Below the pieces are notes generated by a model that did no database searches, was not told where the DNA came from, and worked only from the letters and a program-made list of their open reading frames with translations. Of a stretch of DNA of 64,000 bases, positions 1 to 64,000 are shown piece by piece. The translations under genes were made by a program, and so were the position numbers. Each line of letters starts with the position of its first letter. Positions within the stretch are counted from its first letter, which is position 1. Source of the stretch: an uncultured Eubacteriaceae bacterium (GTDB taxonomy: Bacteria; Bacillota; Clostridia; Lachnospirales; CAG-274); NCBI GenBank assembly GCA_947086655.1, contig CAMTZM010000001.1, positions 1 through 64,000 of the forward strand, given 5' to 3'.

Positions 1-82
1 ATATTATAATATAAAGTCTTTATTAATTTAAAAAATTTAATATTGTTTTGTTTTAAAACATTATTAGAAAATTTTAAATATT

Positions 83-1444
83 TTATTTTTGTTGGTTTTT
101 CATTTGCATCCAATCGTATTTAACGCTTTCTACAACTTCATTCCAGTTTTTATATCCAAGTGAGTATTCAAATAAAGAATCTCCAAAATTATTTTTAAAG
201 TCATCTCCCGGAAATACGTTAAAAACCCATGGTATGTTAATTTTTTCGTTATCGGATATATATTTAAGAACTTGTTTTGCAAGAGGGTCTTCAGGCATTT
301 CATTATCGCTAAATGAAGAAAACGGAGTAATAAATCCTAATTCATTAACAGCGTATTTTTTACCATCGGGAGAATTAAACAGCCAATTCAAAAATTCAAG
401 AGATGCCTTTTGGTCATCAGGAGTTGCTTTTTTATTAACGCATATATAATTTTCAGTACCTACACATAGCCCACTTTTTTCTTCTCCCGAAAAACCCATA
501 TAAATAGGCATGATACCTACTTCGTCAGCGTCAACTGTTCTTTTATCAAAACTTAAAATTTCAGGCCATGCCCAATTACCGTTTTGAACCATAGCGCATT
601 TTTCAAGTGCAAATTCCTCCATTGAGTCTTTAACTGTTTTTGTGGCAATTTTATTTGATGGAGTTACGGAGTTATTAAGATATAAATCAAAAATATTTTT
701 GAAATTATTGTTATACTTAAAATCTATGGCGTCTAAATCTTCCGTATTTTTATTATTAAATTCATAATAAATCGGAATATTAGCTAAATGTGTCTGCCAT
801 CTCCATTGGTTTCCGGCAGCCATTGACGTTGATGCGAAAACACCTTCAATCCCTAATTCATCAATATGATTGTTCATGTCTTCAACTACCAATTTTAATT
901 TACTGAAATTATTTATTTCATCAACTGAATTTATTTCAGAATTTCTATTTTCAAGTGCAAAATATTTATTCAGTATTGTTTTATTATATATAATACCATA
1001 TCCTTCAATTGTATATGGTATTGCGCATATTTTATTGTCACATGAAAGAGCAAGTGATTTATCAGAAAGTAAATTATAAATTTCTGTATCAGATAAATCT
1101 GCACAATATTCTTTCCAAAACTCAAGATTGTCTTTTCCGTTTACTTGAAATAAAGTAGGAACGTCATTTTTACCAGCCATTGACATAAGCGTTTTTTCAT
1201 ATGTACCTGTTTCGGCTGTAACGATTCTTATTTCAATTCCTGTTTTATCAGTAAACACTTTTCCAACATTTTTAAATTGTGCTTTAATTTCTGGTTTAAA
1301 ACTCAAAAAATATACTGAGCCATTTTCTGCTATTCCGCCTTCTCCAGCTTTATCATTTTCAGTGTCTTCTGTACAGCCTATAAAAATTACAATAACAAAT
1401 AATATAAATATAAATAATTTAAATGTTTTTATAATGTTGGACAT
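83..1444 (-). CDS. Extracellular solute-binding lipoprotein (sugar ABC type)
   Basis: This is a 453-residue secreted lipoprotein. It has a hydrophobic signal segment (residues 8-22) ending in a lipobox FIGC with Cys24 as the lipid anchor, then a linker rich in Glu, Asp and Gly, then a family 1-like extracellular solute-binding fold (clear motifs NGNWAWPEI and MPIYMGFSG near the middle). I chose the ATG at 1444 over an upstream start because GGAGGG lies just before it. No ABC permease or ATPase is next to it. Instead it follows, 19 bases downstream, a membrane HD-GYP protein on the same strand, so binding of a ligand may feed signalling rather than uptake. That link is inference. The family is sure; the substrate is unknown. 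Confidence 0.85.
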   Translation of the reverse strand: MSNIIKTFKLFIFILFVIVIFIGCTEDTENDKAGEGGIAENGSVYFLSFKPEIKAQFKNVGKVFTDKTGIEIRIVTAETGTYEKTLMSMAGKNDVPTLFQVNGKDNLEFWKEYCADLSDTEIYNLLSDKSLALSCDNKICAIPYTIEGYGIIYNKTILNKYFALENRNSEINSVDEINNFSKLKLVVEDMNNHIDELGIEGVFASTSMAAGNQWRWQTHLANIPIYYEFNNKNTEDLDAIDFKYNNNFKNIFDLYLNNSVTPSNKIATKTVKDSMEEFALEKCAMVQNGNWAWPEILSFDKRTVDADEVGIMPIYMGFSGEEKSGLCVGTENYICVNKKATPDDQKASLEFLNWLFNSPDGKKYAVNELGFITPFSSFSDNEMPEDPLAKQVLKYISDNEKINIPWVFNVFPGDDFKNNFGDSLFEYSLGYKNWNEVVESVKYDWMQMKNQQK

Positions 1445-1463
1445 TAAATCCCTCCAAATAAGT

Positions 1464-3455
1464 TTATAATATACCCATTTTATCAGTAACTTCAATTATT
1501 TTTTCTTTAATATTTAAAAATATATCAACTATATATGGGTCAAAATGCGTACCTCTTGATTTTTCTATAATGCTGAAAGCTTCTTCATACGACATAGGTT
1601 CTTTATATATTCTTTTTGATATAAGTGCATCAAAAACATCAGCAACAGCCATTATTCTTGCGCTTAAAGGTATATCTTTTTCTTTAAGACCTAATGGATA
1701 ACCGGTTCCATTCCATTTCTCATGGTGACACTTTGCCATTTCTTTAGCTACATCCATGTATAATTCACTTTCAATTCCTCTAAGACATTGTTCAATTATA
1801 TCACATCCGGCAATAGTATGTTTTTTTATTATTTCAAATTCGTCATCTGTAAGGTTTCCGGGTTTGCAAAGTATAGAATCAGGTATTACTATTTTACCTA
1901 TATCATGTAATGGGGCAGCTTTTGATAATATTTCTGCTTTTTCAATATCTATTTCATCTTCAAACAATTTTTTTTCTATTATAATATCAGAAATTATTCC
2001 AACATAAGTGCTTGTTCTTTTAACATGCTGCCCTGTAAGGGTATCTCTGTTTTCAATAAGGTTTGCAAAACCTTCTATAACTTGCTGCTGCATACTTAAA
2101 ATTTTACATGTTTTTTCCTCAACGCTTTTTTCAAGATCATGTTTATAATTATTAAGTATTCTGTTAGCTTCTTCGGTTGCTTCGTTTGCGATTTGCAAAA
2201 GCTGATTTTCTCTTACAATTATTTCTTTTTCTTTTTTATACATTTCAGCTTGTTTTTTTATACTTAAATTAAACACATTTCCAATATTATAAATAACAAC
2301 ACAGGCTGAAAAAATAGCGAAAGTTAAAACTCCGATTCTTGTATATGTCATTTTGTCTATTGAATAGCTATAATAATTTATAAAAGCATCTGTACAACTT
2401 AATATGAAAAATATTGTGTATCCAATAAAAATTGCCAGAAACTCAAAATAATTCTCAATTTTATTTTTTAGTATTAAAGCACATATAACAAAAATATAAA
2501 TACATGTTCCATAAAATGCTAAGTTTATAATTGTTGAGATTTCTACAAAGTCCATTAAATTAGTTATTTGCATAAATAAACATGTTAATATTGCAGCGAT
2601 TTGTATATATAACGCTATGTTGTATACATAATTTTTCTTTTTTATACCATTGTTTAAAAATCGTTTTCCAAAAAATAAAAGCAGAAATATAGGTGCAAGT
2701 ATAAACGACATATAATATATTATTAAATATATCGATTGGTTTCCGTAAAAAAACTGAGGTATATTTGTTTCTATAAAAGAATTTAAAAACATTAAAAAGA
2801 AAAAAATACATAAGTTACCTAAACCAATAGATTTTATCTTTGCTTTTTTTATCCACATTGATACAATTAAAAACATTACAATTATTATAAATAATGCAAA
2901 ACATATAAGAACTTTTAAAATGTTAGCTTTGAAAACTTTCCATATACATGAATCTCTTGTTCCTATCATAAGATAATTTATTCTTGCACTTTGATTATTA
3001 TATGGAGAAATGAAAACCATTTTCATTTTGCCTATGTTCATATCTTTGGGAATATCAATAAAGTGCCATAAACTTCCCGGATTTCTGCTAAAGAGTCTTC
3101 TGTCTTTTACTCCAAAACGATATGTAAGTTCGTCTTCAAAATAAACTTTTATATTCATATCTTTTGTATAAACAGCAATTGTTTGTCCCCAATATGCTCG
3201 TGGAATATTTTTAATAATGGAGATTTCCTGACCTTTTACGGTTTTAAACTCATAAGGAAGATTAATCTCTGAAGAATAATTGTCGTCTATATATAATTCA
3301 TATCTTTTATCAATATCGACAACATAAGAATAATCAACTCTCATATCGTCAACGCTGAAATTGTAAACAGACCATATAACAACAGCAATGCAGAATAAAA
3401 ATAATATCAAAGCTATATTTGAGACTTTTAACAGTTTCGACAATTTTATTTTCAA
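1464..3455 (-). CDS. Membrane HD-GYP domain protein, likely cyclic-di-GMP phosphodiesterase
   Basis: The 663-residue protein has one N-terminal membrane segment (about 15-33), an outside domain (34-175), a bundle of about seven membrane segments (180-400), a coiled coil (400-455) and a C-terminal HD-GYP domain. HDIGKI (near residue 516) and HHEKWNGTGYP (near 580) are both present, so the metal site and the GYP signature look intact. HD-GYP enzymes hydrolyse cyclic-di-GMP. The layout resembles 7TMR-DISM sensors. The start is TTG at 3455 with AGGAGG about ten bases upstream. It forms an operon with the solute-binding lipoprotein that follows, which could act as its ligand sensor (inference). 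Confidence 0.85.
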   Translation of the reverse strand: MKIKLSKLLKVSNIALILFLFCIAVVIWSVYNFSVDDMRVDYSYVVDIDKRYELYIDDNYSSEINLPYEFKTVKGQEISIIKNIPRAYWGQTIAVYTKDMNIKVYFEDELTYRFGVKDRRLFSRNPGSLWHFIDIPKDMNIGKMKMVFISPYNNQSARINYLMIGTRDSCIWKVFKANILKVLICFALFIIIVMFLIVSMWIKKAKIKSIGLGNLCIFFFLMFLNSFIETNIPQFFYGNQSIYLIIYYMSFILAPIFLLLFFGKRFLNNGIKKKNYVYNIALYIQIAAILTCLFMQITNLMDFVEISTIINLAFYGTCIYIFVICALILKNKIENYFEFLAIFIGYTIFFILSCTDAFINYYSYSIDKMTYTRIGVLTFAIFSACVVIYNIGNVFNLSIKKQAEMYKKEKEIIVRENQLLQIANEATEEANRILNNYKHDLEKSVEEKTCKILSMQQQVIEGFANLIENRDTLTGQHVKRTSTYVGIISDIIIEKKLFEDEIDIEKAEILSKAAPLHDIGKIVIPDSILCKPGNLTDDEFEIIKKHTIAGCDIIEQCLRGIESELYMDVAKEMAKCHHEKWNGTGYPLGLKEKDIPLSARIMAVADVFDALISKRIYKEPMSYEEAFSIIEKSRGTHFDPYIVDIFLNIKEKIIEVTDKMGIL

Positions 3456-3505
3456 CTATTATTTACCTCCTTTCTGCCGTCAAAGACTATTTGCAAAGTG
3501 CTTAT

Positions 3506-3602
3506 AACCGATGGTTTTTAACGAAGCATATGTATCTAAAAGGGAGTTTACACTCTCATTAAATATATACCTTTTAAAGCGGGAGACCTATTTATATCGG
3601 TT
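3506..3602 (+). repeat. MITE-like dispersed repeat, copy A
   Basis: The element is bounded by AACCGAT and its complement ATCGGTT. Inside it are a small hairpin (GGGAG...CTCTC) and the block AAAGCGGGAGAC before the right end. The same end sequences and internal order recur in copies B-E and G. It lies just upstream of the serine recombinase gene. The 5' flank CAAAGACTATT is also shared with copies B and E. Confidence 0.6.
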
Positions 3603-3710
3603 AAATTAATTATAACATATATAAAATTTATTTTCAAAAAATAATATACATAAACTTGTACTAATAAAATAAAATTTATATAGGAGGAATAAAAAATTAA
3701 ATGTAAGGAA

Positions 3711-3812
3711 GTGATTAAAATTAAAATCAATTATATATGCAATGATTATAAATACATAAAGTCTGTATTAATAAATTTAATTGTAAAAAAAATAATAACA
3801 AAACAAGAGTGA
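3711..3812 (+). CDS. Possible 33-residue leader ORF before the serine recombinase
   Basis: A GTG-started reading frame of 33 codons (MIKIKINYICNDY..., lysine and isoleucine rich) ends four bases before the recombinase ATG. An AGGAGG lies about 24 bases upstream and AAGGAA touches the GTG, so its translation signal is poor. I recognise no family. It may only be chance in AT-rich DNA. If it is translated it could couple translation to the recombinase. Confidence 0.15.
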   Translation: MIKIKINYICNDYKYIKSVLINLIVKKIITKQE

Positions 3813-3816
3813 TTAT

Positions 3817-5340
3817 ATGTATAAAAATGATAAAATTCCAATAGCGGCATACTGCCGTGTATCAACAGAAAAAGAAGAACAGCTTTTAAGTCTTTTGTCA
3901 CAGAAAAAATTTTTTGAGGATTATTCAAAACTAAATAATTATGAACTTGTACAGCTTTATGCAGATGAGGGAATAAGCGGTACTAAGCTAAAAAATAGAA
4001 AAGCGTTTAACAAAATGATGATTGATGCTGATAAAGGTCTTTTTAAAAAAGTATTTGTAAAAGATATATCACGGTTTGCAAGAAATGCTGTTGATTTTTT
4101 AAACAGTATAAGAATGCTTAAAGAAAAAGGTATAAAGTGTGAATTTATAAATTCAAATTTATCGACAGAAGACGGAGAATTTACATTGGGAATACTTGCG
4201 TTGGTTGCTCAGGAAGAAAGTGCTAACATATCTAAAAGAGTTAAGTTTGGAAAGGCAAAAAACGCTGAAAAGGGAAAAGTTCCCAATTTAGTTTATGGAT
4301 ATAATAAAATATGCGGAGAATTATTTGATTTAAAAATAAATAATTATGAAGCAGAAGTAGTAAAAAAAATATTTTCAATGTATACAACAGAAGGGATGGG
4401 AGCAAATAAAATAGCTAAATATTTAAACGATAACGGTATAAAAACAAAGAGGAATTGCAAATGGACTCAAACGTCTGTAACTCGCATTTTAAAAAATCCT
4501 ATTTACATTGGTGTAATAATAAACAGAAAAGAAGAAATATTAGATTTTTTAACCGGAAAAAGAATAAAAAACAAAAAAGATAAATGGCTTATAAAAAATA
4601 ATCCATCAATATCAATTATTGATGAATATATGTTTAAAAAAGCTCAAGATATATTAAGCAAACGATTTGAAAGTTTTAAGTCTGAAAATAGAAGAAATAT
4701 AAGTAATTATCCTATGTCAACGCTTATAAAATGTGATTGCTGCAATCATTTTTTTATACGTGTGAAAAAGAAACTTAAAACTAAGGAATATGTAAAGTGG
4801 TGCTGCGGCGGAAGAAAAAGTTATGGAGCTAAGTATTGCCAAAATAAAACATATATAGATGAAAAAGACTTTATTAATAAATTAAAGGATTTTATATTTC
4901 AAATAATAATTAATGATAAAACGGTAAAATCAAGAGTTTATAAGCTTTTAGAAGAATCAATTAATAATCAGGGTGAAAGTTTGGAATTATATAATTTTAA
5001 AAAAGAATTAAATAAACTTTCTAAAATAAAGCAAAAACAAATAAAAATGTATGAAACAGATACAATAAGTATTGAAGAATTAAAAGAACGTACCGATGAA
5101 TTAAATAATAAAATTAATTTTTATAAAAACTCAATTAAAAGTATAGAACTTAAAAATAAAAGTACTAATGTAAAGTATTTATTGGATAATTTATTTTTAA
5201 ATTCCGAAAATTTATTTTTTGAAGGGTTTATAGATAATATATTTTTAAAAAATATTATAAGCAGCATAATTGTAACAAAAAACGGTGAAATAAATATTTA
5301 TTTCAAAGAAATATCAAAAAATTTTAATGATTTAAAATAA
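3817..5340 (+). CDS. Large serine recombinase
   Basis: The 507-residue protein has the whole large-serine-recombinase layout. The N-terminal resolvase domain (about 7-155) has the nucleophile Ser16 in YCRVSTEKEEQ and the catalytic-arginine block DISRFARN. A recombinase domain follows (about 165-275), then a zinc ribbon (about 290-355, with CDCC and CCGG cysteine pairs) and a long coiled coil (about 375-450). This family cuts and rejoins DNA at paired att sites; SpoIVCA, which rebuilds sigK in Bacillus, belongs to it. No phage or transfer genes are nearby, so this is a stand-alone copy, placed between repeat copies A and B. It is about 4 kb from the split spoIIID gene and is the only recombinase in the window, so it is the natural candidate for that inversion (inference). 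Confidence 0.93.
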   Translation: MYKNDKIPIAAYCRVSTEKEEQLLSLLSQKKFFEDYSKLNNYELVQLYADEGISGTKLKNRKAFNKMMIDADKGLFKKVFVKDISRFARNAVDFLNSIRMLKEKGIKCEFINSNLSTEDGEFTLGILALVAQEESANISKRVKFGKAKNAEKGKVPNLVYGYNKICGELFDLKINNYEAEVVKKIFSMYTTEGMGANKIAKYLNDNGIKTKRNCKWTQTSVTRILKNPIYIGVIINRKEEILDFLTGKRIKNKKDKWLIKNNPSISIIDEYMFKKAQDILSKRFESFKSENRRNISNYPMSTLIKCDCCNHFFIRVKKKLKTKEYVKWCCGGRKSYGAKYCQNKTYIDEKDFINKLKDFIFQIIINDKTVKSRVYKLLEESINNQGESLELYNFKKELNKLSKIKQKQIKMYETDTISIEELKERTDELNNKINFYKNSIKSIELKNKSTNVKYLLDNLFLNSENLFFEGFIDNIFLKNIISSIIVTKNGEINIYFKEISKNFNDLK

Positions 5341-5403
5341 AAATTGTAATTATGATTTTCAATTCAAAAACTATTCACATTTTTGCTTTGCAAAAAATAC
5401 TCA

Positions 5404-5472
5404 TAACAAACGGTTTTCAACGAAACCTTTGTATTTAATAGGAACTTATACTCCTACTTACTTATACTGGTT
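5404..5472 (+). repeat. MITE-like dispersed repeat, copy B (short)
   Basis: The ends are degenerate (AACAAAC...ACTGGTT). An internal hairpin TAGGA...TCCTA takes the place of GGGAG...CTCTC in copy A. The preceding 40 bases, about 5366-5403, match those before copy E almost base for base (TTTTTGCTTTGCAAAA then ACTCATAAC). Confidence 0.5.
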
Positions 5473-5479
5473 AAAAAAA

Positions 5480-5515
5480 CGGGTAAAAATATTTGTTTTT
5501 ACCCGCCATTTTTTA
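5480..5515. terminator. Bidirectional terminator between recombinase and MATE gene
   Basis: The stem CGGGTAAAAA / TTTTTACCCG is followed by ATTTTTT on the plus strand and preceded by seven A on the other side. It can stop transcripts of the two converging genes. Confidence 0.8.
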
Positions 5516-6847
5516 TATTTTTTTCTCTCCTAATGCCCTTGTATATTTTATCATATAATAAATGACAATAACAGAAACAAGCAATTCTGTAACAGGCATT
5601 GCAAGCCATAATCCAATATCTTCTGCAATAACAGGCAGAAGAAGTATCATTATGCCGCTTACAACCAATCCTCTGCAAACAGAAATAACAAAAGCAATTT
5701 TAGGTTTTGAAATAGCTTGAAAATAATACATTGAATATACATTAAGCGGCAATAATAAAAATGATATGCAATAAAGCCGTATAATCTTTGGTGCAATGCT
5801 TATTATTTTTGGTGTAGCAGATATAAAAATTTTGATAATGGGTACAGGAAAAAACATAGTTGCACAAGTCCAAAAAGCCGAAAAGAAAGAGGCAGTTATA
5901 AGCGAATATTTTAAAATTTGTTTTATTCTTATCCACTTTTCAGAGCCGAAATTGATAGAAATGATTGGCTGTGCTGCCTGCCCTATACTATACACACACA
6001 CTTGTGCGCAAGTGCTGATATTTACAATAACTCCATAAACAGCTAATGCGTCTGTACCTGCATATTTCATGATTTGATTATTTAAAAGAACAGTTATAAT
6101 TCCCATTGCTATATCAACAAAGAATGTAGAAAAACCTGCTGTAATAATCAGTTTAAATTTTGAAAAAATATTTTGTACTTTTACAATTTTCATGCTGTTT
6201 TTATTTGATATAAAATGCGTTGCCATAATACCTAATGAAATAACACTTCCAATTGCAGTAGCAAGTCCGGCACCAAATATTCCCATATGTAAAACAAATA
6301 CAAAAAAGCAATCGCCGAAAATATTGAATATACCTCCTGCCACAACAGCGACGGTTGCAAGTTCAGGGTTTTTATCATTTCTTAAAAATGCGGCTAATAA
6401 TTGTCCAAACAGATATGTTGGAAATACAACCTTAATCGGAAGTAAATATTTTTTTGCTAATGGTAATAAATTATTGTCTGCTCCAAAAAAACTTAGTATT
6501 TGACTGTCTAACAGTATAATCAAAATCCAGCAAATTAATGCGGCAATGCTTCCGAAAATAATAGAGACAGTAAAATATTCGTTTTCGTTTTCTCCTTGCT
6601 TTTCTTTCTTTCCCCGTATTATACTAAAAAAAACAGCCCCTCCAATGCCAAATAACAATCCTAATCCATATATAATATTCCAGACAGGAGCAACGACAGC
6701 AAGAGCTGCAATTCCGTTTGAACCTTGATTTTGTCCGACAACAATGGTGTCTGCAAAACTATAAATTGTACCAATAAGCGAACTTCCAAAGGCTGCTGAT
6801 AAATATTTAAAATACAGCCTTTTTATATTTCCCTGTAATAAGTCCAT
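5513..6847 (-). CDS. MATE-family efflux transporter (MepA-like)
   Basis: This 444-residue, roughly twelve-span membrane protein is of the multidrug and toxic compound extrusion family. It opens with MDLLQGNIKRLYFKYL and has the usual early motif for this family (SLIGTIYSFADTIVVGQNQG). It exports cationic compounds using an ion gradient. The start is preceded by GAGGAGG. Its mRNA begins with a structured leader ending in an intrinsic terminator (see the riboswitch entry), so expression is probably induced by a ligand. In Clostridia, MepA-type MATE genes behind such leaders are linked to guanidine-IV riboswitches, so guanidinium export is my best guess for its job. Confidence 0.9.
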   Translation of the reverse strand: MDLLQGNIKRLYFKYLSAAFGSSLIGTIYSFADTIVVGQNQGSNGIAALAVVAPVWNIIYGLGLLFGIGGAVFFSIIRGKKEKQGENENEYFTVSIIFGSIAALICWILIILLDSQILSFFGADNNLLPLAKKYLLPIKVVFPTYLFGQLLAAFLRNDKNPELATVAVVAGGIFNIFGDCFFVFVLHMGIFGAGLATAIGSVISLGIMATHFISNKNSMKIVKVQNIFSKFKLIITAGFSTFFVDIAMGIITVLLNNQIMKYAGTDALAVYGVIVNISTCAQVCVYSIGQAAQPIISINFGSEKWIRIKQILKYSLITASFFSAFWTCATMFFPVPIIKIFISATPKIISIAPKIIRLYCISFLLLPLNVYSMYYFQAISKPKIAFVISVCRGLVVSGIMILLLPVIAEDIGLWLAMPVTELLVSVIVIYYMIKYTRALGEKKI

Positions 6848-6868
6848 ATATTTTTCCTCCTCACAAAA

Positions 6869-6965
6869 AAAGTGCGCTCGGATAATTATTTAACTATCCG
6901 AGCGCACTCGACATCATTCTCGACTTTGCAATTACGATTGCAAGTCCTCCGATGAACCACAATTA
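6869..6965 (-). promoter_or_regulatory. Structured leader with terminator before MATE gene; probable guanidine-IV (mepA) riboswitch
   Basis: Read on the minus strand, the leader has a first hairpin built from GACTTGCAAT and ATTGCAAAGTC within CATC...GATG flanks (6912-6954). A terminator follows, with stem GTGCGCTCGGAT / ATCCGAGCGCAC (6872-6906) and seven T, directly before the gene's ribosome site. Two stem-loops ahead of a MATE gene in Clostridia fit the mepA motif (guanidine-IV class, a transcriptional on-switch). I cannot run a covariance search, so the class is from context and shape. An ATG ATG TCG AGT GCG CTC GGA TAG frame overlaps the 5' terminator arm, which would also allow ribosome-based attenuation. 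Confidence 0.55.
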
Positions 6966-7021
6966 TTTAATTGTGTACATGAAATAATATGAAAAGATAT
7001 ATATTATAGCTAACAATACTT

Positions 7022-7050
7022 ATTATATATATAAAAAATGCTATTGTCAA
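7022..7050 (-). promoter_or_regulatory. Sigma-A promoter of the MATE transcription unit
   Basis: TTGACA (7045-7050) and TATAAT (7022-7027) are both perfect and 17 bases apart on the minus strand. A leader of about 165 bases would precede the gene. Confidence 0.8.
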
Positions 7051-7149
7051 TATGTTTTAAAAAAAATCTGTTTTATTTTGTTACTAAATATAACTGCATT
7101 TTTTCATATAGACATATAAAACAATTACAATGTATATTTACTATTTTCT

Positions 7150-7201
7150 AACAAAACTGATTGGAATAAAGTGGAATTAAATCCCACTTACTCCGTCGGT
7201 T
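7150..7201 (+). repeat. MITE-like dispersed repeat, copy C (shortened)
   Basis: This copy ends in CTCCGTCGGTT, the consensus right end, and keeps one hairpin (AGTGG / CCACT). The left end, TAACAAAAC, is poor. Most of the inner part found in copies D and E is missing. Confidence 0.5.
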
Positions 7202-7230
7202 AAACTGCCTGAAATGTTTGTTTTTATTAA

Positions 7231-7542
7231 TTAATGTATAATGAATAATTCTAAAATAAATACAACTGTACATGATACAAAAGCGACTTTAAACAAACTT
7301 CCTCCTCTATATGCAAGTATGAGAGCGACAATAAAACCGGCTATTCTTGGAAATTTATTTCCTTCGACATTTAAAATTTCTGGAAATGTCATTACAGCAA
7401 GGCTTACATATGGAACATAGTGTAAAAATGATTTTATGTAAATATTTTTTATTTCTTTTCTTATAAGAGTAAAAGGCAAAAGTCTTATTGTATATGTTAC
7501 AAGAGCCATTACTAAAATATAAATATATATGTTTCCTTTCAT
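7231..7542 (-). CDS. azlD: Branched-chain amino acid exporter small subunit AzlD
   Basis: A 103-residue membrane protein of the AzlD family with about four hydrophobic segments. The TIRLLPFTLIRKEI motif is usual for the family. AzlC and AzlD together export branched-chain amino acids. It starts two bases after azlC ends, with GGAGGAATAAAA before the ATG, so the pair is one transcript. Confidence 0.85.
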   Translation of the reverse strand: MKGNIYIYILVMALVTYTIRLLPFTLIRKEIKNIYIKSFLHYVPYVSLAVMTFPEILNVEGNKFPRIAGFIVALILAYRGGSLFKVAFVSCTVVFILELFIIH

Positions 7543-7544
7543 TT

Positions 7545-8249
7545 TTATTCCTCCTTTATAGGAAATAATACAGCGGCTCCTCCGGCGATTACTGCGGTAA
7601 GAATAATAATTTTAAATCCTTGCGACAAATTATTTAAAACAGGTATATAATAAAAAATAAAGCTTAAAAGCATGGACAGTATAACAATACCTTTTAAAAT
7701 TTTATTCTTTCTTGTGGGAGGAATAATAACAGCTATAAACATGCTGTAAAGTGCTATGCTTAAAGAGCTCATTATTCTGTCAGGAAGTATGTTTCCGGAT
7801 GCTATTCCTAAAATTGTTCCTAAAACCCAGCCGGGTACAGCCGCCGTCATTAATCCATATGTATAAAATGGATTTAAGTGACCTTCTGCACTATATGAGA
7901 TTCCAAATATTTCATCAGATATACCGGCAGCCATTATAAATCTATGAAAAAAAGCTGTACTTTCCGATAATTTTTGTGAAAGTGCACATGACATTAAACA
8001 ATATCTAAGGTTAATAACAAATTGTGTAACAGCCATTTCAAAATATGATGATGCTGCCGATATTAAGCCTAATGAGGCAAACTGTCCTGCGGAGGTTAAA
8101 TTTGATGCCGACATAAATGCTCCTTGAAAGACAGATAAACCAATGTTTTTTGCAGCTATTCCAAAAGAAAATGAAACAGCTAAATAACCTATAAAAATAG
8201 GAATTCCGTTTTTAACACCATTTTTAAAACTTATAAAATTAGTTTCCAT
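7545..8249 (-). CDS. azlC: Branched-chain amino acid exporter large subunit AzlC
   Basis: A 234-residue membrane protein. FKNGVKNGIPIFIGYLAVSF near the N-terminus and MSASNLTSAGQFASL are typical of AzlC. With AzlD it exports leucine, isoleucine and valine analogues. I prefer the ATG at 8249, which matches the family N-terminus; GGAGG lies about 16 bases upstream. The frame is open to an ATG at 8285 that overlaps the stop of the upstream gene (ATGA) but has no ribosome site of its own, so translational coupling from 8285 is possible. Confidence 0.85.
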   Translation of the reverse strand: METNFISFKNGVKNGIPIFIGYLAVSFSFGIAAKNIGLSVFQGAFMSASNLTSAGQFASLGLISAASSYFEMAVTQFVINLRYCLMSCALSQKLSESTAFFHRFIMAAGISDEIFGISYSAEGHLNPFYTYGLMTAAVPGWVLGTILGIASGNILPDRIMSSLSIALYSMFIAVIIPPTRKNKILKGIVILSMLLSFIFYYIPVLNNLSQGFKIIILTAVIAGGAAVLFPIKEE

Positions 8250-8281
8250 AACATTATATAAAAATCCTCCAATTAATAATT

Positions 8282-9220
8282 TCATTCGTATATATGTTCG
8301 CAGCTATCTCGTCCAAAATCCCAAGCAGAATTAGAACCAATTTTACTATCTTCATAATTTTCTTCTGTAAAATATTCTTTTTTTACCCATTTGCCGTTTG
8401 AAAATTCTTCTATCGTCCAGCTCCATTTTGTTTCTTCTTCGTCCGAATAAGTTTCAATAGGTTCTTCTGTAAGTCTTTCTTTTTCAATAAATTTCCCGTC
8501 TATAAAATAATACTTTCCAATGCTGTGTGATGCAGCCCAATTTCTCCAGTAACATAAAATTACTTTATTTTCCTTATCAATAACTGGATTTGGTATTTCG
8601 GAAAAACTTTCGCACAATTCAAATTTGTTTTCAGTTTGTAAGTAACATGAGTAGCTAACAAACCCTTGATTTCCGTAATGTCCTCGAAACAGTAAAATGT
8701 CGTTTTTTCCATCAAAGTTTACATCTTTTTCAACTAACCTATTTTTTATTTCATTTTCACTATCGAATATATCTGCATAATCATCTTTATAATCTCTTAA
8801 AACGGTTACAATAGAGTTATTTTTTAAAACAACAATTTCCCAATACAAAATTTTGTTATAACTAAATTCTTCGTCTTCATCAAAATTTTTATTTTCATTA
8901 TATGAAATTCCAAAAATTGCATAGTCATATTCTTCGCCTTTAAATTCCATATAAGCATATATTTTGCATTCATCATCAATTTTTATATGAGAAAGGTAAG
9001 ATTCATTATAATATAATTGTGTTGTTTGTTCTGAAATAGTATTTGAAGAAGTTATTTCCGTTGTCTGTTCTGAAACAACTATAACTGATGATTCTTCTAA
9101 ATTTATGTCATTTATTTTTTTATCTGAATAGGAATTTAATGTTTTATAATAAATAAAAAAAACGAAAAAAATAAATAAAATTATAAAAAACAAAGCTATA
9201 ATTTTTTTATTTTTCAGCAT
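8282..9220 (-). CDS. Membrane-anchored protein with FG-GAP-like repeat (XAC2610-like)
   Basis: A 312-residue protein with an N-terminal membrane anchor (residues 6-27), a Ser/Thr/Glu-rich linker with two SEQTT repeats (about 50-68), and an outside domain. The domain contains DVNFDGKNDILLFRGHYGN, a calcium-loop-like motif seen in XAC2610-type proteins common in gut Clostridia. The function is not known. It overlaps the long azlC frame by four bases, so it may be in the same transcript. The family call is from the motif only. Confidence 0.65.
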   Translation of the reverse strand: MLKNKKIIALFFIILFIFFVFFIYYKTLNSYSDKKINDINLEESSVIVVSEQTTEITSSNTISEQTTQLYYNESYLSHIKIDDECKIYAYMEFKGEEYDYAIFGISYNENKNFDEDEEFSYNKILYWEIVVLKNNSIVTVLRDYKDDYADIFDSENEIKNRLVEKDVNFDGKNDILLFRGHYGNQGFVSYSCYLQTENKFELCESFSEIPNPVIDKENKVILCYWRNWAASHSIGKYYFIDGKFIEKERLTEEPIETYSDEEETKWSWTIEEFSNGKWVKKEYFTEENYEDSKIGSNSAWDFGRDSCEHIYE

Positions 9221-9273
9221 ATTTCAATCATCCTTATCTATATATTAAATATTTATTTTTAAACTTAAAAACA

Positions 9274-9306
9274 TAAAAAAGCGACTTAACAACAACATTA
9301 AGCCGC
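9274..9306 (-). terminator. Terminator after the spoIIID 5' half
   Basis: On the minus strand, GCGGCTTAA and TTAAGTCGC pair (one G-U) around TGTTGTTG and are followed by six T. The stop codon of the truncated spoIIID frame lies in the 5' arm. In the present arrangement it ends the spoIIID 5'-half transcript. Confidence 0.75.
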
Positions 9307-9450
9307 CTTTAGCAGTCTTCTTTTATTTACGTCTGTATGTACGGTTGATTTGCTTATTCCAAATTTTTTTGCTGTTTCCCTGACAGTAGCGTTACTTTTA
9401 ATAATAAATTCTGCAACCTCTATCGCTCTTTCTTCAATATAAGCTTTCAA
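9298..9450 (-). CDS. spoIIID: SpoIIID N-terminal half, gene cut at an inversion site
   Basis: The 50-residue product starts at TTG 9450 after AAGGAGGG. Residues 1-38 (KAYIEERAIEVAEFII ... FGISKSTVH) are the N-terminal half of SpoIIID, the DNA-binding regulator of mother-cell sporulation genes between SigE and SigK. After STVH the family continues KDVTERL, but here it runs into TDVNKRRLLKAA and stops. The break is inside the helix-turn-helix, so this product should not bind DNA normally. The missing C-terminal half is 2.2 kb away on the plus strand (11588-11743). The junction lies in a 22-bp inverted repeat (9327-9348). I read this as one half of a gene split by inversion, not as a separate small protein. 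Confidence 0.88.
   Translation of the reverse strand: MKAYIEERAIEVAEFIIKSNATVRETAKKFGISKSTVHTDVNKRRLLKAA
9327..9348 (-). repeat. Left copy of the spoIIID inverted repeat (recombination site)
   Basis: On the minus strand it reads TCAACCGTACATACAGACGT plus AA. It matches the right copy (11588-11609, plus strand) at 19 of 22 bases, with a shared core GTACATA (9336-9342). It coincides exactly with the point where the SpoIIID similarity stops. Confidence 0.85.
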
Positions 9451-9522
9451 GAAATTGCCCTCCTTAAAAAAATCATTTATAAAAATATATGACAAATATA
9501 TAATAATATAACCATGTTTAGA

Positions 9523-10005
9523 TTATTTAGCTGTTAAAACTCCAACCTTGATATTAGAAACAAAATAATCAGGTCTTGTAGAATTTATTGTAATAAAATG
9601 AAAAGCAAGACGTTCTCTTATATCAAGTAAATCAACATTAGTTCTTCCATAATTTCTTTCGCTTACAATTTCATTTCTTCTATTTGATATTACAGAAGCA
9701 ATATTATTTTGATAATTATAATTAAATGAACTTTTTCTTGTATTCAAATTTCTAATTGCGAGCCTTATGCTGTTTTCAATACATCTATATTCTTCATTAT
9801 TACTTGAAGACATATTAAATGTATTATCGACAATATTTAAGTCATTAGTTTTATTAACACTGTTTTTTATTTCGTTTTCATAATGTTTATAGCTTTTGTG
9901 GTTATTTTTTTTGTTCATCTTGTCATTAACTTTAGTATTTCTTTTAGATGATACATTTTCAAAATAACCAAACCCAGAATCATTATTGTTAATAACCGTA
10001 GACAT
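9523..10005 (-). CDS. Asn-rich hypothetical protein upstream of spoIIID
   Basis: A 160-residue hydrophilic protein very rich in asparagine, serine and lysine, with no signal peptide or membrane segment. The first half looks disordered. The second half (about 70-160) is more regular (IENSIRLAIRNLNTRKSS, DLLDIRERLAFHFI). AAAGAGGTGG precedes the ATG. It lies 72 bases upstream of the spoIIID start on the same strand inside the invertible segment, so the two are likely co-transcribed in either orientation. I recognise no family. Confidence 0.6.
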   Translation of the reverse strand: MSTVINNNDSGFGYFENVSSKRNTKVNDKMNKKNNHKSYKHYENEIKNSVNKTNDLNIVDNTFNMSSSNNEEYRCIENSIRLAIRNLNTRKSSFNYNYQNNIASVISNRRNEIVSERNYGRTNVDLLDIRERLAFHFITINSTRPDYFVSNIKVGVLTAK

Positions 10006-10137
10006 AAAACCACCTCTTTTTTAATAAATGTTCAAAAAAATTATGAAAAACAAAATCAACACGTTTTACTTTATAATATAAATTTAATTCTTTTACTATA
10101 AAATGTCAAGTATTATAATAAAAAAACAGCATATTTT

Positions 10138-10245
10138 AACCAACTAAGTTGTTTGCCATGCGTTATAAATATAGTAAATGGGATAATACCACTTACTGCA
10201 AGAGTAGAAACCCCCTTAAAAAACGTGAGACTTCCTATGTCGGTT
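10138..10245 (+). repeat. MITE-like dispersed repeat, copy D
   Basis: The right end CTATGTCGGTTAAAT matches the consensus, and the left end AACCAACT is degenerate. It shares GGATAATACCACTTACT with copy E. It lies inside the predicted invertible segment, in the 380-base gap between two divergent genes. Confidence 0.6.
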
Positions 10246-10386
10246 AAATAACTATTGTCAATTTATGTCAAACGAATCATATCAAATGTCGAATGAATTG
10301 TGTTGTATTATGAATATATAGTAGGTATAATTTATATATAAAAAACAACAAAATATAACAAAAAAATACTATAAGGAGTTAATTAA

Positions 10387-10629
10387 ATGATAACTATAAA
10401 TTATACGATTAATACAACTGTTCATGATGGATTTAGCAAAGAAGAATGTTCATATACTTTTTTTGGCATTTCTGCTTTAGATGAAAATAATAATGAAATA
10501 GTTTCAATAAATGATATATCTTCTTCACGTAATGACATAGAATTACTTATTAATAAATTTAATGAAAATAAGCTTTCTCTTATACATTTTTATGATGCTG
10601 TTGAAGATTTTATGGCTGAAAACAATTAA
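10387..10629 (+). CDS. Small DUF6514-like protein
   Basis: An 80-residue acidic protein with ATAAGGAG before its ATG. The pattern (TVHDGFSKEECSYTFFGISA ... VVSINDISS-like turn, then a C-terminal helix LIHFYDAVEDFMAEN) resembles the short clostridial DUF6514 family, whose role is unknown. It stands alone on the plus strand inside the invertible segment and is followed by a strong bidirectional terminator. Confidence 0.55.
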   Translation: MITINYTINTTVHDGFSKEECSYTFFGISALDENNNEIVSINDISSSRNDIELLINKFNENKLSLIHFYDAVEDFMAENN

Positions 10630-10716
10630 GGCGCATAAGGAAATAATTTATTTACAGTTTAAATGGTGTTTGGCATCATAAATTTTAGTTTATATTTTAT
10701 ACTATTATATTACATA

Positions 10717-10765
10717 AATAAAGCTGATGTGAAGTGTTAATTACTTTACATCAGCTTTATTGTTT
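10717..10765. terminator. Bidirectional terminator
   Basis: AATAAAGCTGATGTGAAGT pairs with ACTTTACATCAGCTTTATT (one mismatch-like G-U) around GTTAATT, followed by TGTTTT. It sits between two converging genes. Confidence 0.85.
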
Positions 10766-10786
10766 TACTGGTTTTTAGTGTTGATT

Positions 10787-11317
10787 TTAATGAGAAAATA
10801 AATTTTTAAGTACAGAAATTTTGTTTTTTAATAGGTTATTAAATTGGTTTAAAACCTCAAATGTAGCACAGTATTTATCAGCTATTGTAATAATAACAGA
10901 TTCTTTATATCGAGGAATACCGAAACATAAAGGCCACATATGTTTTAATATAGCATCTTCCTCAATTTTATTAAGGTTTGTTATTTTATGCGAGTTTTTC
11001 AAAGCTTCCTTTGGATGATAAAAAGCATGATTTTGCCCAAGGTCAGCCGTTCTCCAATCATATAAAAATAAATCATGCAGCATTCCGGCACGTGCAGCAG
11101 ACCTATAATCAAAGTGAAGTACTTTGCAAATTAAATAGCTGTAATAAGCTACGTTTAATGAATGCTGGAATCTTGAAGTATTGCAGTGTTGGAAATAATT
11201 TTTTAATTCCTGTATTTCATCTTTTTCAAGTAATTCATCTATACAGTCCATAAATTCAATAGCAAAAAAACTTTCATAATCATTAAAATCAACTTTAGAA
11301 CCTAAAACCTTATTCAT
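10787..11317 (-). CDS. HD-domain hydrolase
   Basis: A 176-residue cytosolic protein of the HD/HDIG superfamily. It has HSLNVAYYSYLI (first His), HDLFLYDW (HD pair), HAFYHPKEA and ADKYCA, enough to form the metal site of a phosphohydrolase. Similar small HD proteins are common in Clostridia and their substrate is unknown. AGGAGTGCTG lies before the ATG. It lies inside the invertible segment. Confidence 0.8.
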   Translation of the reverse strand: MNKVLGSKVDFNDYESFFAIEFMDCIDELLEKDEIQELKNYFQHCNTSRFQHSLNVAYYSYLICKVLHFDYRSAARAGMLHDLFLYDWRTADLGQNHAFYHPKEALKNSHKITNLNKIEEDAILKHMWPLCFGIPRYKESVIITIADKYCATFEVLNQFNNLLKNKISVLKNLFSH

Positions 11318-11357
11318 TTAAAACAGCACTCCTATTCTTTTATAATTGACAAACAGC

Positions 11358-11395
11358 CTCTTACTAATTGTTTAAATATAAAGAATTAGTAAGAG
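11358..11395. promoter_or_regulatory. 12-bp inverted repeat upstream of the HD-domain gene
   Basis: CTCTTACTAATT and AATTAGTAAGAG are perfectly complementary around a 14-base spacer, about 40 bases upstream of the HD gene. With no T run it is not an obvious terminator. An operator is possible. The rest of the gap 11318-11587 is plain AT-rich DNA. Confidence 0.4.
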
Positions 11396-11587
11396 AAAAT
11401 TCATAATTAAAAAAAGTTTGTAAATTTCAGTAAGATTTTATATAGTTATTTATAATATTATAAAAAATATTATATCATTATACATGTAATCATTATAACA
11501 TACAATAGTTAATTAATCATTAAAATTTTTAATTTTATTATAAGAAATATTTTCATTATTTTTATTAAAAAAAATGAACTTATTTTG

Positions 11588-11609
11588 TCAACTGTACATA
11601 AAGATGTAA
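11588..11609 (+). repeat. Right copy of the spoIIID inverted repeat (recombination site)
   Basis: It reads TCAACTGTACATAAAGATGT plus AA on the plus strand, matching the left copy in inverted orientation at 19 of 22 bases. The core GTACATA is at 11594-11600. SpoIIID coding similarity begins exactly here; upstream is unrelated AT-rich sequence. Confidence 0.85.
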
Positions 11610-11743
11610 CGGAGAGATTAACAAAAATAAATCCTAAACTTGCCGGTGAAGCACGAAAGGTTTTAGAAATAAACAAATCAGAAAGACATATAAGGGGAGG
11701 GCTTGCTACGAGAGAAAAATATCTGCATAGACTTATAAAGTAA
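11588..11743 (+). CDS. spoIIID: SpoIIID C-terminal half, without its start
   Basis: An open frame of 51 codons plus stop encodes STVHKDVTERLTKINPKLAG and so on to GGLATREKYLHRLIK. It fits residues 35-85 of SpoIIID, including the second helix-turn-helix helix, the NKSERHIRGG segment and the basic C-terminus that contacts DNA. There is no ribosome site or start codon, and the preceding bases do not encode the N-terminal half. That half is on the opposite strand at 9298-9450. No stop or frameshift has accumulated, so the half appears to be kept under selection, as expected if it is periodically rejoined. Confidence 0.88.
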   Translation, partial: STVHKDVTERLTKINPKLAGEARKVLEINKSERHIRGGLATREKYLHRLIK

Positions 11744-11816
11744 TATTTAATGTAAATAATAAAATTTTTAAAAAGGTCAAAGACTATTCGCATTTTTGCT
11801 TTGCAAAAATACTCAT

Positions 11817-11914
11817 AACCGACGGTTTCTAACGAAACTAATGTAGTAGGATAATACCACTTACTAAAAGAATAAGCGCCCCGCTTAAAGGGCGTGGGAC
11901 TTCATTTGTCAATT
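11817..11914 (+). repeat. MITE-like dispersed repeat, copy E (most complete)
   Basis: The left end is AACCGACGG and the right end is GTCAATTAAAT (a decayed form of GTCGGTTAAAT). Between them are GTAGGATAATACCACTTACT and a hairpin CCCCGC...GCGTGGG. The 40 bases to its left match those left of copy B. It follows the spoIIID 3' half directly. Confidence 0.6.
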
Positions 11915-11926
11915 AAATCCCGTGTT

Positions 11927-11957
11927 TAAACAACATGGGGTTTTTGTTTTATAAAAA
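11927..11957 (+). terminator. Terminator after the spoIIID 3' half
   Basis: CCCGTGTT and AACATGGGG pair around TAAAC and are followed by TTTTTGTTTT. It would end a rebuilt spoIIID transcript before the purine permease gene. Confidence 0.75.
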
Positions 11958-12066
11958 TAAAGAATATTTTTTGAAAATTTTTAAAGAGTTTTTATGCAAA
12001 TTTTATTGATTTGTAGAAAAATGTCGTTTTTTATATGTTTTTTATTTATAATAGTATAAGGTTTTA

Positions 12067-12096
12067 TTGACAAGCATTTGTTGAATTTGGTATTAT
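12067..12096 (+). promoter_or_regulatory. Promoter of the purine permease gene
   Basis: TTGACA (12067-12072) and TATTAT (12091-12096) are 18 bases apart. The gene starts about 33 bases downstream, so there is no room for a riboswitch. Confidence 0.6.
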
Positions 12097-12128
12097 TAAC
12101 TTAAATATTGTACAAAGGAGGAAGAAGA

Positions 12129-13466
12129 TTGGATTTTTTTAAGTTAAAAGAAAATAATACAACAGTAAGAACAGAAGTCTTTGCCGGAATTACTACATTT
12201 ATGACTATGGCTTATATTCTTATTGTTAATCCTAATATTATGCAAAATGCCGGTATGAGTCGTGAATCTGTTTTTACGGCAACTGCTCTTGCGGCTTTTA
12301 TAGGCACTATGGCAATGGCTCTTTTGGCTAACTATCCTTTTGCACTTGCGCCATGTATGGGACTTAACGCATATTTTGCCTTTACTGTTGCAAGTGAAAA
12401 CGGTTGGGAAATTGCGTTAATAGCAGTATTTATTGAAGGTTTAATTTTTATTTTATTTTCCATAGTAAATGTACGTGAAATTATTTTTAATTCAATACCT
12501 AAAACATTAAAACAGGCAACAAGTGTAGGAATAGGTTTTTTTATCGCTTTTATAGGACTTCAAAATGCCGGAATAGTTGTTTTTAATGAAAGTACATGTG
12601 TTTCTTTGGGGGATATAAGTAACATAGGCACTATACTTGCTTTTTTTGGTTTAATTCTTACGGCATATTTGTCATATAAAAAAGTTAAAGGCGCTTTATT
12701 TTGGGGCATATTTGTTACATATTTATTAGGTATTGCGTGTGAACTTATAGGTTTATATATTCCAGAGCCTGAAAATGGGGTTTATTCTCTTATACCAGAG
12801 GGTATAGTTTCTTTTCCGCATTCTGTTTCGGGATATAATATATTTTCGGCTTTTAAAAATGTAGACTTTAGCGTTATAGGTGTATTTGATATAGCTGTTG
12901 TTGTTTTTTCATTTCTTTTTGTTGATATGTTTGACACAATAGGAACTCTTGTAGGCGTTTCCGAAAAGGCAGGGTATTTAGACAAAGAAGGAAAACTTCC
13001 AAAGCTTAAAAATGCGCTTTTAGCCGATGCAATTGCTACAACCTTTGGCGCTTGTGTAGGTACATCGACTACATCAACTTTTGTTGAAAGTGCATCAGGT
13101 GTAGCGGAGGGAGGAAGAACTGGGCTTACATCAATAGTTACAGCAGGACTTTTTTTAATTGCCCTTTTTTTTTCACCGGTCTTTACTTCCATACCAACAT
13201 TTGCCACTGCTCCGGCTCTTATTATTGTAGGATTATTTATGATTGATGGTATAGTAAATATAGATTTTAAGGATTATACAGAAGGATTTCCGGCATTTGT
13301 AACAATAATTATGATGCCTCTTGCTTATAGTATAGCTGACGGGCTTGCTTTTGGATTTTTAAGTTATATTATATTAAAGGTGTTGACAGGAAAGACTAAA
13401 GATGTTAGTATCATAATGTATATTATTGGAGTAATATTTTTAATTAAATTTATAGTTCAATTTTAA
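12129..13466 (+). CDS. NCS2-type purine (guanine/hypoxanthine/adenine) permease
   Basis: A 445-residue membrane protein of the AzgA/PbuG branch. MDFFKLKENNTTVRTEVFAG followed by ITTFMTMAYILIVNP is the family opening, and GTSTTSTFVESASGVAEGGR carries the substrate-site region. It takes up purine bases by proton symport. The start is TTG at 12129, seven bases after AAAGGAGG. It lies just upstream of purH, so purine uptake and purine synthesis are neighbours. Confidence 0.9.
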   Translation: MDFFKLKENNTTVRTEVFAGITTFMTMAYILIVNPNIMQNAGMSRESVFTATALAAFIGTMAMALLANYPFALAPCMGLNAYFAFTVASENGWEIALIAVFIEGLIFILFSIVNVREIIFNSIPKTLKQATSVGIGFFIAFIGLQNAGIVVFNESTCVSLGDISNIGTILAFFGLILTAYLSYKKVKGALFWGIFVTYLLGIACELIGLYIPEPENGVYSLIPEGIVSFPHSVSGYNIFSAFKNVDFSVIGVFDIAVVVFSFLFVDMFDTIGTLVGVSEKAGYLDKEGKLPKLKNALLADAIATTFGACVGTSTTSTFVESASGVAEGGRTGLTSIVTAGLFLIALFFSPVFTSIPTFATAPALIIVGLFMIDGIVNIDFKDYTEGFPAFVTIIMMPLAYSIADGLAFGFLSYIILKVLTGKTKDVSIIMYIIGVIFLIKFIVQF

Positions 13467-13470
13467 TGTT

Positions 13471-13546
13471 TTGCATTACTGACGGATTTACGCGGATTTA
13501 ACCGCATTGGAGTGCAGAATTTGTTTATTAGCCGGCCGTCTGGGCA
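13471..13546 (+). promoter_or_regulatory. ZTP riboswitch (pfl motif) before purH
   Basis: The first stem is built from TGCATTACTGACGG and TTGGAGTGCA around an inner hairpin (CGCGG / CCGCA). After a linker comes the hallmark GCCGGCCGTCTGGGCA. This order matches the pfl motif that binds ZTP/ZMP and commonly controls purH. The 3' part overlaps the arm of a terminator, so ligand binding should allow read-through. ZMP is the substrate of the enzyme it controls. Confidence 0.85.
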
Positions 13547-13573
13547 GTTTTGTGCCCGGAAGTCGGTTTTTTT
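13531..13573 (+). terminator. Riboswitch-controlled terminator before purH
   Basis: CCGGCCGTCTGGGCA pairs with TGCCCGGAAGTCGG around GTTTTG and is followed by seven T. Its 5' arm is the conserved 3' part of the ZTP aptamer, so the two folds exclude each other. Confidence 0.85.
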
Positions 13574-13600
13574 ATTATAAAAGATAGGGAGGATAATCAA

Positions 13601-15163
13601 ATGAAAAAGAAAAGAGTTTTGATAAGTGTATCTGACAAAACAGGTATTGTTGAGTTTGCAAAAAAAATAAGTGCTCTTGATTTTGAAATTGTTTCGACAG
13701 GCGGTACTTATAATGTTTTAAAAGATTCGGGAATTTCTGTAATAAATATTTCTGATGTAACAGGATTTCCGGAGTGTTTGGACGGACGTGTAAAAACGCT
13801 TCATCCTAAAATACATGCTGGTTTGCTTGCTGTAAGAGACAGTAATGAGCATATGAAACAAATTGAAGAGCTTGATGTTGAACTTATAGATTTAGTTGTT
13901 GTAAATTTATATCCTTTTAAGCAGACAATATTAAAAGAAAATGTTAAACTTGAAGAAGCTATTGAAAATATTGATATAGGCGGGCCTACTATGTTAAGAG
14001 CGGCGGCTAAAAATTATAAATATGTTTCTGTTGTTATAGATCCGTCAGATTATGATAAGGTTATTGAAGAAATAAAATCTAACGGCAAAGTATCGGAAAA
14101 AACAAATTTTTATCTTGCTGCAAAAGTATTTAATCATACAGCGCATTATGATACATTGATTGCGAATTATTTAAGAGATAAAGCTAATATTGAAAAGTAT
14201 CCTTATACAATAAGTATGACTTTTGAAAAGATACAAGATATGCGTTATGGAGAAAATCCTCATCAGAAAGCGGCATTTTATAAAGAAGTTTCAAATAATG
14301 AAGGTATGCTGACAGGAATCGAGCAGCTTCATGGAAAAGAATTATCATTTAATAATATAAATGATACTCATGGAGCGCTTGAACTTTTAAAGGAGTATAC
14401 AGAACCGACAGTTGTTGCATGCAAGCATTCAAATCCTTGCGGAGTAGCAAGTGCTGATAATATTTATGACGCATATATGAAAGCATATAATTCAGACCCG
14501 GTTTCTATTTTTGGAGGAATAGTTACAGCAAACAGAACTATTGACAAGGCTACGGCAGAAGAAATAAACAAAATATTTCTTGAAATTGTTTTAGCTCCTG
14601 ATTTTACAGACGATGCGCTTGAAATTTTGAAAAAGAAAAAGAATATAAGACTTTTAAAACTTAAAAATATAGAAAGAAAACAAGATGAAAAATGTTATGA
14701 TATTAAAAAAGTTTCGGGCGGAATACTTATTCAGGATATTGATAATCTTACTTTAAATGAGTCTGAATTAAAAGTTGTTACAGAGAGAAAACCTACTGAT
14801 AAAGAAATGAAAGACCTTTTATTTACATGGAATATTGTTAAATTTACAAAATCAAATGGAATTGCAATAGGAAAAGATAAACAGTCTGTTGGTATAGGCC
14901 CCGGACAGGTAAACAGAATATGGGCTGCAAAACAGGCTATTGAACATGGTATAAATCAGCTTGGAGAGGATTTTGTAAAAGGCGCTGTACTTGCTTCCGA
15001 TGCGTTTTTCCCATTTTCAGATTGTGTAGAAGAGGCAGCAAAGGCAGGTATTACCGCTATAATCCAGCCGGGTGGTTCAATAAGGGATGAAGATTCTATA
15101 AAAGAATGTAATAAGCATGGAATTGCTATGGTATTTACAGGTATAAGGCATTTTAGACATTAA
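13601..15163 (+). CDS. purH: Bifunctional AICAR formyltransferase / IMP cyclohydrolase
   Basis: A 520-residue enzyme for the last two steps of IMP synthesis. The N-terminal MGS-like cyclohydrolase domain (1-about 195) has [13 protein letters not shown] and STGGTYNVL. The C-terminal transformylase domain has [13 protein letters not shown] and the catalytic Lys-His motif [10 protein letters not shown]. The length is normal. The ATG at 13601 has GGGAGG upstream; an in-frame upstream start at 13550 lies inside the terminator stem and is unlikely. No other pur gene is adjacent. Confidence 0.96.
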
Positions 15164-15215
15164 TACCAAAAACGTCTGAAATGTATATAAAAATTTACTA
15201 TTTATAGCAAATTTT

Positions 15216-15258
15216 TTAACCGACGGAGAAATTCCCCCGTTTTTAAAACGGGGGTACT
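15216..15258 (-). repeat. MITE-like dispersed repeat, copy G (partial, reversed)
   Basis: Read on the minus strand it ends in CTCCGTCGGTTAAA like copy C. It includes the hairpin CCCCCGTTTTTAAAACGGGGG, which may also serve as the purH terminator. It is the only copy in reversed orientation. Confidence 0.45.
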
Positions 15259-15303
15259 TAATTTATGTTTTATTAAAAAATATTACTTAAAGGGAATGAT
15301 TTT

Positions 15304-16218
15304 ATGCTTGATGTGGCTTTACTTGGTACAGGCGGCATGATGCCGCTTAGAGACCGTTTTTTAACTTCATTAATGCTTAGATATAATGGAAAATTTTTAA
15401 TGGTTGATTGTGGAGAAGGAACACAAATAAGTTTAAAGATATTAGGCTGGGGTTTTAAGAATATAGATGTTATATGTTTTACACATTACCATGCCGACCA
15501 TATTTCGGGACTGCCCGGAATATTATTGACTGTGGGAAACTCAGGACGAACAAAACCTATGACTTTAATTGGACCAGAAGGTTTAAAAAAAGTGTACGAA
15601 GGCTTATCCGTTATATTTCCAGAACTTCCTTTTGAAGTAAATTGTATTGAGGTAACAGATGCTGAAAAATTTAGTTTTATGTTAGATGATATGGAAATAA
15701 CTGTAAATGAAGCTGACCATATAATAAGATGTTTGTCATATGGATTTTACTTAAAGAGAAAAGGAAAGTTTGATGCTGAAAAGGCAAGCAGTTTAAATAT
15801 TCCTAAAAATTTATGGGCATCGCTTCAAAATAATAAAAGCGTTGTTTTTAATGGAGTTAAATATGATTCTGAAATGGTTATGGGAAAGGAAAGAAGAGGT
15901 ATAAAAGTTTGCTATTGTACCGATTCCCGCCCTGTAAAAACTCTTCCGGATTTTATAAAAAATGCTGATTTATTTATATGTGAAGGTATGTATGGAGAAG
16001 AAGAAAAATTTGAAAAAGCTCTCAAATATAAGCATATGATTTTTAGTGAGGCGGCTACGCTTGCTAAAGAGGGAAATGTGAAAAAGCTTTGGCTTACTCA
16101 TTACTCGCCGGCGCTGCCTGAGCCGGAAATTTTTTATGAGTGCGCTGCTAAAATTTTTGAGAATACAGTTGTGGCTTATGACAGAATTACAGATAAACTA
16201 TTATTTGAAAATGAATAG
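15304..16218 (+). CDS. rnz: Ribonuclease Z
   Basis: A 304-residue metallo-beta-lactamase-fold nuclease that removes the 3' trailer of tRNA precursors. The zinc motif FTHYHADHISGLPG is near residue 60. Other metal ligands are in NEADHIIRCLSYGF, CYCTDSRP and LTHYSP, in the order expected for the RNase Z family. The length is normal. AAGGGAATG lies before the ATG. Confidence 0.9.
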   Translation: MLDVALLGTGGMMPLRDRFLTSLMLRYNGKFLMVDCGEGTQISLKILGWGFKNIDVICFTHYHADHISGLPGILLTVGNSGRTKPMTLIGPEGLKKVYEGLSVIFPELPFEVNCIEVTDAEKFSFMLDDMEITVNEADHIIRCLSYGFYLKRKGKFDAEKASSLNIPKNLWASLQNNKSVVFNGVKYDSEMVMGKERRGIKVCYCTDSRPVKTLPDFIKNADLFICEGMYGEEEKFEKALKYKHMIFSEAATLAKEGNVKKLWLTHYSPALPEPEIFYECAAKIFENTVVAYDRITDKLLFENE

Positions 16219-16240
16219 GATTTATATTTATTTAATTTAA

Positions 16241-16265
16241 GAAGTTTGAGTAAACTTTTTTTTGT
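16241..16265 (+). terminator. Terminator after rnz
   Basis: AAGTTTGAGTAAACTTTTTTTT forms a short stem with a four-base loop and a T run, ahead of the sigma-factor gene. Confidence 0.5.
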
Positions 16266-16306
16266 TTTTTTCGTTTAATTTTTTAAGAAAAAAGAAAAGT
16301 ATAATT

Positions 16307-16335
16307 ATAATAAATACTAAAAAGGTATTTATTAT
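16307..16335. promoter_or_regulatory. 11-bp inverted repeat upstream of the ECF sigma gene
   Basis: ATAATAAATAC and GTATTTATTAT are perfectly complementary around seven bases, 62 bases before the start codon. It could be an operator, but AT-rich palindromes occur by chance. Confidence 0.3.
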
Positions 16336-16396
16336 AAATTGGCTTTTGTAAAAAAATACATCAGAAAAAGGCTTTTATAAAAATTGGTGGTGCTTT

Positions 16397-16975
16397 ATGT
16401 ACGATAATTTAGATGAATTAAATGATTATGATATTATAAAAAGATGTTTGTCGGGAGATAAGGATATTTTTTCTGTACTTGTTTCAAGATATAAAAATCT
16501 TGTTTACTCAATTATACTTCGTATGATTACTAACAGTGAGGAAGCAAACGATTTAGCACAGGAAGTTTTTATAAAAATATATAAAAATCTTGAAAAATAT
16601 TATCCTCAGTATAAGTTTTCAACATGGGTTATACGTATTACTACAAATCACGTAATAGATTATAGAAGAATGAAAAAGCAAGATAATGTTCCTATTGACG
16701 ATGTTTCTTATGATTTGTCTTCAGATGAGTCGCCGGAGAGCCTTTATTTGAAAAAGGAAAGAAAGATTAGTATTGAAAAACTTGTAAGCGAACTGCCGGA
16801 AATGTACAAAATACCTATTGTTCTTTATCATCAACAAGGTTTGTCATATCAGGAAATAGCGCAGGTTACTGACGAGTCTCTTTCAAAGGTTAAAAATAGA
16901 ATATTCAGAGGTCGAAGAATGCTTAAAGAAAGTCTGCTTAAAATGAAAGAAGGTGGAAATATTGAATTGCAATAA
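16397..16975 (+). CDS. ECF-family RNA polymerase sigma factor (SigW-like)
   Basis: A 192-residue sigma-70 family protein with only regions 2 and 4. Region 2 includes SEEANDLAQEVFIKIYKNL and FSTWVIRITTNHVIDYRR. Region 4 includes GLSYQEIAQ and SLSKVKNRIFRGRRML. Such factors direct envelope-stress genes. It overlaps the anti-sigma gene, which is typical of a sigma/anti-sigma pair. Confidence 0.9.
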   Translation: MYDNLDELNDYDIIKRCLSGDKDIFSVLVSRYKNLVYSIILRMITNSEEANDLAQEVFIKIYKNLEKYYPQYKFSTWVIRITTNHVIDYRRMKKQDNVPIDDVSYDLSSDESPESLYLKKERKISIEKLVSELPEMYKIPIVLYHQQGLSYQEIAQVTDESLSKVKNRIFRGRRMLKESLLKMKEGGNIELQ

Positions 16976-17519
16976 AGCTGATTTGCTTATAATGAAATAT
17001 ATGGATGGTTTAATTAGCGATGAGGAAATAATTAAGCTTAAAGAGCATATTTCTGTATGTGATAAATGCAAAGAGGATTTTATGGTTTATAATAAAATTC
17101 TTGATGAATTTTCTGATAATTCCAATATTATAAATGCCCCTTCTGATTTTGAAGAACAGGTAATGGCTAAAATTGATTTTGTTTATTCAGGAAATACAGA
17201 AAGGTCAATAAATATACTATGTTTTATTTGGGGATTGTTTTCTGTTTTTGCCGGATTAGGAACGATTTTAATAATAAATAAAGAAAAGATAATAGAATTT
17301 ATTTCTAATGTACCTAATCTGAGCGGATATTTAGAATTGATAAGTAAGGCTGAAATTTATGCAGAGGAGTTTAAAAATAGTTTTATAAGCGTAGTTGAAA
17401 CAACGTTTAATACGTGCACGCATTATATAGATTCTTTAAAATATGTAAGTCTTATTATTTTTGTAATATTGATTGCGGCACAATATTTAATTTACAAAAA
17501 AGGTAAGGTAGAAGTATAA
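16962..17519 (+). CDS. Membrane anti-sigma factor with zinc-finger domain
   Basis: About 185 residues. The N-terminal zf-HC2 domain carries the zinc motif HISVCDKC (His-x3-Cys-x2-Cys), which binds ECF sigma factors. A first membrane segment (about 85-105) and a C-terminal one (about 165-180) follow. I chose TTG at 16962 after GAAGGTGG; a GTG at 16953 in the same frame is also possible. Either overlaps the sigma gene. It should hold the sigma factor at the membrane until stress. Confidence 0.82.
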   Translation: MNCNKADLLIMKYMDGLISDEEIIKLKEHISVCDKCKEDFMVYNKILDEFSDNSNIINAPSDFEEQVMAKIDFVYSGNTERSINILCFIWGLFSVFAGLGTILIINKEKIIEFISNVPNLSGYLELISKAEIYAEEFKNSFISVVETTFNTCTHYIDSLKYVSLIIFVILIAAQYLIYKKGKVEV

Positions 17520-18268
17520 TGAATAAGAGAAAATGGTTTTGTCTGATATTATTGATTACAGCGGTTGGGTTTTATATTTACAAACCGGTTTATGCTGTAT
17601 TTTTGGATTTTTTTATATCAGAAAAGCCATTTTTTATTGTTTTTCAAGATAAATTTAAAGAAATTATGACTTATATAAGTAAATTTTTATTTATTGATTT
17701 TATTCCTATATCTGCAAATGATAAAAGTATAATTCTCTCAGCGGTTTATTTTGTAATAGGCATTGTATTTTTTAGTTTTAATACAGCTCTTTTTGAACAA
17801 GGGGCAATGGCTATTGTAAATGAGCAAAAAAGTATAATTAAATATGGTATATTGGGTTATGGTATTATTTTATGCATAATTGTTGTTTTTTTGTTTTCTA
17901 TTGTAGGGGCAGGCATTTCTATTGTTCTTGTATATGTTGTTTTTGTGCTTACGGCTTTGGGAAAAGTTTCTCTTGCCTTATTAATAGGTTTTTATACAAT
18001 GAGATTCAAATATAGGTATATGAATATATTAATAGGATATGCAGTTGTTTTTTTACTTGAAAATATGCCTTTTTTCGGCTGGTTTGTTTCGGCTGTATAT
18101 ATTCCGATTATTACTATTGGTGCGGTTTATGTTAGTATAATGAATTACATAAATAAAAAGTTTTATGAGCCTATGTTTTATGAAAATAAAAGAAATGAGT
18201 TTGACCGCCAAAAGATTTATGATAAAATAATATCAAATGATATTCAGGAGGAAGAAAATGAAAAATAA
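17519..18268 (+). CDS. Multi-span membrane protein in the sigma-factor operon
   Basis: A 249-residue protein with about six hydrophobic segments and a charged C-terminal tail ([17 protein letters not shown]). I recognise no named family. It starts on TAATG at the stop of the anti-sigma gene and overlaps tsaD by 11 bases, so the four genes are one operon. A role with the anti-sigma factor in the membrane is possible but unproven. Confidence 0.75.
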
Positions 18269-19277
18269 AGATTTGATTTTGCTTGCGATAGAGAGTTCAT
18301 GTGATGAAACATCGGCGGCGGTAGTTAAAAATGGAAGAGAAATATTATCAAATGTTATTTCATCTCAAATTGAAATTCATAAAAAATATGGAGGGGTTGT
18401 GCCGGAAATAGCCTCAAGAAAACATTTAGAGGCTATTGATTTTGTAATAGATGAAGCTCTTAATAAGGCTTGTAAAAATTTTAGCGATATAGATGGGGTT
18501 GCGGTAACATATGGACCGGGGCTGGTAGGCGCTTTGCTTGTAGGACTCTCGGAAGCCAAAGCAATAGCTTTTGCTTTAAAAAAACCTCTTATAGGTGTTC
18601 ATCATATAGAAGGGCATATTGCGGCTAATTATATAGAAAATAAAAATTGGGAGCCGCCTTTTATATGTCTTGTAGTATCAGGAGGACATACTTATCTTGT
18701 AAAGGTTATGGATTACAGCAAATATGAGATAAAAGCTATGACAAGAGACGATGCAGCCGGAGAAGCATATGATAAAGTCGCAAGGGCAATAGGTCTTAAT
18801 TATCCGGGAGGCCCTGAAATTGACAAACTTGCTAAAAAAGGAAATGAAAATGCAATAGAATTTCCACGGGCTTTAATGAATGAATTTGACTTTAGTTTCA
18901 GCGGTTTGAAATCAGCGGTTCTTAATTACTTAAATTCTTCAAAGATGGCAGGAAAAGAGATTAATAATGCCGATGTTGCGGCTTCTTTTCAAAAAGCTGT
19001 TGTAGATGTGCTTGTTTCAAAAGCAATAAGGCTTTGCCATAATGAAGGAATAAATAAATTGGCAATGGCTGGAGGTGTTTCAGCAAACTCTTATTTAAGA
19101 AAGAGAATAAAAGAAGAATGCGATATGGAAAATATTATACTTAATATACCAAGTCCGGTTTATTGTACAGATAATGCAGCTATGATTGGAGTTGCGGGAT
19201 ATTATGAATTTATAAAGGGAAATGTATCAAATTTTGATTTAAACGCATATCCGGGATTGAAATTGGGGAATAACTGA
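18258..19277 (+). CDS. tsaD: tRNA threonylcarbamoyladenosine transferase subunit TsaD
   Basis: A 339-residue ASKHA-fold enzyme that, with TsaB and TsaE, puts threonylcarbamoyl on A37 of tRNAs reading ANN codons. Visible motifs are [13 protein letters not shown], the metal-binding [22 protein letters not shown], and [13 protein letters not shown]. The ATG at 18258 has AGGAGGAAGAAA before it. The overlap with the membrane protein gene suggests coupled translation. It is an essential housekeeping gene. Confidence 0.96.
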
Positions 19278-19451
19278 AAATTTGTTTAATTTGTATAATT
19301 AAATTTGTTTTTTATATAAGTTATATGAGAAAAATTATAAATTGGCACTTGATAAATTTTAATAAAGACTGTAATATTAAATATATATTAATATATATAT
19401 ATTTAAAATATTTCTTTTTAAGTATATTATTAAATGAAAGGAGAAGGTAAG

Positions 19452-22400
19452 ATGAAAAGAACTTTATCATTGCTGCTTGCAGCGGTAATGACTGTAAGCA
19501 CACTTTTTTCAAGTCTTGTTTTAGCCGAAAATAACGAGAATGTAAATGAAACGGTTATAAATAAGGTTATAGCGTTTCCGGGAGCTGAAGGCGGAGGTAT
19601 GTACTCCCCCGGTGCAAGAGGAGCACTTGAAAAAGGAGAGAAAATTGAAGTTTATCACGTAACAAATCTTGAAGACGGCGGTGCAGGAAGTTTTCGTGAT
19701 GCTGTATCTAAAGGCAATAGAATAGTTGTTTTTGATGTTTCCGGAAATATTGATTTAAAATCAAATGTAAATGTTGGCGGTTCAAATATGACAATTTTGG
19801 GACAGACTGCGCCTGGTAATGGTATTTGTTTTAGAGGAAACAATGTTAAAATATCAGGAGAAAATGTAATTGTAAGATATTTAAGATTTAGAGTCGGCGC
19901 TCACGATGCTGACGGAAACAGTACAAGAGCGCAGGACGGACTTGAGATTACAGATAATTCAAAAAATATAATTGTAGACCATTGCAGTGTAAGCTGGGGT
20001 ACAGATGAAAACCTTTCAAGCTATGCTGTTAAAGATGTAACAATACAATGGAGTATTGTAGCTGAAGCTTTAAACAAGTCTGTTCACGATAAAGGCGAAC
20101 ATAGTTACGCTGCTATTTGGGGAGGAGTAAATTTAACTGTTCATCATAACTTAATTGCAACGCATAAAAGCCGTAATCCTAAAATCGGAACATCTGAAAC
20201 TGTTGCTATGACAGAAGGATACAGCGATGACCAAAGTCTTATAGATATAAGAAACAATGTTTTCTATAATTGGGGCGATAAAGCAGGTTATGGTGCTGAA
20301 AACGGAGCAGAGGTTAATATTATAAATAACTACTATAAGCCCGGGCCTTCTACTCCTGTAAACAAAAGAGCAAGAATTTTTGAATTAAGTCCGGGAAACA
20401 AATATGTTAAAAATCAATCAGGTAAAATATATGCATCTGGAAATGTAATAGATGATGACAGTACGGAGCCAGAAGCTGTTGAAAATGCGGCTTTGGTAAA
20501 TAATGATAACTGGCAAATAGAGAAAAAGACAGGTGTTTATCTTGATGTAAGAAATCCAAGTTATGAAAAGCTTGAAAAAGCAAACGAAGAATATATAAAA
20601 GATTATCCAGTTAAAACTGATACAGCACAGGAAGCCTATGATAAAGTAATGGCAGATGCCGGAGCAAGACTTCCTAAAATGGATATAGTTGATGAAAGAA
20701 TAATAAACGATTGTTTAAACAGAACAGCTCCAAGCGGCAAAAAACCGGCAAGCGATGGAACGCCCGGAAGTGTAGGTCTTGTTGATGACCCAACAGACGC
20801 TGTACCTGATGGAGAGGCAGCTTTGCTTTATGACGATAGAGGTTATCCTAAGTGGGATAAAATTGAAAGTGAGCTTTTAGACACTGATAAGGATGGAATA
20901 CCTGATGATTGGGAAGACAAAATGGGACTTGACAAAAACAATCCTTATGATGGAACAAGTATTGGACCTAACGGTTATACATGGCTTGAAATTTATGTTG
21001 AGGATATTACGAAAAAAGAAAGCGGAGATGTTGTTCCAACTGTTTCATTAAGTGTTGACAATGACACAGCTAAGCAGAATGAGAATATTAATATAACAGC
21101 TAATATAACAGGAAGTGACTTAGGAAATATTGAAATTTACTGCGATGATTTACTTAAAGTTAATGAACAGGCAAAAGAAGGAGACAATGTATTTACTCTT
21201 AATAATTTAAAAACAGGTGAAAATTATATTACAGCAAAAGTATACAACTCAAAGGGCGATTATTCATACAGCAAGGTTATTACTGTTATTATATTGGCTG
21301 ATAAAGACCCAGCCCCATGGATTCAAAATGATGCAGATAAAGTGGGTTTTGATGGTGAGTCTTATGTACTTCTTGCTGCAAAAGACGGCGATGGAACTTT
21401 GTCTCAAAATTTAAACGGTGATTTTCAAGTTATAGCGCAAATAGATGAAATATCAAAAAATGTTAAAGATTCTTATACAGGATTATTTTATGGAGATAGG
21501 ATAATAGCAAAGGATTATACAAATGTGTTTGCGGCAACAGGTGTTTTAAACGGAGAAATAACTGTTTTAGGAGACAATTATGAAGGATATAATCTTTTAA
21601 AGATAGAGAAAAAAGATGGAACAGTAAATATGTATGTAGGTTCAGGTTTTGCTGATTGGAAACTTGTCGATACATTTAGCGATACTTCTGAAAGTCCGTC
21701 AGTAGGTGCATTTGTTAAAGCTGGAAAATCTTTTGATTCCGAAAATTCGGAAATTAAAAATACAGTATCAAAATTTAGTTTGTTAAAGGTTATAACAAGC
21801 AATGAGCAAACTGCTCCGGAAGTAAAAATTACTAATATTCAAGACAACAGTGTAATTGGATTTTCAGAAAAATTAACAATAAATATTAAGCCGGACAGTA
21901 AAGCTAAAGTTGTTGAGGCTTTAGTTTATTTTAAAAACAGTTTAAATGGAAAAGAAGATTTAGTAAATAGAGTTGAGTTTGAAAATGGTATTTCTTCAGA
22001 AAAAGAAGAAAGTATACCTATAAGTTTTCCGGCAGTAGCACAGGGAGATTTAAGAGTTGTTTGTATAGATGAAAATCTTGGAACGGCTGAAGATAAGGTT
22101 AAAGTTTCAATATCTGCTGATATATCGCCATGGAAAGTTATAAATATAGGCGGTGATGAAAATACTTTTAAATCTTATTCTTACGCTACACAGGATTATA
22201 CATACAAAATTTATGCACCTGATGGAAATATAAGCGGAAACTCGGATACTTATGGATTTATGTATCAGCAGTTTAACGAGGATATGAGACTTTATTTTAG
22301 AATGAGACCAACAGGGGCTAAAAATTTTGGTTTAATGCTTAAAAATGATTTAGAGGCAGACGGAGTTTCTTATTTCTTTGGAGTTGAGCCGGCTGAAGGC

Positions 22401-24227
22401 GGAAATACACATTATGTGCTTAAAGCAAGACAGGAAAAGGGCGGAGAATTTAAAACTATTGAAGAATTTAATTCAATGGTTGTTGATAAATATTTTATCA
22501 TTACTGAAAAAATAGGTTCAAAGCTTTATATTTATGAGACAAGCGATAATGGAGCAGATTTTTATAAAACTAAAAATTTAATAACAAGCGTTGATACAGG
22601 ACTTACAGACAGCAGTTATTATATGGGATTTGCAGCAACAGACGGAGGAAGCGGAGTTCCGGATACAGGTTGGCTGGCTGTTGAAAGTATAGAAAAAGGA
22701 AAGTCAAATTCTTATGTTTGGAATATGAATTATGGAGCTGACTGGTATTGGCAGATGCAGGAAGCTAACGTACTTGATTTTAAGTGGAACAATTCCGATA
22801 TTTCAGGAAATAATACAGGAAAGATTGTTATTAAGCCAGATGATAAATACACAAGTGAGAGATATATATACAGAGCTTATAATATTCCGGAAAATTCTAC
22901 TGTTGAAAATGGTTACGATATTTTGCTGACAGGTGAGAAAACAGCAGTTAATGTATATTTTCAAACTGAGTATGTAGCATCTTCGGCAGGATATCAAAAA
23001 GGTTATAAAGTTACATTTGATAAAGACGGATATATTTATGCCGGAGGCAACGAGGAAACAAATAAAATAGGAGAGTATAATACATCAAATTGGTATAGTG
23101 TGAAAATTAAGGCTAAAACCGGAGATAAAGAAGGTACAGCCAAAATTACAATTACAGACGGAAATGGAGTTGTAGCTGAGGTTACAGATATACCTAAGGT
23201 TGATTTTAGAACACAGAAAAATGTAAAGAAAGTTGAAATTGAGCAAGGATTTTATATAGAACCTGTTTCTTCAATAACCGGAGCAGAATATTACTTTGAT
23301 AATATGTATGTAAACGAAGTTAAATCAGATACTCTTAAAAGCCTTATTGCCTCTGTAAAAGAAATGGATAAAAGCCTTTATACTAAAAAATCATGGCTTG
23401 ATGTTGAGAGCGCTTTAAGCAAAGCCAGCGAAGTAGCCGCTAATGATAATGCTGATGAAAATGATATTGAAACGGCAATAGTTTCTCTTAGAAAAGCAGT
23501 TGATTCACTTGTTTTAAGTAAAGTTGAACAATTAGTTGAAAGCAAAGAATGGCGTTTTGATTCGGCTGATTTTAACGCATTAGGTGAATTTTCAGATGTA
23601 AAGGAAATTGACGGTTTAACATTAAACCCTGGTTCAACTCCTTTTAAAGTTAATTCAAGCAGCGGAAATTTCAGCGATGGAAACAAATATAAATTCAGAC
23701 TTCAAAATAACGGAAGCGGAAGCAAAGACAGCAAGTATTTGAAATTCAGTGTTAAAGGAAAAACTAAAGTTTGGTTTTATGCTACTTCTACAAGCAGTAC
23801 AGCCGACAGAAGCGTTAGCATGTTTGACGGAAAAAATGAAAGTACTGTTAGCTTGCCGGCAGGACAAAAGGTAATTGCCGAATTTGTATATGACGGAACA
23901 GAGCCTAATGATTTATATTTATACTCAAAGGACGGAGCTAACTTTTACGCTATAAAATATGAAACATATGAAATTGTAAATAATGAAGAACCAGACCCAA
24001 TTCCAGATAATGTATTGGGGGATGCTGACGGAAATGGAAAAGTTGAATTTAACGATGCATCTATTGTACTTCAATATGTATTGAATTTAGATAACAAAGA
24101 AGGGTTCTCAGAAACCGGACAATCACTTGTTGATGTAGATAACGATGGAGAGATAACTGCTTTAGATGCGTCACTTATACTTCAAAAGGCAATTAATGAA
24201 AACTTTGAATTTAAAGAAAAGAAATAA
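19452..24227 (+). CDS. Secreted pectate-lyase-like protein with C-terminal dockerin
   Basis: A 1591-residue secreted protein. The signal peptide is residues 1-25. Next is a parallel beta-helix pectate lyase domain (about 35-400; FPGAEGGGMYSPGARG, NIIVDHCSVSWGTDENLSSY, HKSRNPKIG) of the PL1 type. A calcium-loop segment follows (DTDKDGIPDDWEDKMG, near 475), then Ig-like and lectin-like beta domains and a helical FIVAR-like segment (about 1300-1350). A type I dockerin is at the end, with two loops GDADGNGKVEFNDAS and VDVDNDGEITALDAS (about 1522-1580). It should cleave pectin outside the cell, and the dockerin should dock it to a cohesin. GGAGAAGG lies before the ATG. No scaffoldin gene is in the window. 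Confidence 0.88.
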   Translation: MKRTLSLLLAAVMTVSTLFSSLVLAENNENVNETVINKVIAFPGAEGGGMYSPGARGALEKGEKIEVYHVTNLEDGGAGSFRDAVSKGNRIVVFDVSGNIDLKSNVNVGGSNMTILGQTAPGNGICFRGNNVKISGENVIVRYLRFRVGAHDADGNSTRAQDGLEITDNSKNIIVDHCSVSWGTDENLSSYAVKDVTIQWSIVAEALNKSVHDKGEHSYAAIWGGVNLTVHHNLIATHKSRNPKIGTSETVAMTEGYSDDQSLIDIRNNVFYNWGDKAGYGAENGAEVNIINNYYKPGPSTPVNKRARIFELSPGNKYVKNQSGKIYASGNVIDDDSTEPEAVENAALVNNDNWQIEKKTGVYLDVRNPSYEKLEKANEEYIKDYPVKTDTAQEAYDKVMADAGARLPKMDIVDERIINDCLNRTAPSGKKPASDGTPGSVGLVDDPTDAVPDGEAALLYDDRGYPKWDKIESELLDTDKDGIPDDWEDKMGLDKNNPYDGTSIGPNGYTWLEIYVEDITKKESGDVVPTVSLSVDNDTAKQNENINITANITGSDLGNIEIYCDDLLKVNEQAKEGDNVFTLNNLKTGENYITAKVYNSKGDYSYSKVITVIILADKDPAPWIQNDADKVGFDGESYVLLAAKDGDGTLSQNLNGDFQVIAQIDEISKNVKDSYTGLFYGDRIIAKDYTNVFAATGVLNGEITVLGDNYEGYNLLKIEKKDGTVNMYVGSGFADWKLVDTFSDTSESPSVGAFVKAGKSFDSENSEIKNTVSKFSLLKVITSNEQTAPEVKITNIQDNSVIGFSEKLTINIKPDSKAKVVEALVYFKNSLNGKEDLVNRVEFENGISSEKEESIPISFPAVAQGDLRVVCIDENLGTAEDKVKVSISADISPWKVINIGGDENTFKSYSYATQDYTYKIYAPDGNISGNSDTYGFMYQQFNEDMRLYFRMRPTGAKNFGLMLKNDLEADGVSYFFGVEPAEGGNTHYVLKARQEKGGEFKTIEEFNSMVVDKYFIITEKIGSKLYIYETSDNGADFYKTKNLITSVDTGLTDSSYYMGFAATDGGSGVPDTGWLAVESIEKGKSNSYVWNMNYGADWYWQMQEANVLDFKWNNSDISGNNTGKIVIKPDDKYTSERYIYRAYNIPENSTVENGYDILLTGEKTAVNVYFQTEYVASSAGYQKGYKVTFDKDGYIYAGGNEETNKIGEYNTSNWYSVKIKAKTGDKEGTAKITITDGNGVVAEVTDIPKVDFRTQKNVKKVEIEQGFYIEPVSSITGAEYYFDNMYVNEVKSDTLKSLIASVKEMDKSLYTKKSWLDVESALSKASEVAANDNADENDIETAIVSLRKAVDSLVLSKVEQLVESKEWRFDSADFNALGEFSDVKEIDGLTLNPGSTPFKVNSSSGNFSDGNKYKFRLQNNGSGSKDSKYLKFSVKGKTKVWFYATSTSSTADRSVSMFDGKNESTVSLPAGQKVIAEFVYDGTEPNDLYLYSKDGANFYAIKYETYEIVNNEEPDPIPDNVLGDADGNGKVEFNDASIVLQYVLNLDNKEGFSETGQSLVDVDNDGEITALDASLILQKAINENFEFKEKK

Positions 24228-24299
24228 TAAAAAATTTTAGAAAGATGTTGACATTTTAATTGTGTTTTGTTACAATGTTTTTAATTTAATATTATGTAT

Positions 24300-24618
24300 A
24301 AATGCAGTGATTGAGACTATTGAAAACATTGGCTTTTTAAATGAATAAAGTTATTGTTTTCTAAGGGTATGATTGTTAAATTTTACAGAGAGCCGTTGTT
24401 TGGTGGAAAACGGTAAATTTATTATCTTATCTATCACTCAGGAGCAGTTCTCTGAATTTTTAGTAAGAGTAAAACGGTAAGCCCCGTTATAGGCGAAGGT
24501 TTGTTTGAACCTCATGAGTTTTCTGCTTATGTTTTATACATAATTGGAAATAAAATAGGGTGGTAACACGTGGATTTTCCTCGTCCCTAGCTTTAATGCT
24601 GGGGACGGGGTTTTTTTA
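24300..24618 (+). promoter_or_regulatory. T-box leader of the branched-chain amino acid operon
   Basis: The leader has stem I with the distal-loop GGTG (in TTTGGTGGAAAACGG), the T-box AGGGTGGTAACACG (24557-24570) and a terminator built from CGTCCCTAGC and GCTGGGGACG followed by seven T (24581-24618). Uncharged tRNA binding lets the antiterminator form. If the base of stem I is AGTGAT/ATCACT, the specifier is ATC (Ile), which fits the citramalate pathway. CTC (Leu) a few bases later is the other candidate; I cannot decide by eye. Confidence 0.88.
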
Positions 24619-24654
24619 TAGATACCGCCTATATTAAAAGAAAGAAGGAATGCT

Positions 24655-25185
24655 ATGAACAGACATATTTTATCTATACTTGTTGAGAATCAGGCAGGAG
24701 TATTAAGCAGAATAACAGGATTATTTTCAAGAAGAGGATATAACATTGACAGTTTAAGCGTTGGTGTGACTGAAAAGGTTAATTTATCTCGTATAACGGC
24801 TGTTGTTAATTGTGATGATATGGCTATTGAGCAAATAATAAAACAAGTTCAAAAGCTTGTAGACGTTATACGTGTTGTTGAACTTGATTCAAATAGGGCG
24901 GTTTTTAGGGAACTTGCGCTTATAAAAGTAGAATGCAACAATACTACACGTTCAGATATTGTAAGTATTACCGATATATTCAGAGCAAATATAATAGATG
25001 TTGCTACTGAATCATTGACAATAGAAATTACAGGCGATCAAGAAAAGATTCGAGCTTTTACAGACCTTATGGCTCCTTTTGGGGTTAAAGAAATTGTAAG
25101 AACAGGTCTTACGGCGCTTTGCAGAGGTAATAACACTATGAAAAAGAACATTAAGAAAATTGAATTTAATGAAAGCTGCATATAA
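24655..25185 (+). CDS. ilvN: Acetolactate synthase small (regulatory) subunit
   Basis: A 176-residue protein with an N-terminal ACT domain (ILSILVENQAGVLSRITGLF, RRGYNIDSLSVG) and the C-terminal activator domain. It binds valine and controls the catalytic subunit IlvB, whose gene is the last of this operon rather than next to it. GAAAGAAGGAATGCT precedes the ATG. It is the first gene after the T-box. Confidence 0.93.
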   Translation: MNRHILSILVENQAGVLSRITGLFSRRGYNIDSLSVGVTEKVNLSRITAVVNCDDMAIEQIIKQVQKLVDVIRVVELDSNRAVFRELALIKVECNNTTRSDIVSITDIFRANIIDVATESLTIEITGDQEKIRAFTDLMAPFGVKEIVRTGLTALCRGNNTMKKNIKKIEFNESCI

Positions 25186-25273
25186 TTAAAAACTTATATG
25201 ATTTTGAAAATAAAAAACGCTGATTTTTAAAAAATCTGTGTTAATAAAATTAATTTTTTAGGAGGATTTTTAA

Positions 25274-26266
<993 letters not shown>

Positions 26267-26343
26267 TAAATAACATAATGAGGATGTCTTTTGACTTTAA
26301 AGACACCCTCAAGTTTTATAATAAAATGTAAAGGGGCATATAA

Positions 26344-27933
26344 GTGGGAAAGAAGATTTATTTATTGGATTCTACTCTCAGAGACGGCGCTCAAGCCGAA
26401 GGTATTTCTTTTTCAGTAGAGGATAAGCTTAAAATTGTAAAAGCACTTGATGCGCTTGGAGTTAGCTATGTTGAGGCTGGTAATCCGGGCTCAAACCCAA
26501 AAGATTTGGAGTTTTTTAAAAAAGTAAAAGATATGAAGCTTGAAAATACAAAGCTTACGGCTTTTGGAAGTACAAGAAGATGCAAAATAAAAGCAGAAGA
26601 AGATAAAAATATTCAATCTCTTGTAAGTTCGGGAGCTGATACAGTTACAATTTTTGGAAAGACATGGGATTTTCATGTTACAGATATTATAAATACGACT
26701 CTTGAAGAAAATCTTAATATGATTAGAGATACAGTTGAGTATTTAAAGTCTCTTGGAAAAGAAGTTATTTTTGACGCTGAGCATTTTTTTGATGGATATA
26801 AAAATAATCCAAATTACGCTATTTCAGCTTTGCAGGCGGCAAATGATGCCGGAGCATCATGTATTGTGCTTTGTGACACAAACGGAGGATGTTTTCCTGA
26901 TGAGGTTTATAAAATAACTAAAGAGGTATGCGAAAAATTTGATACTAATATTGGTATTCACTGTCATGACGATTGCTCTATGGCAGCGGCAAACACTTTT
27001 ATGGCTGTTAAAGCAGGAGCAGTGCATATACAAGGAACTTTTACAGGGTTTGGAGAAAGATGCGGAAATACTTCTCTTGTCAGCGTTATAGGATGTTTGC
27101 AGGCAAAGAAGGGTTATGAGTGCATACCTCAAGAAAATGTTAAAAACCTTACCCGTTATGCAAGAAAAATTTCAGAAATTGCTAATTTTACATTAAGTTC
27201 ACGTGAACCTTTTGTAGGTTCAAGCGCTTTTGCACACAAAGGAGGCATGCACATAGACGGCGTATGCAAGTCGCCTAAAAGTTTTGAGCATATAGAACCT
27301 TCTTTAGTTGGAAATGAAAGACGTTTTCTTACAAGCGAAGTTTCCGGAAGAAGTACAATTTTGTCTATGATTCATAAAATAGAGCCTTCTATTGAGAAAA
27401 AATCACCGGAAACAGATATGGTTATTTCAAAACTTAAAGAACTTGAGTATAACGGATATCAGTTTGAAGGAGCAGACGGAAGTTTTGAACTTCTGGTTAG
27501 AAAAACTCTCGGAAAGTATAAACCGTTTTTTGAGCTTGTTAATTTTAAAATAATAGGAGAACAGCCTTATAATGACGGACAAAGTGCATCAGCACTTATT
27601 AAAATAATTGTTGACGGAAAAACAGAAATTACAGCAGCAGAAGGAAAAGGTCCTGTAAATGCACTTGATAAAGCACTTAGAAAAGCATTGGAGGTTTTTT
27701 ATCCTTCTTTATCTTCAGTTCATCTTATGGATTATAAGGTTAGAGTTCTTGACGGCAAAACAGCCACAGCCTCAATGGTGCGTGTTCTTATAGAATCGGG
27801 AGATGGTTCTGATTCATGGACTACGGTAGGAGTGTCTGCCGATATTATAGAGGCAAGCTGGATTGCCCTTGTAGATTCAATGGAGTATAAGTTAATAAAA
27901 GATATTGAGAATAAATTTAGAGCTTATTTATAG
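26344..27933 (+). CDS. cimA: (R)-citramalate synthase
   Basis: A 529-residue enzyme of the isopropylmalate/homocitrate synthase family. The TIM barrel opens with [20 protein letters not shown], a feature of the citramalate branch (LRDGAQ). [13 protein letters not shown] and [13 protein letters not shown] follow, and a C-terminal allosteric domain lies after residue 400. It condenses pyruvate with acetyl-CoA. LeuCDB from the next genes then give 2-oxobutyrate, a threonine-free route to isoleucine. The start is GTG. There is no separate leuA here, so leucine itself would need one elsewhere. Confidence 0.9.
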
Positions 27934-27947
27934 GAGGAATACTAAAA

Positions 27948-29210
27948 ATGGGTATGACAATGACTCAAAAAATTCTTGCGGCTCACGCAAAAGTTGAAAG
28001 CGTTAAGGCAGGACAGCTTATAGAAGCTAAACTTGACCTTGTGCTTGGAAACGACGTTACAACGCCGGTTGCCGTAAAGGAATTTAATAAAATAGGTGTT
28101 AAGGAAGTTTTTGATAAGGATAAAATTGCTATTGTTCCAGACCATTTTACGCCGAATAAAGATATTAAGTCGGCTGAACACTGTAAAATAATAAGGGAAT
28201 TTGCCCACGAAAAAAATATTACAAATTATTTTGAGGTAGGGCAAATGGGTATTGAACATTGCCTTATACCGGAGAAAGGACTTGCTGTTCCGGGAGATGC
28301 TATAATAGGAGCAGATTCGCATACATGTACTTACGGAGCGCTTGGAGCTTTTTCAACAGGAGTCGGAAGTACAGATATGGCAGTAGGTATGGCAAGAGGT
28401 ATGGCATGGTTTAAAGTTCCGGCTGCTTTAAAGTTTGTGCTTAAAAACAAACCGGCTAAATGGATAAGCGGAAAGGATATAATTCTTCATATAATTGGAA
28501 TGATTGGAGTTGACGGAGCGCTTTATAAATCTATGGAGTTTTCGGGAGACGGATTAAAATACCTTTCTATGGATGATAGATTTACAATTGCAAATATGGC
28601 TATTGAAGCCGGAGGAAAAAATGGTATTTTCCCTGTTGACGAAAAAACAATTGAATATGTAAAGGCTCATTCAAATAAAGAATATACAGTTTATGAAGCT
28701 GATGAAGATGCTGAGTATGACGCTGTATATGAGATTGATTTGTCAGAGTTAAAGCCTACGGTTGCTTTTCCTCATCTTCCGGAAAATACAAAGATTGTAG
28801 ATGATGCTAAAGATATTGAAATAGATCAAGTTGTAATAGGTTCATGTACAAACGGAAGAATGGAGGACCTTAGAATTGCTGCTAACATATTAAAGGGCAG
28901 AAAAGTTAATCCTAAACTTAGAGTTATTATACTTCCGGGTACACAAAGCATTTATTTACAGTGTATTGAGGAAGGTCTTGCTAAAATATTTGTTGAGGCT
29001 GGAGCAGCTTTTAGCACTCCAACATGCGGTCCATGCTTAGGCGGACATATGGGTATACTTGCAAAAGGCGAAAGAGCGCTCTCAACTACAAACAGAAACT
29101 TTATAGGGCGTATGGGACATCCGGAATCAGAGGTTTATCTTGCAAGTCCGGCTGTTGCTGCCGCTTCTGCCATAACTGGTAAAATTACTAATCCTGAGGA
29201 TATTAAATAG
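27948..29210 (+). CDS. leuC: 3-isopropylmalate / citramalate dehydratase large subunit
   Basis: A 420-residue aconitase-fold protein that binds a 4Fe-4S cluster through Cys residues in [13 protein letters not shown] and [33 protein letters not shown] is typical. With LeuD it isomerises isopropylmalate or citramalate. TAGGAGG precedes the ATG. It lies between cimA and leuD. Confidence 0.96.
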
Positions 29211-29224
29211 GAGGTTTTTTATAA

Positions 29225-29728
29225 ATGAAAGCTTGCGGAACTGTTTTTAAATATGGAGATAATATTGATACAGATGTAATTATTCCGGCTCGTTACTTAA
29301 ACTCGTCAGACCCTAAGGAACTTGCTAAACATTGTATGGAAGATGCTATTCATAGTACGGTTAAATTTGCTGAAAATGTTAAAGAGGGAGATATAATTGT
29401 AGCTAAGAAAAATTTCGGCTGCGGTTCTTCAAGAGAACATGCGCCGATAGCTATAAAGGCATCAGGAATTTCATGTGTAATAGCTAAAACATTTGCAAGA
29501 ATTTTTTACAGAAATTCTATTAATATAGGACTTCCTATTCTTGAATGTGACGAGGCGGCAGATTCCATAGAAATGGGAGACAAAATAGAGGTTGATTTTA
29601 CAACAGGAGAAATTAAAAATTTAACTAAAAATGAAATTTATAAAGCAGAGCCATTTCCGGAGTTTATGCAGGAAATGATGAACGTTGGAGGACTTATTGA
29701 GCAAACAAAAGTTAAATTAGGTTGTTAA
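29225..29728 (+). CDS. leuD: 3-isopropylmalate / citramalate dehydratase small subunit
   Basis: A 167-residue swivel-domain subunit. [13 protein letters not shown] and [15 protein letters not shown] are the family signatures. It partners LeuC. The short form is typical of Clostridia and archaea. AGGAGG precedes the ATG, and 14 bases separate it from leuC. Confidence 0.96.
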
Positions 29729-29743
29729 GGAGGAAATTTTAAA

Positions 29744-30814
29744 ATGAATCTTAATATAGCGTTAGTTCCGGGAGATGGAATTGGACCGGAAGTTTTAGAC
29801 CAAAATGTACTTGTGCTTAATAAAATAGGTGAGAAGTTTGGACATAGCTTTAAATATACAGAGGTTGACGCCGGAGGTATAGCTATTGATAAATGGGGCG
29901 AGCCTTTGCCTAAAAAAACAATTGATATATGCAAGGCAAGCGATTCTGTTTTTCTTGCTGCCGTAGGCGGTTGGAAATGGGATACTTTGCCGGGAGATAT
30001 GAGACCGGAAAGAGCGCTTTTGGGACTTAGAGGAGAACTTGGATTGTATGCTAATCTGCGTCCGGCAACACTTCATAAATCATTAGCCGACGCTTGCCCT
30101 TTAAAACCGGAACTTGTAAAAGACGGCGTTGATATAATGGTTGTAAGAGAACTTACAGGAGGAATGTATTTCGGAGAAAAGGGAAGAAAACAAACAGACA
30201 TGGGCGAAGCGGCATGGGATACTGAGATGTATAGTGTTGAGGAAGTTAAAAGAATAGCAAGAAGCGCATTTGATATAGCTATGAAAAGGAAAAAGAAACT
30301 TACAAATGTTGATAAGCAAAATGTTCTTGAATCATCAAGACTTTGGAGAAGTGTTGTTCTTGAGGTTGCTAAAGAATATCCTGAAGTAGAACTTGACCAT
30401 TTATATGTTGATAATGCGTCAATGCAGCTTATTATGCGTCCTTCTACATTTGATGTAATTGTTACATCAAATATTTTCGGAGATATTTTGTCAGATGAGG
30501 CAAGTCAAATGACGGGTTCAATAGGCATGCTGCCTTCAGCAAGTTTAGGAAAAGGCAGTCTTGGAATGTACGAGCCTGTTCATGGTTCAGCTCCTGATAT
30601 AGCCGGAAAAGATATAGCAAATCCTATTGCTACAATTCTTTCAGGCGCTATGATGCTTAAATATTCATTCGGACTTGCTGAAGAAGCTAACGCAATTGAA
30701 AATTCAGTTACAAAGGTTCTTGACGAAGGATACAGAACGGCTGATATTATGAGTGAAGGCATGAAAAAAGTCGGAACAAAAGAAATGGGTCGTTTGATTA
30801 TAGATAGAATTTAA
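29744..30814 (+). CDS. leuB: 3-isopropylmalate dehydrogenase
   Basis: A 356-residue NAD-dependent decarboxylating dehydrogenase. LVPGDGIGPEVLDQ is near the start. VVRELTGGMYFGEKG carries the substrate loop, DNASMQLI the Asp ligand and GSAPDIAGKDIANP the C-terminal part. It oxidises isopropylmalate, and beta-methylmalate on the citramalate route. AAGGAGG precedes the ATG. Confidence 0.96.
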   Translation: MNLNIALVPGDGIGPEVLDQNVLVLNKIGEKFGHSFKYTEVDAGGIAIDKWGEPLPKKTIDICKASDSVFLAAVGGWKWDTLPGDMRPERALLGLRGELGLYANLRPATLHKSLADACPLKPELVKDGVDIMVVRELTGGMYFGEKGRKQTDMGEAAWDTEMYSVEEVKRIARSAFDIAMKRKKKLTNVDKQNVLESSRLWRSVVLEVAKEYPEVELDHLYVDNASMQLIMRPSTFDVIVTSNIFGDILSDEASQMTGSIGMLPSASLGKGSLGMYEPVHGSAPDIAGKDIANPIATILSGAMMLKYSFGLAEEANAIENSVTKVLDEGYRTADIMSEGMKKVGTKEMGRLIIDRI

Positions 30815-30822
30815 TATTTTTA

Positions 30823-30862
30823 TATGTCAAGCTGATGAATTTATTTCAGAAGCTTGACATTA
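30823..30862 (+). other. Hairpin between leuB and ilvD
   Basis: ATGTCAAGCT and AGCTTGACAT form a 10-bp stem around about 17 bases. No T run follows, so it is more likely an RNA processing or stability element than a terminator. Confidence 0.5.
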
Positions 30863-30948
30863 AATATCGTTTTAAGTTACAGATAAAAATTTAATAAAAT
30901 CAATTATAGAGTAAATTTTTATCTATTCTTTAAAAGGAGGAATTTACT

Positions 30949-32610
30949 GTGATAAGCGACAGAGTAAAAAAGGGAGCAGATAAAACTCCTCACCGCTCAT
31001 TATTTAAAGCAATGGGATATACTGATGAGGAATTAAACAGACCTCTTATTGGTGTTGTAAATGCAAAAAGCGAGATTATTCCAGGGCATATTCACCTTGA
31101 TAATATTGCTAAAGCAGTAAAAGCCGGTGTTCTTGCTGCCGGAGGAACACCTATTGAAGTTCCGGCAATTGGTGTTTGTGATGGAATTGCAATGGGGCAT
31201 ATAGGTATGCATTATTCCCTTGCAAGCAGGGAACTTATTGCAGATTCGACTGAAACCCTTGCCATGGCTCATGGATTTGACGGACTTGTTTTAATTCCAA
31301 ACTGTGATAAAATTGTACCAGGTATGTTAATGGCTGCCGCAAGGCTTAATATACCGGCTATTGTAGTAAGCGGAGGACCTATGCTTGCCGGAGAGAAAGA
31401 CTGTGAAAAGTTAAGTCTTTCAAAAACATTTGAGGCAGTAGGCGCTTATGAGGCCGGAAAAATAGACGATAGAGAACTTCTTGAATATGAAAATAAATCA
31501 TGTCCGGGATGTGGTTCATGTTCTGGTATGTATACGGCTAACTCTATGAATTGTTTATGTGAGGTAATTGGAATGGCATTGCCCGGAAATGGAACTATTC
31601 CAGCGGTATACGGTGATAGAATACGTCTTGCTAAAAAAGCCGGAATGCAGATAATGGAACTTGTTAAAAAAGACATTAAGCCTAAGGATATTATGACAGA
31701 AAAAGCTTTTATAAACGCTTTAACTATTGATATGGCGCTTGGGTGCAGTACAAACAGTATGCTTCACCTTCCGGCAATTGCTCATGAGGCCGGAGTTGAA
31801 CTTAATCTTGAAATAGCAAATAAAATAAGTGCTAAAACTCCTAATTTATGCCGTCTTGCACCGGCGGGACCTCATTATATAGAAGAACTTAACGAGGCCG
31901 GAGGAATTCCGGCGGTTATGAAAGAAATAAGCAAGCTTGGGCTTATAACTCTTGATAATTTAACTGTTACTACAAAAACGACAGGGGAAAACATTGAAAA
32001 TGCTTTAAATAAAAATAATGAGATAATTCGTCCGGCAGAAAACCCATATTCAAAGACAGGCGGAATTGCGGTATTAAAGGGGAATTTTGCACAAAATGGC
32101 TGTGTTGTAAAGCGTTCAGCCGTAGCGCCTGAAATGCTTAAACATTCAGGTCCGGCAAGAGTTTATAATTCCGAAGAAGAAGCTATTAAAGCTATTTTCG
32201 GAGGGGATATAAAAAGCGGAGACGTTGTAATTATAAGATATGAAGGACCTAAAGGCGGTCCCGGTATGAGAGAAATGCTCTCACCTACATCGGCGCTTGC
32301 CGGTATGGGACTTGATAAAGAAGTTGCTTTGATTACAGACGGACGTTTCAGCGGTGCATCAAGAGGAGCAAGTATAGGGCATGTTTCTCCGGAGGCTATG
32401 GCCGGCGGAAATATCGCTTTAATTCAAGAAGGCGATATAATTGAAATTGATATAAATGAGGGAATTATTAACGTAAAAGTTTCTGATGAAGAATTAAATA
32501 ATAGGAGAAATAATTGGGTCGCTCCGGAACCTAAAATAAAAAGAGGTTATCTCGCAAGATACGCTAAAATGGTTTCAGGCGCAGATAAAGGTGCAGTATT
32601 AATTGATTAA
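30949..32610 (+). CDS. ilvD: Dihydroxy-acid dehydratase
   Basis: A 553-residue iron-sulfur enzyme of the IlvD/Edd family. Its cluster cysteines are in [13 protein letters not shown] and [36 protein letters not shown] is near the C-terminus. It makes the keto acids of valine and isoleucine. The GTG start at 30949 has AAAGGAGG upstream. A second, 134-base gap with a hairpin separates it from leuB. Confidence 0.97.
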
Positions 32611-32626
32611 AGAAGGAAGTGATGTA

Positions 32627-34312
32627 ATGCAGTTAACTGGCTCAGAGATATTAGTTGAATGTTTAAAAGAACAGGGCGTAGATATTATTTTTGGTTATCC
32701 GGGGGGTTCTGTACTTAATATATATGACGCTTTGTATAAACACCAAAATGAGATAAAACATTATTTGACTTCACATGAACAGGGAGCAGCTCATGCTGCC
32801 GACGGATATGCAAGAGCTACGGGAAAGGTTGGAGTATGCCTTGCTACAAGCGGTCCGGGGGCTACAAATCTTGTAACGGGTATTGCAACAGCTTATATGG
32901 ATAGCATACCTGTTGTAGCTATTACAGGAAATGTATCGCTGCCTTTGCTTGGAAAAGACAGTTTTCAGGAAGTTGATATTGCCGGAATTACTATGCCTAT
33001 AACAAAACATAATTTTATTGTTAAAGATGTAAATAAGCTTGCTGATACTGTAAGAAAAGCTTTTTATATTGCTAAAGAAGGTCGTCCGGGACCTGTTTTA
33101 ATTGATATTACAAAAGATGTTACGGCAAATAAAGCGGAGTATGAAAAGCATGTTCCTATTGAAGTTAAACCTATAACGGACACTATTACAGACGATGATA
33201 TTAAATCAGCAATAGAACTTATTAATAATTCTAAAAAACCTTTTGTTTATGCCGGCGGCGGTGTTATAAGCGCTAACGCATCAGAGGAACTTTCTAAATT
33301 TTTGGATATAATAGACGCTCCTATTTGTGTTACAGCTATGGGATTAGGCGGAATTGCTTCAAGCAGTCCTCGTTTTACAGGTATGATAGGCATGCATGGT
33401 ACAAAAACTTCAAACCTTATAGCAAATGAATGCGACCTTTTAATTGCTATTGGGGCAAGATTTAGTGACAGAGTTGCTACAAATGTAAACAAATTTGCTC
33501 CTAACGCTAAGGTGCTTCATATTGATGTGGATGCCGCTGAAATAAATAAAAACATACATGTTTATAATTCTGTTATAGGAGATTGTAAAGAAGTACTTGC
33601 AAGATTAAATACTGAACTTGAAAATACTGAAAGAAAACAATGGAATGAGCAAGTAAAAGAATATAAGGAAAAATATCCTTTAAAATATATAAACGACGGT
33701 ACTTTAAAACCTCAATATATTATGGAGCGAATAAATGAGATAACAAAAGGAAATGCGATTATAGCTACTGAAGTAGGACAGCATCAAATGTGGGCATGTC
33801 AGTTCCTTAATTTTGAGTCTCCACGCTCAATGCTTACATCAGGCGGTCTCGGTACAATGGGTTTTGGTCTTGGCGCTTCAATAGGGGCTAAAGCTGGATG
33901 TCCTGATAAAGTCGTATTTAATATATCAGGAGACGGGTGCTTTTTTATGAACAATAATGAGTTAGCTACTTCTGTTGCTAATGATTTGCCTGTTATTGTT
34001 ATTTTAATTAATAACCATGTTTTAGGAATGGTTAGACAATGGCAAGATATGTTTTATGATGCAAGATATTCAAATACTGTATTGGAAAAGTCGACAGACT
34101 TCGTTAAACTTGCAAAAGCATATAAAGCTGAGGCATTTAATGTTACAAAACCTGAAGAAGTTGACGACGCTATTAAAAAGGCTATTGAACTTAACAAAAC
34201 ATGTGTTATAAATTTTGAGATAGATAAGGATGAAAAGGTATTTCCTATGATTCCGGCTGGCTCATCTATTGATGAGATGGTTACGCTTGATGATTTTGAA
34301 AATACACGTTAG
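32627..34312 (+). CDS. ilvB: Acetolactate synthase large (catalytic) subunit
   Basis: A 561-residue thiamine-diphosphate enzyme. FGYPGGSVLNIYDAL and HEQGAAHAADGYARATGKVG are in the N-terminal domain, and the diphosphate/magnesium motif ISGDGCFFMNNNELATS is in the C-terminal one. It joins pyruvate with pyruvate or with 2-oxobutyrate. I chose the ATG at 32627 over a start at 32603 because AGAAGGAAGTG precedes it. It closes the operon; its small subunit is the first gene. Confidence 0.95.
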   Translation: MQLTGSEILVECLKEQGVDIIFGYPGGSVLNIYDALYKHQNEIKHYLTSHEQGAAHAADGYARATGKVGVCLATSGPGATNLVTGIATAYMDSIPVVAITGNVSLPLLGKDSFQEVDIAGITMPITKHNFIVKDVNKLADTVRKAFYIAKEGRPGPVLIDITKDVTANKAEYEKHVPIEVKPITDTITDDDIKSAIELINNSKKPFVYAGGGVISANASEELSKFLDIIDAPICVTAMGLGGIASSSPRFTGMIGMHGTKTSNLIANECDLLIAIGARFSDRVATNVNKFAPNAKVLHIDVDAAEINKNIHVYNSVIGDCKEVLARLNTELENTERKQWNEQVKEYKEKYPLKYINDGTLKPQYIMERINEITKGNAIIATEVGQHQMWACQFLNFESPRSMLTSGGLGTMGFGLGASIGAKAGCPDKVVFNISGDGCFFMNNNELATSVANDLPVIVILINNHVLGMVRQWQDMFYDARYSNTVLEKSTDFVKLAKAYKAEAFNVTKPEEVDDAIKKAIELNKTCVINFEIDKDEKVFPMIPAGSSIDEMVTLDDFENTR

Positions 34313-34319
34313 TATTATA

Positions 34320-34364
34320 AAAAAAGCCGCAAAGTAAATAAAAATTTACTTTGCGGCTTTTTTA
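34320..34364. terminator. Terminator of the ilv-leu operon
   Basis: AAAAAAGCCGCAAAGTAAAT pairs with ATTTACTTTGCGGCTTTTTT around AAAA. The stem is perfect and works in both directions, separating the operon from the converging dehydrogenase gene. Confidence 0.92.
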
Positions 34365-34371
34365 AAAAAAT

Positions 34372-35523
34372 CTAATATATGCTTTTGTAAATATTGTATA
34401 TATCTTCAACAGTTGGGTCTTTAGGATTTCCCGGAGTACAAGCGTCAGCCATTGCAGACTTGCTTAAATCCATTAAATCTTCTTCTTTAACTCCTATTTC
34501 TTTTAATGATTTTGGGATTCCCACATCTTCAGATAATTTTTTGACAGCGTCAATTGCGGCTTTTCTGTATTCATCTTGAGACATTTTATCGGTATCTTTA
34601 ACTCCCATAGCTCTTGCTATTTCTCTGTATTTCTCTCCTGTGGCGTCGGCATTATATTCCATTACGTAAGGAAGTATAACAGCGTTGGCTACTCCGTGAG
34701 GGGTATCATAAAAAGCTCCTAAAGGATGAGCCATTGAATGTACTATTCCAAGTCCTACATTGCTAAATCCCATACCGGCCATATATTGTCCCAAAGCCAT
34801 GTCTTCACGTCCTTTAGCGTCGTTGTTTACAGCTTTTCTTAATGAACGTGATATTATTTCAATAGCCTTTAAATGAAGTGTATCTGTTAATTCCCATGCA
34901 CCTTTTGTTATATATCCCTCTATGGCATGTGTAAGAGCGTCCATTCCAGTGGCGGCTGTAAGTCCCTTAGGCATAGAAGACATCATATTTGAGTCAACAA
35001 ATGATACTATTGGTATGTCATGCGGGTCGACACATACAAATTTGCGTTTTTTCTCTTCATCAGTAATAACATAATTAATTGTAACTTCTGCCGCTGTTCC
35101 GGCCGTAGTAGGAATGGCGAAAATAGGCACGGATTTGTTTTTTGTATCAACAGCGCCTTCAAGGCTTACTACATCTTTATGTTCAGGATTATTTGATATA
35201 ATGCCTATTGCTTTTGCTGTATCAGTTGGAGAACCTCCGCCAATAGCAATTATATAATCGGCATTTGAATTTTTAAATTTTTCAACTCCTGATTTTACTA
35301 TATTTACAGTAGGATTTGCTTTTACCTCGTCAAATATTTCATATTCTAAATTATTTTTATCAAGCAAATCAGTTACCTTTTGAGCAACATTAAATTTGAT
35401 TAGGTCTTTGTCTGTAACAATAAAGGCTTTTTTAAATTTTCTTCTTCTTGTTTCTTCTGGTATTGAAAATATAGCGTCTGCTCCAATATAACTTGTTTCG
35501 TTTAATATCATTCTGTTACTCAT
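34372..35523 (-). CDS. Iron-containing alcohol dehydrogenase (FucO-like)
   Basis: A 383-residue group III alcohol dehydrogenase. GGGSPTDTAKAIG is the cofactor motif. TAATGMDALTHAIEGYIT and GIVHSMAHPLGAFYDTPHG carry the metal-binding His and Asp residues. The close resemblance is to lactaldehyde/propanediol oxidoreductases, but ethanol or butanol as the substrate cannot be ruled out. AAGGGGG precedes the ATG. Confidence 0.92.
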   Translation of the reverse strand: MSNRMILNETSYIGADAIFSIPEETRRRKFKKAFIVTDKDLIKFNVAQKVTDLLDKNNLEYEIFDEVKANPTVNIVKSGVEKFKNSNADYIIAIGGGSPTDTAKAIGIISNNPEHKDVVSLEGAVDTKNKSVPIFAIPTTAGTAAEVTINYVITDEEKKRKFVCVDPHDIPIVSFVDSNMMSSMPKGLTAATGMDALTHAIEGYITKGAWELTDTLHLKAIEIISRSLRKAVNNDAKGREDMALGQYMAGMGFSNVGLGIVHSMAHPLGAFYDTPHGVANAVILPYVMEYNADATGEKYREIARAMGVKDTDKMSQDEYRKAAIDAVKKLSEDVGIPKSLKEIGVKEEDLMDLSKSAMADACTPGNPKDPTVEDIYNIYKSIY

Positions 35524-35641
35524 TAAAAAAACCCCCTTAAATTAAGTATTTTTTAATAATTATACAATTTTATTATAATAAAATCAACTTAATTTATGTA
35601 TAATTAATAGTAAGTGACTTTTATTTTTACGGAGGTTTTTT

Positions 35642-36217
35642 ATGGGAATTATATCAACATTTTTAATTGCCGTTGGTCTTGCTATGGACGCTTTTGCAGT
35701 AGCTATAACAAATGGGTTGGCATTAAAAAAAGTAAAAATAATACATGCTTTTAAATTTGGAGCTTTTTTTGGTTTCTTTCAATTTATTATGCCTGTAATA
35801 GGGTGGTTCTGTTCAAAAAATTTTAGTCATGCAATAGAAAAATTTGACCACTGGATAGCTTTTATACTGCTTTTTATAATTGGCGGAAATATGTTTATTG
35901 AAACATTTAAAAAAAGTAAAAATAATATATTTGATGAAAATATTCTTTCTTTTAAAAATATGGTAATGCTTTCTGTTGCTACAAGTATAGACGCTCTTGC
36001 AGTTGGCGTAAGTTTTGCTTTTATTCAGTCAGATAAAGGGCTTAATATATGGAATGCAAGCCTTATAATAGGTATAGTGGCTTTTATAATGTCTTATATA
36101 GGTCTTATAATTGGCAAAAAGATAGGAAATATGTTTCAGAAAAATGCTGAGCGTATAGGAGGTTTAATTTTAATTGGAATAGGAATTAAGATATTAGTTG
36201 AACATTTATATTTATAA
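35642..36217 (+). CDS. mntP: Manganese efflux pump MntP
   Basis: A 191-residue, six-span membrane protein with the internal repeat of the MntP family: VGLAMDAFAVAITNG in the first half and SVATSIDALAVGVSFAF in the second, each with the key Asp. It exports manganese. I see no yybP-ykoY riboswitch in the 120-base leader. ACGGAGG precedes the ATG. Confidence 0.9.
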   Translation: MGIISTFLIAVGLAMDAFAVAITNGLALKKVKIIHAFKFGAFFGFFQFIMPVIGWFCSKNFSHAIEKFDHWIAFILLFIIGGNMFIETFKKSKNNIFDENILSFKNMVMLSVATSIDALAVGVSFAFIQSDKGLNIWNASLIIGIVAFIMSYIGLIIGKKIGNMFQKNAERIGGLILIGIGIKILVEHLYL

Positions 36218-36362
36218 TAAACACTTTTTAATAATGTTGTTTGGTATTATGTGACATTTTGAAGATTTATATATTTTTATAAAGGAAATTATTAAAAAAT
36301 ATAGAATAAATAATATTAAAGCAAAAATTAAAATAACAGTATCTTTTTAAGGATGTGGTTAT

Positions 36363-37352
36363 TTGGATATTCGTGAATACACTGAAAAAATGGAAATAGA
36401 AAATTTAAGCACATTTGCTGTAAAAAGTGCTTTTTCAAAAGGGCGGAAAATTTATGAGGAGCAAGATGATATAAGAACATGTTTTAAGCGTGACAGAGAC
36501 AGAATTATACACAGCAAGGCGTTTAGGCGTCTTATGTATAAAACACAGGCTTTTATTGCCCCAGAGGGAGACCATTACAGAACAAGACTTACTCATACTA
36601 TTGAAGTTTCTCAAATTGCCCGTACAATTGCTATGGCTTTAAGACTTAATGAGGATTTAACTGAAGCTATTGCGTTAGGGCATGATTTAGGGCATACACC
36701 TTTTGGACATCTTGGAGAAAGAGACCTTAATTGTGTAATGCCTGAAGGTTTTCACCATAATAAGCAAAGTATACGTGTTGTAGAAAAAGTTGAGAAGGAT
36801 GGAAAAGGATTAAATCTTACATTAGAAGTTTTGGATGGAATACTTAATCATAGAGGAAATGGAAACCCTAAAACACTTGAAGGAAAAATTGTTCAAATTT
36901 CAGATAAAATTGCATATATTAACCATGATATAGACGATTCTTTAAGAGCCGGAATACTAACTGTTGATTCATTGCCTAAAGATTGTATTAATATATTGGG
37001 CAAAACATCAAAAGAAAGAATAAACTTTTTAATTAGAAATATAATTAATAACAGCGCTGGAATAAATGATATTGTTATGGAAAGTAAAGTAAAAAATGCA
37101 CTGTATGTTTTAAGAGAATTTATGTTTGAATTTGTTTACGAAAGTGAGCTGCTTGAAAATGGGAAACAAAAAGTCGAAAATATTTTAAGCCGTTTGTTTT
37201 ATTATTATATAAATAATCCTGATAAGCTGCCTGAAGAATTTATAAATCATTATAATATGAGTGAAGATAAAAATTTAGCTGTATGCGATTATATTGCCGG
37301 AATGACGGATAGGTTTGCAGTTAAAATTTATTCGGAGATTTTTAAAAAATGA
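36363..37352 (+). CDS. dgt: Deoxyguanosinetriphosphate triphosphohydrolase-like protein
   Basis: A 329-residue HD-domain dNTPase. KRDRDRIIHSKAFRRLMYKT, HYRTRLTHTIEVSQIARTIA, and the HD pair in ALGHDLGHTPFGHLGE are the family signature. The start is TTG with AAGGATGTGG upstream. It stands just before dnaG and rpoD, a common clostridial order. Confidence 0.92.
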   Translation: MDIREYTEKMEIENLSTFAVKSAFSKGRKIYEEQDDIRTCFKRDRDRIIHSKAFRRLMYKTQAFIAPEGDHYRTRLTHTIEVSQIARTIAMALRLNEDLTEAIALGHDLGHTPFGHLGERDLNCVMPEGFHHNKQSIRVVEKVEKDGKGLNLTLEVLDGILNHRGNGNPKTLEGKIVQISDKIAYINHDIDDSLRAGILTVDSLPKDCINILGKTSKERINFLIRNIINNSAGINDIVMESKVKNALYVLREFMFEFVYESELLENGKQKVENILSRLFYYYINNPDKLPEEFINHYNMSEDKNLAVCDYIAGMTDRFAVKIYSEIFKK

Positions 37353-37508
37353 ATTGATAAATAAAGAGGAATTATTGATTTTGTGTCGAATTGTATTTAT
37401 AGATTTATTTTTAAGCCTTTTTAGGCAGTCAGTAATATTAAAAACATTTTAGCGTAAAGTTGTGTGCTGATTATTTCAGCGGATATTTTTTCTATGGAGT
37501 CAATCAAA

Positions 37509-39287
37509 ATGTATTATCCTGATAATGTAATTGAAGATATTAGAATTGGAAACGATATTGTAAATGTTATAGGAGAATATGTTAACCTCAAAAAAAAGGG
37601 AAATTCGTATTTTGGACTTTGCCCGTTTCATAGGGAAAGTACGCCTTCTTTTTCGGTAAGTCCTGATGCGCAGCTTTTTCATTGTTTTGGGTGTCATGTC
37701 GGAGGCAATGTATACAGTTTTATTATGCAGATTGAAAATTTTGATTTTATGGAAGCTGTTAAATTTCTTGCCGACAGAATAAATTATACTCTTCCAAAAG
37801 AGGATTATTCATTAGAAGCTCGTAAAAAAGCTGCTGAAAAGGATTTGATATATGAAATTAATAAAAAGACTGCACGCCATTTTTATGAAAATTTAAACAG
37901 CAAAGAAGGAATACAAGCGAGAAACTATCTTGATGAGAGAAAAATTGGATTAAAAACAAGAGCAAGGTTTGGATTGGGATATTCTTTTTATAAAAGAAAC
38001 GATGTTTATAATTTTCTTAAAAATGAAGGATATGATACGGAGATTATTTTAAAAAGCGGACTTGTTATAAAAAATGGAAACGATTTTAAAGATAGATTTT
38101 TTAATAGAGTTATGTTTCCGATTATAGATGCCGGAGGAAGAATTGTAGGCTTTGGAGGACGTGTAATTGGAAAAGGAGAACCTAAATACTTAAATTCTTC
38201 AGACAGTCCGGTTTTTTTAAAAAGTAAAAATTTATTTGGAATAAATCTTGCAAGACAGTCAAGAATGAAAGAATTTATATTAGTTGAAGGATATATGGAT
38301 GTTATAAGCCTTCACCAATGTGGATTTAGAAATACAGTTGCTGCTTTGGGTACAGCTTTTAATAATGAACACGCTAAAGTTTTAAAAAAATATGCAAATA
38401 GCGTTATTATTCTTTTTGACAGCGATGAGGCAGGTACTAATGCAGCGTTAAGAGCTATACCTGTTTTAGATGAAAACGGTATTAATACAAAGGTTTTACA
38501 GGTTGAGGGAGCAAAAGACCCTGATGAATATATAAAGAAGTTTGGAAAAGACGCATTTTTAAAACAGCTTGAGGGAGCGAAAAGCCATATTTTATTTCTT
38601 ATACAAAAGGAAAAAGAAAAGTACAATTTAAATAAAGTTGAACAGAAAGTTTTATTTACTAAAAAAATAGCGGAAATTTTGTCAAAGCTTGATAATGAAA
38701 TAGAAAGAGATGCTTATTTAACTGAAGTTTCTGTATTAACAAGCATAGGAAAAAGCGCAATTTTAAATGAAATAAAAAAACTTTCTGATAATAATTTTAT
38801 AGATATAAATAAAACGAAATATAATAAGCCAAAATATGAAATAAACAAAAACGGAATAAATGAAGCAAGATTAGGTATGCTTAGAATTATGGCTGATGAT
38901 TATAGTATATTTTTAAAGATAAATAGTATTTTAAAAGCTTTTGAATTTGAAGTTCCTGTTTATGTAAAGCTTGCAGAAATAATAGAAAAGACATATAAAG
39001 AAGAACGCTCGGTTTATCCGGCGGAAATAATTTCATATTTTGAAGATATTGAAGAACAAAAGGTTATTTCTCAAGTGTTTTTAAATGATAAAAAAATAAA
39101 AACAGAAAATACATTTGAAAAGGAAAAACTTATAAACGATTGGATTAGAAAGATAAAACTTGAATATGTCGAAGAAGAAATAAAAAAGGAACTTGAAAAG
39201 GATAATAATTCAGGAATCAGGCTTTCGGAGCTTGTTAATATAAAAAAGAATATAAACAGTCTGAATATTACTTTGACTGATGGTTAA
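37509..39287 (+). CDS. dnaG: DNA primase
   Basis: A 592-residue primase that makes RNA primers at the replication fork. The zinc domain is CPFHRESTPSF and HCFGCHVGGN. The core domain has FGGRVIG. The TOPRIM domain has LVEGYMDVISL and ILFDSDEAGTNAA. A DnaB-binding helical end follows. I chose the ATG at 37509 because GGAG is nine bases before it; the frame is open to a GTG at 37464. It lies 32 bases upstream of rpoD, a common clostridial arrangement. Confidence 0.96.
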   Translation: MYYPDNVIEDIRIGNDIVNVIGEYVNLKKKGNSYFGLCPFHRESTPSFSVSPDAQLFHCFGCHVGGNVYSFIMQIENFDFMEAVKFLADRINYTLPKEDYSLEARKKAAEKDLIYEINKKTARHFYENLNSKEGIQARNYLDERKIGLKTRARFGLGYSFYKRNDVYNFLKNEGYDTEIILKSGLVIKNGNDFKDRFFNRVMFPIIDAGGRIVGFGGRVIGKGEPKYLNSSDSPVFLKSKNLFGINLARQSRMKEFILVEGYMDVISLHQCGFRNTVAALGTAFNNEHAKVLKKYANSVIILFDSDEAGTNAALRAIPVLDENGINTKVLQVEGAKDPDEYIKKFGKDAFLKQLEGAKSHILFLIQKEKEKYNLNKVEQKVLFTKKIAEILSKLDNEIERDAYLTEVSVLTSIGKSAILNEIKKLSDNNFIDINKTKYNKPKYEINKNGINEARLGMLRIMADDYSIFLKINSILKAFEFEVPVYVKLAEIIEKTYKEERSVYPAEIISYFEDIEEQKVISQVFLNDKKIKTENTFEKEKLINDWIRKIKLEYVEEEIKKELEKDNNSGIRLSELVNIKKNINSLNITLTDG

Positions 39288-39319
39288 AATAGTAAACACA
39301 TATGAAAGGAAGGATTGTT

Positions 39320-40396
39320 TTGAAATCCATAGATGAGAACTTATTTGCCACAAGGATGAAAGAACTTTTGGCAATAGGAAAAAAGAAAAAAGGCATTCTT
39401 GAATATAAGGAAATAATGGATTATCTTGCCGATATTGAGCTTGAGCCTGAACAAATAGATAAAATATACGAGTATTTGGAGGCACAAGGCATTGATGTTT
39501 TGGGAGCGGTTGAACTTGAGGATGATTCAGATAAAGACCTTGACTTGTCAATTTCAGAAGGAAGTATAAATATAGACGACCACGTTCGTATGTATTTAAA
39601 GGAAATTGGAAAAGTACAGTTATTATCGGCAGATGAGGAAACAGAGCTTGCTAAGCGTATGGAGCAAGGAGATGAATATGCTAAAAAACGTCTTGCTGAA
39701 GCAAATTTGCGTCTTGTTGTAAGTATTGCAAAAAGATATGTTGGCAGAGGAATGCTGTTTCTTGATTTAATTCAAGAGGGAAATTTAGGACTTATAAAAG
39801 CAGTTGAAAAATTTGATTACAGAAAAGGTTATAAATTCAGCACTTATGCTACATGGTGGATTAGACAAGCCATTACAAGAGCAATAGCAGACCAGGCAAG
39901 GACGATTCGTATTCCTGTTCATATGGTGGAAACTATTAATAAGCTCATACGTGTGTCAAGACAGCTTTTACAGGAACTTGGAAGGGAGCCGAGTGATGAC
40001 GAGCTTGCTAAAGAAATGCAAATGCCTGTTGATAAAGTACGAGAGATAAGAAAAATTGCTCAAGAACCTGTTTCCCTTGAAACTCCTATTGGAGAGGAAG
40101 AAGACAGTCATTTAGGAGATTTTATACCTGATGAGGATATTCCGGCGCCGGCTGATGCAGCAGCATTTACTCTTTTGAAAGAACAGCTTATAGATGTTTT
40201 GGATACGCTTACAGACAGAGAGGAGAAAGTATTAAGACTAAGGTTTGGACTTGATGATGGTCGGGCAAGAACTCTTGAGGAGGTTGGCAAAGAATTTAAT
40301 GTTACAAGAGAAAGAATACGTCAGATAGAGGCAAAGGCACTTCGTAAATTACGTCATCCAAGCAGAAGTAAAAAGCTTAAAGACTACCTTGAATAA
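39320..40396 (+). CDS. rpoD: Primary RNA polymerase sigma factor SigA/RpoD
   Basis: A sigma-70 factor of about 358 residues. A short region 1.1 comes first, then region 2 ([40 protein letters not shown]), region 3, and region 4 ([38 protein letters not shown]). It is the housekeeping factor. I prefer the TTG at 39320, seven bases after AAAGGAAGG; the ATG at 39302 precedes that ribosome site and is less likely. Confidence 0.96.
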
Positions 40397-40419
40397 TTTT
40401 TAATTAAGGAAAGCATTAT

Positions 40420-40464
40420 AAAAGCCTTGCGGAATAGTTGTTTTGAAACCGCAAGGCTTTTATT
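40420..40464 (+). terminator. Terminator after rpoD
   Basis: AAAGCCTTGCGG and CCGCAAGGCTTT form a perfect stem, followed by TATTTT. It ends the dgt-dnaG-rpoD unit. Confidence 0.8.
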
Positions 40465-40501
40465 TTACAATAGGTTTTTTAAATGTTATAGGAGAATTTT
40501 C

Positions 40502-41188
40502 ATGATTTCAAATAGATTAAAAATGGTTGCAGATTATGTGGAAAATTGTGATTTTCTTGCGGATATTGGCTCAGACCACGGCTATATACCTATATATCTT
40601 TTTAAAAAGGGTATAATAAAAAGAGGAGCAGCCTGTGATATAAGCGAAGGTTCTGTTTTAAAGGCAAAGCTTAATATAATTGAAACCGGTTGTCAAGATT
40701 ATATAGAAGCAAGGTGTAAAGCCGGCTTAAAGGCTGTTTATGACAATGAAAATCCGGATACAATTATAATGTCAGGAATGGGTGGAATGCTTATGATAGA
40801 TATTATGAAAGACGATATTGAAGTTTTATATCGCAGTAAAAGGATAATATTACAGCCGCAGCGTGATATAGAAACTGTAAGAAGATATATTCATTCTATT
40901 GGATTTAAAATAATTGAGGAAAATATGATATTTGAATATGGAAAATATTATAATGTAATTGTATGTGAAAAAGGTATTGATGTAAAATATACAAAAACAG
41001 AGTATATGTTTGGAAAGATATTAATTTCAAGAAAAAATAAATATTTAAAGCAATATATACATATTGAGGTTAATAAAATATATAATATAATTTCAAGGCT
41101 TAATAGTAAAGATAACCATATTGCAAAAAGAAGAAAACATTTTGAAGATATGTCAGAGTTGTATGAGGAGGTTTTAGAATGTCTGTAA
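40502..41188 (+). CDS. trmK: tRNA (adenine(22)-N(1))-methyltransferase TrmK
   Basis: A 228-residue Rossmann-fold methyltransferase. CDFLADIGSDHGYIPIYL binds S-adenosylmethionine, and IIMSGMGGMLMIDIM is the family motif, followed by a C-terminal helical part. It methylates A22 of tRNA. The ATG at 40502 has AGGAGAATTTTC before it. It overlaps the Nif3 gene by ten bases; the trmK-nif3 pair is conserved in Firmicutes. Confidence 0.92.
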   Translation: MISNRLKMVADYVENCDFLADIGSDHGYIPIYLFKKGIIKRGAACDISEGSVLKAKLNIIETGCQDYIEARCKAGLKAVYDNENPDTIIMSGMGGMLMIDIMKDDIEVLYRSKRIILQPQRDIETVRRYIHSIGFKIIEENMIFEYGKYYNVIVCEKGIDVKYTKTEYMFGKILISRKNKYLKQYIHIEVNKIYNIISRLNSKDNHIAKRRKHFEDMSELYEEVLECL

Positions 41189-41985
41189 AATGTTATGATA
41201 TAATTAAAATAATGGAGGAGTATGCACCTTTAAAAATGGCTGAAAGCTGGGATAACGTAGGACTTATGTTAGGAGATGAGAACGCTGATTTAAAAATGGT
41301 TCTTACAGCGCTTGATATAAACGATAATGTAATTGATGAAGCTATAAATATTGGTGCAGATATGATAATTACTCATCACCCTTTTATTTTTAAGCCTATT
41401 AAAAATATAAAATATTCTGATGCTCAAGGAAGACGCATTATTAAGCTTATAAAAAACAATATAAGTGTATATTCAAGTCATACCAATCTTGATATTGCAA
41501 AAGGAGGTACAAATGACACAATATGTAATATATTGGGTTTAAATAATGTATCAGGGCTTATTGAATGTGAGGACAAAATTAATTATTTAGGAAGAGTTGG
41601 TTTTTTAAAAAAAGATATGACTTTAACTGAGTTTTCAGAATATGTAAAACTGAAGCTTAAATTAAATGTTGTTTCAGTTTCAGGAAATGGAAATACAATT
41701 GTAAAAAAAGTCGGTGTATGCACCGGAAAGGCGTCTGGCTCTGTATATATGAATGCAGCAAAACTTTTAGGCTGTGATGTTTACTTAACAGGCGATGTTG
41801 GATATCACGATGCACAATATGCACTTGATATAGGTTTATGTGTAGTTGACGCTACACATTATGCTCTTGAAGTTTGTATAACTAATGTTTTATGCAGCTA
41901 TATGAATGAATACGCAAATAAAAATGGATTGAATTTTAAATGCAAGGCGTCTGAACTTAACATAGAGACTTTTAATTATATTTAA
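41179..41985 (+). CDS. Nif3-like dinuclear metal-centre protein
   Basis: A 268-residue NIF3/YqfO-family protein. AESWDNVGLMLGD and IITHHPFIFKPIK carry metal-binding His residues, and SSHTNLD and the late DATHYALE complete the site. The short form without the inserted PII-like domain is used here. It forms hexamers; its reaction is not settled. It overlaps trmK by ten bases. Confidence 0.92.
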   Translation: MSVKCYDIIKIMEEYAPLKMAESWDNVGLMLGDENADLKMVLTALDINDNVIDEAINIGADMIITHHPFIFKPIKNIKYSDAQGRRIIKLIKNNISVYSSHTNLDIAKGGTNDTICNILGLNNVSGLIECEDKINYLGRVGFLKKDMTLTEFSEYVKLKLKLNVVSVSGNGNTIVKKVGVCTGKASGSVYMNAAKLLGCDVYLTGDVGYHDAQYALDIGLCVVDATHYALEVCITNVLCSYMNEYANKNGLNFKCKASELNIETFNYI

Positions 41986-41999
41986 GGAGGACTTTATAA

Positions 42000-43652
42000 A
42001 TGGTATTAGTTAATATATTAAATACAGGCGATACGGTTGAGGTTGAAAGCGGAACTACTCTTTTGGAACTAAGCAAAGGTTATGAAAAGTTTTTTAAAGG
42101 AGATATATTATTTGCTTATGTAGACGAGGAAATAAACGAATTATCATTTAAAATAAAAAAAATGTGCAGCGTTCATTTTATTGATATTACAAGTAACAGA
42201 GGATATGATGCATATAAGAGAAGCGTTTTTTTTCTTATGGTTTACGCTATTAAAGATTTATTTGGAAATAAAACAAGAGTTACTGTTAAACATTCAATAA
42301 ATAAAAACCATTATTGTGTGTCTGATGATTTTCCAATAACAAGCGAAAATCTTAAAAAAATTAAAGACAATATGAAAAAGCTTGTAAAACTTAATATTCC
42401 GATAGAAACAATATCTGTTCCTGTTACAGACGGGATTGAACTTTACAGTAAGTTTACAGATGTTGATATGTCAAGGGAACTTAAATATATAAAAGGGCGT
42501 AATATAACACTTCATAAATTAAATGATTTTTATGATTATATGTACGGAATGCTTGTAAAGAGTACAGGTTATTTAAGATTATTTAATATAAAAAAACAAG
42601 ATAAAGGTTTTATTTTACAGTTTCCCGACCGAAAAAATCCTTCAGAACTTTCTGAAATAAAAAGAATAAAAAAACTTGCAAATATATTTGATGAAAGCTC
42701 AGAATGGGCTAAAATTTTAAATGTAAATTCTGTAAGCGCTTTAAATGATACTATTTGTGAAGGTGAAATAGATAACATAATAAGAATATCAGAAGCTTTG
42801 CATGAGAAAAAGATTGCACATATAGCAGATATGATAACAAACAGCAAAAAAAGAATTGTTTTAATAGCTGGACCGTCATCTTCCGGAAAAACAACATTTG
42901 CTAAAAGACTTTGTATACAGCTTAGGGTAAATGGTATTAAACCTTATGTTATTTCACTTGATGATTATTATTTAAACCGTGAAAATACACCTCTTGACGA
43001 AGATGGAAACTATGATTTTGAGTGTGTAGAAGCTTTGGATACAGAACTTTTGAACAATGATTTGAATTTGCTTTTAAATAAAGAAGTTGTACAAATACCA
43101 TCGTTTAATTTTTCTAAAGGAATAAGGGAATATAAAGGAAAATATTTAAGGCTTGAGTCAGACGAAGTACTTATATTAGAGGGTATTCACGGTTTAAATG
43201 AAAGGCTTACATCTTCCATAGAACGTAAAGATAAATTTAAGATTTATATAAGCGCTTTAACTCAGCTTAATATAAACAGACATAACAGAATTGCAACAAC
43301 AGATGCAAGAATGATTAGAAGAATTGTGCGTGATAATCAATTTAGAGGTTTTTCGGCAATTAAAACTATTGAGATATGGCCTTCTGTTGTAAGGGGAGAG
43401 CATAAATATATATTTCCTTTTCAAGAGGAAGCTGATGTTATGTTTAATTCGGCTCTTGTTTATGAGTTAGGTGTTTTAAAACAATTTGCAGAGCCGCTTT
43501 TATTTGGAATAGATAAAAATGTAAAAGGACATTCGGAAGCTGAAAGATTAATTAGATTTTTAAATAGTTTTTTAACTATTAATTGTGAAAATATACCAAG
43601 CAATTCCATTATAAGAGAGTTTATAGGCGGAAGTTGTTTTAACGATGTATAA
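42000..43652 (+). CDS. Nucleoside (uridine-type) kinase with TGS-like N-terminus
   Basis: A 550-residue protein. The N-terminal third resembles the TGS/editing region of threonyl-tRNA synthetase (VESGTTLLELSKGYEKFFKG). The C-terminal half is a phosphoribulokinase/uridine kinase fold with Walker A IAGPSSSGKTTFAKRL and VISLDDYYLNRENTPLDEDG. Proteins of this make-up are widespread in Clostridia and annotated as nucleoside kinase. AAGGAGG precedes the ATG. Confidence 0.88.
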   Translation: MVLVNILNTGDTVEVESGTTLLELSKGYEKFFKGDILFAYVDEEINELSFKIKKMCSVHFIDITSNRGYDAYKRSVFFLMVYAIKDLFGNKTRVTVKHSINKNHYCVSDDFPITSENLKKIKDNMKKLVKLNIPIETISVPVTDGIELYSKFTDVDMSRELKYIKGRNITLHKLNDFYDYMYGMLVKSTGYLRLFNIKKQDKGFILQFPDRKNPSELSEIKRIKKLANIFDESSEWAKILNVNSVSALNDTICEGEIDNIIRISEALHEKKIAHIADMITNSKKRIVLIAGPSSSGKTTFAKRLCIQLRVNGIKPYVISLDDYYLNRENTPLDEDGNYDFECVEALDTELLNNDLNLLLNKEVVQIPSFNFSKGIREYKGKYLRLESDEVLILEGIHGLNERLTSSIERKDKFKIYISALTQLNINRHNRIATTDARMIRRIVRDNQFRGFSAIKTIEIWPSVVRGEHKYIFPFQEEADVMFNSALVYELGVLKQFAEPLLFGIDKNVKGHSEAERLIRFLNSFLTINCENIPSNSIIREFIGGSCFNDV

Positions 43653-43726
43653 AAATACAGCATAATATAAATCTTTTGCCGGCTTTGATTTTTTAAGTCG
43701 TCAGAAGATAAAAGGGAGATTTAAGT

Positions 43727-45499
43727 ATGAATGTAAGTGAGTTTTTGGATAAAAATGTGCTTATTTTTGACGGAGCTATGGGAACGCTTTATGGCGAATT
43801 GTCAAATGAAAAATGTGAGTTAGCCAATTTAAATGATAATGACAGAATTATTAAAATACATAAAAGATATATAAAAGCTGGCTGCAATGCTATTAAATCA
43901 AACACTTTTGGCGCTAATACAATAGGATTAAGCGAAGATTTTAATATGGTTGAAAAATGTATACGTTATGGATTTAAAACGGCGCTTAACGCCGTTTTAA
44001 ATACAAATGTATTTGTGTTTGCAGATATTGGTCCGATAATGAAAAATGATGAAAATACTTTTGATGAATACTGCCGTATAATAGATGTGTTTTTAGACGA
44101 GGGAGCAGAAAATTTTTTATTTGAGACTTTTGGAAGTGACGAGTATTTAGATAAACTTGCGCAAAAAATAAAAAACGTAAATCCAAACGCATTTATATTA
44201 ACTCAATTTGCAGTTGCTCCTGATGGTTTTACAAGACAAGGATTGTCGGGAGAGTTAATGTTTTCAAGGATTTTATCTTCAGATTTTATTGATGCGTTAG
44301 GGTTTAACTGTGTTTCTGGAGCAAAACATTTATGTGATTATATAAAAAAATTTGAATTAAATAAAAAACCTGTTTCAATAATGCCTAATGCCGGTTATCC
44401 TACAATAGTAAGAAATAAAATATATTTTGAGGATAATTCGGAGTATTTTTCGGACGCATTGGCAAAGGCGGTTAAATACGGTGTTAAAATTGTAGGAGGA
44501 TGCTGCGGAAGTACACCAGAGTATATAAGAAAAACGGCTCTTAAACTTGAAAATATTTCAACCGAGAGTAAAGAAAATCATAAAATTATAAGTATTCCTT
44601 CAGTAGAAAAGTCTCATAAAAATAACGCCTTTTTAAATATGATAAAAGATGGAATAAAGCCGATAGCAGTTGAACTTGACACACCTATAAACGCTAATAT
44701 AGAAAAGTTTATGGAAGGTGCAAGAAGACTTAAAATTGCCGGAGCTGACGCAATAACTATTGCTGATTGTCCTCTTGCACGTGCAAGGGCTGACAGCAGT
44801 TTAATTGCTTGTAAAATAAAACGTGAACTTGGAATAACACCTATTGTGCATATGACGTGTCGTGACAGAAATATAAACGCAACAAAGGCGCTTCTTTTAG
44901 GATTAAATATAGAGGGTATAGACAATGTATTAACTGTTACAGGCGACCCTGTTCCATCTCCTTTAAGAGACGAGATAAAGGCATTTTTTAGTTTTAATTC
45001 TTCGGTTTTGGCAAGACTTATTACAGAAATGAATGAAACAGTTATGAAGACACCTTTTCATATATCGGGGGCTTTAAATGTAAACGCTGTTAATTTTGAA
45101 AGTCAGTTAAAAAAAGCCGAAAACAAAATAAAAAATGGAGTAAAAACATTTTTTACACAGCCTATATTAACAGAATCAGCATTTAATAATTTAAAGACTG
45201 CGAAAAAGAGCCTTGATGCAAATATTTTTGGAGGTATAATTCCTGTTGTAAGTTATAGAAACGCTTGTTTTATGAAAAATGAAATTTCAGGAATTGATGT
45301 TGATGATTACATAATTGAACTTTATAAAGACAAAACAAGAGAAGAATCAACAGAACTTGCTGTTAAAATATCGAAAAGCATAGTTAATAAAATAGAAAAA
45401 TATGTAGATGGTTTTTATATTCTTACTCCTTTTAATAGAGTTGATATAATTGAAAAAATAATAAATGAAATATTAAATAATTACAGAGACGGCATTTAA
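43727..45499 (+). CDS. Bifunctional homocysteine S-methyltransferase / methylenetetrahydrofolate reductase
   Basis: A 590-residue fusion. The N-terminal domain (1-about 280) is a homocysteine methyltransferase with FDGAMGTLYGE and zinc cysteines Cys in FNCVSGAKHL and IVGGCCGSTPEY. The C-terminal domain (about 300-590) is a MetF-type flavin barrel (DAITIADCPLARARADSS, NVLTVTGDPVPSP, FFTQPIL). Together they make methyl-tetrahydrofolate and pass methyl groups to methionine synthesis. The last four codons and stop lie inside the first copy of a hairpin repeated 240 bases later. Confidence 0.93.
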   Translation: MNVSEFLDKNVLIFDGAMGTLYGELSNEKCELANLNDNDRIIKIHKRYIKAGCNAIKSNTFGANTIGLSEDFNMVEKCIRYGFKTALNAVLNTNVFVFADIGPIMKNDENTFDEYCRIIDVFLDEGAENFLFETFGSDEYLDKLAQKIKNVNPNAFILTQFAVAPDGFTRQGLSGELMFSRILSSDFIDALGFNCVSGAKHLCDYIKKFELNKKPVSIMPNAGYPTIVRNKIYFEDNSEYFSDALAKAVKYGVKIVGGCCGSTPEYIRKTALKLENISTESKENHKIISIPSVEKSHKNNAFLNMIKDGIKPIAVELDTPINANIEKFMEGARRLKIAGADAITIADCPLARARADSSLIACKIKRELGITPIVHMTCRDRNINATKALLLGLNIEGIDNVLTVTGDPVPSPLRDEIKAFFSFNSSVLARLITEMNETVMKTPFHISGALNVNAVNFESQLKKAENKIKNGVKTFFTQPILTESAFNNLKTAKKSLDANIFGGIIPVVSYRNACFMKNEISGIDVDDYIIELYKDKTREESTELAVKISKSIVNKIEKYVDGFYILTPFNRVDIIEKIINEILNNYRDGI

Positions 45500-45748
45500 A
45501 CCGTCTCTCAGCGTGTCGACAAAGTCGACAACGCTGTCATCGAAAAAAAAGTTTTCGATGATTTTAAGCAGAAGAATAAAGAGACGTTTCTTCGTGCAAG
45601 GCTTGAAAGCCCTTGAAACGTCTCTTTTCCTCAAACGGGCAAAGCCCGTTTTGCGGATTAAAGTCTGCGACGCTTTTTCCATAAATTGAAGTTTTAAAAA
45701 AATTTTGACTTTTTTTACAGTCTGAGAGACGGCATTTAAACCGTCTCT
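45485..45748 (+). repeat. Cluster of hairpins bounded by a duplicated 24-base palindrome
   Basis: AGAGACGG-CATTTAAA-CCGTCTCT occurs at 45485-45508 and again, identical, at 45725-45748. Between them lie four more hairpins: GCGTGTCGAC / GTCGACAACGC (45510-45535), CATCGAAAA / TTTTCGATG (45538-45560), AAAGAGACGTTTC / GAAACGTCTCTTT (45579-45625) and AAACGGGC / GCCCGTTT (45633-45651). The block is more GC-rich than its surroundings and has no gene. It could be a small structured RNA, or a mobile palindromic element that duplicated the terminator. The last copy with TTTTTTT serves as terminator. Confidence 0.7.
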
Positions 45749-45757
45749 ATTTTTTTC
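45725..45757 (+). terminator. Terminator after the methyltransferase/MTHFR gene
   Basis: The second copy of AGAGACGG...CCGTCTCT is followed by ATTTTTTT. It separates two converging units (recO ends at 45776). Confidence 0.75.
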
Positions 45758-45775
45758 ATGTATTAAAACATATAA

Positions 45776-46525
45776 TTAAATATCAAACTCAAGTGTTTTT
45801 ATAAAATCATATGTTTTTAAATTTAAGTCAAAATGGTGTTTTATAAAAAACTCTGATGCTTTTTTTAGTTTTATAGCTGAATTGTCTTCAATTTTGAAAT
45901 TGAATAAATTTTTTATTTCTGATGATAGTATGTATTTTATGGTATAAATAGATGTTTTATCAGCTAAAACGGAATTTATGGGATTTTTATTTAAACACTT
46001 TTCGCAAATAATCCCTTCATTTATAAAATAGTATTTTTCTGAATTTGTAATCCCACAGTGTATACAGCCATCTATATGAGGTGAGTAACCGTTAAGCTGT
46101 AAAAATTTTATTTCAAATATTCTAACAATGAGAGATGAAGGGATTGTTTGTTTCGATAAGGCATTTAATGCTTTTAAAAGAAGCAAAAGTATATTATTGC
46201 ATGGAATATTTTCATATATTGTCTTATTAATTAACTCCAAAAAATAGGAGGCGTAGGCTAAGTCATATAAATTATTTCTTAATGAATAAAATGTTTTTAT
46301 AGAATCAGCCTGCGATAAAAAATAATTTTTTCTGCCCATATTTATAACAAAATCTGAATAGCAGAAAAGTGAAGTAGCAGCCATAAGCGGACTTTTTGCC
46401 CTTCTTGCGTCTTTAACTGATACGGTTAATTTTCCGTAATCCTTTAATAAAAGTATTAATATTTTATCAGCTTCTCCAACTTGTATCTCTTTTATTACTA
46501 TACCTCTTGCGTTAAATATGTTCAT
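45776..46525 (-). CDS. recO: DNA repair protein RecO
   Basis: A 249-residue protein. The N-terminal OB domain (FNARGIVIKEIQVGEADKIL, LTVSVKDARRAKSP) and the helical part are followed by a zinc finger (CIHCG and CEKC) typical of RecO. It loads RecA on single-stranded DNA with RecR. Its start overlaps the end of yqzL by 14 bases. Confidence 0.94.
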   Translation of the reverse strand: MNIFNARGIVIKEIQVGEADKILILLLKDYGKLTVSVKDARRAKSPLMAATSLFCYSDFVINMGRKNYFLSQADSIKTFYSLRNNLYDLAYASYFLELINKTIYENIPCNNILLLLLKALNALSKQTIPSSLIVRIFEIKFLQLNGYSPHIDGCIHCGITNSEKYYFINEGIICEKCLNKNPINSVLADKTSIYTIKYILSSEIKNLFNFKIEDNSAIKLKKASEFFIKHHFDLNLKTYDFIKTLEFDI

Positions 46526-46652
46526 TTTCTTCGTTTCCTGTTTTTTCTATTTTATTATTTTCTCCGATATTAAGGATAGAATATTCTTTATAAGCCATAA
46601 ATGCATCAATATTTCCGCTTTTTTTAAATAACTCCCAAAAAAATTCTGTCAT
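46512..46652 (-). CDS. yqzL: YqzL-like small protein
   Basis: A 46-residue protein starting MTEFFWELFKKSGNIDAFMA, which matches the YqzL family (aromatic-rich start, then SGNID and a short helix) seen between era and recO in Bacilli and Clostridia. AAAGGGGGTT precedes the ATG. It overlaps recO by 14 bases. The function is unknown. It is too short for most gene finders, and position plus motif make the call. Confidence 0.8.
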   Translation of the reverse strand: MTEFFWELFKKSGNIDAFMAYKEYSILNIGENNKIEKTGNEENEHI

Positions 46653-46814
46653 AATATTAACCCCCTTTAATGAGTATAATATTATAATTTCCTCATAAAG
46701 TTTTTATATACTGGTGAAAATTGCTGTTAAAAATATAAAATAAACTATTGCAAAATAAATAAAAGCTGTTCAATGGCTGTTAAAGGGGTCTTTAAAAAAA
46801 TAAAAAAAAGAAGA

Positions 46815-47720
46815 TTAAATATTTTTTGAGTCATATCCAAAATTTTTCAATAAAAAATTGCTGTTGCGCCAGTCTTTTTTTACTTTTACCCATATTTGAA
46901 GGTTTATAGGTGAGCCTAACAGTCTTTCTATATCAACTCTTGCATTTGTACCTATTTTTTTTAACATACTTCCGCTTTTTCCTATTATAATTCTTTTGTG
47001 GGATTCACGTTCGCAATATAAAGTAGCGTCTATATCCACAAGTTCTTTATTTTCTCTTTTCTTCATTGCTGTTATTTCAACAGCTATGCCGTGAGGTATT
47101 TCATCTTGTAATAAATAAAGAGCTTTTTCTCTTATTAATTCTGAAACAATCTGTCTTTCAGGCTGGTCTGTTACCATATCGTCTGGAAAAAAACGAGGAC
47201 CCTCGGGAAGATAATTTTTTACTGTATTTAAAAGTTCTTCTGTATTTTTGCCTTTAGCGGCTGATATAGGTATAATTTCTTTAAAATCAAAAAGCTGCCT
47301 GTATTTATCAATTATTTTTAAAATATTGCTTTTTTCTATTGTATCTATTTTATTGATTATTAAGAAAACGGGTGTTTTTACTTTGCTAAGTTTTTTTATT
47401 ATTTCAATATCCATATCATTTATTTTATCATAAGGCTCAACAAGATAAAGTAATATGTCTACTTCGTTTAGTGTTGTTTCAGCGCTTTTTACCATATAGT
47501 TTCCTAATTTGGATTTTGGATTGTGTATTCCGGGAGTGTCAATAAAAATCACTTGAAAATCATCTCTTGTTATTATAGCTTGTATTTTATTGCGTGTTGT
47601 TTGAGGTTTATTTGAAATTATAGCTATTTTTTCTCCTGTTATACAGTTTATAAGCGTTGATTTTCCTACGTTTGGGCGTCCTATTAAAGATACAAAACCC
47701 GAATAAAATTTATTGTTCAT
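46815..47720 (-). CDS. era: GTPase Era
   Basis: A 301-residue GTPase. The G motifs are GRPNVGKSTL, DTPGIHNPKSKLG and NKIDT. The C-terminal KH domain has IIIGKSGSMLKKIG, which binds the 3' end of 16S rRNA. It acts in 30S ribosome assembly. It overlaps the uracil-DNA glycosylase gene by 11 bases. The 160-base gap after it, before yqzL, shows nothing but AT-rich sequence. Confidence 0.96.
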   Translation of the reverse strand: MNNKFYSGFVSLIGRPNVGKSTLINCITGEKIAIISNKPQTTRNKIQAIITRDDFQVIFIDTPGIHNPKSKLGNYMVKSAETTLNEVDILLYLVEPYDKINDMDIEIIKKLSKVKTPVFLIINKIDTIEKSNILKIIDKYRQLFDFKEIIPISAAKGKNTEELLNTVKNYLPEGPRFFPDDMVTDQPERQIVSELIREKALYLLQDEIPHGIAVEITAMKKRENKELVDIDATLYCERESHKRIIIGKSGSMLKKIGTNARVDIERLLGSPINLQIWVKVKKDWRNSNFLLKNFGYDSKNI

Positions 47721-48279
47721 TTGTTTGCTCCAATTCGTTATATTTTTGTTGTATAGACTGAAAGTCTATATGTGCAGGATGCATTTTTGATTCATCCCTT
47801 AAAAGTGCAGAAGGATGATATGTAGCTATTATATCGCAGTTTTTTCTGTTATACCATATTCCACGGCTTTTTGTTATTCTAAAATCCGGTGATATAATTG
47901 CCTGTGCAGCTATACGTCCGAGACAGACAAGTATTTTCGGTCTGATAAGCAAAAATTGATATCGAAGAAAATTAATGCAAGCTTCTTGTTCTGTCTTTTC
48001 TGGGTCTCTGTTATAAGGCGGACGGCATTTAACTATATTTGCTATATAAACTTTTGAACGGTCTAATCCTATGGATGAAAGCATTTTATCAAGAAGCTGC
48101 CCGGCAGGGCCTACAAATGGTTTTCCCTGCAAGTCCTCTTGCTGCCCGGGACCTTCTCCTATAAACATTATTTTACTTTTTCTGTTTCCATCTCCTATTA
48201 CAACGTTTGTACGTGTTTGTGCTAAAGGGCATTTATAGCAATTCATACAAGCGTTTTCAAGTTCTTCCCATGAACGCAT
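47710..48279 (-). CDS. Uracil-DNA glycosylase, type 4 (iron-sulfur)
   Basis: A 189-residue family 4 enzyme. Cluster cysteines CMNCYKCPL are at the N-terminus. GEGPGQQEDLQGKPFVGPAG is the catalytic loop, NIVKCRPP holds another ligand, and TYHPSALLR is the late motif. It removes uracil from DNA. AGGAGTG precedes the ATG. Confidence 0.95.
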   Translation of the reverse strand: MRSWEELENACMNCYKCPLAQTRTNVVIGDGNRKSKIMFIGEGPGQQEDLQGKPFVGPAGQLLDKMLSSIGLDRSKVYIANIVKCRPPYNRDPEKTEQEACINFLRYQFLLIRPKILVCLGRIAAQAIISPDFRITKSRGIWYNRKNCDIIATYHPSALLRDESKMHPAHIDFQSIQQKYNELEQTNEQ

Positions 48280-48310
48280 TTTGTTATCACTCCTAATAAT
48301 TGAGAAAGTA

Positions 48311-48706
48311 TCAGTATTTTTTTAGTTTTTCGTTAAATTGGTATGGCATTAAATCTTTTATTTTATATTTTTCTATTTTTCCATCGTTATTTGATACAAT
48401 TAATTCTCCTTCAGGCATAAACTCAAATAAAACTTGAATACATATTCCACATGGATATGTGAAATTTTTTCCAGATGACATTACGGCTATTTTTTTGAAA
48501 TTTTTTTCGCCTTCGGAAACAGCTTTTAAAATAGCGGTTCTTTCGGCGCATATTGATGCGCCAAAAGATATATTTTCCACATTGCAGCCTGTAAATACAT
48601 TCCCTTTTTCAGTCAAAACACATGCTCCCACTTTAAAGCCGGAATAAGGAGAATATGAATTTTCTTTCGCTTTGTCAGCAATTTTAATAAGTTCAGAGTC
48701 TTCCAT
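48311..48706 (-). CDS. cdd: Cytidine deaminase
   Basis: A 131-residue enzyme that deaminates cytidine and deoxycytidine. NSYSPYSGFKVGACV, CAERTAILKAVSEGE (His replaced by the Cys-type C-A-E) and PCGICIQVLFEF supply the three zinc cysteines. I chose the ATG at 48706 after GAGGTGATTTTA; a GTG further up falls in the ribosome site. Confidence 0.94.
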   Translation of the reverse strand: MEDSELIKIADKAKENSYSPYSGFKVGACVLTEKGNVFTGCNVENISFGASICAERTAILKAVSEGEKNFKKIAVMSSGKNFTYPCGICIQVLFEFMPEGELIVSNNDGKIEKYKIKDLMPYQFNEKLKKY

Positions 48707-48711
48707 TAAAA

Positions 48712-49170
48712 TCACCTCGTAATATTTAAACTTTTTAATATATTTTCCTGTTTTTCAAACATAATTTTTTCTTCATTTTCTGTCATGTGGTCATATCCTA
48801 AAAGGTGCAGCATACTATGAGTAGTTAAAAACGCTATTTCACGAGTAATACTGTGCCCATATTCTTTTGCCTGTGAAATTGCTTTTTCAATGCTTATAAT
48901 AATATCTCCGAGAATTATTGTGCCTTTATTTGGAATTTCCTCATTTTCAAAATCAATTAAAGGAAATGAAAGTACATCTGTTTCTTTGTCTATGTTCCTA
49001 TATTTTTTATTTATTTGTCTTATTTCTTTATTTGATACAATAGAAAAACTTATTTCTGTATTTAAAGAAAAGTTTTCACTTTCTAATACAGCTTTTGCTA
49101 CATTTTCAATAAGATTTTCTTTCTCACAATCAAAATCATATTCGGTTCTGTTATCAAAAAGTATTTTCAT
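48712..49170 (-). CDS. ybeY: Endoribonuclease YbeY
   Basis: A 152-residue metalloprotein with the zinc motif HSMLHLLGYDH near the C-terminus and ETDVLSFPL, GDIIIS before it. It matures rRNA and takes part in ribosome quality control. Its ATG overlaps the stop of pgpH (ATGA). Confidence 0.95.
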   Translation of the reverse strand: MKILFDNRTEYDFDCEKENLIENVAKAVLESENFSLNTEISFSIVSNKEIRQINKKYRNIDKETDVLSFPLIDFENEEIPNKGTIILGDIIISIEKAISQAKEYGHSITREIAFLTTHSMLHLLGYDHMTENEEKIMFEKQENILKSLNITR

Positions 49171-51245
49171 TTTTTATTTTCGCTTTCTTTGTTTTCTTTA
49201 TTCATTTCAGGATAGGAAACTCTGCCATGATACATTCCTTTAAATACGTCCATAAATGAGTACGCCATAGTTTCTAAATCTTTAATTTTAAGCATACTGT
49301 CGTTTAATTGGTTATCATTAAATTTATCTATTATAAGAGAATGCACAAAGTTTGTAAGTTCAGATACGTTATTTACCGAATGTATTTTACTTCTGACAGC
49401 AGCTTCAACTGTATCAGCAATCATTATTATAGCTGCTTCTTTGCTTTTTGGAGTTGTATGAGAATATCTAAACTCATTTTCATCAACTTCATCTTCAGGA
49501 TATTTCTGAAGAGCTTTATAATAAAAAAATTTAATAAGAGTACTTCCGTGATGCTGTTCAATTATATCTCTTATTGTTTTTGGAAGTTTATATTCATCGG
49601 CAAACTCTATTCCGGCTTTTACATGGCTTTTTATAATCTGAATACTGTTATATGGGTCCATATAGTCATGGAGGTTTTTACCCATTACATTTTCGCTGAA
49701 ATATTGAGGATACTTTAATTTTCCTATGTCATGATAATACGCTCCTACTCTTGCTATTATAGGGTTTGCACCTATGTCGCATGCTGCCGACTCAGCTAAA
49801 TTTGCAACAATTAAGCTATGGTGATATGTACCGGGGGCTTCAATCATAAGACGCCGTATAAGTTTTTTATTTGGATTTAAAAGGTCAAGAAGTTTAAACG
49901 ATGTAGTTATTCCAAATACATTTTCCCATATAGGCAAACTTCCAACTGCTAATATTATTGCAAATATTCCGCTTAAAAACGCATATAGGCAGTAGTTTAA
50001 TATATTTGTATATAATTTCTCAAAAAAAAGAGTGAGAGAAACGATTACAATTACGTTTATAAATGAATTTAATATACCTACTCTAATTATTTTATTTCTG
50101 TCAGTTGTATATTTTGACATTATTCCGGCAAACATTCCTGTAATTAAAAAATAAAGCAAAAATGAGTTTTCACCTTTAAAAATTATAAAACATATAATGC
50201 TTGTACTAAAATTAAGCAATATTGACAGCTTATAGCTTGTAAGAAGTGACGTAATAATAGCCAGAGCCGTTATTGGTACAAACATATAAGGTAAATTTGT
50301 CATAAGCCTTGCTGATAATATAGTTATAATATATAGGGTACAAATAAGTACAATTAATTTCTTATTTGTACATATGTTTCTTTCAATAGCGTAAATACAC
50401 ATACATGTTAAAGAAAATAAAACCGCTGTAAATGTTGTAACTCCTGTTATAGGTATAATACTTTCAAAAATACTTGAGTTTTCAGTATAACCAAGAGAGT
50501 CTAAAATACTATATATTTCCTCTGTTATTATTTCTCCCTCTCCTACTATTTTTTGATTTTTTAAAATCATTACAGGTTCTACGCTATTTAACGCATCTTG
50601 TCTTGCTTTTTCAGTAGCGTCATTATCTAATTTAAGGTTTGGTTCTATAACAGAGGATATAATACTGTAACCTACATTTGATAATTCCTGAGAAATATCA
50701 AGATTTTGCAGTTCTTCATTTATAAACAAAAGATTTTTTTGTACAGAATCCTCTCGTATTCCTTGTTCAAGTGCCGATTCTGTAATTCGTATTACGCTTT
50801 GTTTGAAATTTGTAAGCTGTTCTTTTGGAAGAAAAAGAATATAATTTATCTGAGAATCTGTTAAATAAATTTTTGAGGACGAAAAATACGTTCTTATATC
50901 TTTTCCTTCTGCTGTTTCAATATTTGCCGTTATATCGTTTATACATGTATCAAGCTGTATGAAAAATGTGTTAAGTTCGTTTATAACTCTTGCCTGAACC
51001 TGCGTATCATGCGAATACAACGGGGATATTTCTTCAAGTGCTTTTTCTTTTAGTTTTTCAGTGGCATATTCATTTATTATAGTTTTATTTGCTGTAAATT
51101 TCTGAGTTGAAACACTTCCTATGGATATATGATAATCTTCTTGTATATATATGCTTGTAATAATTAAAAATATTGTTATAATAAAAGCAGAAACTATAAT
51201 AAACGAATTAAACATAAAAGCTTTATTAAAATATTTATTTTTCAT
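49167..51245 (-). CDS. Membrane HD-domain protein PgpH/YqfF, likely c-di-AMP phosphodiesterase
   Basis: A 692-residue protein. The N-terminal membrane segment is followed by an outside 7TM-HD extracellular domain (about 35-265), seven membrane segments (about 270-450) and an HD domain with HHSLIVANLAESAACDIG and GAYYHDIGKLKYP. PgpH proteins hydrolyse cyclic-di-AMP. I chose the ATG at 51245 because GGGGGTG lies just before it. Confidence 0.92.
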   Translation of the reverse strand: MKNKYFNKAFMFNSFIIVSAFIITIFLIITSIYIQEDYHISIGSVSTQKFTANKTIINEYATEKLKEKALEEISPLYSHDTQVQARVINELNTFFIQLDTCINDITANIETAEGKDIRTYFSSSKIYLTDSQINYILFLPKEQLTNFKQSVIRITESALEQGIREDSVQKNLLFINEELQNLDISQELSNVGYSIISSVIEPNLKLDNDATEKARQDALNSVEPVMILKNQKIVGEGEIITEEIYSILDSLGYTENSSIFESIIPITGVTTFTAVLFSLTCMCIYAIERNICTNKKLIVLICTLYIITILSARLMTNLPYMFVPITALAIITSLLTSYKLSILLNFSTSIICFIIFKGENSFLLYFLITGMFAGIMSKYTTDRNKIIRVGILNSFINVIVIVSLTLFFEKLYTNILNYCLYAFLSGIFAIILAVGSLPIWENVFGITTSFKLLDLLNPNKKLIRRLMIEAPGTYHHSLIVANLAESAACDIGANPIIARVGAYYHDIGKLKYPQYFSENVMGKNLHDYMDPYNSIQIIKSHVKAGIEFADEYKLPKTIRDIIEQHHGSTLIKFFYYKALQKYPEDEVDENEFRYSHTTPKSKEAAIIMIADTVEAAVRSKIHSVNNVSELTNFVHSLIIDKFNDNQLNDSMLKIKDLETMAYSFMDVFKGMYHGRVSYPEMNKENKESENKK

Positions 51246-51269
51246 TCGCATCACCCCCGTTTACAGCTT

Positions 51270-52250
51270 TTAACGACGTTGTTTCTGTGGTTTATTTTCT
51301 TTTTTTTGTTCATAAACCTCATATGCTTTAATTATCTTTTGTACAAGAGGATGACGTACAACATCTTTATTTGTAAGTTCAGATATAGCTATATCTTCTA
51401 TATTGTTAAGTATTTTAGCAGCTTCAATAAGTCCTGAGCGTTTTCCGCCCGGCAAGTCTATTTGAGTTACGTCGCCTGTTATTACGGCTTTTGAGTTAAA
51501 GCCAATTCTTGTCAAAAACATTTTCATTTGTTCGGGAGTTGTATTTTGTGCTTCGTCTAATACAATAAACGAGTTGTCAAGAGTCCTTCCTCTCATATAA
51601 GCAAGAGGGGCAACTTCTATTGCTCCTTTTTCAACATTTTTCTGAAATTGATCAGCACCCATTATTTCATAAAGTGCATCGTATAACGGTCTAAGATAAG
51701 GGTCAACTTTCTGCTGCATATCTCCCGGCAAAAATCCAAGATTTTCTCCGGCCTCAATAGCCGGTCTTGTTAATATGATTCTGTTTATATCATTGTTTTT
51801 AAACGCTGTTATAGCCATAGCCATAGCTAAATAAGTTTTTCCTGTTCCGGCTGGACCAATTCCAAATACAATTGTATTTTTTCTAATATTTTCAATATAC
51901 TTTTTTTGTCCTAATGTTTTTGGTTTAAGCGGTCTTCCTGAAATAGTCATACATATAAAATCATCTGAAAGTTTATTTATTTCATCTAAATTATTGTTAT
52001 CTACTTCGTTTATAATATAATTTAGTTTTTGCTCATCTATTAATTCACCTTTTCCGGCAGCATCAATAAGACTGTTTAAAACATTTTCAGCCTTTTTAAT
52101 ACTTTCTTCATCACCGGAAATTAATATATCGTCTCCTCTGTTTATTATTTTAATAGAAAATGAGTTTTCTATTTTTTTTATATTTTCATCAAAATTACCG
52201 AATACATTTGATATTATGTCATTTTTTATTTGTATTCTTTCTGCCTGCAT
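51270..52250 (-). CDS. PhoH-like ATPase
   Basis: A 326-residue protein with an N-terminal KH-like region and a PhoH ATPase domain. Walker A is GPAGTGKTYLAMA, Walker B is FIVLDEAQNTTPEQ, and TGDVTQIDLPGGKRSGL follows. I prefer the ATG at 52250, with AAAGGAG about 11 bases upstream. It sits in the usual place between yqfD and pgpH-ybeY. The precise role, perhaps in RNA turnover, is not settled. Confidence 0.94.
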   Translation of the reverse strand: MQAERIQIKNDIISNVFGNFDENIKKIENSFSIKIINRGDDILISGDEESIKKAENVLNSLIDAAGKGELIDEQKLNYIINEVDNNNLDEINKLSDDFICMTISGRPLKPKTLGQKKYIENIRKNTIVFGIGPAGTGKTYLAMAMAITAFKNNDINRIILTRPAIEAGENLGFLPGDMQQKVDPYLRPLYDALYEIMGADQFQKNVEKGAIEVAPLAYMRGRTLDNSFIVLDEAQNTTPEQMKMFLTRIGFNSKAVITGDVTQIDLPGGKRSGLIEAAKILNNIEDIAISELTNKDVVRHPLVQKIIKAYEVYEQKKENKPQKQRR

Positions 52251-52277
52251 TAAGTTTTTTTCTCCTTTCAAAATATG

Positions 52278-53465
52278 TCAGTTAAGAGGTTCGTAAAGCC
52301 CTATATTTTGTACGACTGTTATTATTGCAGTAGCTTTTAAAGATTTTTTGTCCTCTTTAAATTCTATTGTTTTATCTATTATATCAGTATCTATTGAAAA
52401 TGTCTCTAATATTTTATCATTTATAAGTTTTTCAGCCTCCTTTTTAGCTTCTTCAATAGTTCGCTTTTTTTCAACGTATTCATATTCTTTATATATATCC
52501 GTTGCTATTATTATAGGCAAAGCGTAGTTTTCACCGGCGCTAAGCTGTTTTCTTGATACGAACTTATCAAAGTTTTTAAATTTTATTTTTGGTTTAATTA
52601 TATTTATATTTTTACCGGAAACAATAAAAGAATAATCTTTCTTTATATTATCGGTATATTTCTTTTCAGTATACATCAAAGGAACAGATACTTCAAGTTT
52701 ATGCCAAAGTTTTGCTTTTATATCTGCTTGAGCGTGGGTATATTCTTTAATAACGCCTGTTTCGTCTTCTTTTATAGTAAGTTCTCCAGATACAAGTACA
52801 TCACCTTTTGAAACTACATCTTTTGCTTTTACTAAAGGAGTTCCCTTTTTTGTTGAAATTTCTGTAATAATACCGTCTGCCGATGCTACTATATTACATG
52901 GAGTTTTGTCTTCTGAAACAGTAATGGGCGGAAGTGTTTCAGTAAGCCTTATAACTGCTTTTGTTCCTTTTATGTTTATAGATATCCATGATATGTCTGT
53001 AAATGAGTTTTTAAATTCTTTTTCAAGTGCTTTTGTGTCAATTGAAAGTTTAGAACTGCCTATTTTTAAATTTCTTTCTTCACAGAATTTCATTATTTTT
53101 TCAGTATCTATTCTGTTATTTCCTTCTATTTCAATTAGCCAGATAAATGATGACATTGTATAAATAGCGAAAATAAAAATTAATATGCCTAAAACAAAGG
53201 CTTTTCTTTTTTTATGTTTAAAAAGCCAAAAAGGAACTCCTCTTTTTTCAACTATTTTTATTCGGCAGTTAGTTTTTTTAGCGCATGGTTTAAGCATACG
53301 AAAAGCTTTTAATGAAACATTTGCCCGTATAGCATTTTTACTTGGATGTATATTCCAAATATAAATGTTTTTATGTACCGCAAGGTTTAAAAATCTTGCC
53401 GAGGAAAATCCTTTTATATCAATAATAACATAACCTCTTATAAAATTCCATAATGTTAAAAACAT
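52278..53465 (-). CDS. yqfD: Sporulation protein YqfD
   Basis: A 395-residue membrane protein. An N-terminal cytoplasmic part (RGYVIIDIKGFSSARFLN) is followed by one membrane span (about 95-115) and a large outside domain. It is conserved in spore formers next to yqfC, where it belongs to the SigE regulon (Bacillus). The start ATG at 53465 has AGGTG nine bases before it; GTG at 53471 is an alternative. Confidence 0.9.
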   Translation of the reverse strand: MFLTLWNFIRGYVIIDIKGFSSARFLNLAVHKNIYIWNIHPSKNAIRANVSLKAFRMLKPCAKKTNCRIKIVEKRGVPFWLFKHKKRKAFVLGILIFIFAIYTMSSFIWLIEIEGNNRIDTEKIMKFCEERNLKIGSSKLSIDTKALEKEFKNSFTDISWISINIKGTKAVIRLTETLPPITVSEDKTPCNIVASADGIITEISTKKGTPLVKAKDVVSKGDVLVSGELTIKEDETGVIKEYTHAQADIKAKLWHKLEVSVPLMYTEKKYTDNIKKDYSFIVSGKNINIIKPKIKFKNFDKFVSRKQLSAGENYALPIIIATDIYKEYEYVEKKRTIEEAKKEAEKLINDKILETFSIDTDIIDKTIEFKEDKKSLKATAIITVVQNIGLYEPLN

Positions 53466-53483
53466 TTTCACATCACCTGCTTT

Positions 53484-53768
53484 TTATAATAAAAATTCAA
53501 GGCTTTGTATTGTTCCTGTAACGGAAAGATTTTCTGATGTTATCTCTTTTAAAATAAGTCCGCTGCCTTCAATTTTAAGAATGCCGCATGTTGTTGTCAG
53601 TTTTACTCTGCCGCTTGAGTATTCAAGTATGCCTTTATGATTTTCTATGGTAAAATCTTCTTTTCCAACTATTGTTATTAAAGGAAGGTTTAATGTTATT
53701 TCTTTTGGAAGTTCAAGCATTGAGGAAAAATTTTTTCTTATATTTTGTTTTATGTTGTTCGGTTTCAT
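53484..53768 (-). CDS. yqfC: Sporulation protein YqfC
   Basis: A 94-residue YabP/YqfC-family protein (ELPKEITLNLPLITIVGKED, YSSGRVKLTTTCG). It is made in the mother cell in Bacillus and pairs with YqfD. GGGTGATAAAATT precedes the ATG. It is the first gene of the minus-strand cluster running to recO. This and spoIIID are the main signs that the organism forms spores. Confidence 0.9.
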   Translation of the reverse strand: MKPNNIKQNIRKNFSSMLELPKEITLNLPLITIVGKEDFTIENHKGILEYSSGRVKLTTTCGILKIEGSGLILKEITSENLSVTGTIQSLEFLL

Positions 53769-53884
53769 AATTTTATCACCCGTTATTAGTATATGACATA
53801 AAGGTTATGTTTAGAATTTTGGTTGTTTTCAATATATTTTCTTTGTGCTATAATAATCATAATTTTACAAAGGAGGTAGATTTT

Positions 53885-54442
53885 ATGTCTAATTTTTTTT
53901 ATGAAAAAGATATTAATATGATTACGCTTGCTGAGGGCAAAAATTACAGAAAAATTAAAGCACATAGTGAAAATATTATGCTTGTGGAGGTATATTTTAA
54001 AAATGGAGCGATAGGAGAGCCGCATAGACATATACATGAACAAGCGTGTTATTGTCTTGAGGGGGAGTTTGAATTTACAATAGGAAATGAAATAAAAACT
54101 ATAAGCGTAGGAGATACTGTTTATATCCCTTCAAATATAGAGCATGGCTGCCGTGTTTTAAGCGAAAAGGGGCGTCTTCTTGATATTTTTACACCTCAAA
54201 GGGATGATTTTATAAATAATGATGATAAAAAATATTATGTAATAGACCGTTTTGAGGGGGATATTGCGGTTTTAATTGAGCTTGATGGTGATAAACATAT
54301 AGATATAGAAAAGGAAAAACTTATTGACGCAAACGAGGGTATGATTGTTTCTGAGAAAGACGGAAAGTTTTATATTGAAAAAGATAAAACTGAAGAAAGA
54401 AAAGCGAGAATAAAAAGAAAGTTTGATAATTTATGGAAATAA
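53885..54442 (+). CDS. Cupin domain protein fused to DUF3006
   Basis: A 185-residue protein. The N-terminal part (about 20-110) is a cupin barrel (NGAIGEPHRHIHEQACYCLE, GDTVYIPSNIEHGC) with the metal-binding His and Glu. The C-terminal part (about 118-183) matches DUF3006 (YVIDRFEGDIAVLIELDG, then ANEGMIV and the RKFDNLW end). The two are usually separate, so this is an unusual fusion. The role is unknown. AAAGGAGGTAG precedes the ATG. It overlaps nothing and ends 16 bases before the next gene. Confidence 0.82.
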   Translation: MSNFFYEKDINMITLAEGKNYRKIKAHSENIMLVEVYFKNGAIGEPHRHIHEQACYCLEGEFEFTIGNEIKTISVGDTVYIPSNIEHGCRVLSEKGRLLDIFTPQRDDFINNDDKKYYVIDRFEGDIAVLIELDGDKHIDIEKEKLIDANEGMIVSEKDGKFYIEKDKTEERKARIKRKFDNLWK

Positions 54443-54458
54443 ATGTGAGGCGTTATTT

Positions 54459-55874
54459 ATGAATTCTATTTTTGGAAAACAATTTTTTTTATATATGGGT
54501 TCGCTTTTAATTAGTTTTATTTTAATTGGGGCAGGACTTACTCAGGCATTTAGTTCGTATTTTGTAACACAAAGAATTGACGGGCTTACTATTCAAGGTA
54601 AAAAAATTTCAAAAGTATTTGAGCAAGCTTATTATTTTGGCGGAATTTATGACCGTGAAAAACTTAATGAGCAAATTACTTTGCTTGATGATTACCTTGA
54701 GGCAAGTTTTATTTATATAGATAACAGCGGTAAAATTTTGATGATTTCAAATGATATTGATTCTAAATGGCTTGGACAGGAGATTAATATTGATGATGTA
54801 AAAAAGGCAATAAGCGGAGAGATAGTTAGCTTTGAAAATCTTTTCGGAGGTATATTTAATAAGACGGTTATTACGGTAGGCTATCCTATTACGGTTCATG
54901 GAAATACGATAGGAGCTGTATTTTTAAGTTCTCCTATGACTGATTTACAAAAGACTACAAATGATGCGCTTAAAATTATTGTTTTTATTGTATTTATAGC
55001 CGGAATATTAGGTTTTGTACTAATTTATATGTCATCTAAAAAGCTTGTCAAACCTCTTTTAGAGATGAATGAGGCAGCTAAAGTTATATCAGGGGGAAAC
55101 TTTGAAAAAAGGCTTACTGTAAAAGGAAAAGACGAAATAGCGCAGCTTGCCGTTAGTTTTAATGAAATGGCAGAAAGTCTTAATGAACAGGAAAACAGAA
55201 GAAAAGAGTTTCTTTCAAATATATCTCATGATTTAAGGTCGCCTCTTACTTCAATGAAAGGTTTTTTACAAGCTATTATTGATGGTACAGTTCCTTATGA
55301 AAAGCAAAATCATTATCTTAATATAATTTTAGATGAGTCTGACAGACTTGCGAAAATGGCTAATAATATTATTGATATAAATATGCTTGATAATAGTAAT
55401 TATGTAATTGAAACAAGCCGTTTTGATATAAATGAGCTTATAAGAAAAACCGTTTATAATTTTGAAACTCGTATTGTAAAAAAGAATATAAGCGTGAATG
55501 TAGAGTTAGCTGAAAATAAAACGTATGTTAATGCCGATTATGAAAAAATACAAAGGGTAATATATAACCTTATAGACAATGCAGTTAAATTTACTAATGA
55601 TGACGGAATAATAGATATTGAGACTGATATTGAAAAGGAAAAAGTTTTTGTTAAAATAAGAGATAATGGACGTGGTATATCAAAAGAAGAACAAAAAAGA
55701 ATTTTTGAGAGATTTTATAAGGCTGATTCTTCAAGAGGAGAAGATAAAATGGGAAGCGGTTTAGGTCTTTCAATTGTAAAAGAATTTATAAAGGCTCATA
55801 ATGAAACAATAAGCGTAAAAAGTGAACTTGGAAATGGATGTGAATTTGTATTTTCACTTAAAAGAAACATTTAA
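54459..55874 (+). CDS. Sensor histidine kinase (HAMP type)
   Basis: A 471-residue kinase. Two membrane spans (about 9-32 and 168-190) enclose an outside sensor domain. A HAMP domain follows (KLVKPLLEMNEAAKVISGGN), then HisKA with ISHDLRSPLTSMK, and the ATPase domain (N box NLIDNAVKF, G1 DNGRGIS, G2 GSGLGLSIVKEF). Its response regulator is not next to it in the usual upstream position; the OmpR-type regulator 90 bases downstream has its own kinase, so pairing is uncertain. A 13-bp hairpin follows the gene. Confidence 0.9.
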   Translation: MNSIFGKQFFLYMGSLLISFILIGAGLTQAFSSYFVTQRIDGLTIQGKKISKVFEQAYYFGGIYDREKLNEQITLLDDYLEASFIYIDNSGKILMISNDIDSKWLGQEINIDDVKKAISGEIVSFENLFGGIFNKTVITVGYPITVHGNTIGAVFLSSPMTDLQKTTNDALKIIVFIVFIAGILGFVLIYMSSKKLVKPLLEMNEAAKVISGGNFEKRLTVKGKDEIAQLAVSFNEMAESLNEQENRRKEFLSNISHDLRSPLTSMKGFLQAIIDGTVPYEKQNHYLNIILDESDRLAKMANNIIDINMLDNSNYVIETSRFDINELIRKTVYNFETRIVKKNISVNVELAENKTYVNADYEKIQRVIYNLIDNAVKFTNDDGIIDIETDIEKEKVFVKIRDNGRGISKEEQKRIFERFYKADSSRGEDKMGSGLGLSIVKEFIKAHNETISVKSELGNGCEFVFSLKRNI

Positions 55875-55901
55875 AATAATATTATAGGTTAATAATATAT
55901 G

Positions 55902-55940
55902 ATGTATAAGTAAATTTATTTTATAATTTTACTTATACAT
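55902..55940. other. Hairpin between kinase and response regulator genes
   Basis: ATGTATAAGTAAA and TTTACTTATACAT form a perfect 13-bp stem. No T run follows on the plus strand, so it may be a weak terminator or a processing site. Confidence 0.45.
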
Positions 55941-55960
55941 TATTAAAAGAGGAAATAAAG

Positions 55961-56608
55961 ATGAAAATTCTTATTGTTGAAGATGATAAAGCTTTAAATA
56001 ACGGAATTAAATTATCATTAAATGAAAATAATGTTTTACAGGCGTTTTGCTTAAAAGAAGCAAGAAGTTTACTTAAAAGTACAAATTTTGATTTAATTAT
56101 ACTTGATATAAATTTGCCGGATGGAAACGGGATTGATTTATGTGTTGAAATAAGAGAAAAAAGTTTTGTTCCTATTATTATTTTAACGGCAAATGATATG
56201 GAAATTGATATTGTTACAGGACTTGAGAGCGGAGCTGATGATTATATTACAAAGCCGTTTTCTCTTGCGATTCTTCGTGCAAGAGTAAATGCTGTTTTAA
56301 GACGAAAGCAAAATGATATAAATGTATTTAGATTAGGAAAATATAATTTTGATTTTGAACATATGAAATTTTGTATAGATGATATACCTATTGAGTTAAG
56401 CAAAACAGAACAAAGACTTTTAAAAATTTTTGTTCATAATATAGGAAATACTATTTCTCGAGATACGCTGCTTGAAAATGTTTGGGATTGTAAAGCGGAA
56501 TTTGTTGATGAAAACGCTTTATCTGTAACAGTAAAGCGTCTCAGAAAAAAGCTGCCTGATATACCTATAAAAACAGTTTATGGAATAGGTTATGTATGGG
56601 AGAAATAA
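55961..56608 (+). CDS. OmpR-family response regulator (BceR-like)
   Basis: A 215-residue two-domain regulator. The receiver domain has DDKA near residue 8 and the phospho-Asp in LIILDINLPDG, with Lys in DDYITKPFS. The C-terminal winged helix follows (LSKTEQRLLKIF ... VTVKRLRKK). It overlaps the next kinase by 13 bases and precedes an ABC transporter, the layout of peptide-antibiotic sensing systems. Confidence 0.92.
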   Translation: MKILIVEDDKALNNGIKLSLNENNVLQAFCLKEARSLLKSTNFDLIILDINLPDGNGIDLCVEIREKSFVPIIILTANDMEIDIVTGLESGADDYITKPFSLAILRARVNAVLRRKQNDINVFRLGKYNFDFEHMKFCIDDIPIELSKTEQRLLKIFVHNIGNTISRDTLLENVWDCKAEFVDENALSVTVKRLRKKLPDIPIKTVYGIGYVWEK

Positions 56609-57507
56609 AGATGTGGTATATAGTTTTAATAAGTATAATTGTTATATTGATTTTTATATTATGTGGGATGTATTTTTATGTTAAAAAAATTTTAAATTAT
56701 ATTGATAGAATGATTGAAAGTGCTATAAATAATACATTTTCTGAAAGTTTATTTACTGAAAATAGTTTGTCAAGATTAGAAATGAAAATGTATAAGTATC
56801 TTTCAGCCGGAAATACGTCTTTAAAACAGATAAATACTGAAAAAGACAGAATAAAAACTTTAATTGCGGATATATCACATCAAACAAAAACATCTATATC
56901 AAATATTATGCTTTATTCTCAGCTTTTGGGAGAACAGACTGATTTAAACGACAGTACAAAAACTCTTGTATGGCAAATAGAAAATCAAACAGAAAAGTTA
57001 TATTTTTTAATTCAATCACTTTTGAAAACATCTCGTCTTGAAAATGGAATAATAAAGGTTAATCCCAAAAAAAATAGTGTAAATAAATTAATTGAGAGTA
57101 TTGATTATAAAAATTTTGCTTATAAAAAAGGTATAAAACTTATTATTGAAAATATTTCTGAAATTGATGCCATTTTTGATTTTAAATGGACGCTTGAGGC
57201 TTTAACAAATATTGTTGACAATGCATTGAAATATACGCCTTTAGGTGGAATTGTAAAAATTGGCGTGAAAGAATATGAAATGTTTGTTTGCATATATGTT
57301 TCTGATAGCGGAATAGGTATTTCAGAAAATGAAATATCAAAAATTTTTACAAGATTTTATCGTTCTCAAAATGTCTCTGACATTCAAGGAGTAGGTATAG
57401 GTCTTTACTTGTCTCGTGAAATTCTCTCAAAAGAAGGAGGATATATAAAAGTATCTTCAAAAATAAATAAAGGGTCAACATTTTCAGTATTTTTACCTAA
57501 GGAATAA
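56596..57507 (+). CDS. Sensor histidine kinase (BceS-like, intramembrane-sensing)
   Basis: A 303-residue kinase with only a short outside loop: one clear N-terminal membrane span (about 5-28), a dimerisation domain with DISHQTKTSISNIML (phospho-His), and the ATPase domain (IVDNALKYTP, SDSGIGIS, GVGIGLYLSREIL). Such small kinases sense through their partner transporter. It overlaps the response regulator gene. Confidence 0.9.
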   Translation: MGEIKMWYIVLISIIVILIFILCGMYFYVKKILNYIDRMIESAINNTFSESLFTENSLSRLEMKMYKYLSAGNTSLKQINTEKDRIKTLIADISHQTKTSISNIMLYSQLLGEQTDLNDSTKTLVWQIENQTEKLYFLIQSLLKTSRLENGIIKVNPKKNSVNKLIESIDYKNFAYKKGIKLIIENISEIDAIFDFKWTLEALTNIVDNALKYTPLGGIVKIGVKEYEMFVCIYVSDSGIGISENEISKIFTRFYRSQNVSDIQGVGIGLYLSREILSKEGGYIKVSSKINKGSTFSVFLPKE

Positions 57508-57703
57508 TTGAATTACATTAGGCTTGACTATATTCAGCACAAATAACGAATGTGTCAAAACTGTAAGATTTCAGAAAGATTTTAGACAGAATTACTTGTT
57601 AAAATAACCTATGTAAAAAATTATATGCAATAGAGTATAATTAATTTTATTATATTTCTAATACTTCAAAAGCTTATATAAAATTTTTATGGAGGTTAGC
57701 AGT
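57508..57703 (+). promoter_or_regulatory. Promoter region of the BceAB-like transporter
   Basis: The gap between kinase and transporter holds direct near-repeats (AAGATTTCAG, AAGATTTTAG at about 57570-57595), a candidate response-regulator site, and TATAAT (in GAGTATAATTAATT) with GGAGG before the ATPase. The match to a known BceR site was not tested. Confidence 0.4.
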
Positions 57704-58381
57704 ATGGACGTTTTAAAAACTGAAAATTTAAAAAAGTATTATGGAAACAATGATACAACTGTAAAAGCACTTGATGGAGTAAACATATCTGTTTCTGACG
57801 GTGAATTTGTATCTATTGTAGGAACTTCGGGCAGTGGAAAGTCTACACTTTTGCATATGTTAGGAGGGCTTGACCGTCCGACAGAAGGAAAGGTAATTGT
57901 TACTGATAAGGATATATTTTCATTAAAAGAGGATGCTTTAACTATTTTTAGACGCCGTAAAATTGGTTTTATTTTTCAAAACTATAATCTAATACCAATA
58001 CTTAATGTTTATGAAAATATTGTATTGCCTGTCGAACTTGATGGAAACAGCGTTGATAATAAGCATATAGATAAAGTAATAAATACTTTGGGATTATCGA
58101 AAAAAATAAATAACTTTGTTTCACAGCTTTCAGGAGGTCAGCAGCAAAGAGTAGCAATAGCAAGAGCTTTAGCATCTAAACCGGCTATTATTTTAGCAGA
58201 TGAGCCTACTGGAAATCTTGATAGTAAAACGAGTCTTGATGTTTTGGGGCTTTTAAAAATCACAAGCGAAAAGTTTAAGCAAACGATAGTTATGATAACA
58301 CATAATGAGGAAATAGCGCAAATGGCAGATAGAATTATTCATATTGAGGATGGCAGAATTGTAGGTGAGCATAATGTTTAA
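57704..58381 (+). CDS. ABC transporter ATP-binding protein (MacB/BceA type)
   Basis: A 225-residue ATPase. Walker A is GTSGSGKSTLLHMLGG, the Q-loop is FIFQNYNLIP, the signature LSGGQQQRVAIARALA and Walker B IILADEPTGNLDS. It works with the permease that follows, which overlaps it by eight bases. The group removes or senses antimicrobial peptides. The ATG at 57704 has GGAGG eight bases upstream. Confidence 0.93.
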   Translation: MDVLKTENLKKYYGNNDTTVKALDGVNISVSDGEFVSIVGTSGSGKSTLLHMLGGLDRPTEGKVIVTDKDIFSLKEDALTIFRRRKIGFIFQNYNLIPILNVYENIVLPVELDGNSVDNKHIDKVINTLGLSKKINNFVSQLSGGQQQRVAIARALASKPAIILADEPTGNLDSKTSLDVLGLLKITSEKFKQTIVMITHNEEIAQMADRIIHIEDGRIVGEHNV

Positions 58382-60899
58382 TGTAAATAGTAAAAAAAGT
58401 ATAGCACTTTTATCCAAACGCTTAATAAAATATAATAAAACAAGAAATATTATTTCTGTTATAGCTATTATGCTTACGACTATTTTGTTTACATCAGTTT
58501 TTAGTATAACTATTAGTATTAATGAATCAATTCAAAATTCTACAATGCGTATGGTTGGTACAAAAGCACATGGCGGCTTTAAGTTTATGACACTTTCGCA
58601 ATATGAGAAGTTAAAGGCAGATACCAAAATAAAAGATATTTCATATAATATTATTGTTGGTTTTGGTGAAAATCCCGAATTAAAAAAAACATATGTTGAG
58701 ATACGTTTTTCTGAAGAAAAGGCTGCCAAATGGTGTTTTAATATGCCTACAACAGGAACACTTCCTAAAAGCAAAATGGATATAGCAACTACAACAGATG
58801 TTTTAGATGCTTTAGGACTTCCTCACGAGATAGGAATACAAGTTCCTATTGAGTTTACATCAAATGGTATAAAACATAAAGATGTATTTACGTTATGTGG
58901 ATTTTGGGAAAGAGATATTGCATCTTATGCAAATGAGGCGTTTGTTTCCCGTGAGTATTGTGATGAAGTTGCTCCAATAAAAAAAGGAGAGTCTATAATT
59001 GATGAGACTGATTTTTCAGGCTCAATAAATCCGCTTATTTGGTTTAAAAGTTCATGGAATATAGAAAAGCAAATGGAAGAACTTAAAAATAGATGCGGCT
59101 TTGACAATGAAGTAAATGACGGGATAAATTGGGCTTATACCAGTTCTGAAGTTGATTTGAATACAATTTTTTTATTGCTTTGTGCCATTTTTTTAATAAT
59201 GTTTTCAGGATATTTAATTATTTATAATATATTCTACATTTCTGTATCAAAAGATATTCGTTTTTATGGTCTTCTTAAAACAATTGGAACAACAAACAAA
59301 CAATTAAAAAAGATTGTACGCAGACAAGGTTTTTTGCTTTGTTTAATTGGAATACCTATGGGACTTTTTATTGGTTATATTTTATCTTTTGTATTAGTAC
59401 CAGCAGTTTTAGAAGTTTCTGACATTGCTGAAAATGACTATTGTTTATCTATAAATCCTATAATATTTATAGGAGGAGGATTATTTGCGTTTTTAACTGT
59501 ATTGATAAGCTGTATAAAGCCATGTTCATTTGTATGCAAAATTTCGCCTGTTGAGTCTGTAAAATATATTGAAAATAATAAAATTAAGTATAAAAGAAAT
59601 AATAAAGCAAAAAAGAACACAATATTTTATATGGCTTTTCAAAATGTTAAAAGAACTCCTAAAAAAGCGTTATCTGTTATTTTATCTCTTTCTCTTTCTA
59701 TAATATTATTAAATACTACAATAACATTTGTAAATGGATTTGATATGGATAAATATATTCAAAATACAATTATTTCTGATTTTTATATAACAGATGCTTC
59801 TCTTATTAATATAAGTTCGTCTGTTTTAGTATATGATGGTATAAATGAAAATGACAAAAAGACTATAAGTGAACTTGATGGAATAACAGAAATAGGAAAT
59901 GTATATATGAAAGAATTTCAGCATAAACTTAACGATGTCGGTTTTAATAATGCAAAAGCTATTTATGAGAAATATAAATCTCAGTTTCCGTCAGTATACC
60001 TTGAGGAACAGAAAAGAAGACTTGATGATGAACATATTATTGATTCTCATTTGTATGGAATTGATGAATTTGTTATATCAAAAATGGAGATAAAAGAAGG
60101 TAATTTTGATTTAGAGAAGTTTAAAACAGGAAATTATATTATTGTGACTGATTATATTTTTGGAGATGAAAAATATTATTCAATAGGTGATAAGGTTACA
60201 ATAGATTATGGAAACGGAAATAAAAAAGAATATGAGGTAATGGCAATAGGCGATATACCTTTTGTTCTTGGTCCGCAGCATATTCATTATTTTGACGTGT
60301 ATTTTTCTATGTATAGTGACGAGTTTATAAAACAGACAGGTACAAAAGGTTCAATGAAAATTGCTTTTAATGTTGAAGAAAGTAAGTATGAAACAATAGA
60401 AAAATGGGTTGAAAACTATTGTGAGAATATAAATAAAGAACTTGATTATAAGTCACGAACAAGCTGTGAAAATGAATTTAAAGGTATGAAAAATATGTTT
60501 TTAATTGTCGGAGGTATTTTAAGTTTTATTCTTGCACTTATAGGAGTATTAAATTTTATAAATTCATCTATAACCTCTGTTCAGACGAGAAGACGTGAAT
60601 TAGCTATGTTTCAGGCTATTGGAATGACAGGTAAACAATTAAAAGGAATGTTAATAAGTGAAGGGCTTTGTTATACAGGATTATCATTTATTTTTGTTTT
60701 AACAATAGGAAATATACTGACATATTTATTAGTAAATTCATTTTCCAATCAAATGTGGTATTTCACATATAGTTTAAATATATTGCCTATTTTAGCAAGC
60801 ATTCCCGTGTTATTATTTTTTTCAATAGTAATTCCTACTATGTGTTATAATAATATGCAAAAAATAAGCGTTGTAGACAGACTTAAAATAATGGAGTAA
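58374..60899 (+). CDS. ABC transporter permease (FtsX/BceB-like, 841 residues)
   Basis: The protein has an N-terminal span (about 27-50), a 190-residue outside domain, three spans (about 265-400), a span near 440, a second large outside domain (about 460-700) and three final spans, the arrangement of two fused FtsX-type units. It is the only permease of the module. ATG at 58374 overlaps the ATPase stop. Function in peptide-antibiotic resistance is inferred from the neighbours. Confidence 0.9.
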   Translation: MFNVNSKKSIALLSKRLIKYNKTRNIISVIAIMLTTILFTSVFSITISINESIQNSTMRMVGTKAHGGFKFMTLSQYEKLKADTKIKDISYNIIVGFGENPELKKTYVEIRFSEEKAAKWCFNMPTTGTLPKSKMDIATTTDVLDALGLPHEIGIQVPIEFTSNGIKHKDVFTLCGFWERDIASYANEAFVSREYCDEVAPIKKGESIIDETDFSGSINPLIWFKSSWNIEKQMEELKNRCGFDNEVNDGINWAYTSSEVDLNTIFLLLCAIFLIMFSGYLIIYNIFYISVSKDIRFYGLLKTIGTTNKQLKKIVRRQGFLLCLIGIPMGLFIGYILSFVLVPAVLEVSDIAENDYCLSINPIIFIGGGLFAFLTVLISCIKPCSFVCKISPVESVKYIENNKIKYKRNNKAKKNTIFYMAFQNVKRTPKKALSVILSLSLSIILLNTTITFVNGFDMDKYIQNTIISDFYITDASLINISSSVLVYDGINENDKKTISELDGITEIGNVYMKEFQHKLNDVGFNNAKAIYEKYKSQFPSVYLEEQKRRLDDEHIIDSHLYGIDEFVISKMEIKEGNFDLEKFKTGNYIIVTDYIFGDEKYYSIGDKVTIDYGNGNKKEYEVMAIGDIPFVLGPQHIHYFDVYFSMYSDEFIKQTGTKGSMKIAFNVEESKYETIEKWVENYCENINKELDYKSRTSCENEFKGMKNMFLIVGGILSFILALIGVLNFINSSITSVQTRRRELAMFQAIGMTGKQLKGMLISEGLCYTGLSFIFVLTIGNILTYLLVNSFSNQMWYFTYSLNILPILASIPVLLFFSIVIPTMCYNNMQKISVVDRLKIME

Positions 60900-60904
60900 A
60901 TAAA

Positions 60905-60951
60905 AAACAATGAGTATAATTATTGATATTTATACTCATTGTTTTTTTAAA
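60905..60951. terminator. Bidirectional terminator
   Basis: AAACAATGAGTATAA pairs with TTATACTCATTGTTT around a short loop, followed by TTTTTTT-like tail. It separates the permease gene from the converging mgsA. Confidence 0.85.
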
Positions 60952-60959
60952 ATTAATTT

Positions 60960-61364
60960 TTAATGGCTATTTTGTTTCATTGTAATTCTCCAGTCAAGGT
61001 CTCCTCTGTCAAGCGCAAGAAGAAGCGCTTCAGCCGTAGCAAGATTACTTGCTGCCGGTATATTGTATATATCACATAATCTTAATAAGCTGTTACTGTC
61101 AGGCTCATAATTTTTTGGATTTGGGTCTCGAAGAAATATGACTAAATCAATATCGTTATTTGTAACTTGTGAGCTTAATTGCTGCTCTCCGCCGAGATGT
61201 CCGGCAAGATATTTATGAACAGTGAGGTTTGATGTTTCTTCGATTAATAATCCTGTTGTTCCTGTAGCAAATATTGTATGTTTGCTTAATATATGCCTGT
61301 AAGCAATACATAGATTTTCCATCAATATTTTTTTATTGTCATGTGCTACTAACGCTATGTTCAT
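60960..61364 (-). CDS. mgsA: Methylglyoxal synthase
   Basis: A 134-residue enzyme that turns dihydroxyacetone phosphate into methylglyoxal. ALVAHDNKK, THKYLAGHLGGEQQLSS (with catalytic His) and FLRDPNPKN (substrate-binding Asp) are present. GAGGGGTG precedes the ATG. It is the last gene of the min-rodA-mgsA run, a common clostridial order. Confidence 0.94.
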   Translation of the reverse strand: MNIALVAHDNKKILMENLCIAYRHILSKHTIFATGTTGLLIEETSNLTVHKYLAGHLGGEQQLSSQVTNNDIDLVIFLRDPNPKNYEPDSNSLLRLCDIYNIPAASNLATAEALLLALDRGDLDWRITMKQNSH

Positions 61365-61368
61365 TTAT

Positions 61369-62493
61369 TCACCCCTCAAACATGGATTTTGGCTTTCTCA
61401 TGCCGACGTTTATTACAAGCCCTATCGCAATCATATTTGCCCACATTGAACTGCCGCCATAACTTACAAAAGGAAAAGGCATTCCGGTGTTTGGAAGAAG
61501 ACCGGTTGCTACCCCTACGTTTACAAAAACTTGAAAGGCTATCATTCCGGCTACACCAGAGGCTATAAGAGTGCCTAAATTATCTGACGCTCTTCCGGCT
61601 ACAATAATACATCTTAATATTATAACAAGCATTGCGGCTAATACGAATATACATCCAATAAATCCAAGTTCTTCACCTATAACCGAAAATATAAAGTCAT
61701 TATGAGATTCGGGAAGATAACTTAATTGATTAATTGTGCCATTGTACAGCCCTTTTCCTTTTAATTGTCCTGAACCTATTGCCCAAATTGAGTTTTTTGT
61801 TTGATAATATAATGGGTCAGACCAATCGGGGCGTATAGCTGATGTAATTCTGCCAAGCTGATAAGAGTTAAGAAATTTACTTAAAATTATTGGTTCGTCT
61901 CTTAGCACATCAATTAAAACAATTACAAAAATGGGTATTGTTATAATTAATAGTATTAAAATATATTTATATTTTATATTGCCTACAAATAGAAGTGTAG
62001 CCATAATTGCGAGTGTTACAAGGCTGGCCGAAAGAGACGGCTGCATTTTAATAAGCAAAGTCGGCAGAAGTGTCGCGGCCAAAAATAGCAAAAGTACATT
62101 TATATTATTAATCTTTTCCCGATTTTTGTCAATGTATTTTGAAAGATAAATAATCATAAATATTTTTGAGAACTCTGAGGGTTGAATGCCAAAAAGCCAT
62201 CTATTTACAGAATTTCCACTTCCAATTAAAAGAACAAGCACAAGCAGCACAATATTTAAAATATATATAGGAATATAAAATTTACATAATGTTCTATAAT
62301 CAATAAACGCTGTGGCAAACATTAATATAAAACCTGTTGTAAACCATAATATTTGACTTTTAAATTCAGCAGACGAGCCATATAAGTTAATACGGCTCGC
62401 ACTTCCAACAATAAGTATTCCAAAGATTCCTATTATTATAATCATTATCAGTAAAAAAAAATCAAAAGAAAGAAGTTGTTTTTTTGTAATCAT
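61369..62493 (-). CDS. rodA: Rod-shape protein RodA (SEDS glycosyltransferase)
   Basis: A 374-residue membrane protein with about ten spans. SVNRWLFGIQPSEFSKIFMI, LPESHNDFIFSVIGEELGFIG and PFPFVSYGGSSMW are SEDS-family motifs, the last with the catalytic loop area. It polymerises lipid II for side-wall growth with a class B PBP. It lies downstream of minD-minE. A copy of its central 25 codons lies just upstream (62496-62648). Confidence 0.94.
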   Translation of the reverse strand: MITKKQLLSFDFFLLIMIIIIGIFGILIVGSASRINLYGSSAEFKSQILWFTTGFILMFATAFIDYRTLCKFYIPIYILNIVLLVLVLLIGSGNSVNRWLFGIQPSEFSKIFMIIYLSKYIDKNREKINNINVLLLFLAATLLPTLLIKMQPSLSASLVTLAIMATLLFVGNIKYKYILILLIITIPIFVIVLIDVLRDEPIILSKFLNSYQLGRITSAIRPDWSDPLYYQTKNSIWAIGSGQLKGKGLYNGTINQLSYLPESHNDFIFSVIGEELGFIGCIFVLAAMLVIILRCIIVAGRASDNLGTLIASGVAGMIAFQVFVNVGVATGLLPNTGMPFPFVSYGGSSMWANMIAIGLVINVGMRKPKSMFEG

Positions 62494-62495
62494 TT

Positions 62496-62648
62496 TTATT
62501 TGCCTTTCCGCTTAAAAAAAATAAATATAAGTATTGCAATTAATATAAATATACATAAAATAAATACAAATTTTTCTCCTATAACCGAAAATATAAAATC
62601 ATTATGAGCTTCAGGAAGATAATTTAATTTATTAATTTCATCATTCAT
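62496..62648 (-). pseudogene. Fragmentary duplicate of rodA (50-residue ORF)
   Basis: An intact 50-codon frame (MNDEINKLNYLPEAHNDF...) matches RodA around NQLSYLPESHNDFIFSVIGE, with the DNA at 62574-62640 nearly identical to 61670-61740. It keeps the helix after the motif and ends in a basic tail (FFKRKGK) two bases before the rodA start. It looks like a partial duplication, since most of the SEDS fold is absent and only one membrane span is left. A small membrane protein that acts on RodA is possible but speculative. GCAGG before the ATG is a poor ribosome site. Confidence 0.65.
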
Positions 62649-62685
62649 TGTATTAACCTGCTAACCATTTGTTTTTTGCAATAAG

Positions 62686-62964
62686 TTACATTTGTACTTT
62701 ACGCATGCTTTTAATTGGTATATTCGCATATAGCATAGGAACATTACCGTTTGAATCTTCTGATTGGGTTTGCGTAATTTGTATATCAAGCTCTTCTTCG
62801 TCTATTTCCATATAATTTGATATTACTCTTATAATATCTGTTTTAAGCATTTCCAAAACCTGAGTTGAGCAGTTTACCCTGTCATGGATTAAAACAAGTT
62901 TAAGTCTTTCTTTAGCAATGTTTTTTGTAGAAGGTTTTTTGCCAAATAAATTTAATAAATCCAT
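62686..62964 (-). CDS. minE: Cell division topological specificity factor MinE
   Basis: A 92-residue protein with an N-terminal MinD-activating helix (KNIAKERLKLVLIHDRVNCS) and the dimerising topology domain. It drives MinD off the membrane to set the division site. The ATG at 62964 follows GGAGGTTACTAAT. It is 17 bases after minD. Confidence 0.93.
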   Translation of the reverse strand: MDLLNLFGKKPSTKNIAKERLKLVLIHDRVNCSTQVLEMLKTDIIRVISNYMEIDEEELDIQITQTQSEDSNGNVPMLYANIPIKSMRKVQM

Positions 62965-62981
62965 ATTAGTAACCTCCATAT

Positions 62982-63776
62982 CTAATTTGCCTTAAATAAT
63001 CTTTTTAACTTTTTTAAAAATCCATTATCAACATCTAAATCCATTAAAGGAACATTATTTCCCAATATTCTTTGTGTTATATTTCTATATGCTGTTCCGG
63101 CTTTTGAATTATCGTCTGTTACCGCTGGTTCTCCTTTATTTGCAGAAACAACTATACTTTCATCGTCAGGTACAATTCCTAATATGTCAATAGCAAGTAT
63201 TTCCGTAACATCTTCCATTGCCATCATATCGCCTTTTCTAACCATATCAACTCTTATACGATTTAATATAAGTGTTGGACGGCTTAAATTATTTGCTTCT
63301 AATAAACCTATTATTCTGTCGGCGTCTCTTACGGCTGAAACTTCTGGAGTTGTAACAACAACAGCTTTATCTGCTCCGGCTATTGCATTTTTAAAACCAC
63401 GTTCAATTCCGGCTGGACAGTCAATTATTATGTAATCAAAATCCTCTTTTAAAGTTTCGCATAATTTAGTCATTTGTTCAGGACTTATTGAGTCTTTGTC
63501 CTTTGTTTGAGCAGCCGGCATAAGAAATAAGTTTTCAAATCTTTTGTCTCTTATTAAAGCTTGTTTAAGTCTGCATTTTCCTTCAACTACATCTATTAAA
63601 TCATATACTATTCTGTTTTCAAGTCCCATTATAACATCAAGATTTCTAAGTCCTATATCGGCATCTATCATTGCAACTTTTTTGCCCTCCATAGCAAGTC
63701 CTGTTCCGAGGTTTGCCGATGTGGTTGTTTTGCCTACGCCGCCTTTTCCTGAGGTAATAACTATAACTTCACTCAT
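62982..63776 (-). CDS. minD: Septum site-determining ATPase MinD
   Basis: A 264-residue ParA-type ATPase. The deviant Walker A GKGGVGKTTTSANLG, DADIGLRNLDVIMGL, and the C-terminal amphipathic membrane helix (FLKKLKRLFKAN) are clear. It recruits MinC to membranes away from mid-cell. The ATG at 63776 has GGGAGG before it. The gene for MinC is not in the window and would lie beyond the right edge if the usual order holds. Confidence 0.95.
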   Translation of the reverse strand: MSEVIVITSGKGGVGKTTTSANLGTGLAMEGKKVAMIDADIGLRNLDVIMGLENRIVYDLIDVVEGKCRLKQALIRDKRFENLFLMPAAQTKDKDSISPEQMTKLCETLKEDFDYIIIDCPAGIERGFKNAIAGADKAVVVTTPEVSAVRDADRIIGLLEANNLSRPTLILNRIRVDMVRKGDMMAMEDVTEILAIDILGIVPDDESIVVSANKGEPAVTDDNSKAGTAYRNITQRILGNNVPLMDLDVDNGFLKKLKRLFKAN

Positions 63777-64000
63777 TTGTTTTCCTCCCAAAAAATTAAT
63801 ACTGTTATGAATACGGAATAAATTAGGATATTATAGTTTTATATTTTCCGTATTTAAGTCTATATTAACAGAAATATTATTATTTTGCATCATTTTCTTT
63901 TAGCAAATACTTACAAAAAAATACTATTTACACTAAGTGTCATTAAAAGAATTTATAAAAATTCATTCGTTCAAATTTTTATATATAGTTTAAATTATAT
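63777..64000. other. Right-edge intergenic sequence
   Basis: AT-rich DNA upstream of minD to the window edge. No ORF of note is visible; it probably holds a promoter for minD or the end of the next gene. Confidence 0.4.

Follow-up and report, generated by a model that had tools for sequence, protein, structure and literature searches.

A large serine recombinase (LSR) encoded ~4 kb from one half of a split spoIIID gene is probably the integrase of a spoIIID-intervening element, and would flip a 2,263-bp segment of the chromosome to rebuild spoIIID during sporulation. SpoIIID switches mother-cell transcription from its early to its late phase. In the genome under study (G000; G- and L-numbers denote relatives' genomes and loci, respectively) its gene exists only as two inverted halves, with no other copy in the genome. 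Both halves and the LSR lie in the 64,000-nucleotide stretch of DNA that was analysed (the window), and the features discussed are collected in Table 1.

Split spoIIID, its sites and the recombinase

When the segment between the two site cores was flipped in silico, the halves joined as a single uninterrupted spoIIID frame of 85 codons, with a TTG start after AAGGAGG, whose product scores 129 bits against TIGR02844 (cut-off 111.5). As in elements of the skin class, a sporulation gene is interrupted at the site of a recombinase, and the two parts fit back together in frame. Rejoined SpoIIID has 85.8% mean identity to SpoIIID of other families, the highest among the 18 family members compared (68.7–81.5% for the others), and this holds for each half taken separately. 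A dead-end split would mean decay of the halves, which are instead the best conserved, and spoIIID is therefore still used. Moreover, sigK is uninterrupted and spoIVA is present and intact so that, with its restorable spoIIID, G000 appears to be a spore-former that has to rebuild this gene. A ZMP/ZTP riboswitch is present upstream of purH elsewhere in the window (13465–13552).

The sequence-only reading had described the recombinase as complete and catalytically intact, ~4 kb from the left spoIIID site and unaccompanied by phage or transfer genes, all of which was borne out. Its intact ORF encodes Resolvase (PF00239), Recombinase (PF07508) and zinc beta-ribbon (PF13408) domains, and in the alignment with homologues the catalytic R14, S16, D83, R86 and R89 are unchanged and the zinc ligands C306, C309, C330 and C341 likewise invariant. 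The protein thus has the make-up of a serine integrase, with the catalytic serine and arginines, an N-terminal resolvase domain, a recombinase domain and a zinc beta-ribbon with coiled coil, and its predicted fold (mean pLDDT 70, read at the domain level only) resembles those of full-length serine integrases, some of them complexed with a directionality factor. From the LSR stop codon to the left site is 3,986 bp, and no phage or transfer genes were found near the LSR among the ORFs read. The only other LSR match in the genome, 33% identical, is on a different contig. Two copies of a dispersed repeat bracket the LSR operon; this repeat, of which the genome has at least 40 copies (in the window at 3479–3534, 5364–5426, 10181–10249 and 11771–11935), has no family match in Rfam, i.e. 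is no known RNA, and may have helped shift the LSR away from the spoIIID 3′ half.

The two 22-bp sites proposed earlier are real, inverted and identical at 19 of 22 positions (three mismatches), but relatives' sites share only the core GTNCATA, and the full 22 bp are therefore not the conserved unit. The consensus attP, built from 34 P arms and 18 P′ arms of relatives, reads AcCGTTCT.aTTAgtaACaAC.GTA-CAT-AtGGT.GTAa.aAAATagAACGGTT, its arms being inverted around the histidine codon of S-T-V-H-K-D; the arms of G023, G089, G082, L071 and L089 are palindromic well above shuffles, and in G023, G089 and L071 the inverted arms are clear even singly. The G000 sites retain the core GTACATA, with no palindrome in the arms above chance (11 versus 10.6 shuffled), and the P and P′ arms hardly fit the family consensus. 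Different arms are to be expected, since the G000 LSR, too, is far removed from most of its homologues (36–59% identity in the alignment), and some decay of the arms is also conceivable.

Table 1. Features of the split spoIIID locus and the recombinase operon (window coordinates).
Feature	Position	Strand	Details and basis
SigE-like promoter of small ORF/LSR operon	3628..3656	+	TTATTTT-14-CATAAACT; 12/15 consensus matches; spacing and offset as in relatives
Small ORF, candidate directionality factor	3711..3812	+	30–33 codons; homology and position
Large serine recombinase (LSR)	3817..5340	+	507 aa; Pfam domains, conserved residues, fold matches, sister of G026 LSR
Left site, attL	9327..9348	-	B half inside, P′ arm outside; core CAT 9337–9339; site comparison
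spoIIID 5′ half	9337..9450	-	Codons 1–38, TTG start, good Shine-Dalgarno; TIGR02844 positions 1–43
Segment predicted to invert	9337..11599		2,263 bp; in-silico inversion restores spoIIID
SigE-like promoter of spoIIID	9484..9511	-	TTATATT-13-CATATATT; 13/15; position as for intact spoIIID of relatives
160-aa orphan protein	9523..10005	-	Orphan among 51 genomes; no family match
DUF6514 protein	10387..10629	+	80 aa; PF20124
HD-domain protein	10787..11317	-	Host core gene, not element cargo
Right site, attR	11588..11609	+	P arm inside, B′ half outside; core CAT 11597–11599; site comparison
spoIIID 3′ half	11597..11743	+	TIGR02844 ~31 to 79

Association of the recombinase family with split spoIIID

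Among 97 relatives, LSR homologues scoring above 260 bits occur in eight: seven have split spoIIID, and in the remaining one, G046, the LSR is truncated and spoIIID gave no match, while none of the 69 genomes with full-length spoIIID has such a homologue (Fisher p = 1.7e-9). For the best 58 LSR loci in GTDB genomes, 48 adjoin a spoIIID 3′ half, mostly 20–200 bp past the LSR stop codon. An order-wide survey of 395 genomes matched spoIIID in 249, whole in 204, in pieces only in 41 and weakly in three, with one more apparently split because of a run of Ns; at L055 (G045, 7473–7731), the spoIIID 'split' consists of Ns in the assembly and is no true one. Relatives with split spoIIID but without this recombinase, named beforehand as the case that would speak against its involvement, were mostly not encountered: 28 of the 34 further split genomes examined in detail carry the LSR, in 26 cases no more than ~420 bp from the 3′ half, and the six without it are drafts with the halves on different contigs or only one half found. 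The split codon is constant, the first piece ending at about model position 37–43 and the second beginning at about 34–39, with the exception of a few matches extending into the element. As with skin, the recombinase is encoded by the element and specific to the gene; in G000 it is 4 kb away from the segment, beyond the P′ arm.

In the LSR tree, the G000 protein clusters with those of G026 (97/95) and G023, both of which adjoin split spoIIID, on a long branch (0.78 versus 0.27 for G026). Co-occurrence, adjacency and phylogeny thus strongly support the earlier proposal that this LSR acts on split spoIIID. They also change the picture of a lone domesticated recombinase, the LSR being instead one member of a broad spoIIID-specific integrase family. 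A counter-example is the spoIIID-clade LSR of L085 (6445–7917), which has no adjoining spoIIID half, in a genome (G428) with intact spoIIID. Intact spoIIID with extra 5′ halves nearby was observed in L063 (G015, 4018–17791), G283:C1:5111043-5122091 and G181:C52:25602-42865, the last two genomes having an extra 3′ half as well; these extra halves apparently reflect a duplication that freed one copy from the element.

In a sister clade, the LSRs (L132, 2915–4423; L133, 6020–7537; L137, 10001–11506) adjoin fragments of cotJC, a coat gene of the Mn-catalase family, with CotJB beside the L133 and L137 LSRs, suggesting that cotJC is another split sporulation gene. An LSR clade comprising L115, L119–L121, L123–L126 and L128–L131 is directly followed by the 3′ part of a cysteine-rich coat-like protein (...LGLFTIVKLER.VQLLIPAYDFCIPEKEC...), for which the two members tested matched no Pfam family. 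The wider LSR group appears to specialise in sporulation genes. The LSR and a spoIIID 3′ half are also found in a sequence deposited as fecal bacteriophage (MT838016.1; L258, 2065–3760). We rejected this sequence as an excised circle: the 3′ half is part of it, and it is a piece of the chromosome. A viral origin of the LSR family was likewise discarded, as viral collections hold mostly distant members and only a handful with more than 40% identity.

Partner protein, promoters and proposed inversion

The 160- and 80-residue proteins encoded inside the segment, suggested in the sequence-only reading as possible directionality factors, were rejected as such, the former being an orphan with no relative among 51 genomes and no family match, and the latter a member of a general family, DUF6514. 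The HD-domain protein is ruled out as element cargo, since almost all genomes of the family have a single orthologue (47–61% identity), never located near spoIIID. A better directionality candidate is the tiny ORF that ends four bases ahead of the LSR start. It has no obvious ATG and starts at GTG 3711, or at ATT 3720 behind a strong Shine-Dalgarno sequence, AAGGAAGTGAT. Thirty of its residues align with the small proteins encoded upstream of the LSR in G026, G023 and L065–L068, those of G026 and G023 being shorter versions, and it scores 113 against the partner family, with the runner-up among 825 window segments at 65.5. A small protein is encoded upstream of this LSR in ~50 loci, mostly with an H-N-P-N motif. 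Homology and position thus make the small ORF a candidate recombination directionality factor.

SigE-type promoters have the consensus KMATATT, 13–15 bases, CATACAHT, which we used to scan upstream regions. Ahead of the small partner genes, 41% of relatives reach 12 of 15 matches, versus 5.7% of random windows, at a mostly constant offset. The same scan ahead of relatives' spoIIID gives 74% versus 6.7%, and hence recovers the expected spoIIID promoter and is validated by it. In G000, the motifs ahead of the small-ORF/LSR operon and of the spoIIID 5′ half (Table 1) suggest that both may be under SigE control.

The arrangement in G000 differs from that of its relatives. All other same-contig pairs of halves examined (28 of 28) have the direct orientation typical of skin, on one strand and 3.7 to 125 kb apart, and the reaction there is therefore excision, as with skin. 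Cultured relatives in which such a direct element is compact include Schaedlerella arabinosiphila (L082) and Blautia glucerasea (L076). The G000 halves are instead oppositely oriented across 2.26 kb that include the host HD gene, with the LSR outside, and recombination of attL with attR must therefore invert. This order is found in G000 alone; a putative second case, L104, was rejected, its halves sharing a strand 60 kb apart. Synteny was of no help in dating the inversion: the HD, DUF6514, 160-aa protein and azl/MATE genes keep no place near spoIIID in relatives, so that two evolutionary routes are not told apart. The locus likely originated from an element with an antisense LSR (cf. G026, G123) by a later, ordinary inversion, one end of which would lie close to the P arm and the other upstream of the HD gene; most of the element, along with the 5′ half and the host flank of that half, was most likely turned round in this event.

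We infer that the LSR is active on the G000 sites, its attB being the spoIIID codon context S-T-V-H-K-D with core GTACATA. Vegetative cells would have a split spoIIID with attL and attR. In the mother cell, SigE would drive both the small-ORF/LSR operon and the spoIIID 5′ half, after which the LSR, with the small protein as directionality factor, would recombine attL with attR. In relatives, whose sites are direct repeats, this would excise the element; in G000, with inverted sites, the 2,263 bp would flip, the halves would join as an intact, SigE-driven spoIIID, and attP would stay in the chromosome. LSRs readily invert. That of Clostridioides difficile skin, for instance, flips DNA flanked by attP and attB in inverted orientation, and depends on a SigE/SpoIIID-controlled factor for attL x attR alone (PMC5025042). 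Because attP would be retained after the flip, the LSR alone could re-split spoIIID once the directionality factor is gone. SpoIIID as the product of a reversible DNA switch, that is, of a resettable developmental inversion, is thus a possibility that we raise tentatively, short of calling it probable. Rebuilding in relatives discards the element, a loss that only a terminal mother cell can tolerate.

Alternative explanations and comparison with known systems

Against LSR-driven rebuilding of spoIIID in G000 stand the diverged arms, the long LSR branch, the start of the small ORF, L085/G428, the six split genomes without an LSR match and the occurrence of the inverted order in a single genome. 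Arms that have diverged and lack the palindrome, a long LSR branch and a non-standard small-ORF start would also fit a frozen relic, in which a chromosomal rearrangement stranded the 5′ half, rebuilding of spoIIID has ceased and the LSR and its sites are in decay. We consider this unlikely: both spoIIID halves are better conserved than the intact genes of relatives; promoter, Shine-Dalgarno sequence, LSR catalytic residues and small ORF are all kept; and sigK and spoIVA are intact. Phase variation by random flipping in growing cells, leaving only part of the population able to sporulate, is the least likely of the alternatives, even though inverted sites lose no DNA, the flip is reversible in principle and inversions of this kind are known from gut Clostridia (e.g. 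the C. difficile flagellar switch). Phase switches act through simple inverted repeats, whereas the sites of the LSR are asymmetric and have P and B arms. In addition, a SigE-like promoter precedes the operon, and relatives all use excision, with no back-and-forth switching.

The inverted order could also be an assembly error, the true order being direct and skin-like and the 5′ half with its flank having been placed the wrong way round. The genome is a draft of 96 contigs, direct orientation is the rule in the other pairs, and copies of the dispersed repeat flank the LSR and occur close to the segment. Such an error would nevertheless have needed a false join within 11317–11585, where no repeat copy was found, in a contig (C1) of 227 kb, and we hold it to be very improbable; even if it were real, the assignment of the recombinase would still stand. 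Inversion by the LSR to rebuild spoIIID is our preferred explanation.

If it is correct, roughly a sixth of the order's genomes with spoIIID would rebuild this gene by recombination, DNA rearrangement would be far commoner in sporulation than the few known cases imply, and gene callers would wrongly report spoIIID as absent from many gut spore-formers. The inverted case would uncouple restoration of the gene from loss of the element, and hence offers a direct way to ask whether such elements serve regulation or are merely tolerated parasites. The LSR family, in turn, supplies dozens of integrase/attB/attP sets with candidate directionality factors.

In the open-access papers searched we found no report of a spoIIID-intervening element. 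There are parallels to known systems. SpoIIID itself regulates skin excision. As with the skin element in sigK (Bacillus subtilis SpoIVCA; C. difficile CD1231/CD1234), an LSR lies beside a split gene for a mother-cell regulator that attL x attR recombination rebuilds, in C. difficile with a small SigE/SpoIIID-controlled directionality factor (PMC5025042). Unlike skin, the target here is spoIIID, one step earlier in the cascade, with sigK intact in G000, and the inverted G000 sites would lead to inversion, with no DNA lost. The gin element in gerE of Bacillus cereus (GirC/GirX) is similarly a non-phage element in a gene for a very small DNA-binding regulator, with an LSR and a small partner (PMC5595907), but has another target, is of the deletion type, uses three recombinases and occurs in Bacilli. 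In SPbeta/spsM (SprA/SprB), vfbin (spoVFB) and vrin (spoVR), an LSR and a directionality factor likewise rebuild a sporulation gene (PMC4191935), but these are prophages or prophage-like, act by excision and have other target genes. Invertible phase switches such as the C. difficile flagellar switch share with the G000 locus the inversion of a chromosomal segment that alters gene expression, but rely on simple inverted repeats in growing cells, in contrast to LSR attL and attR sites inside a coding sequence. The spoIIID elements are further set apart from the known cases by their breadth across Clostridia.
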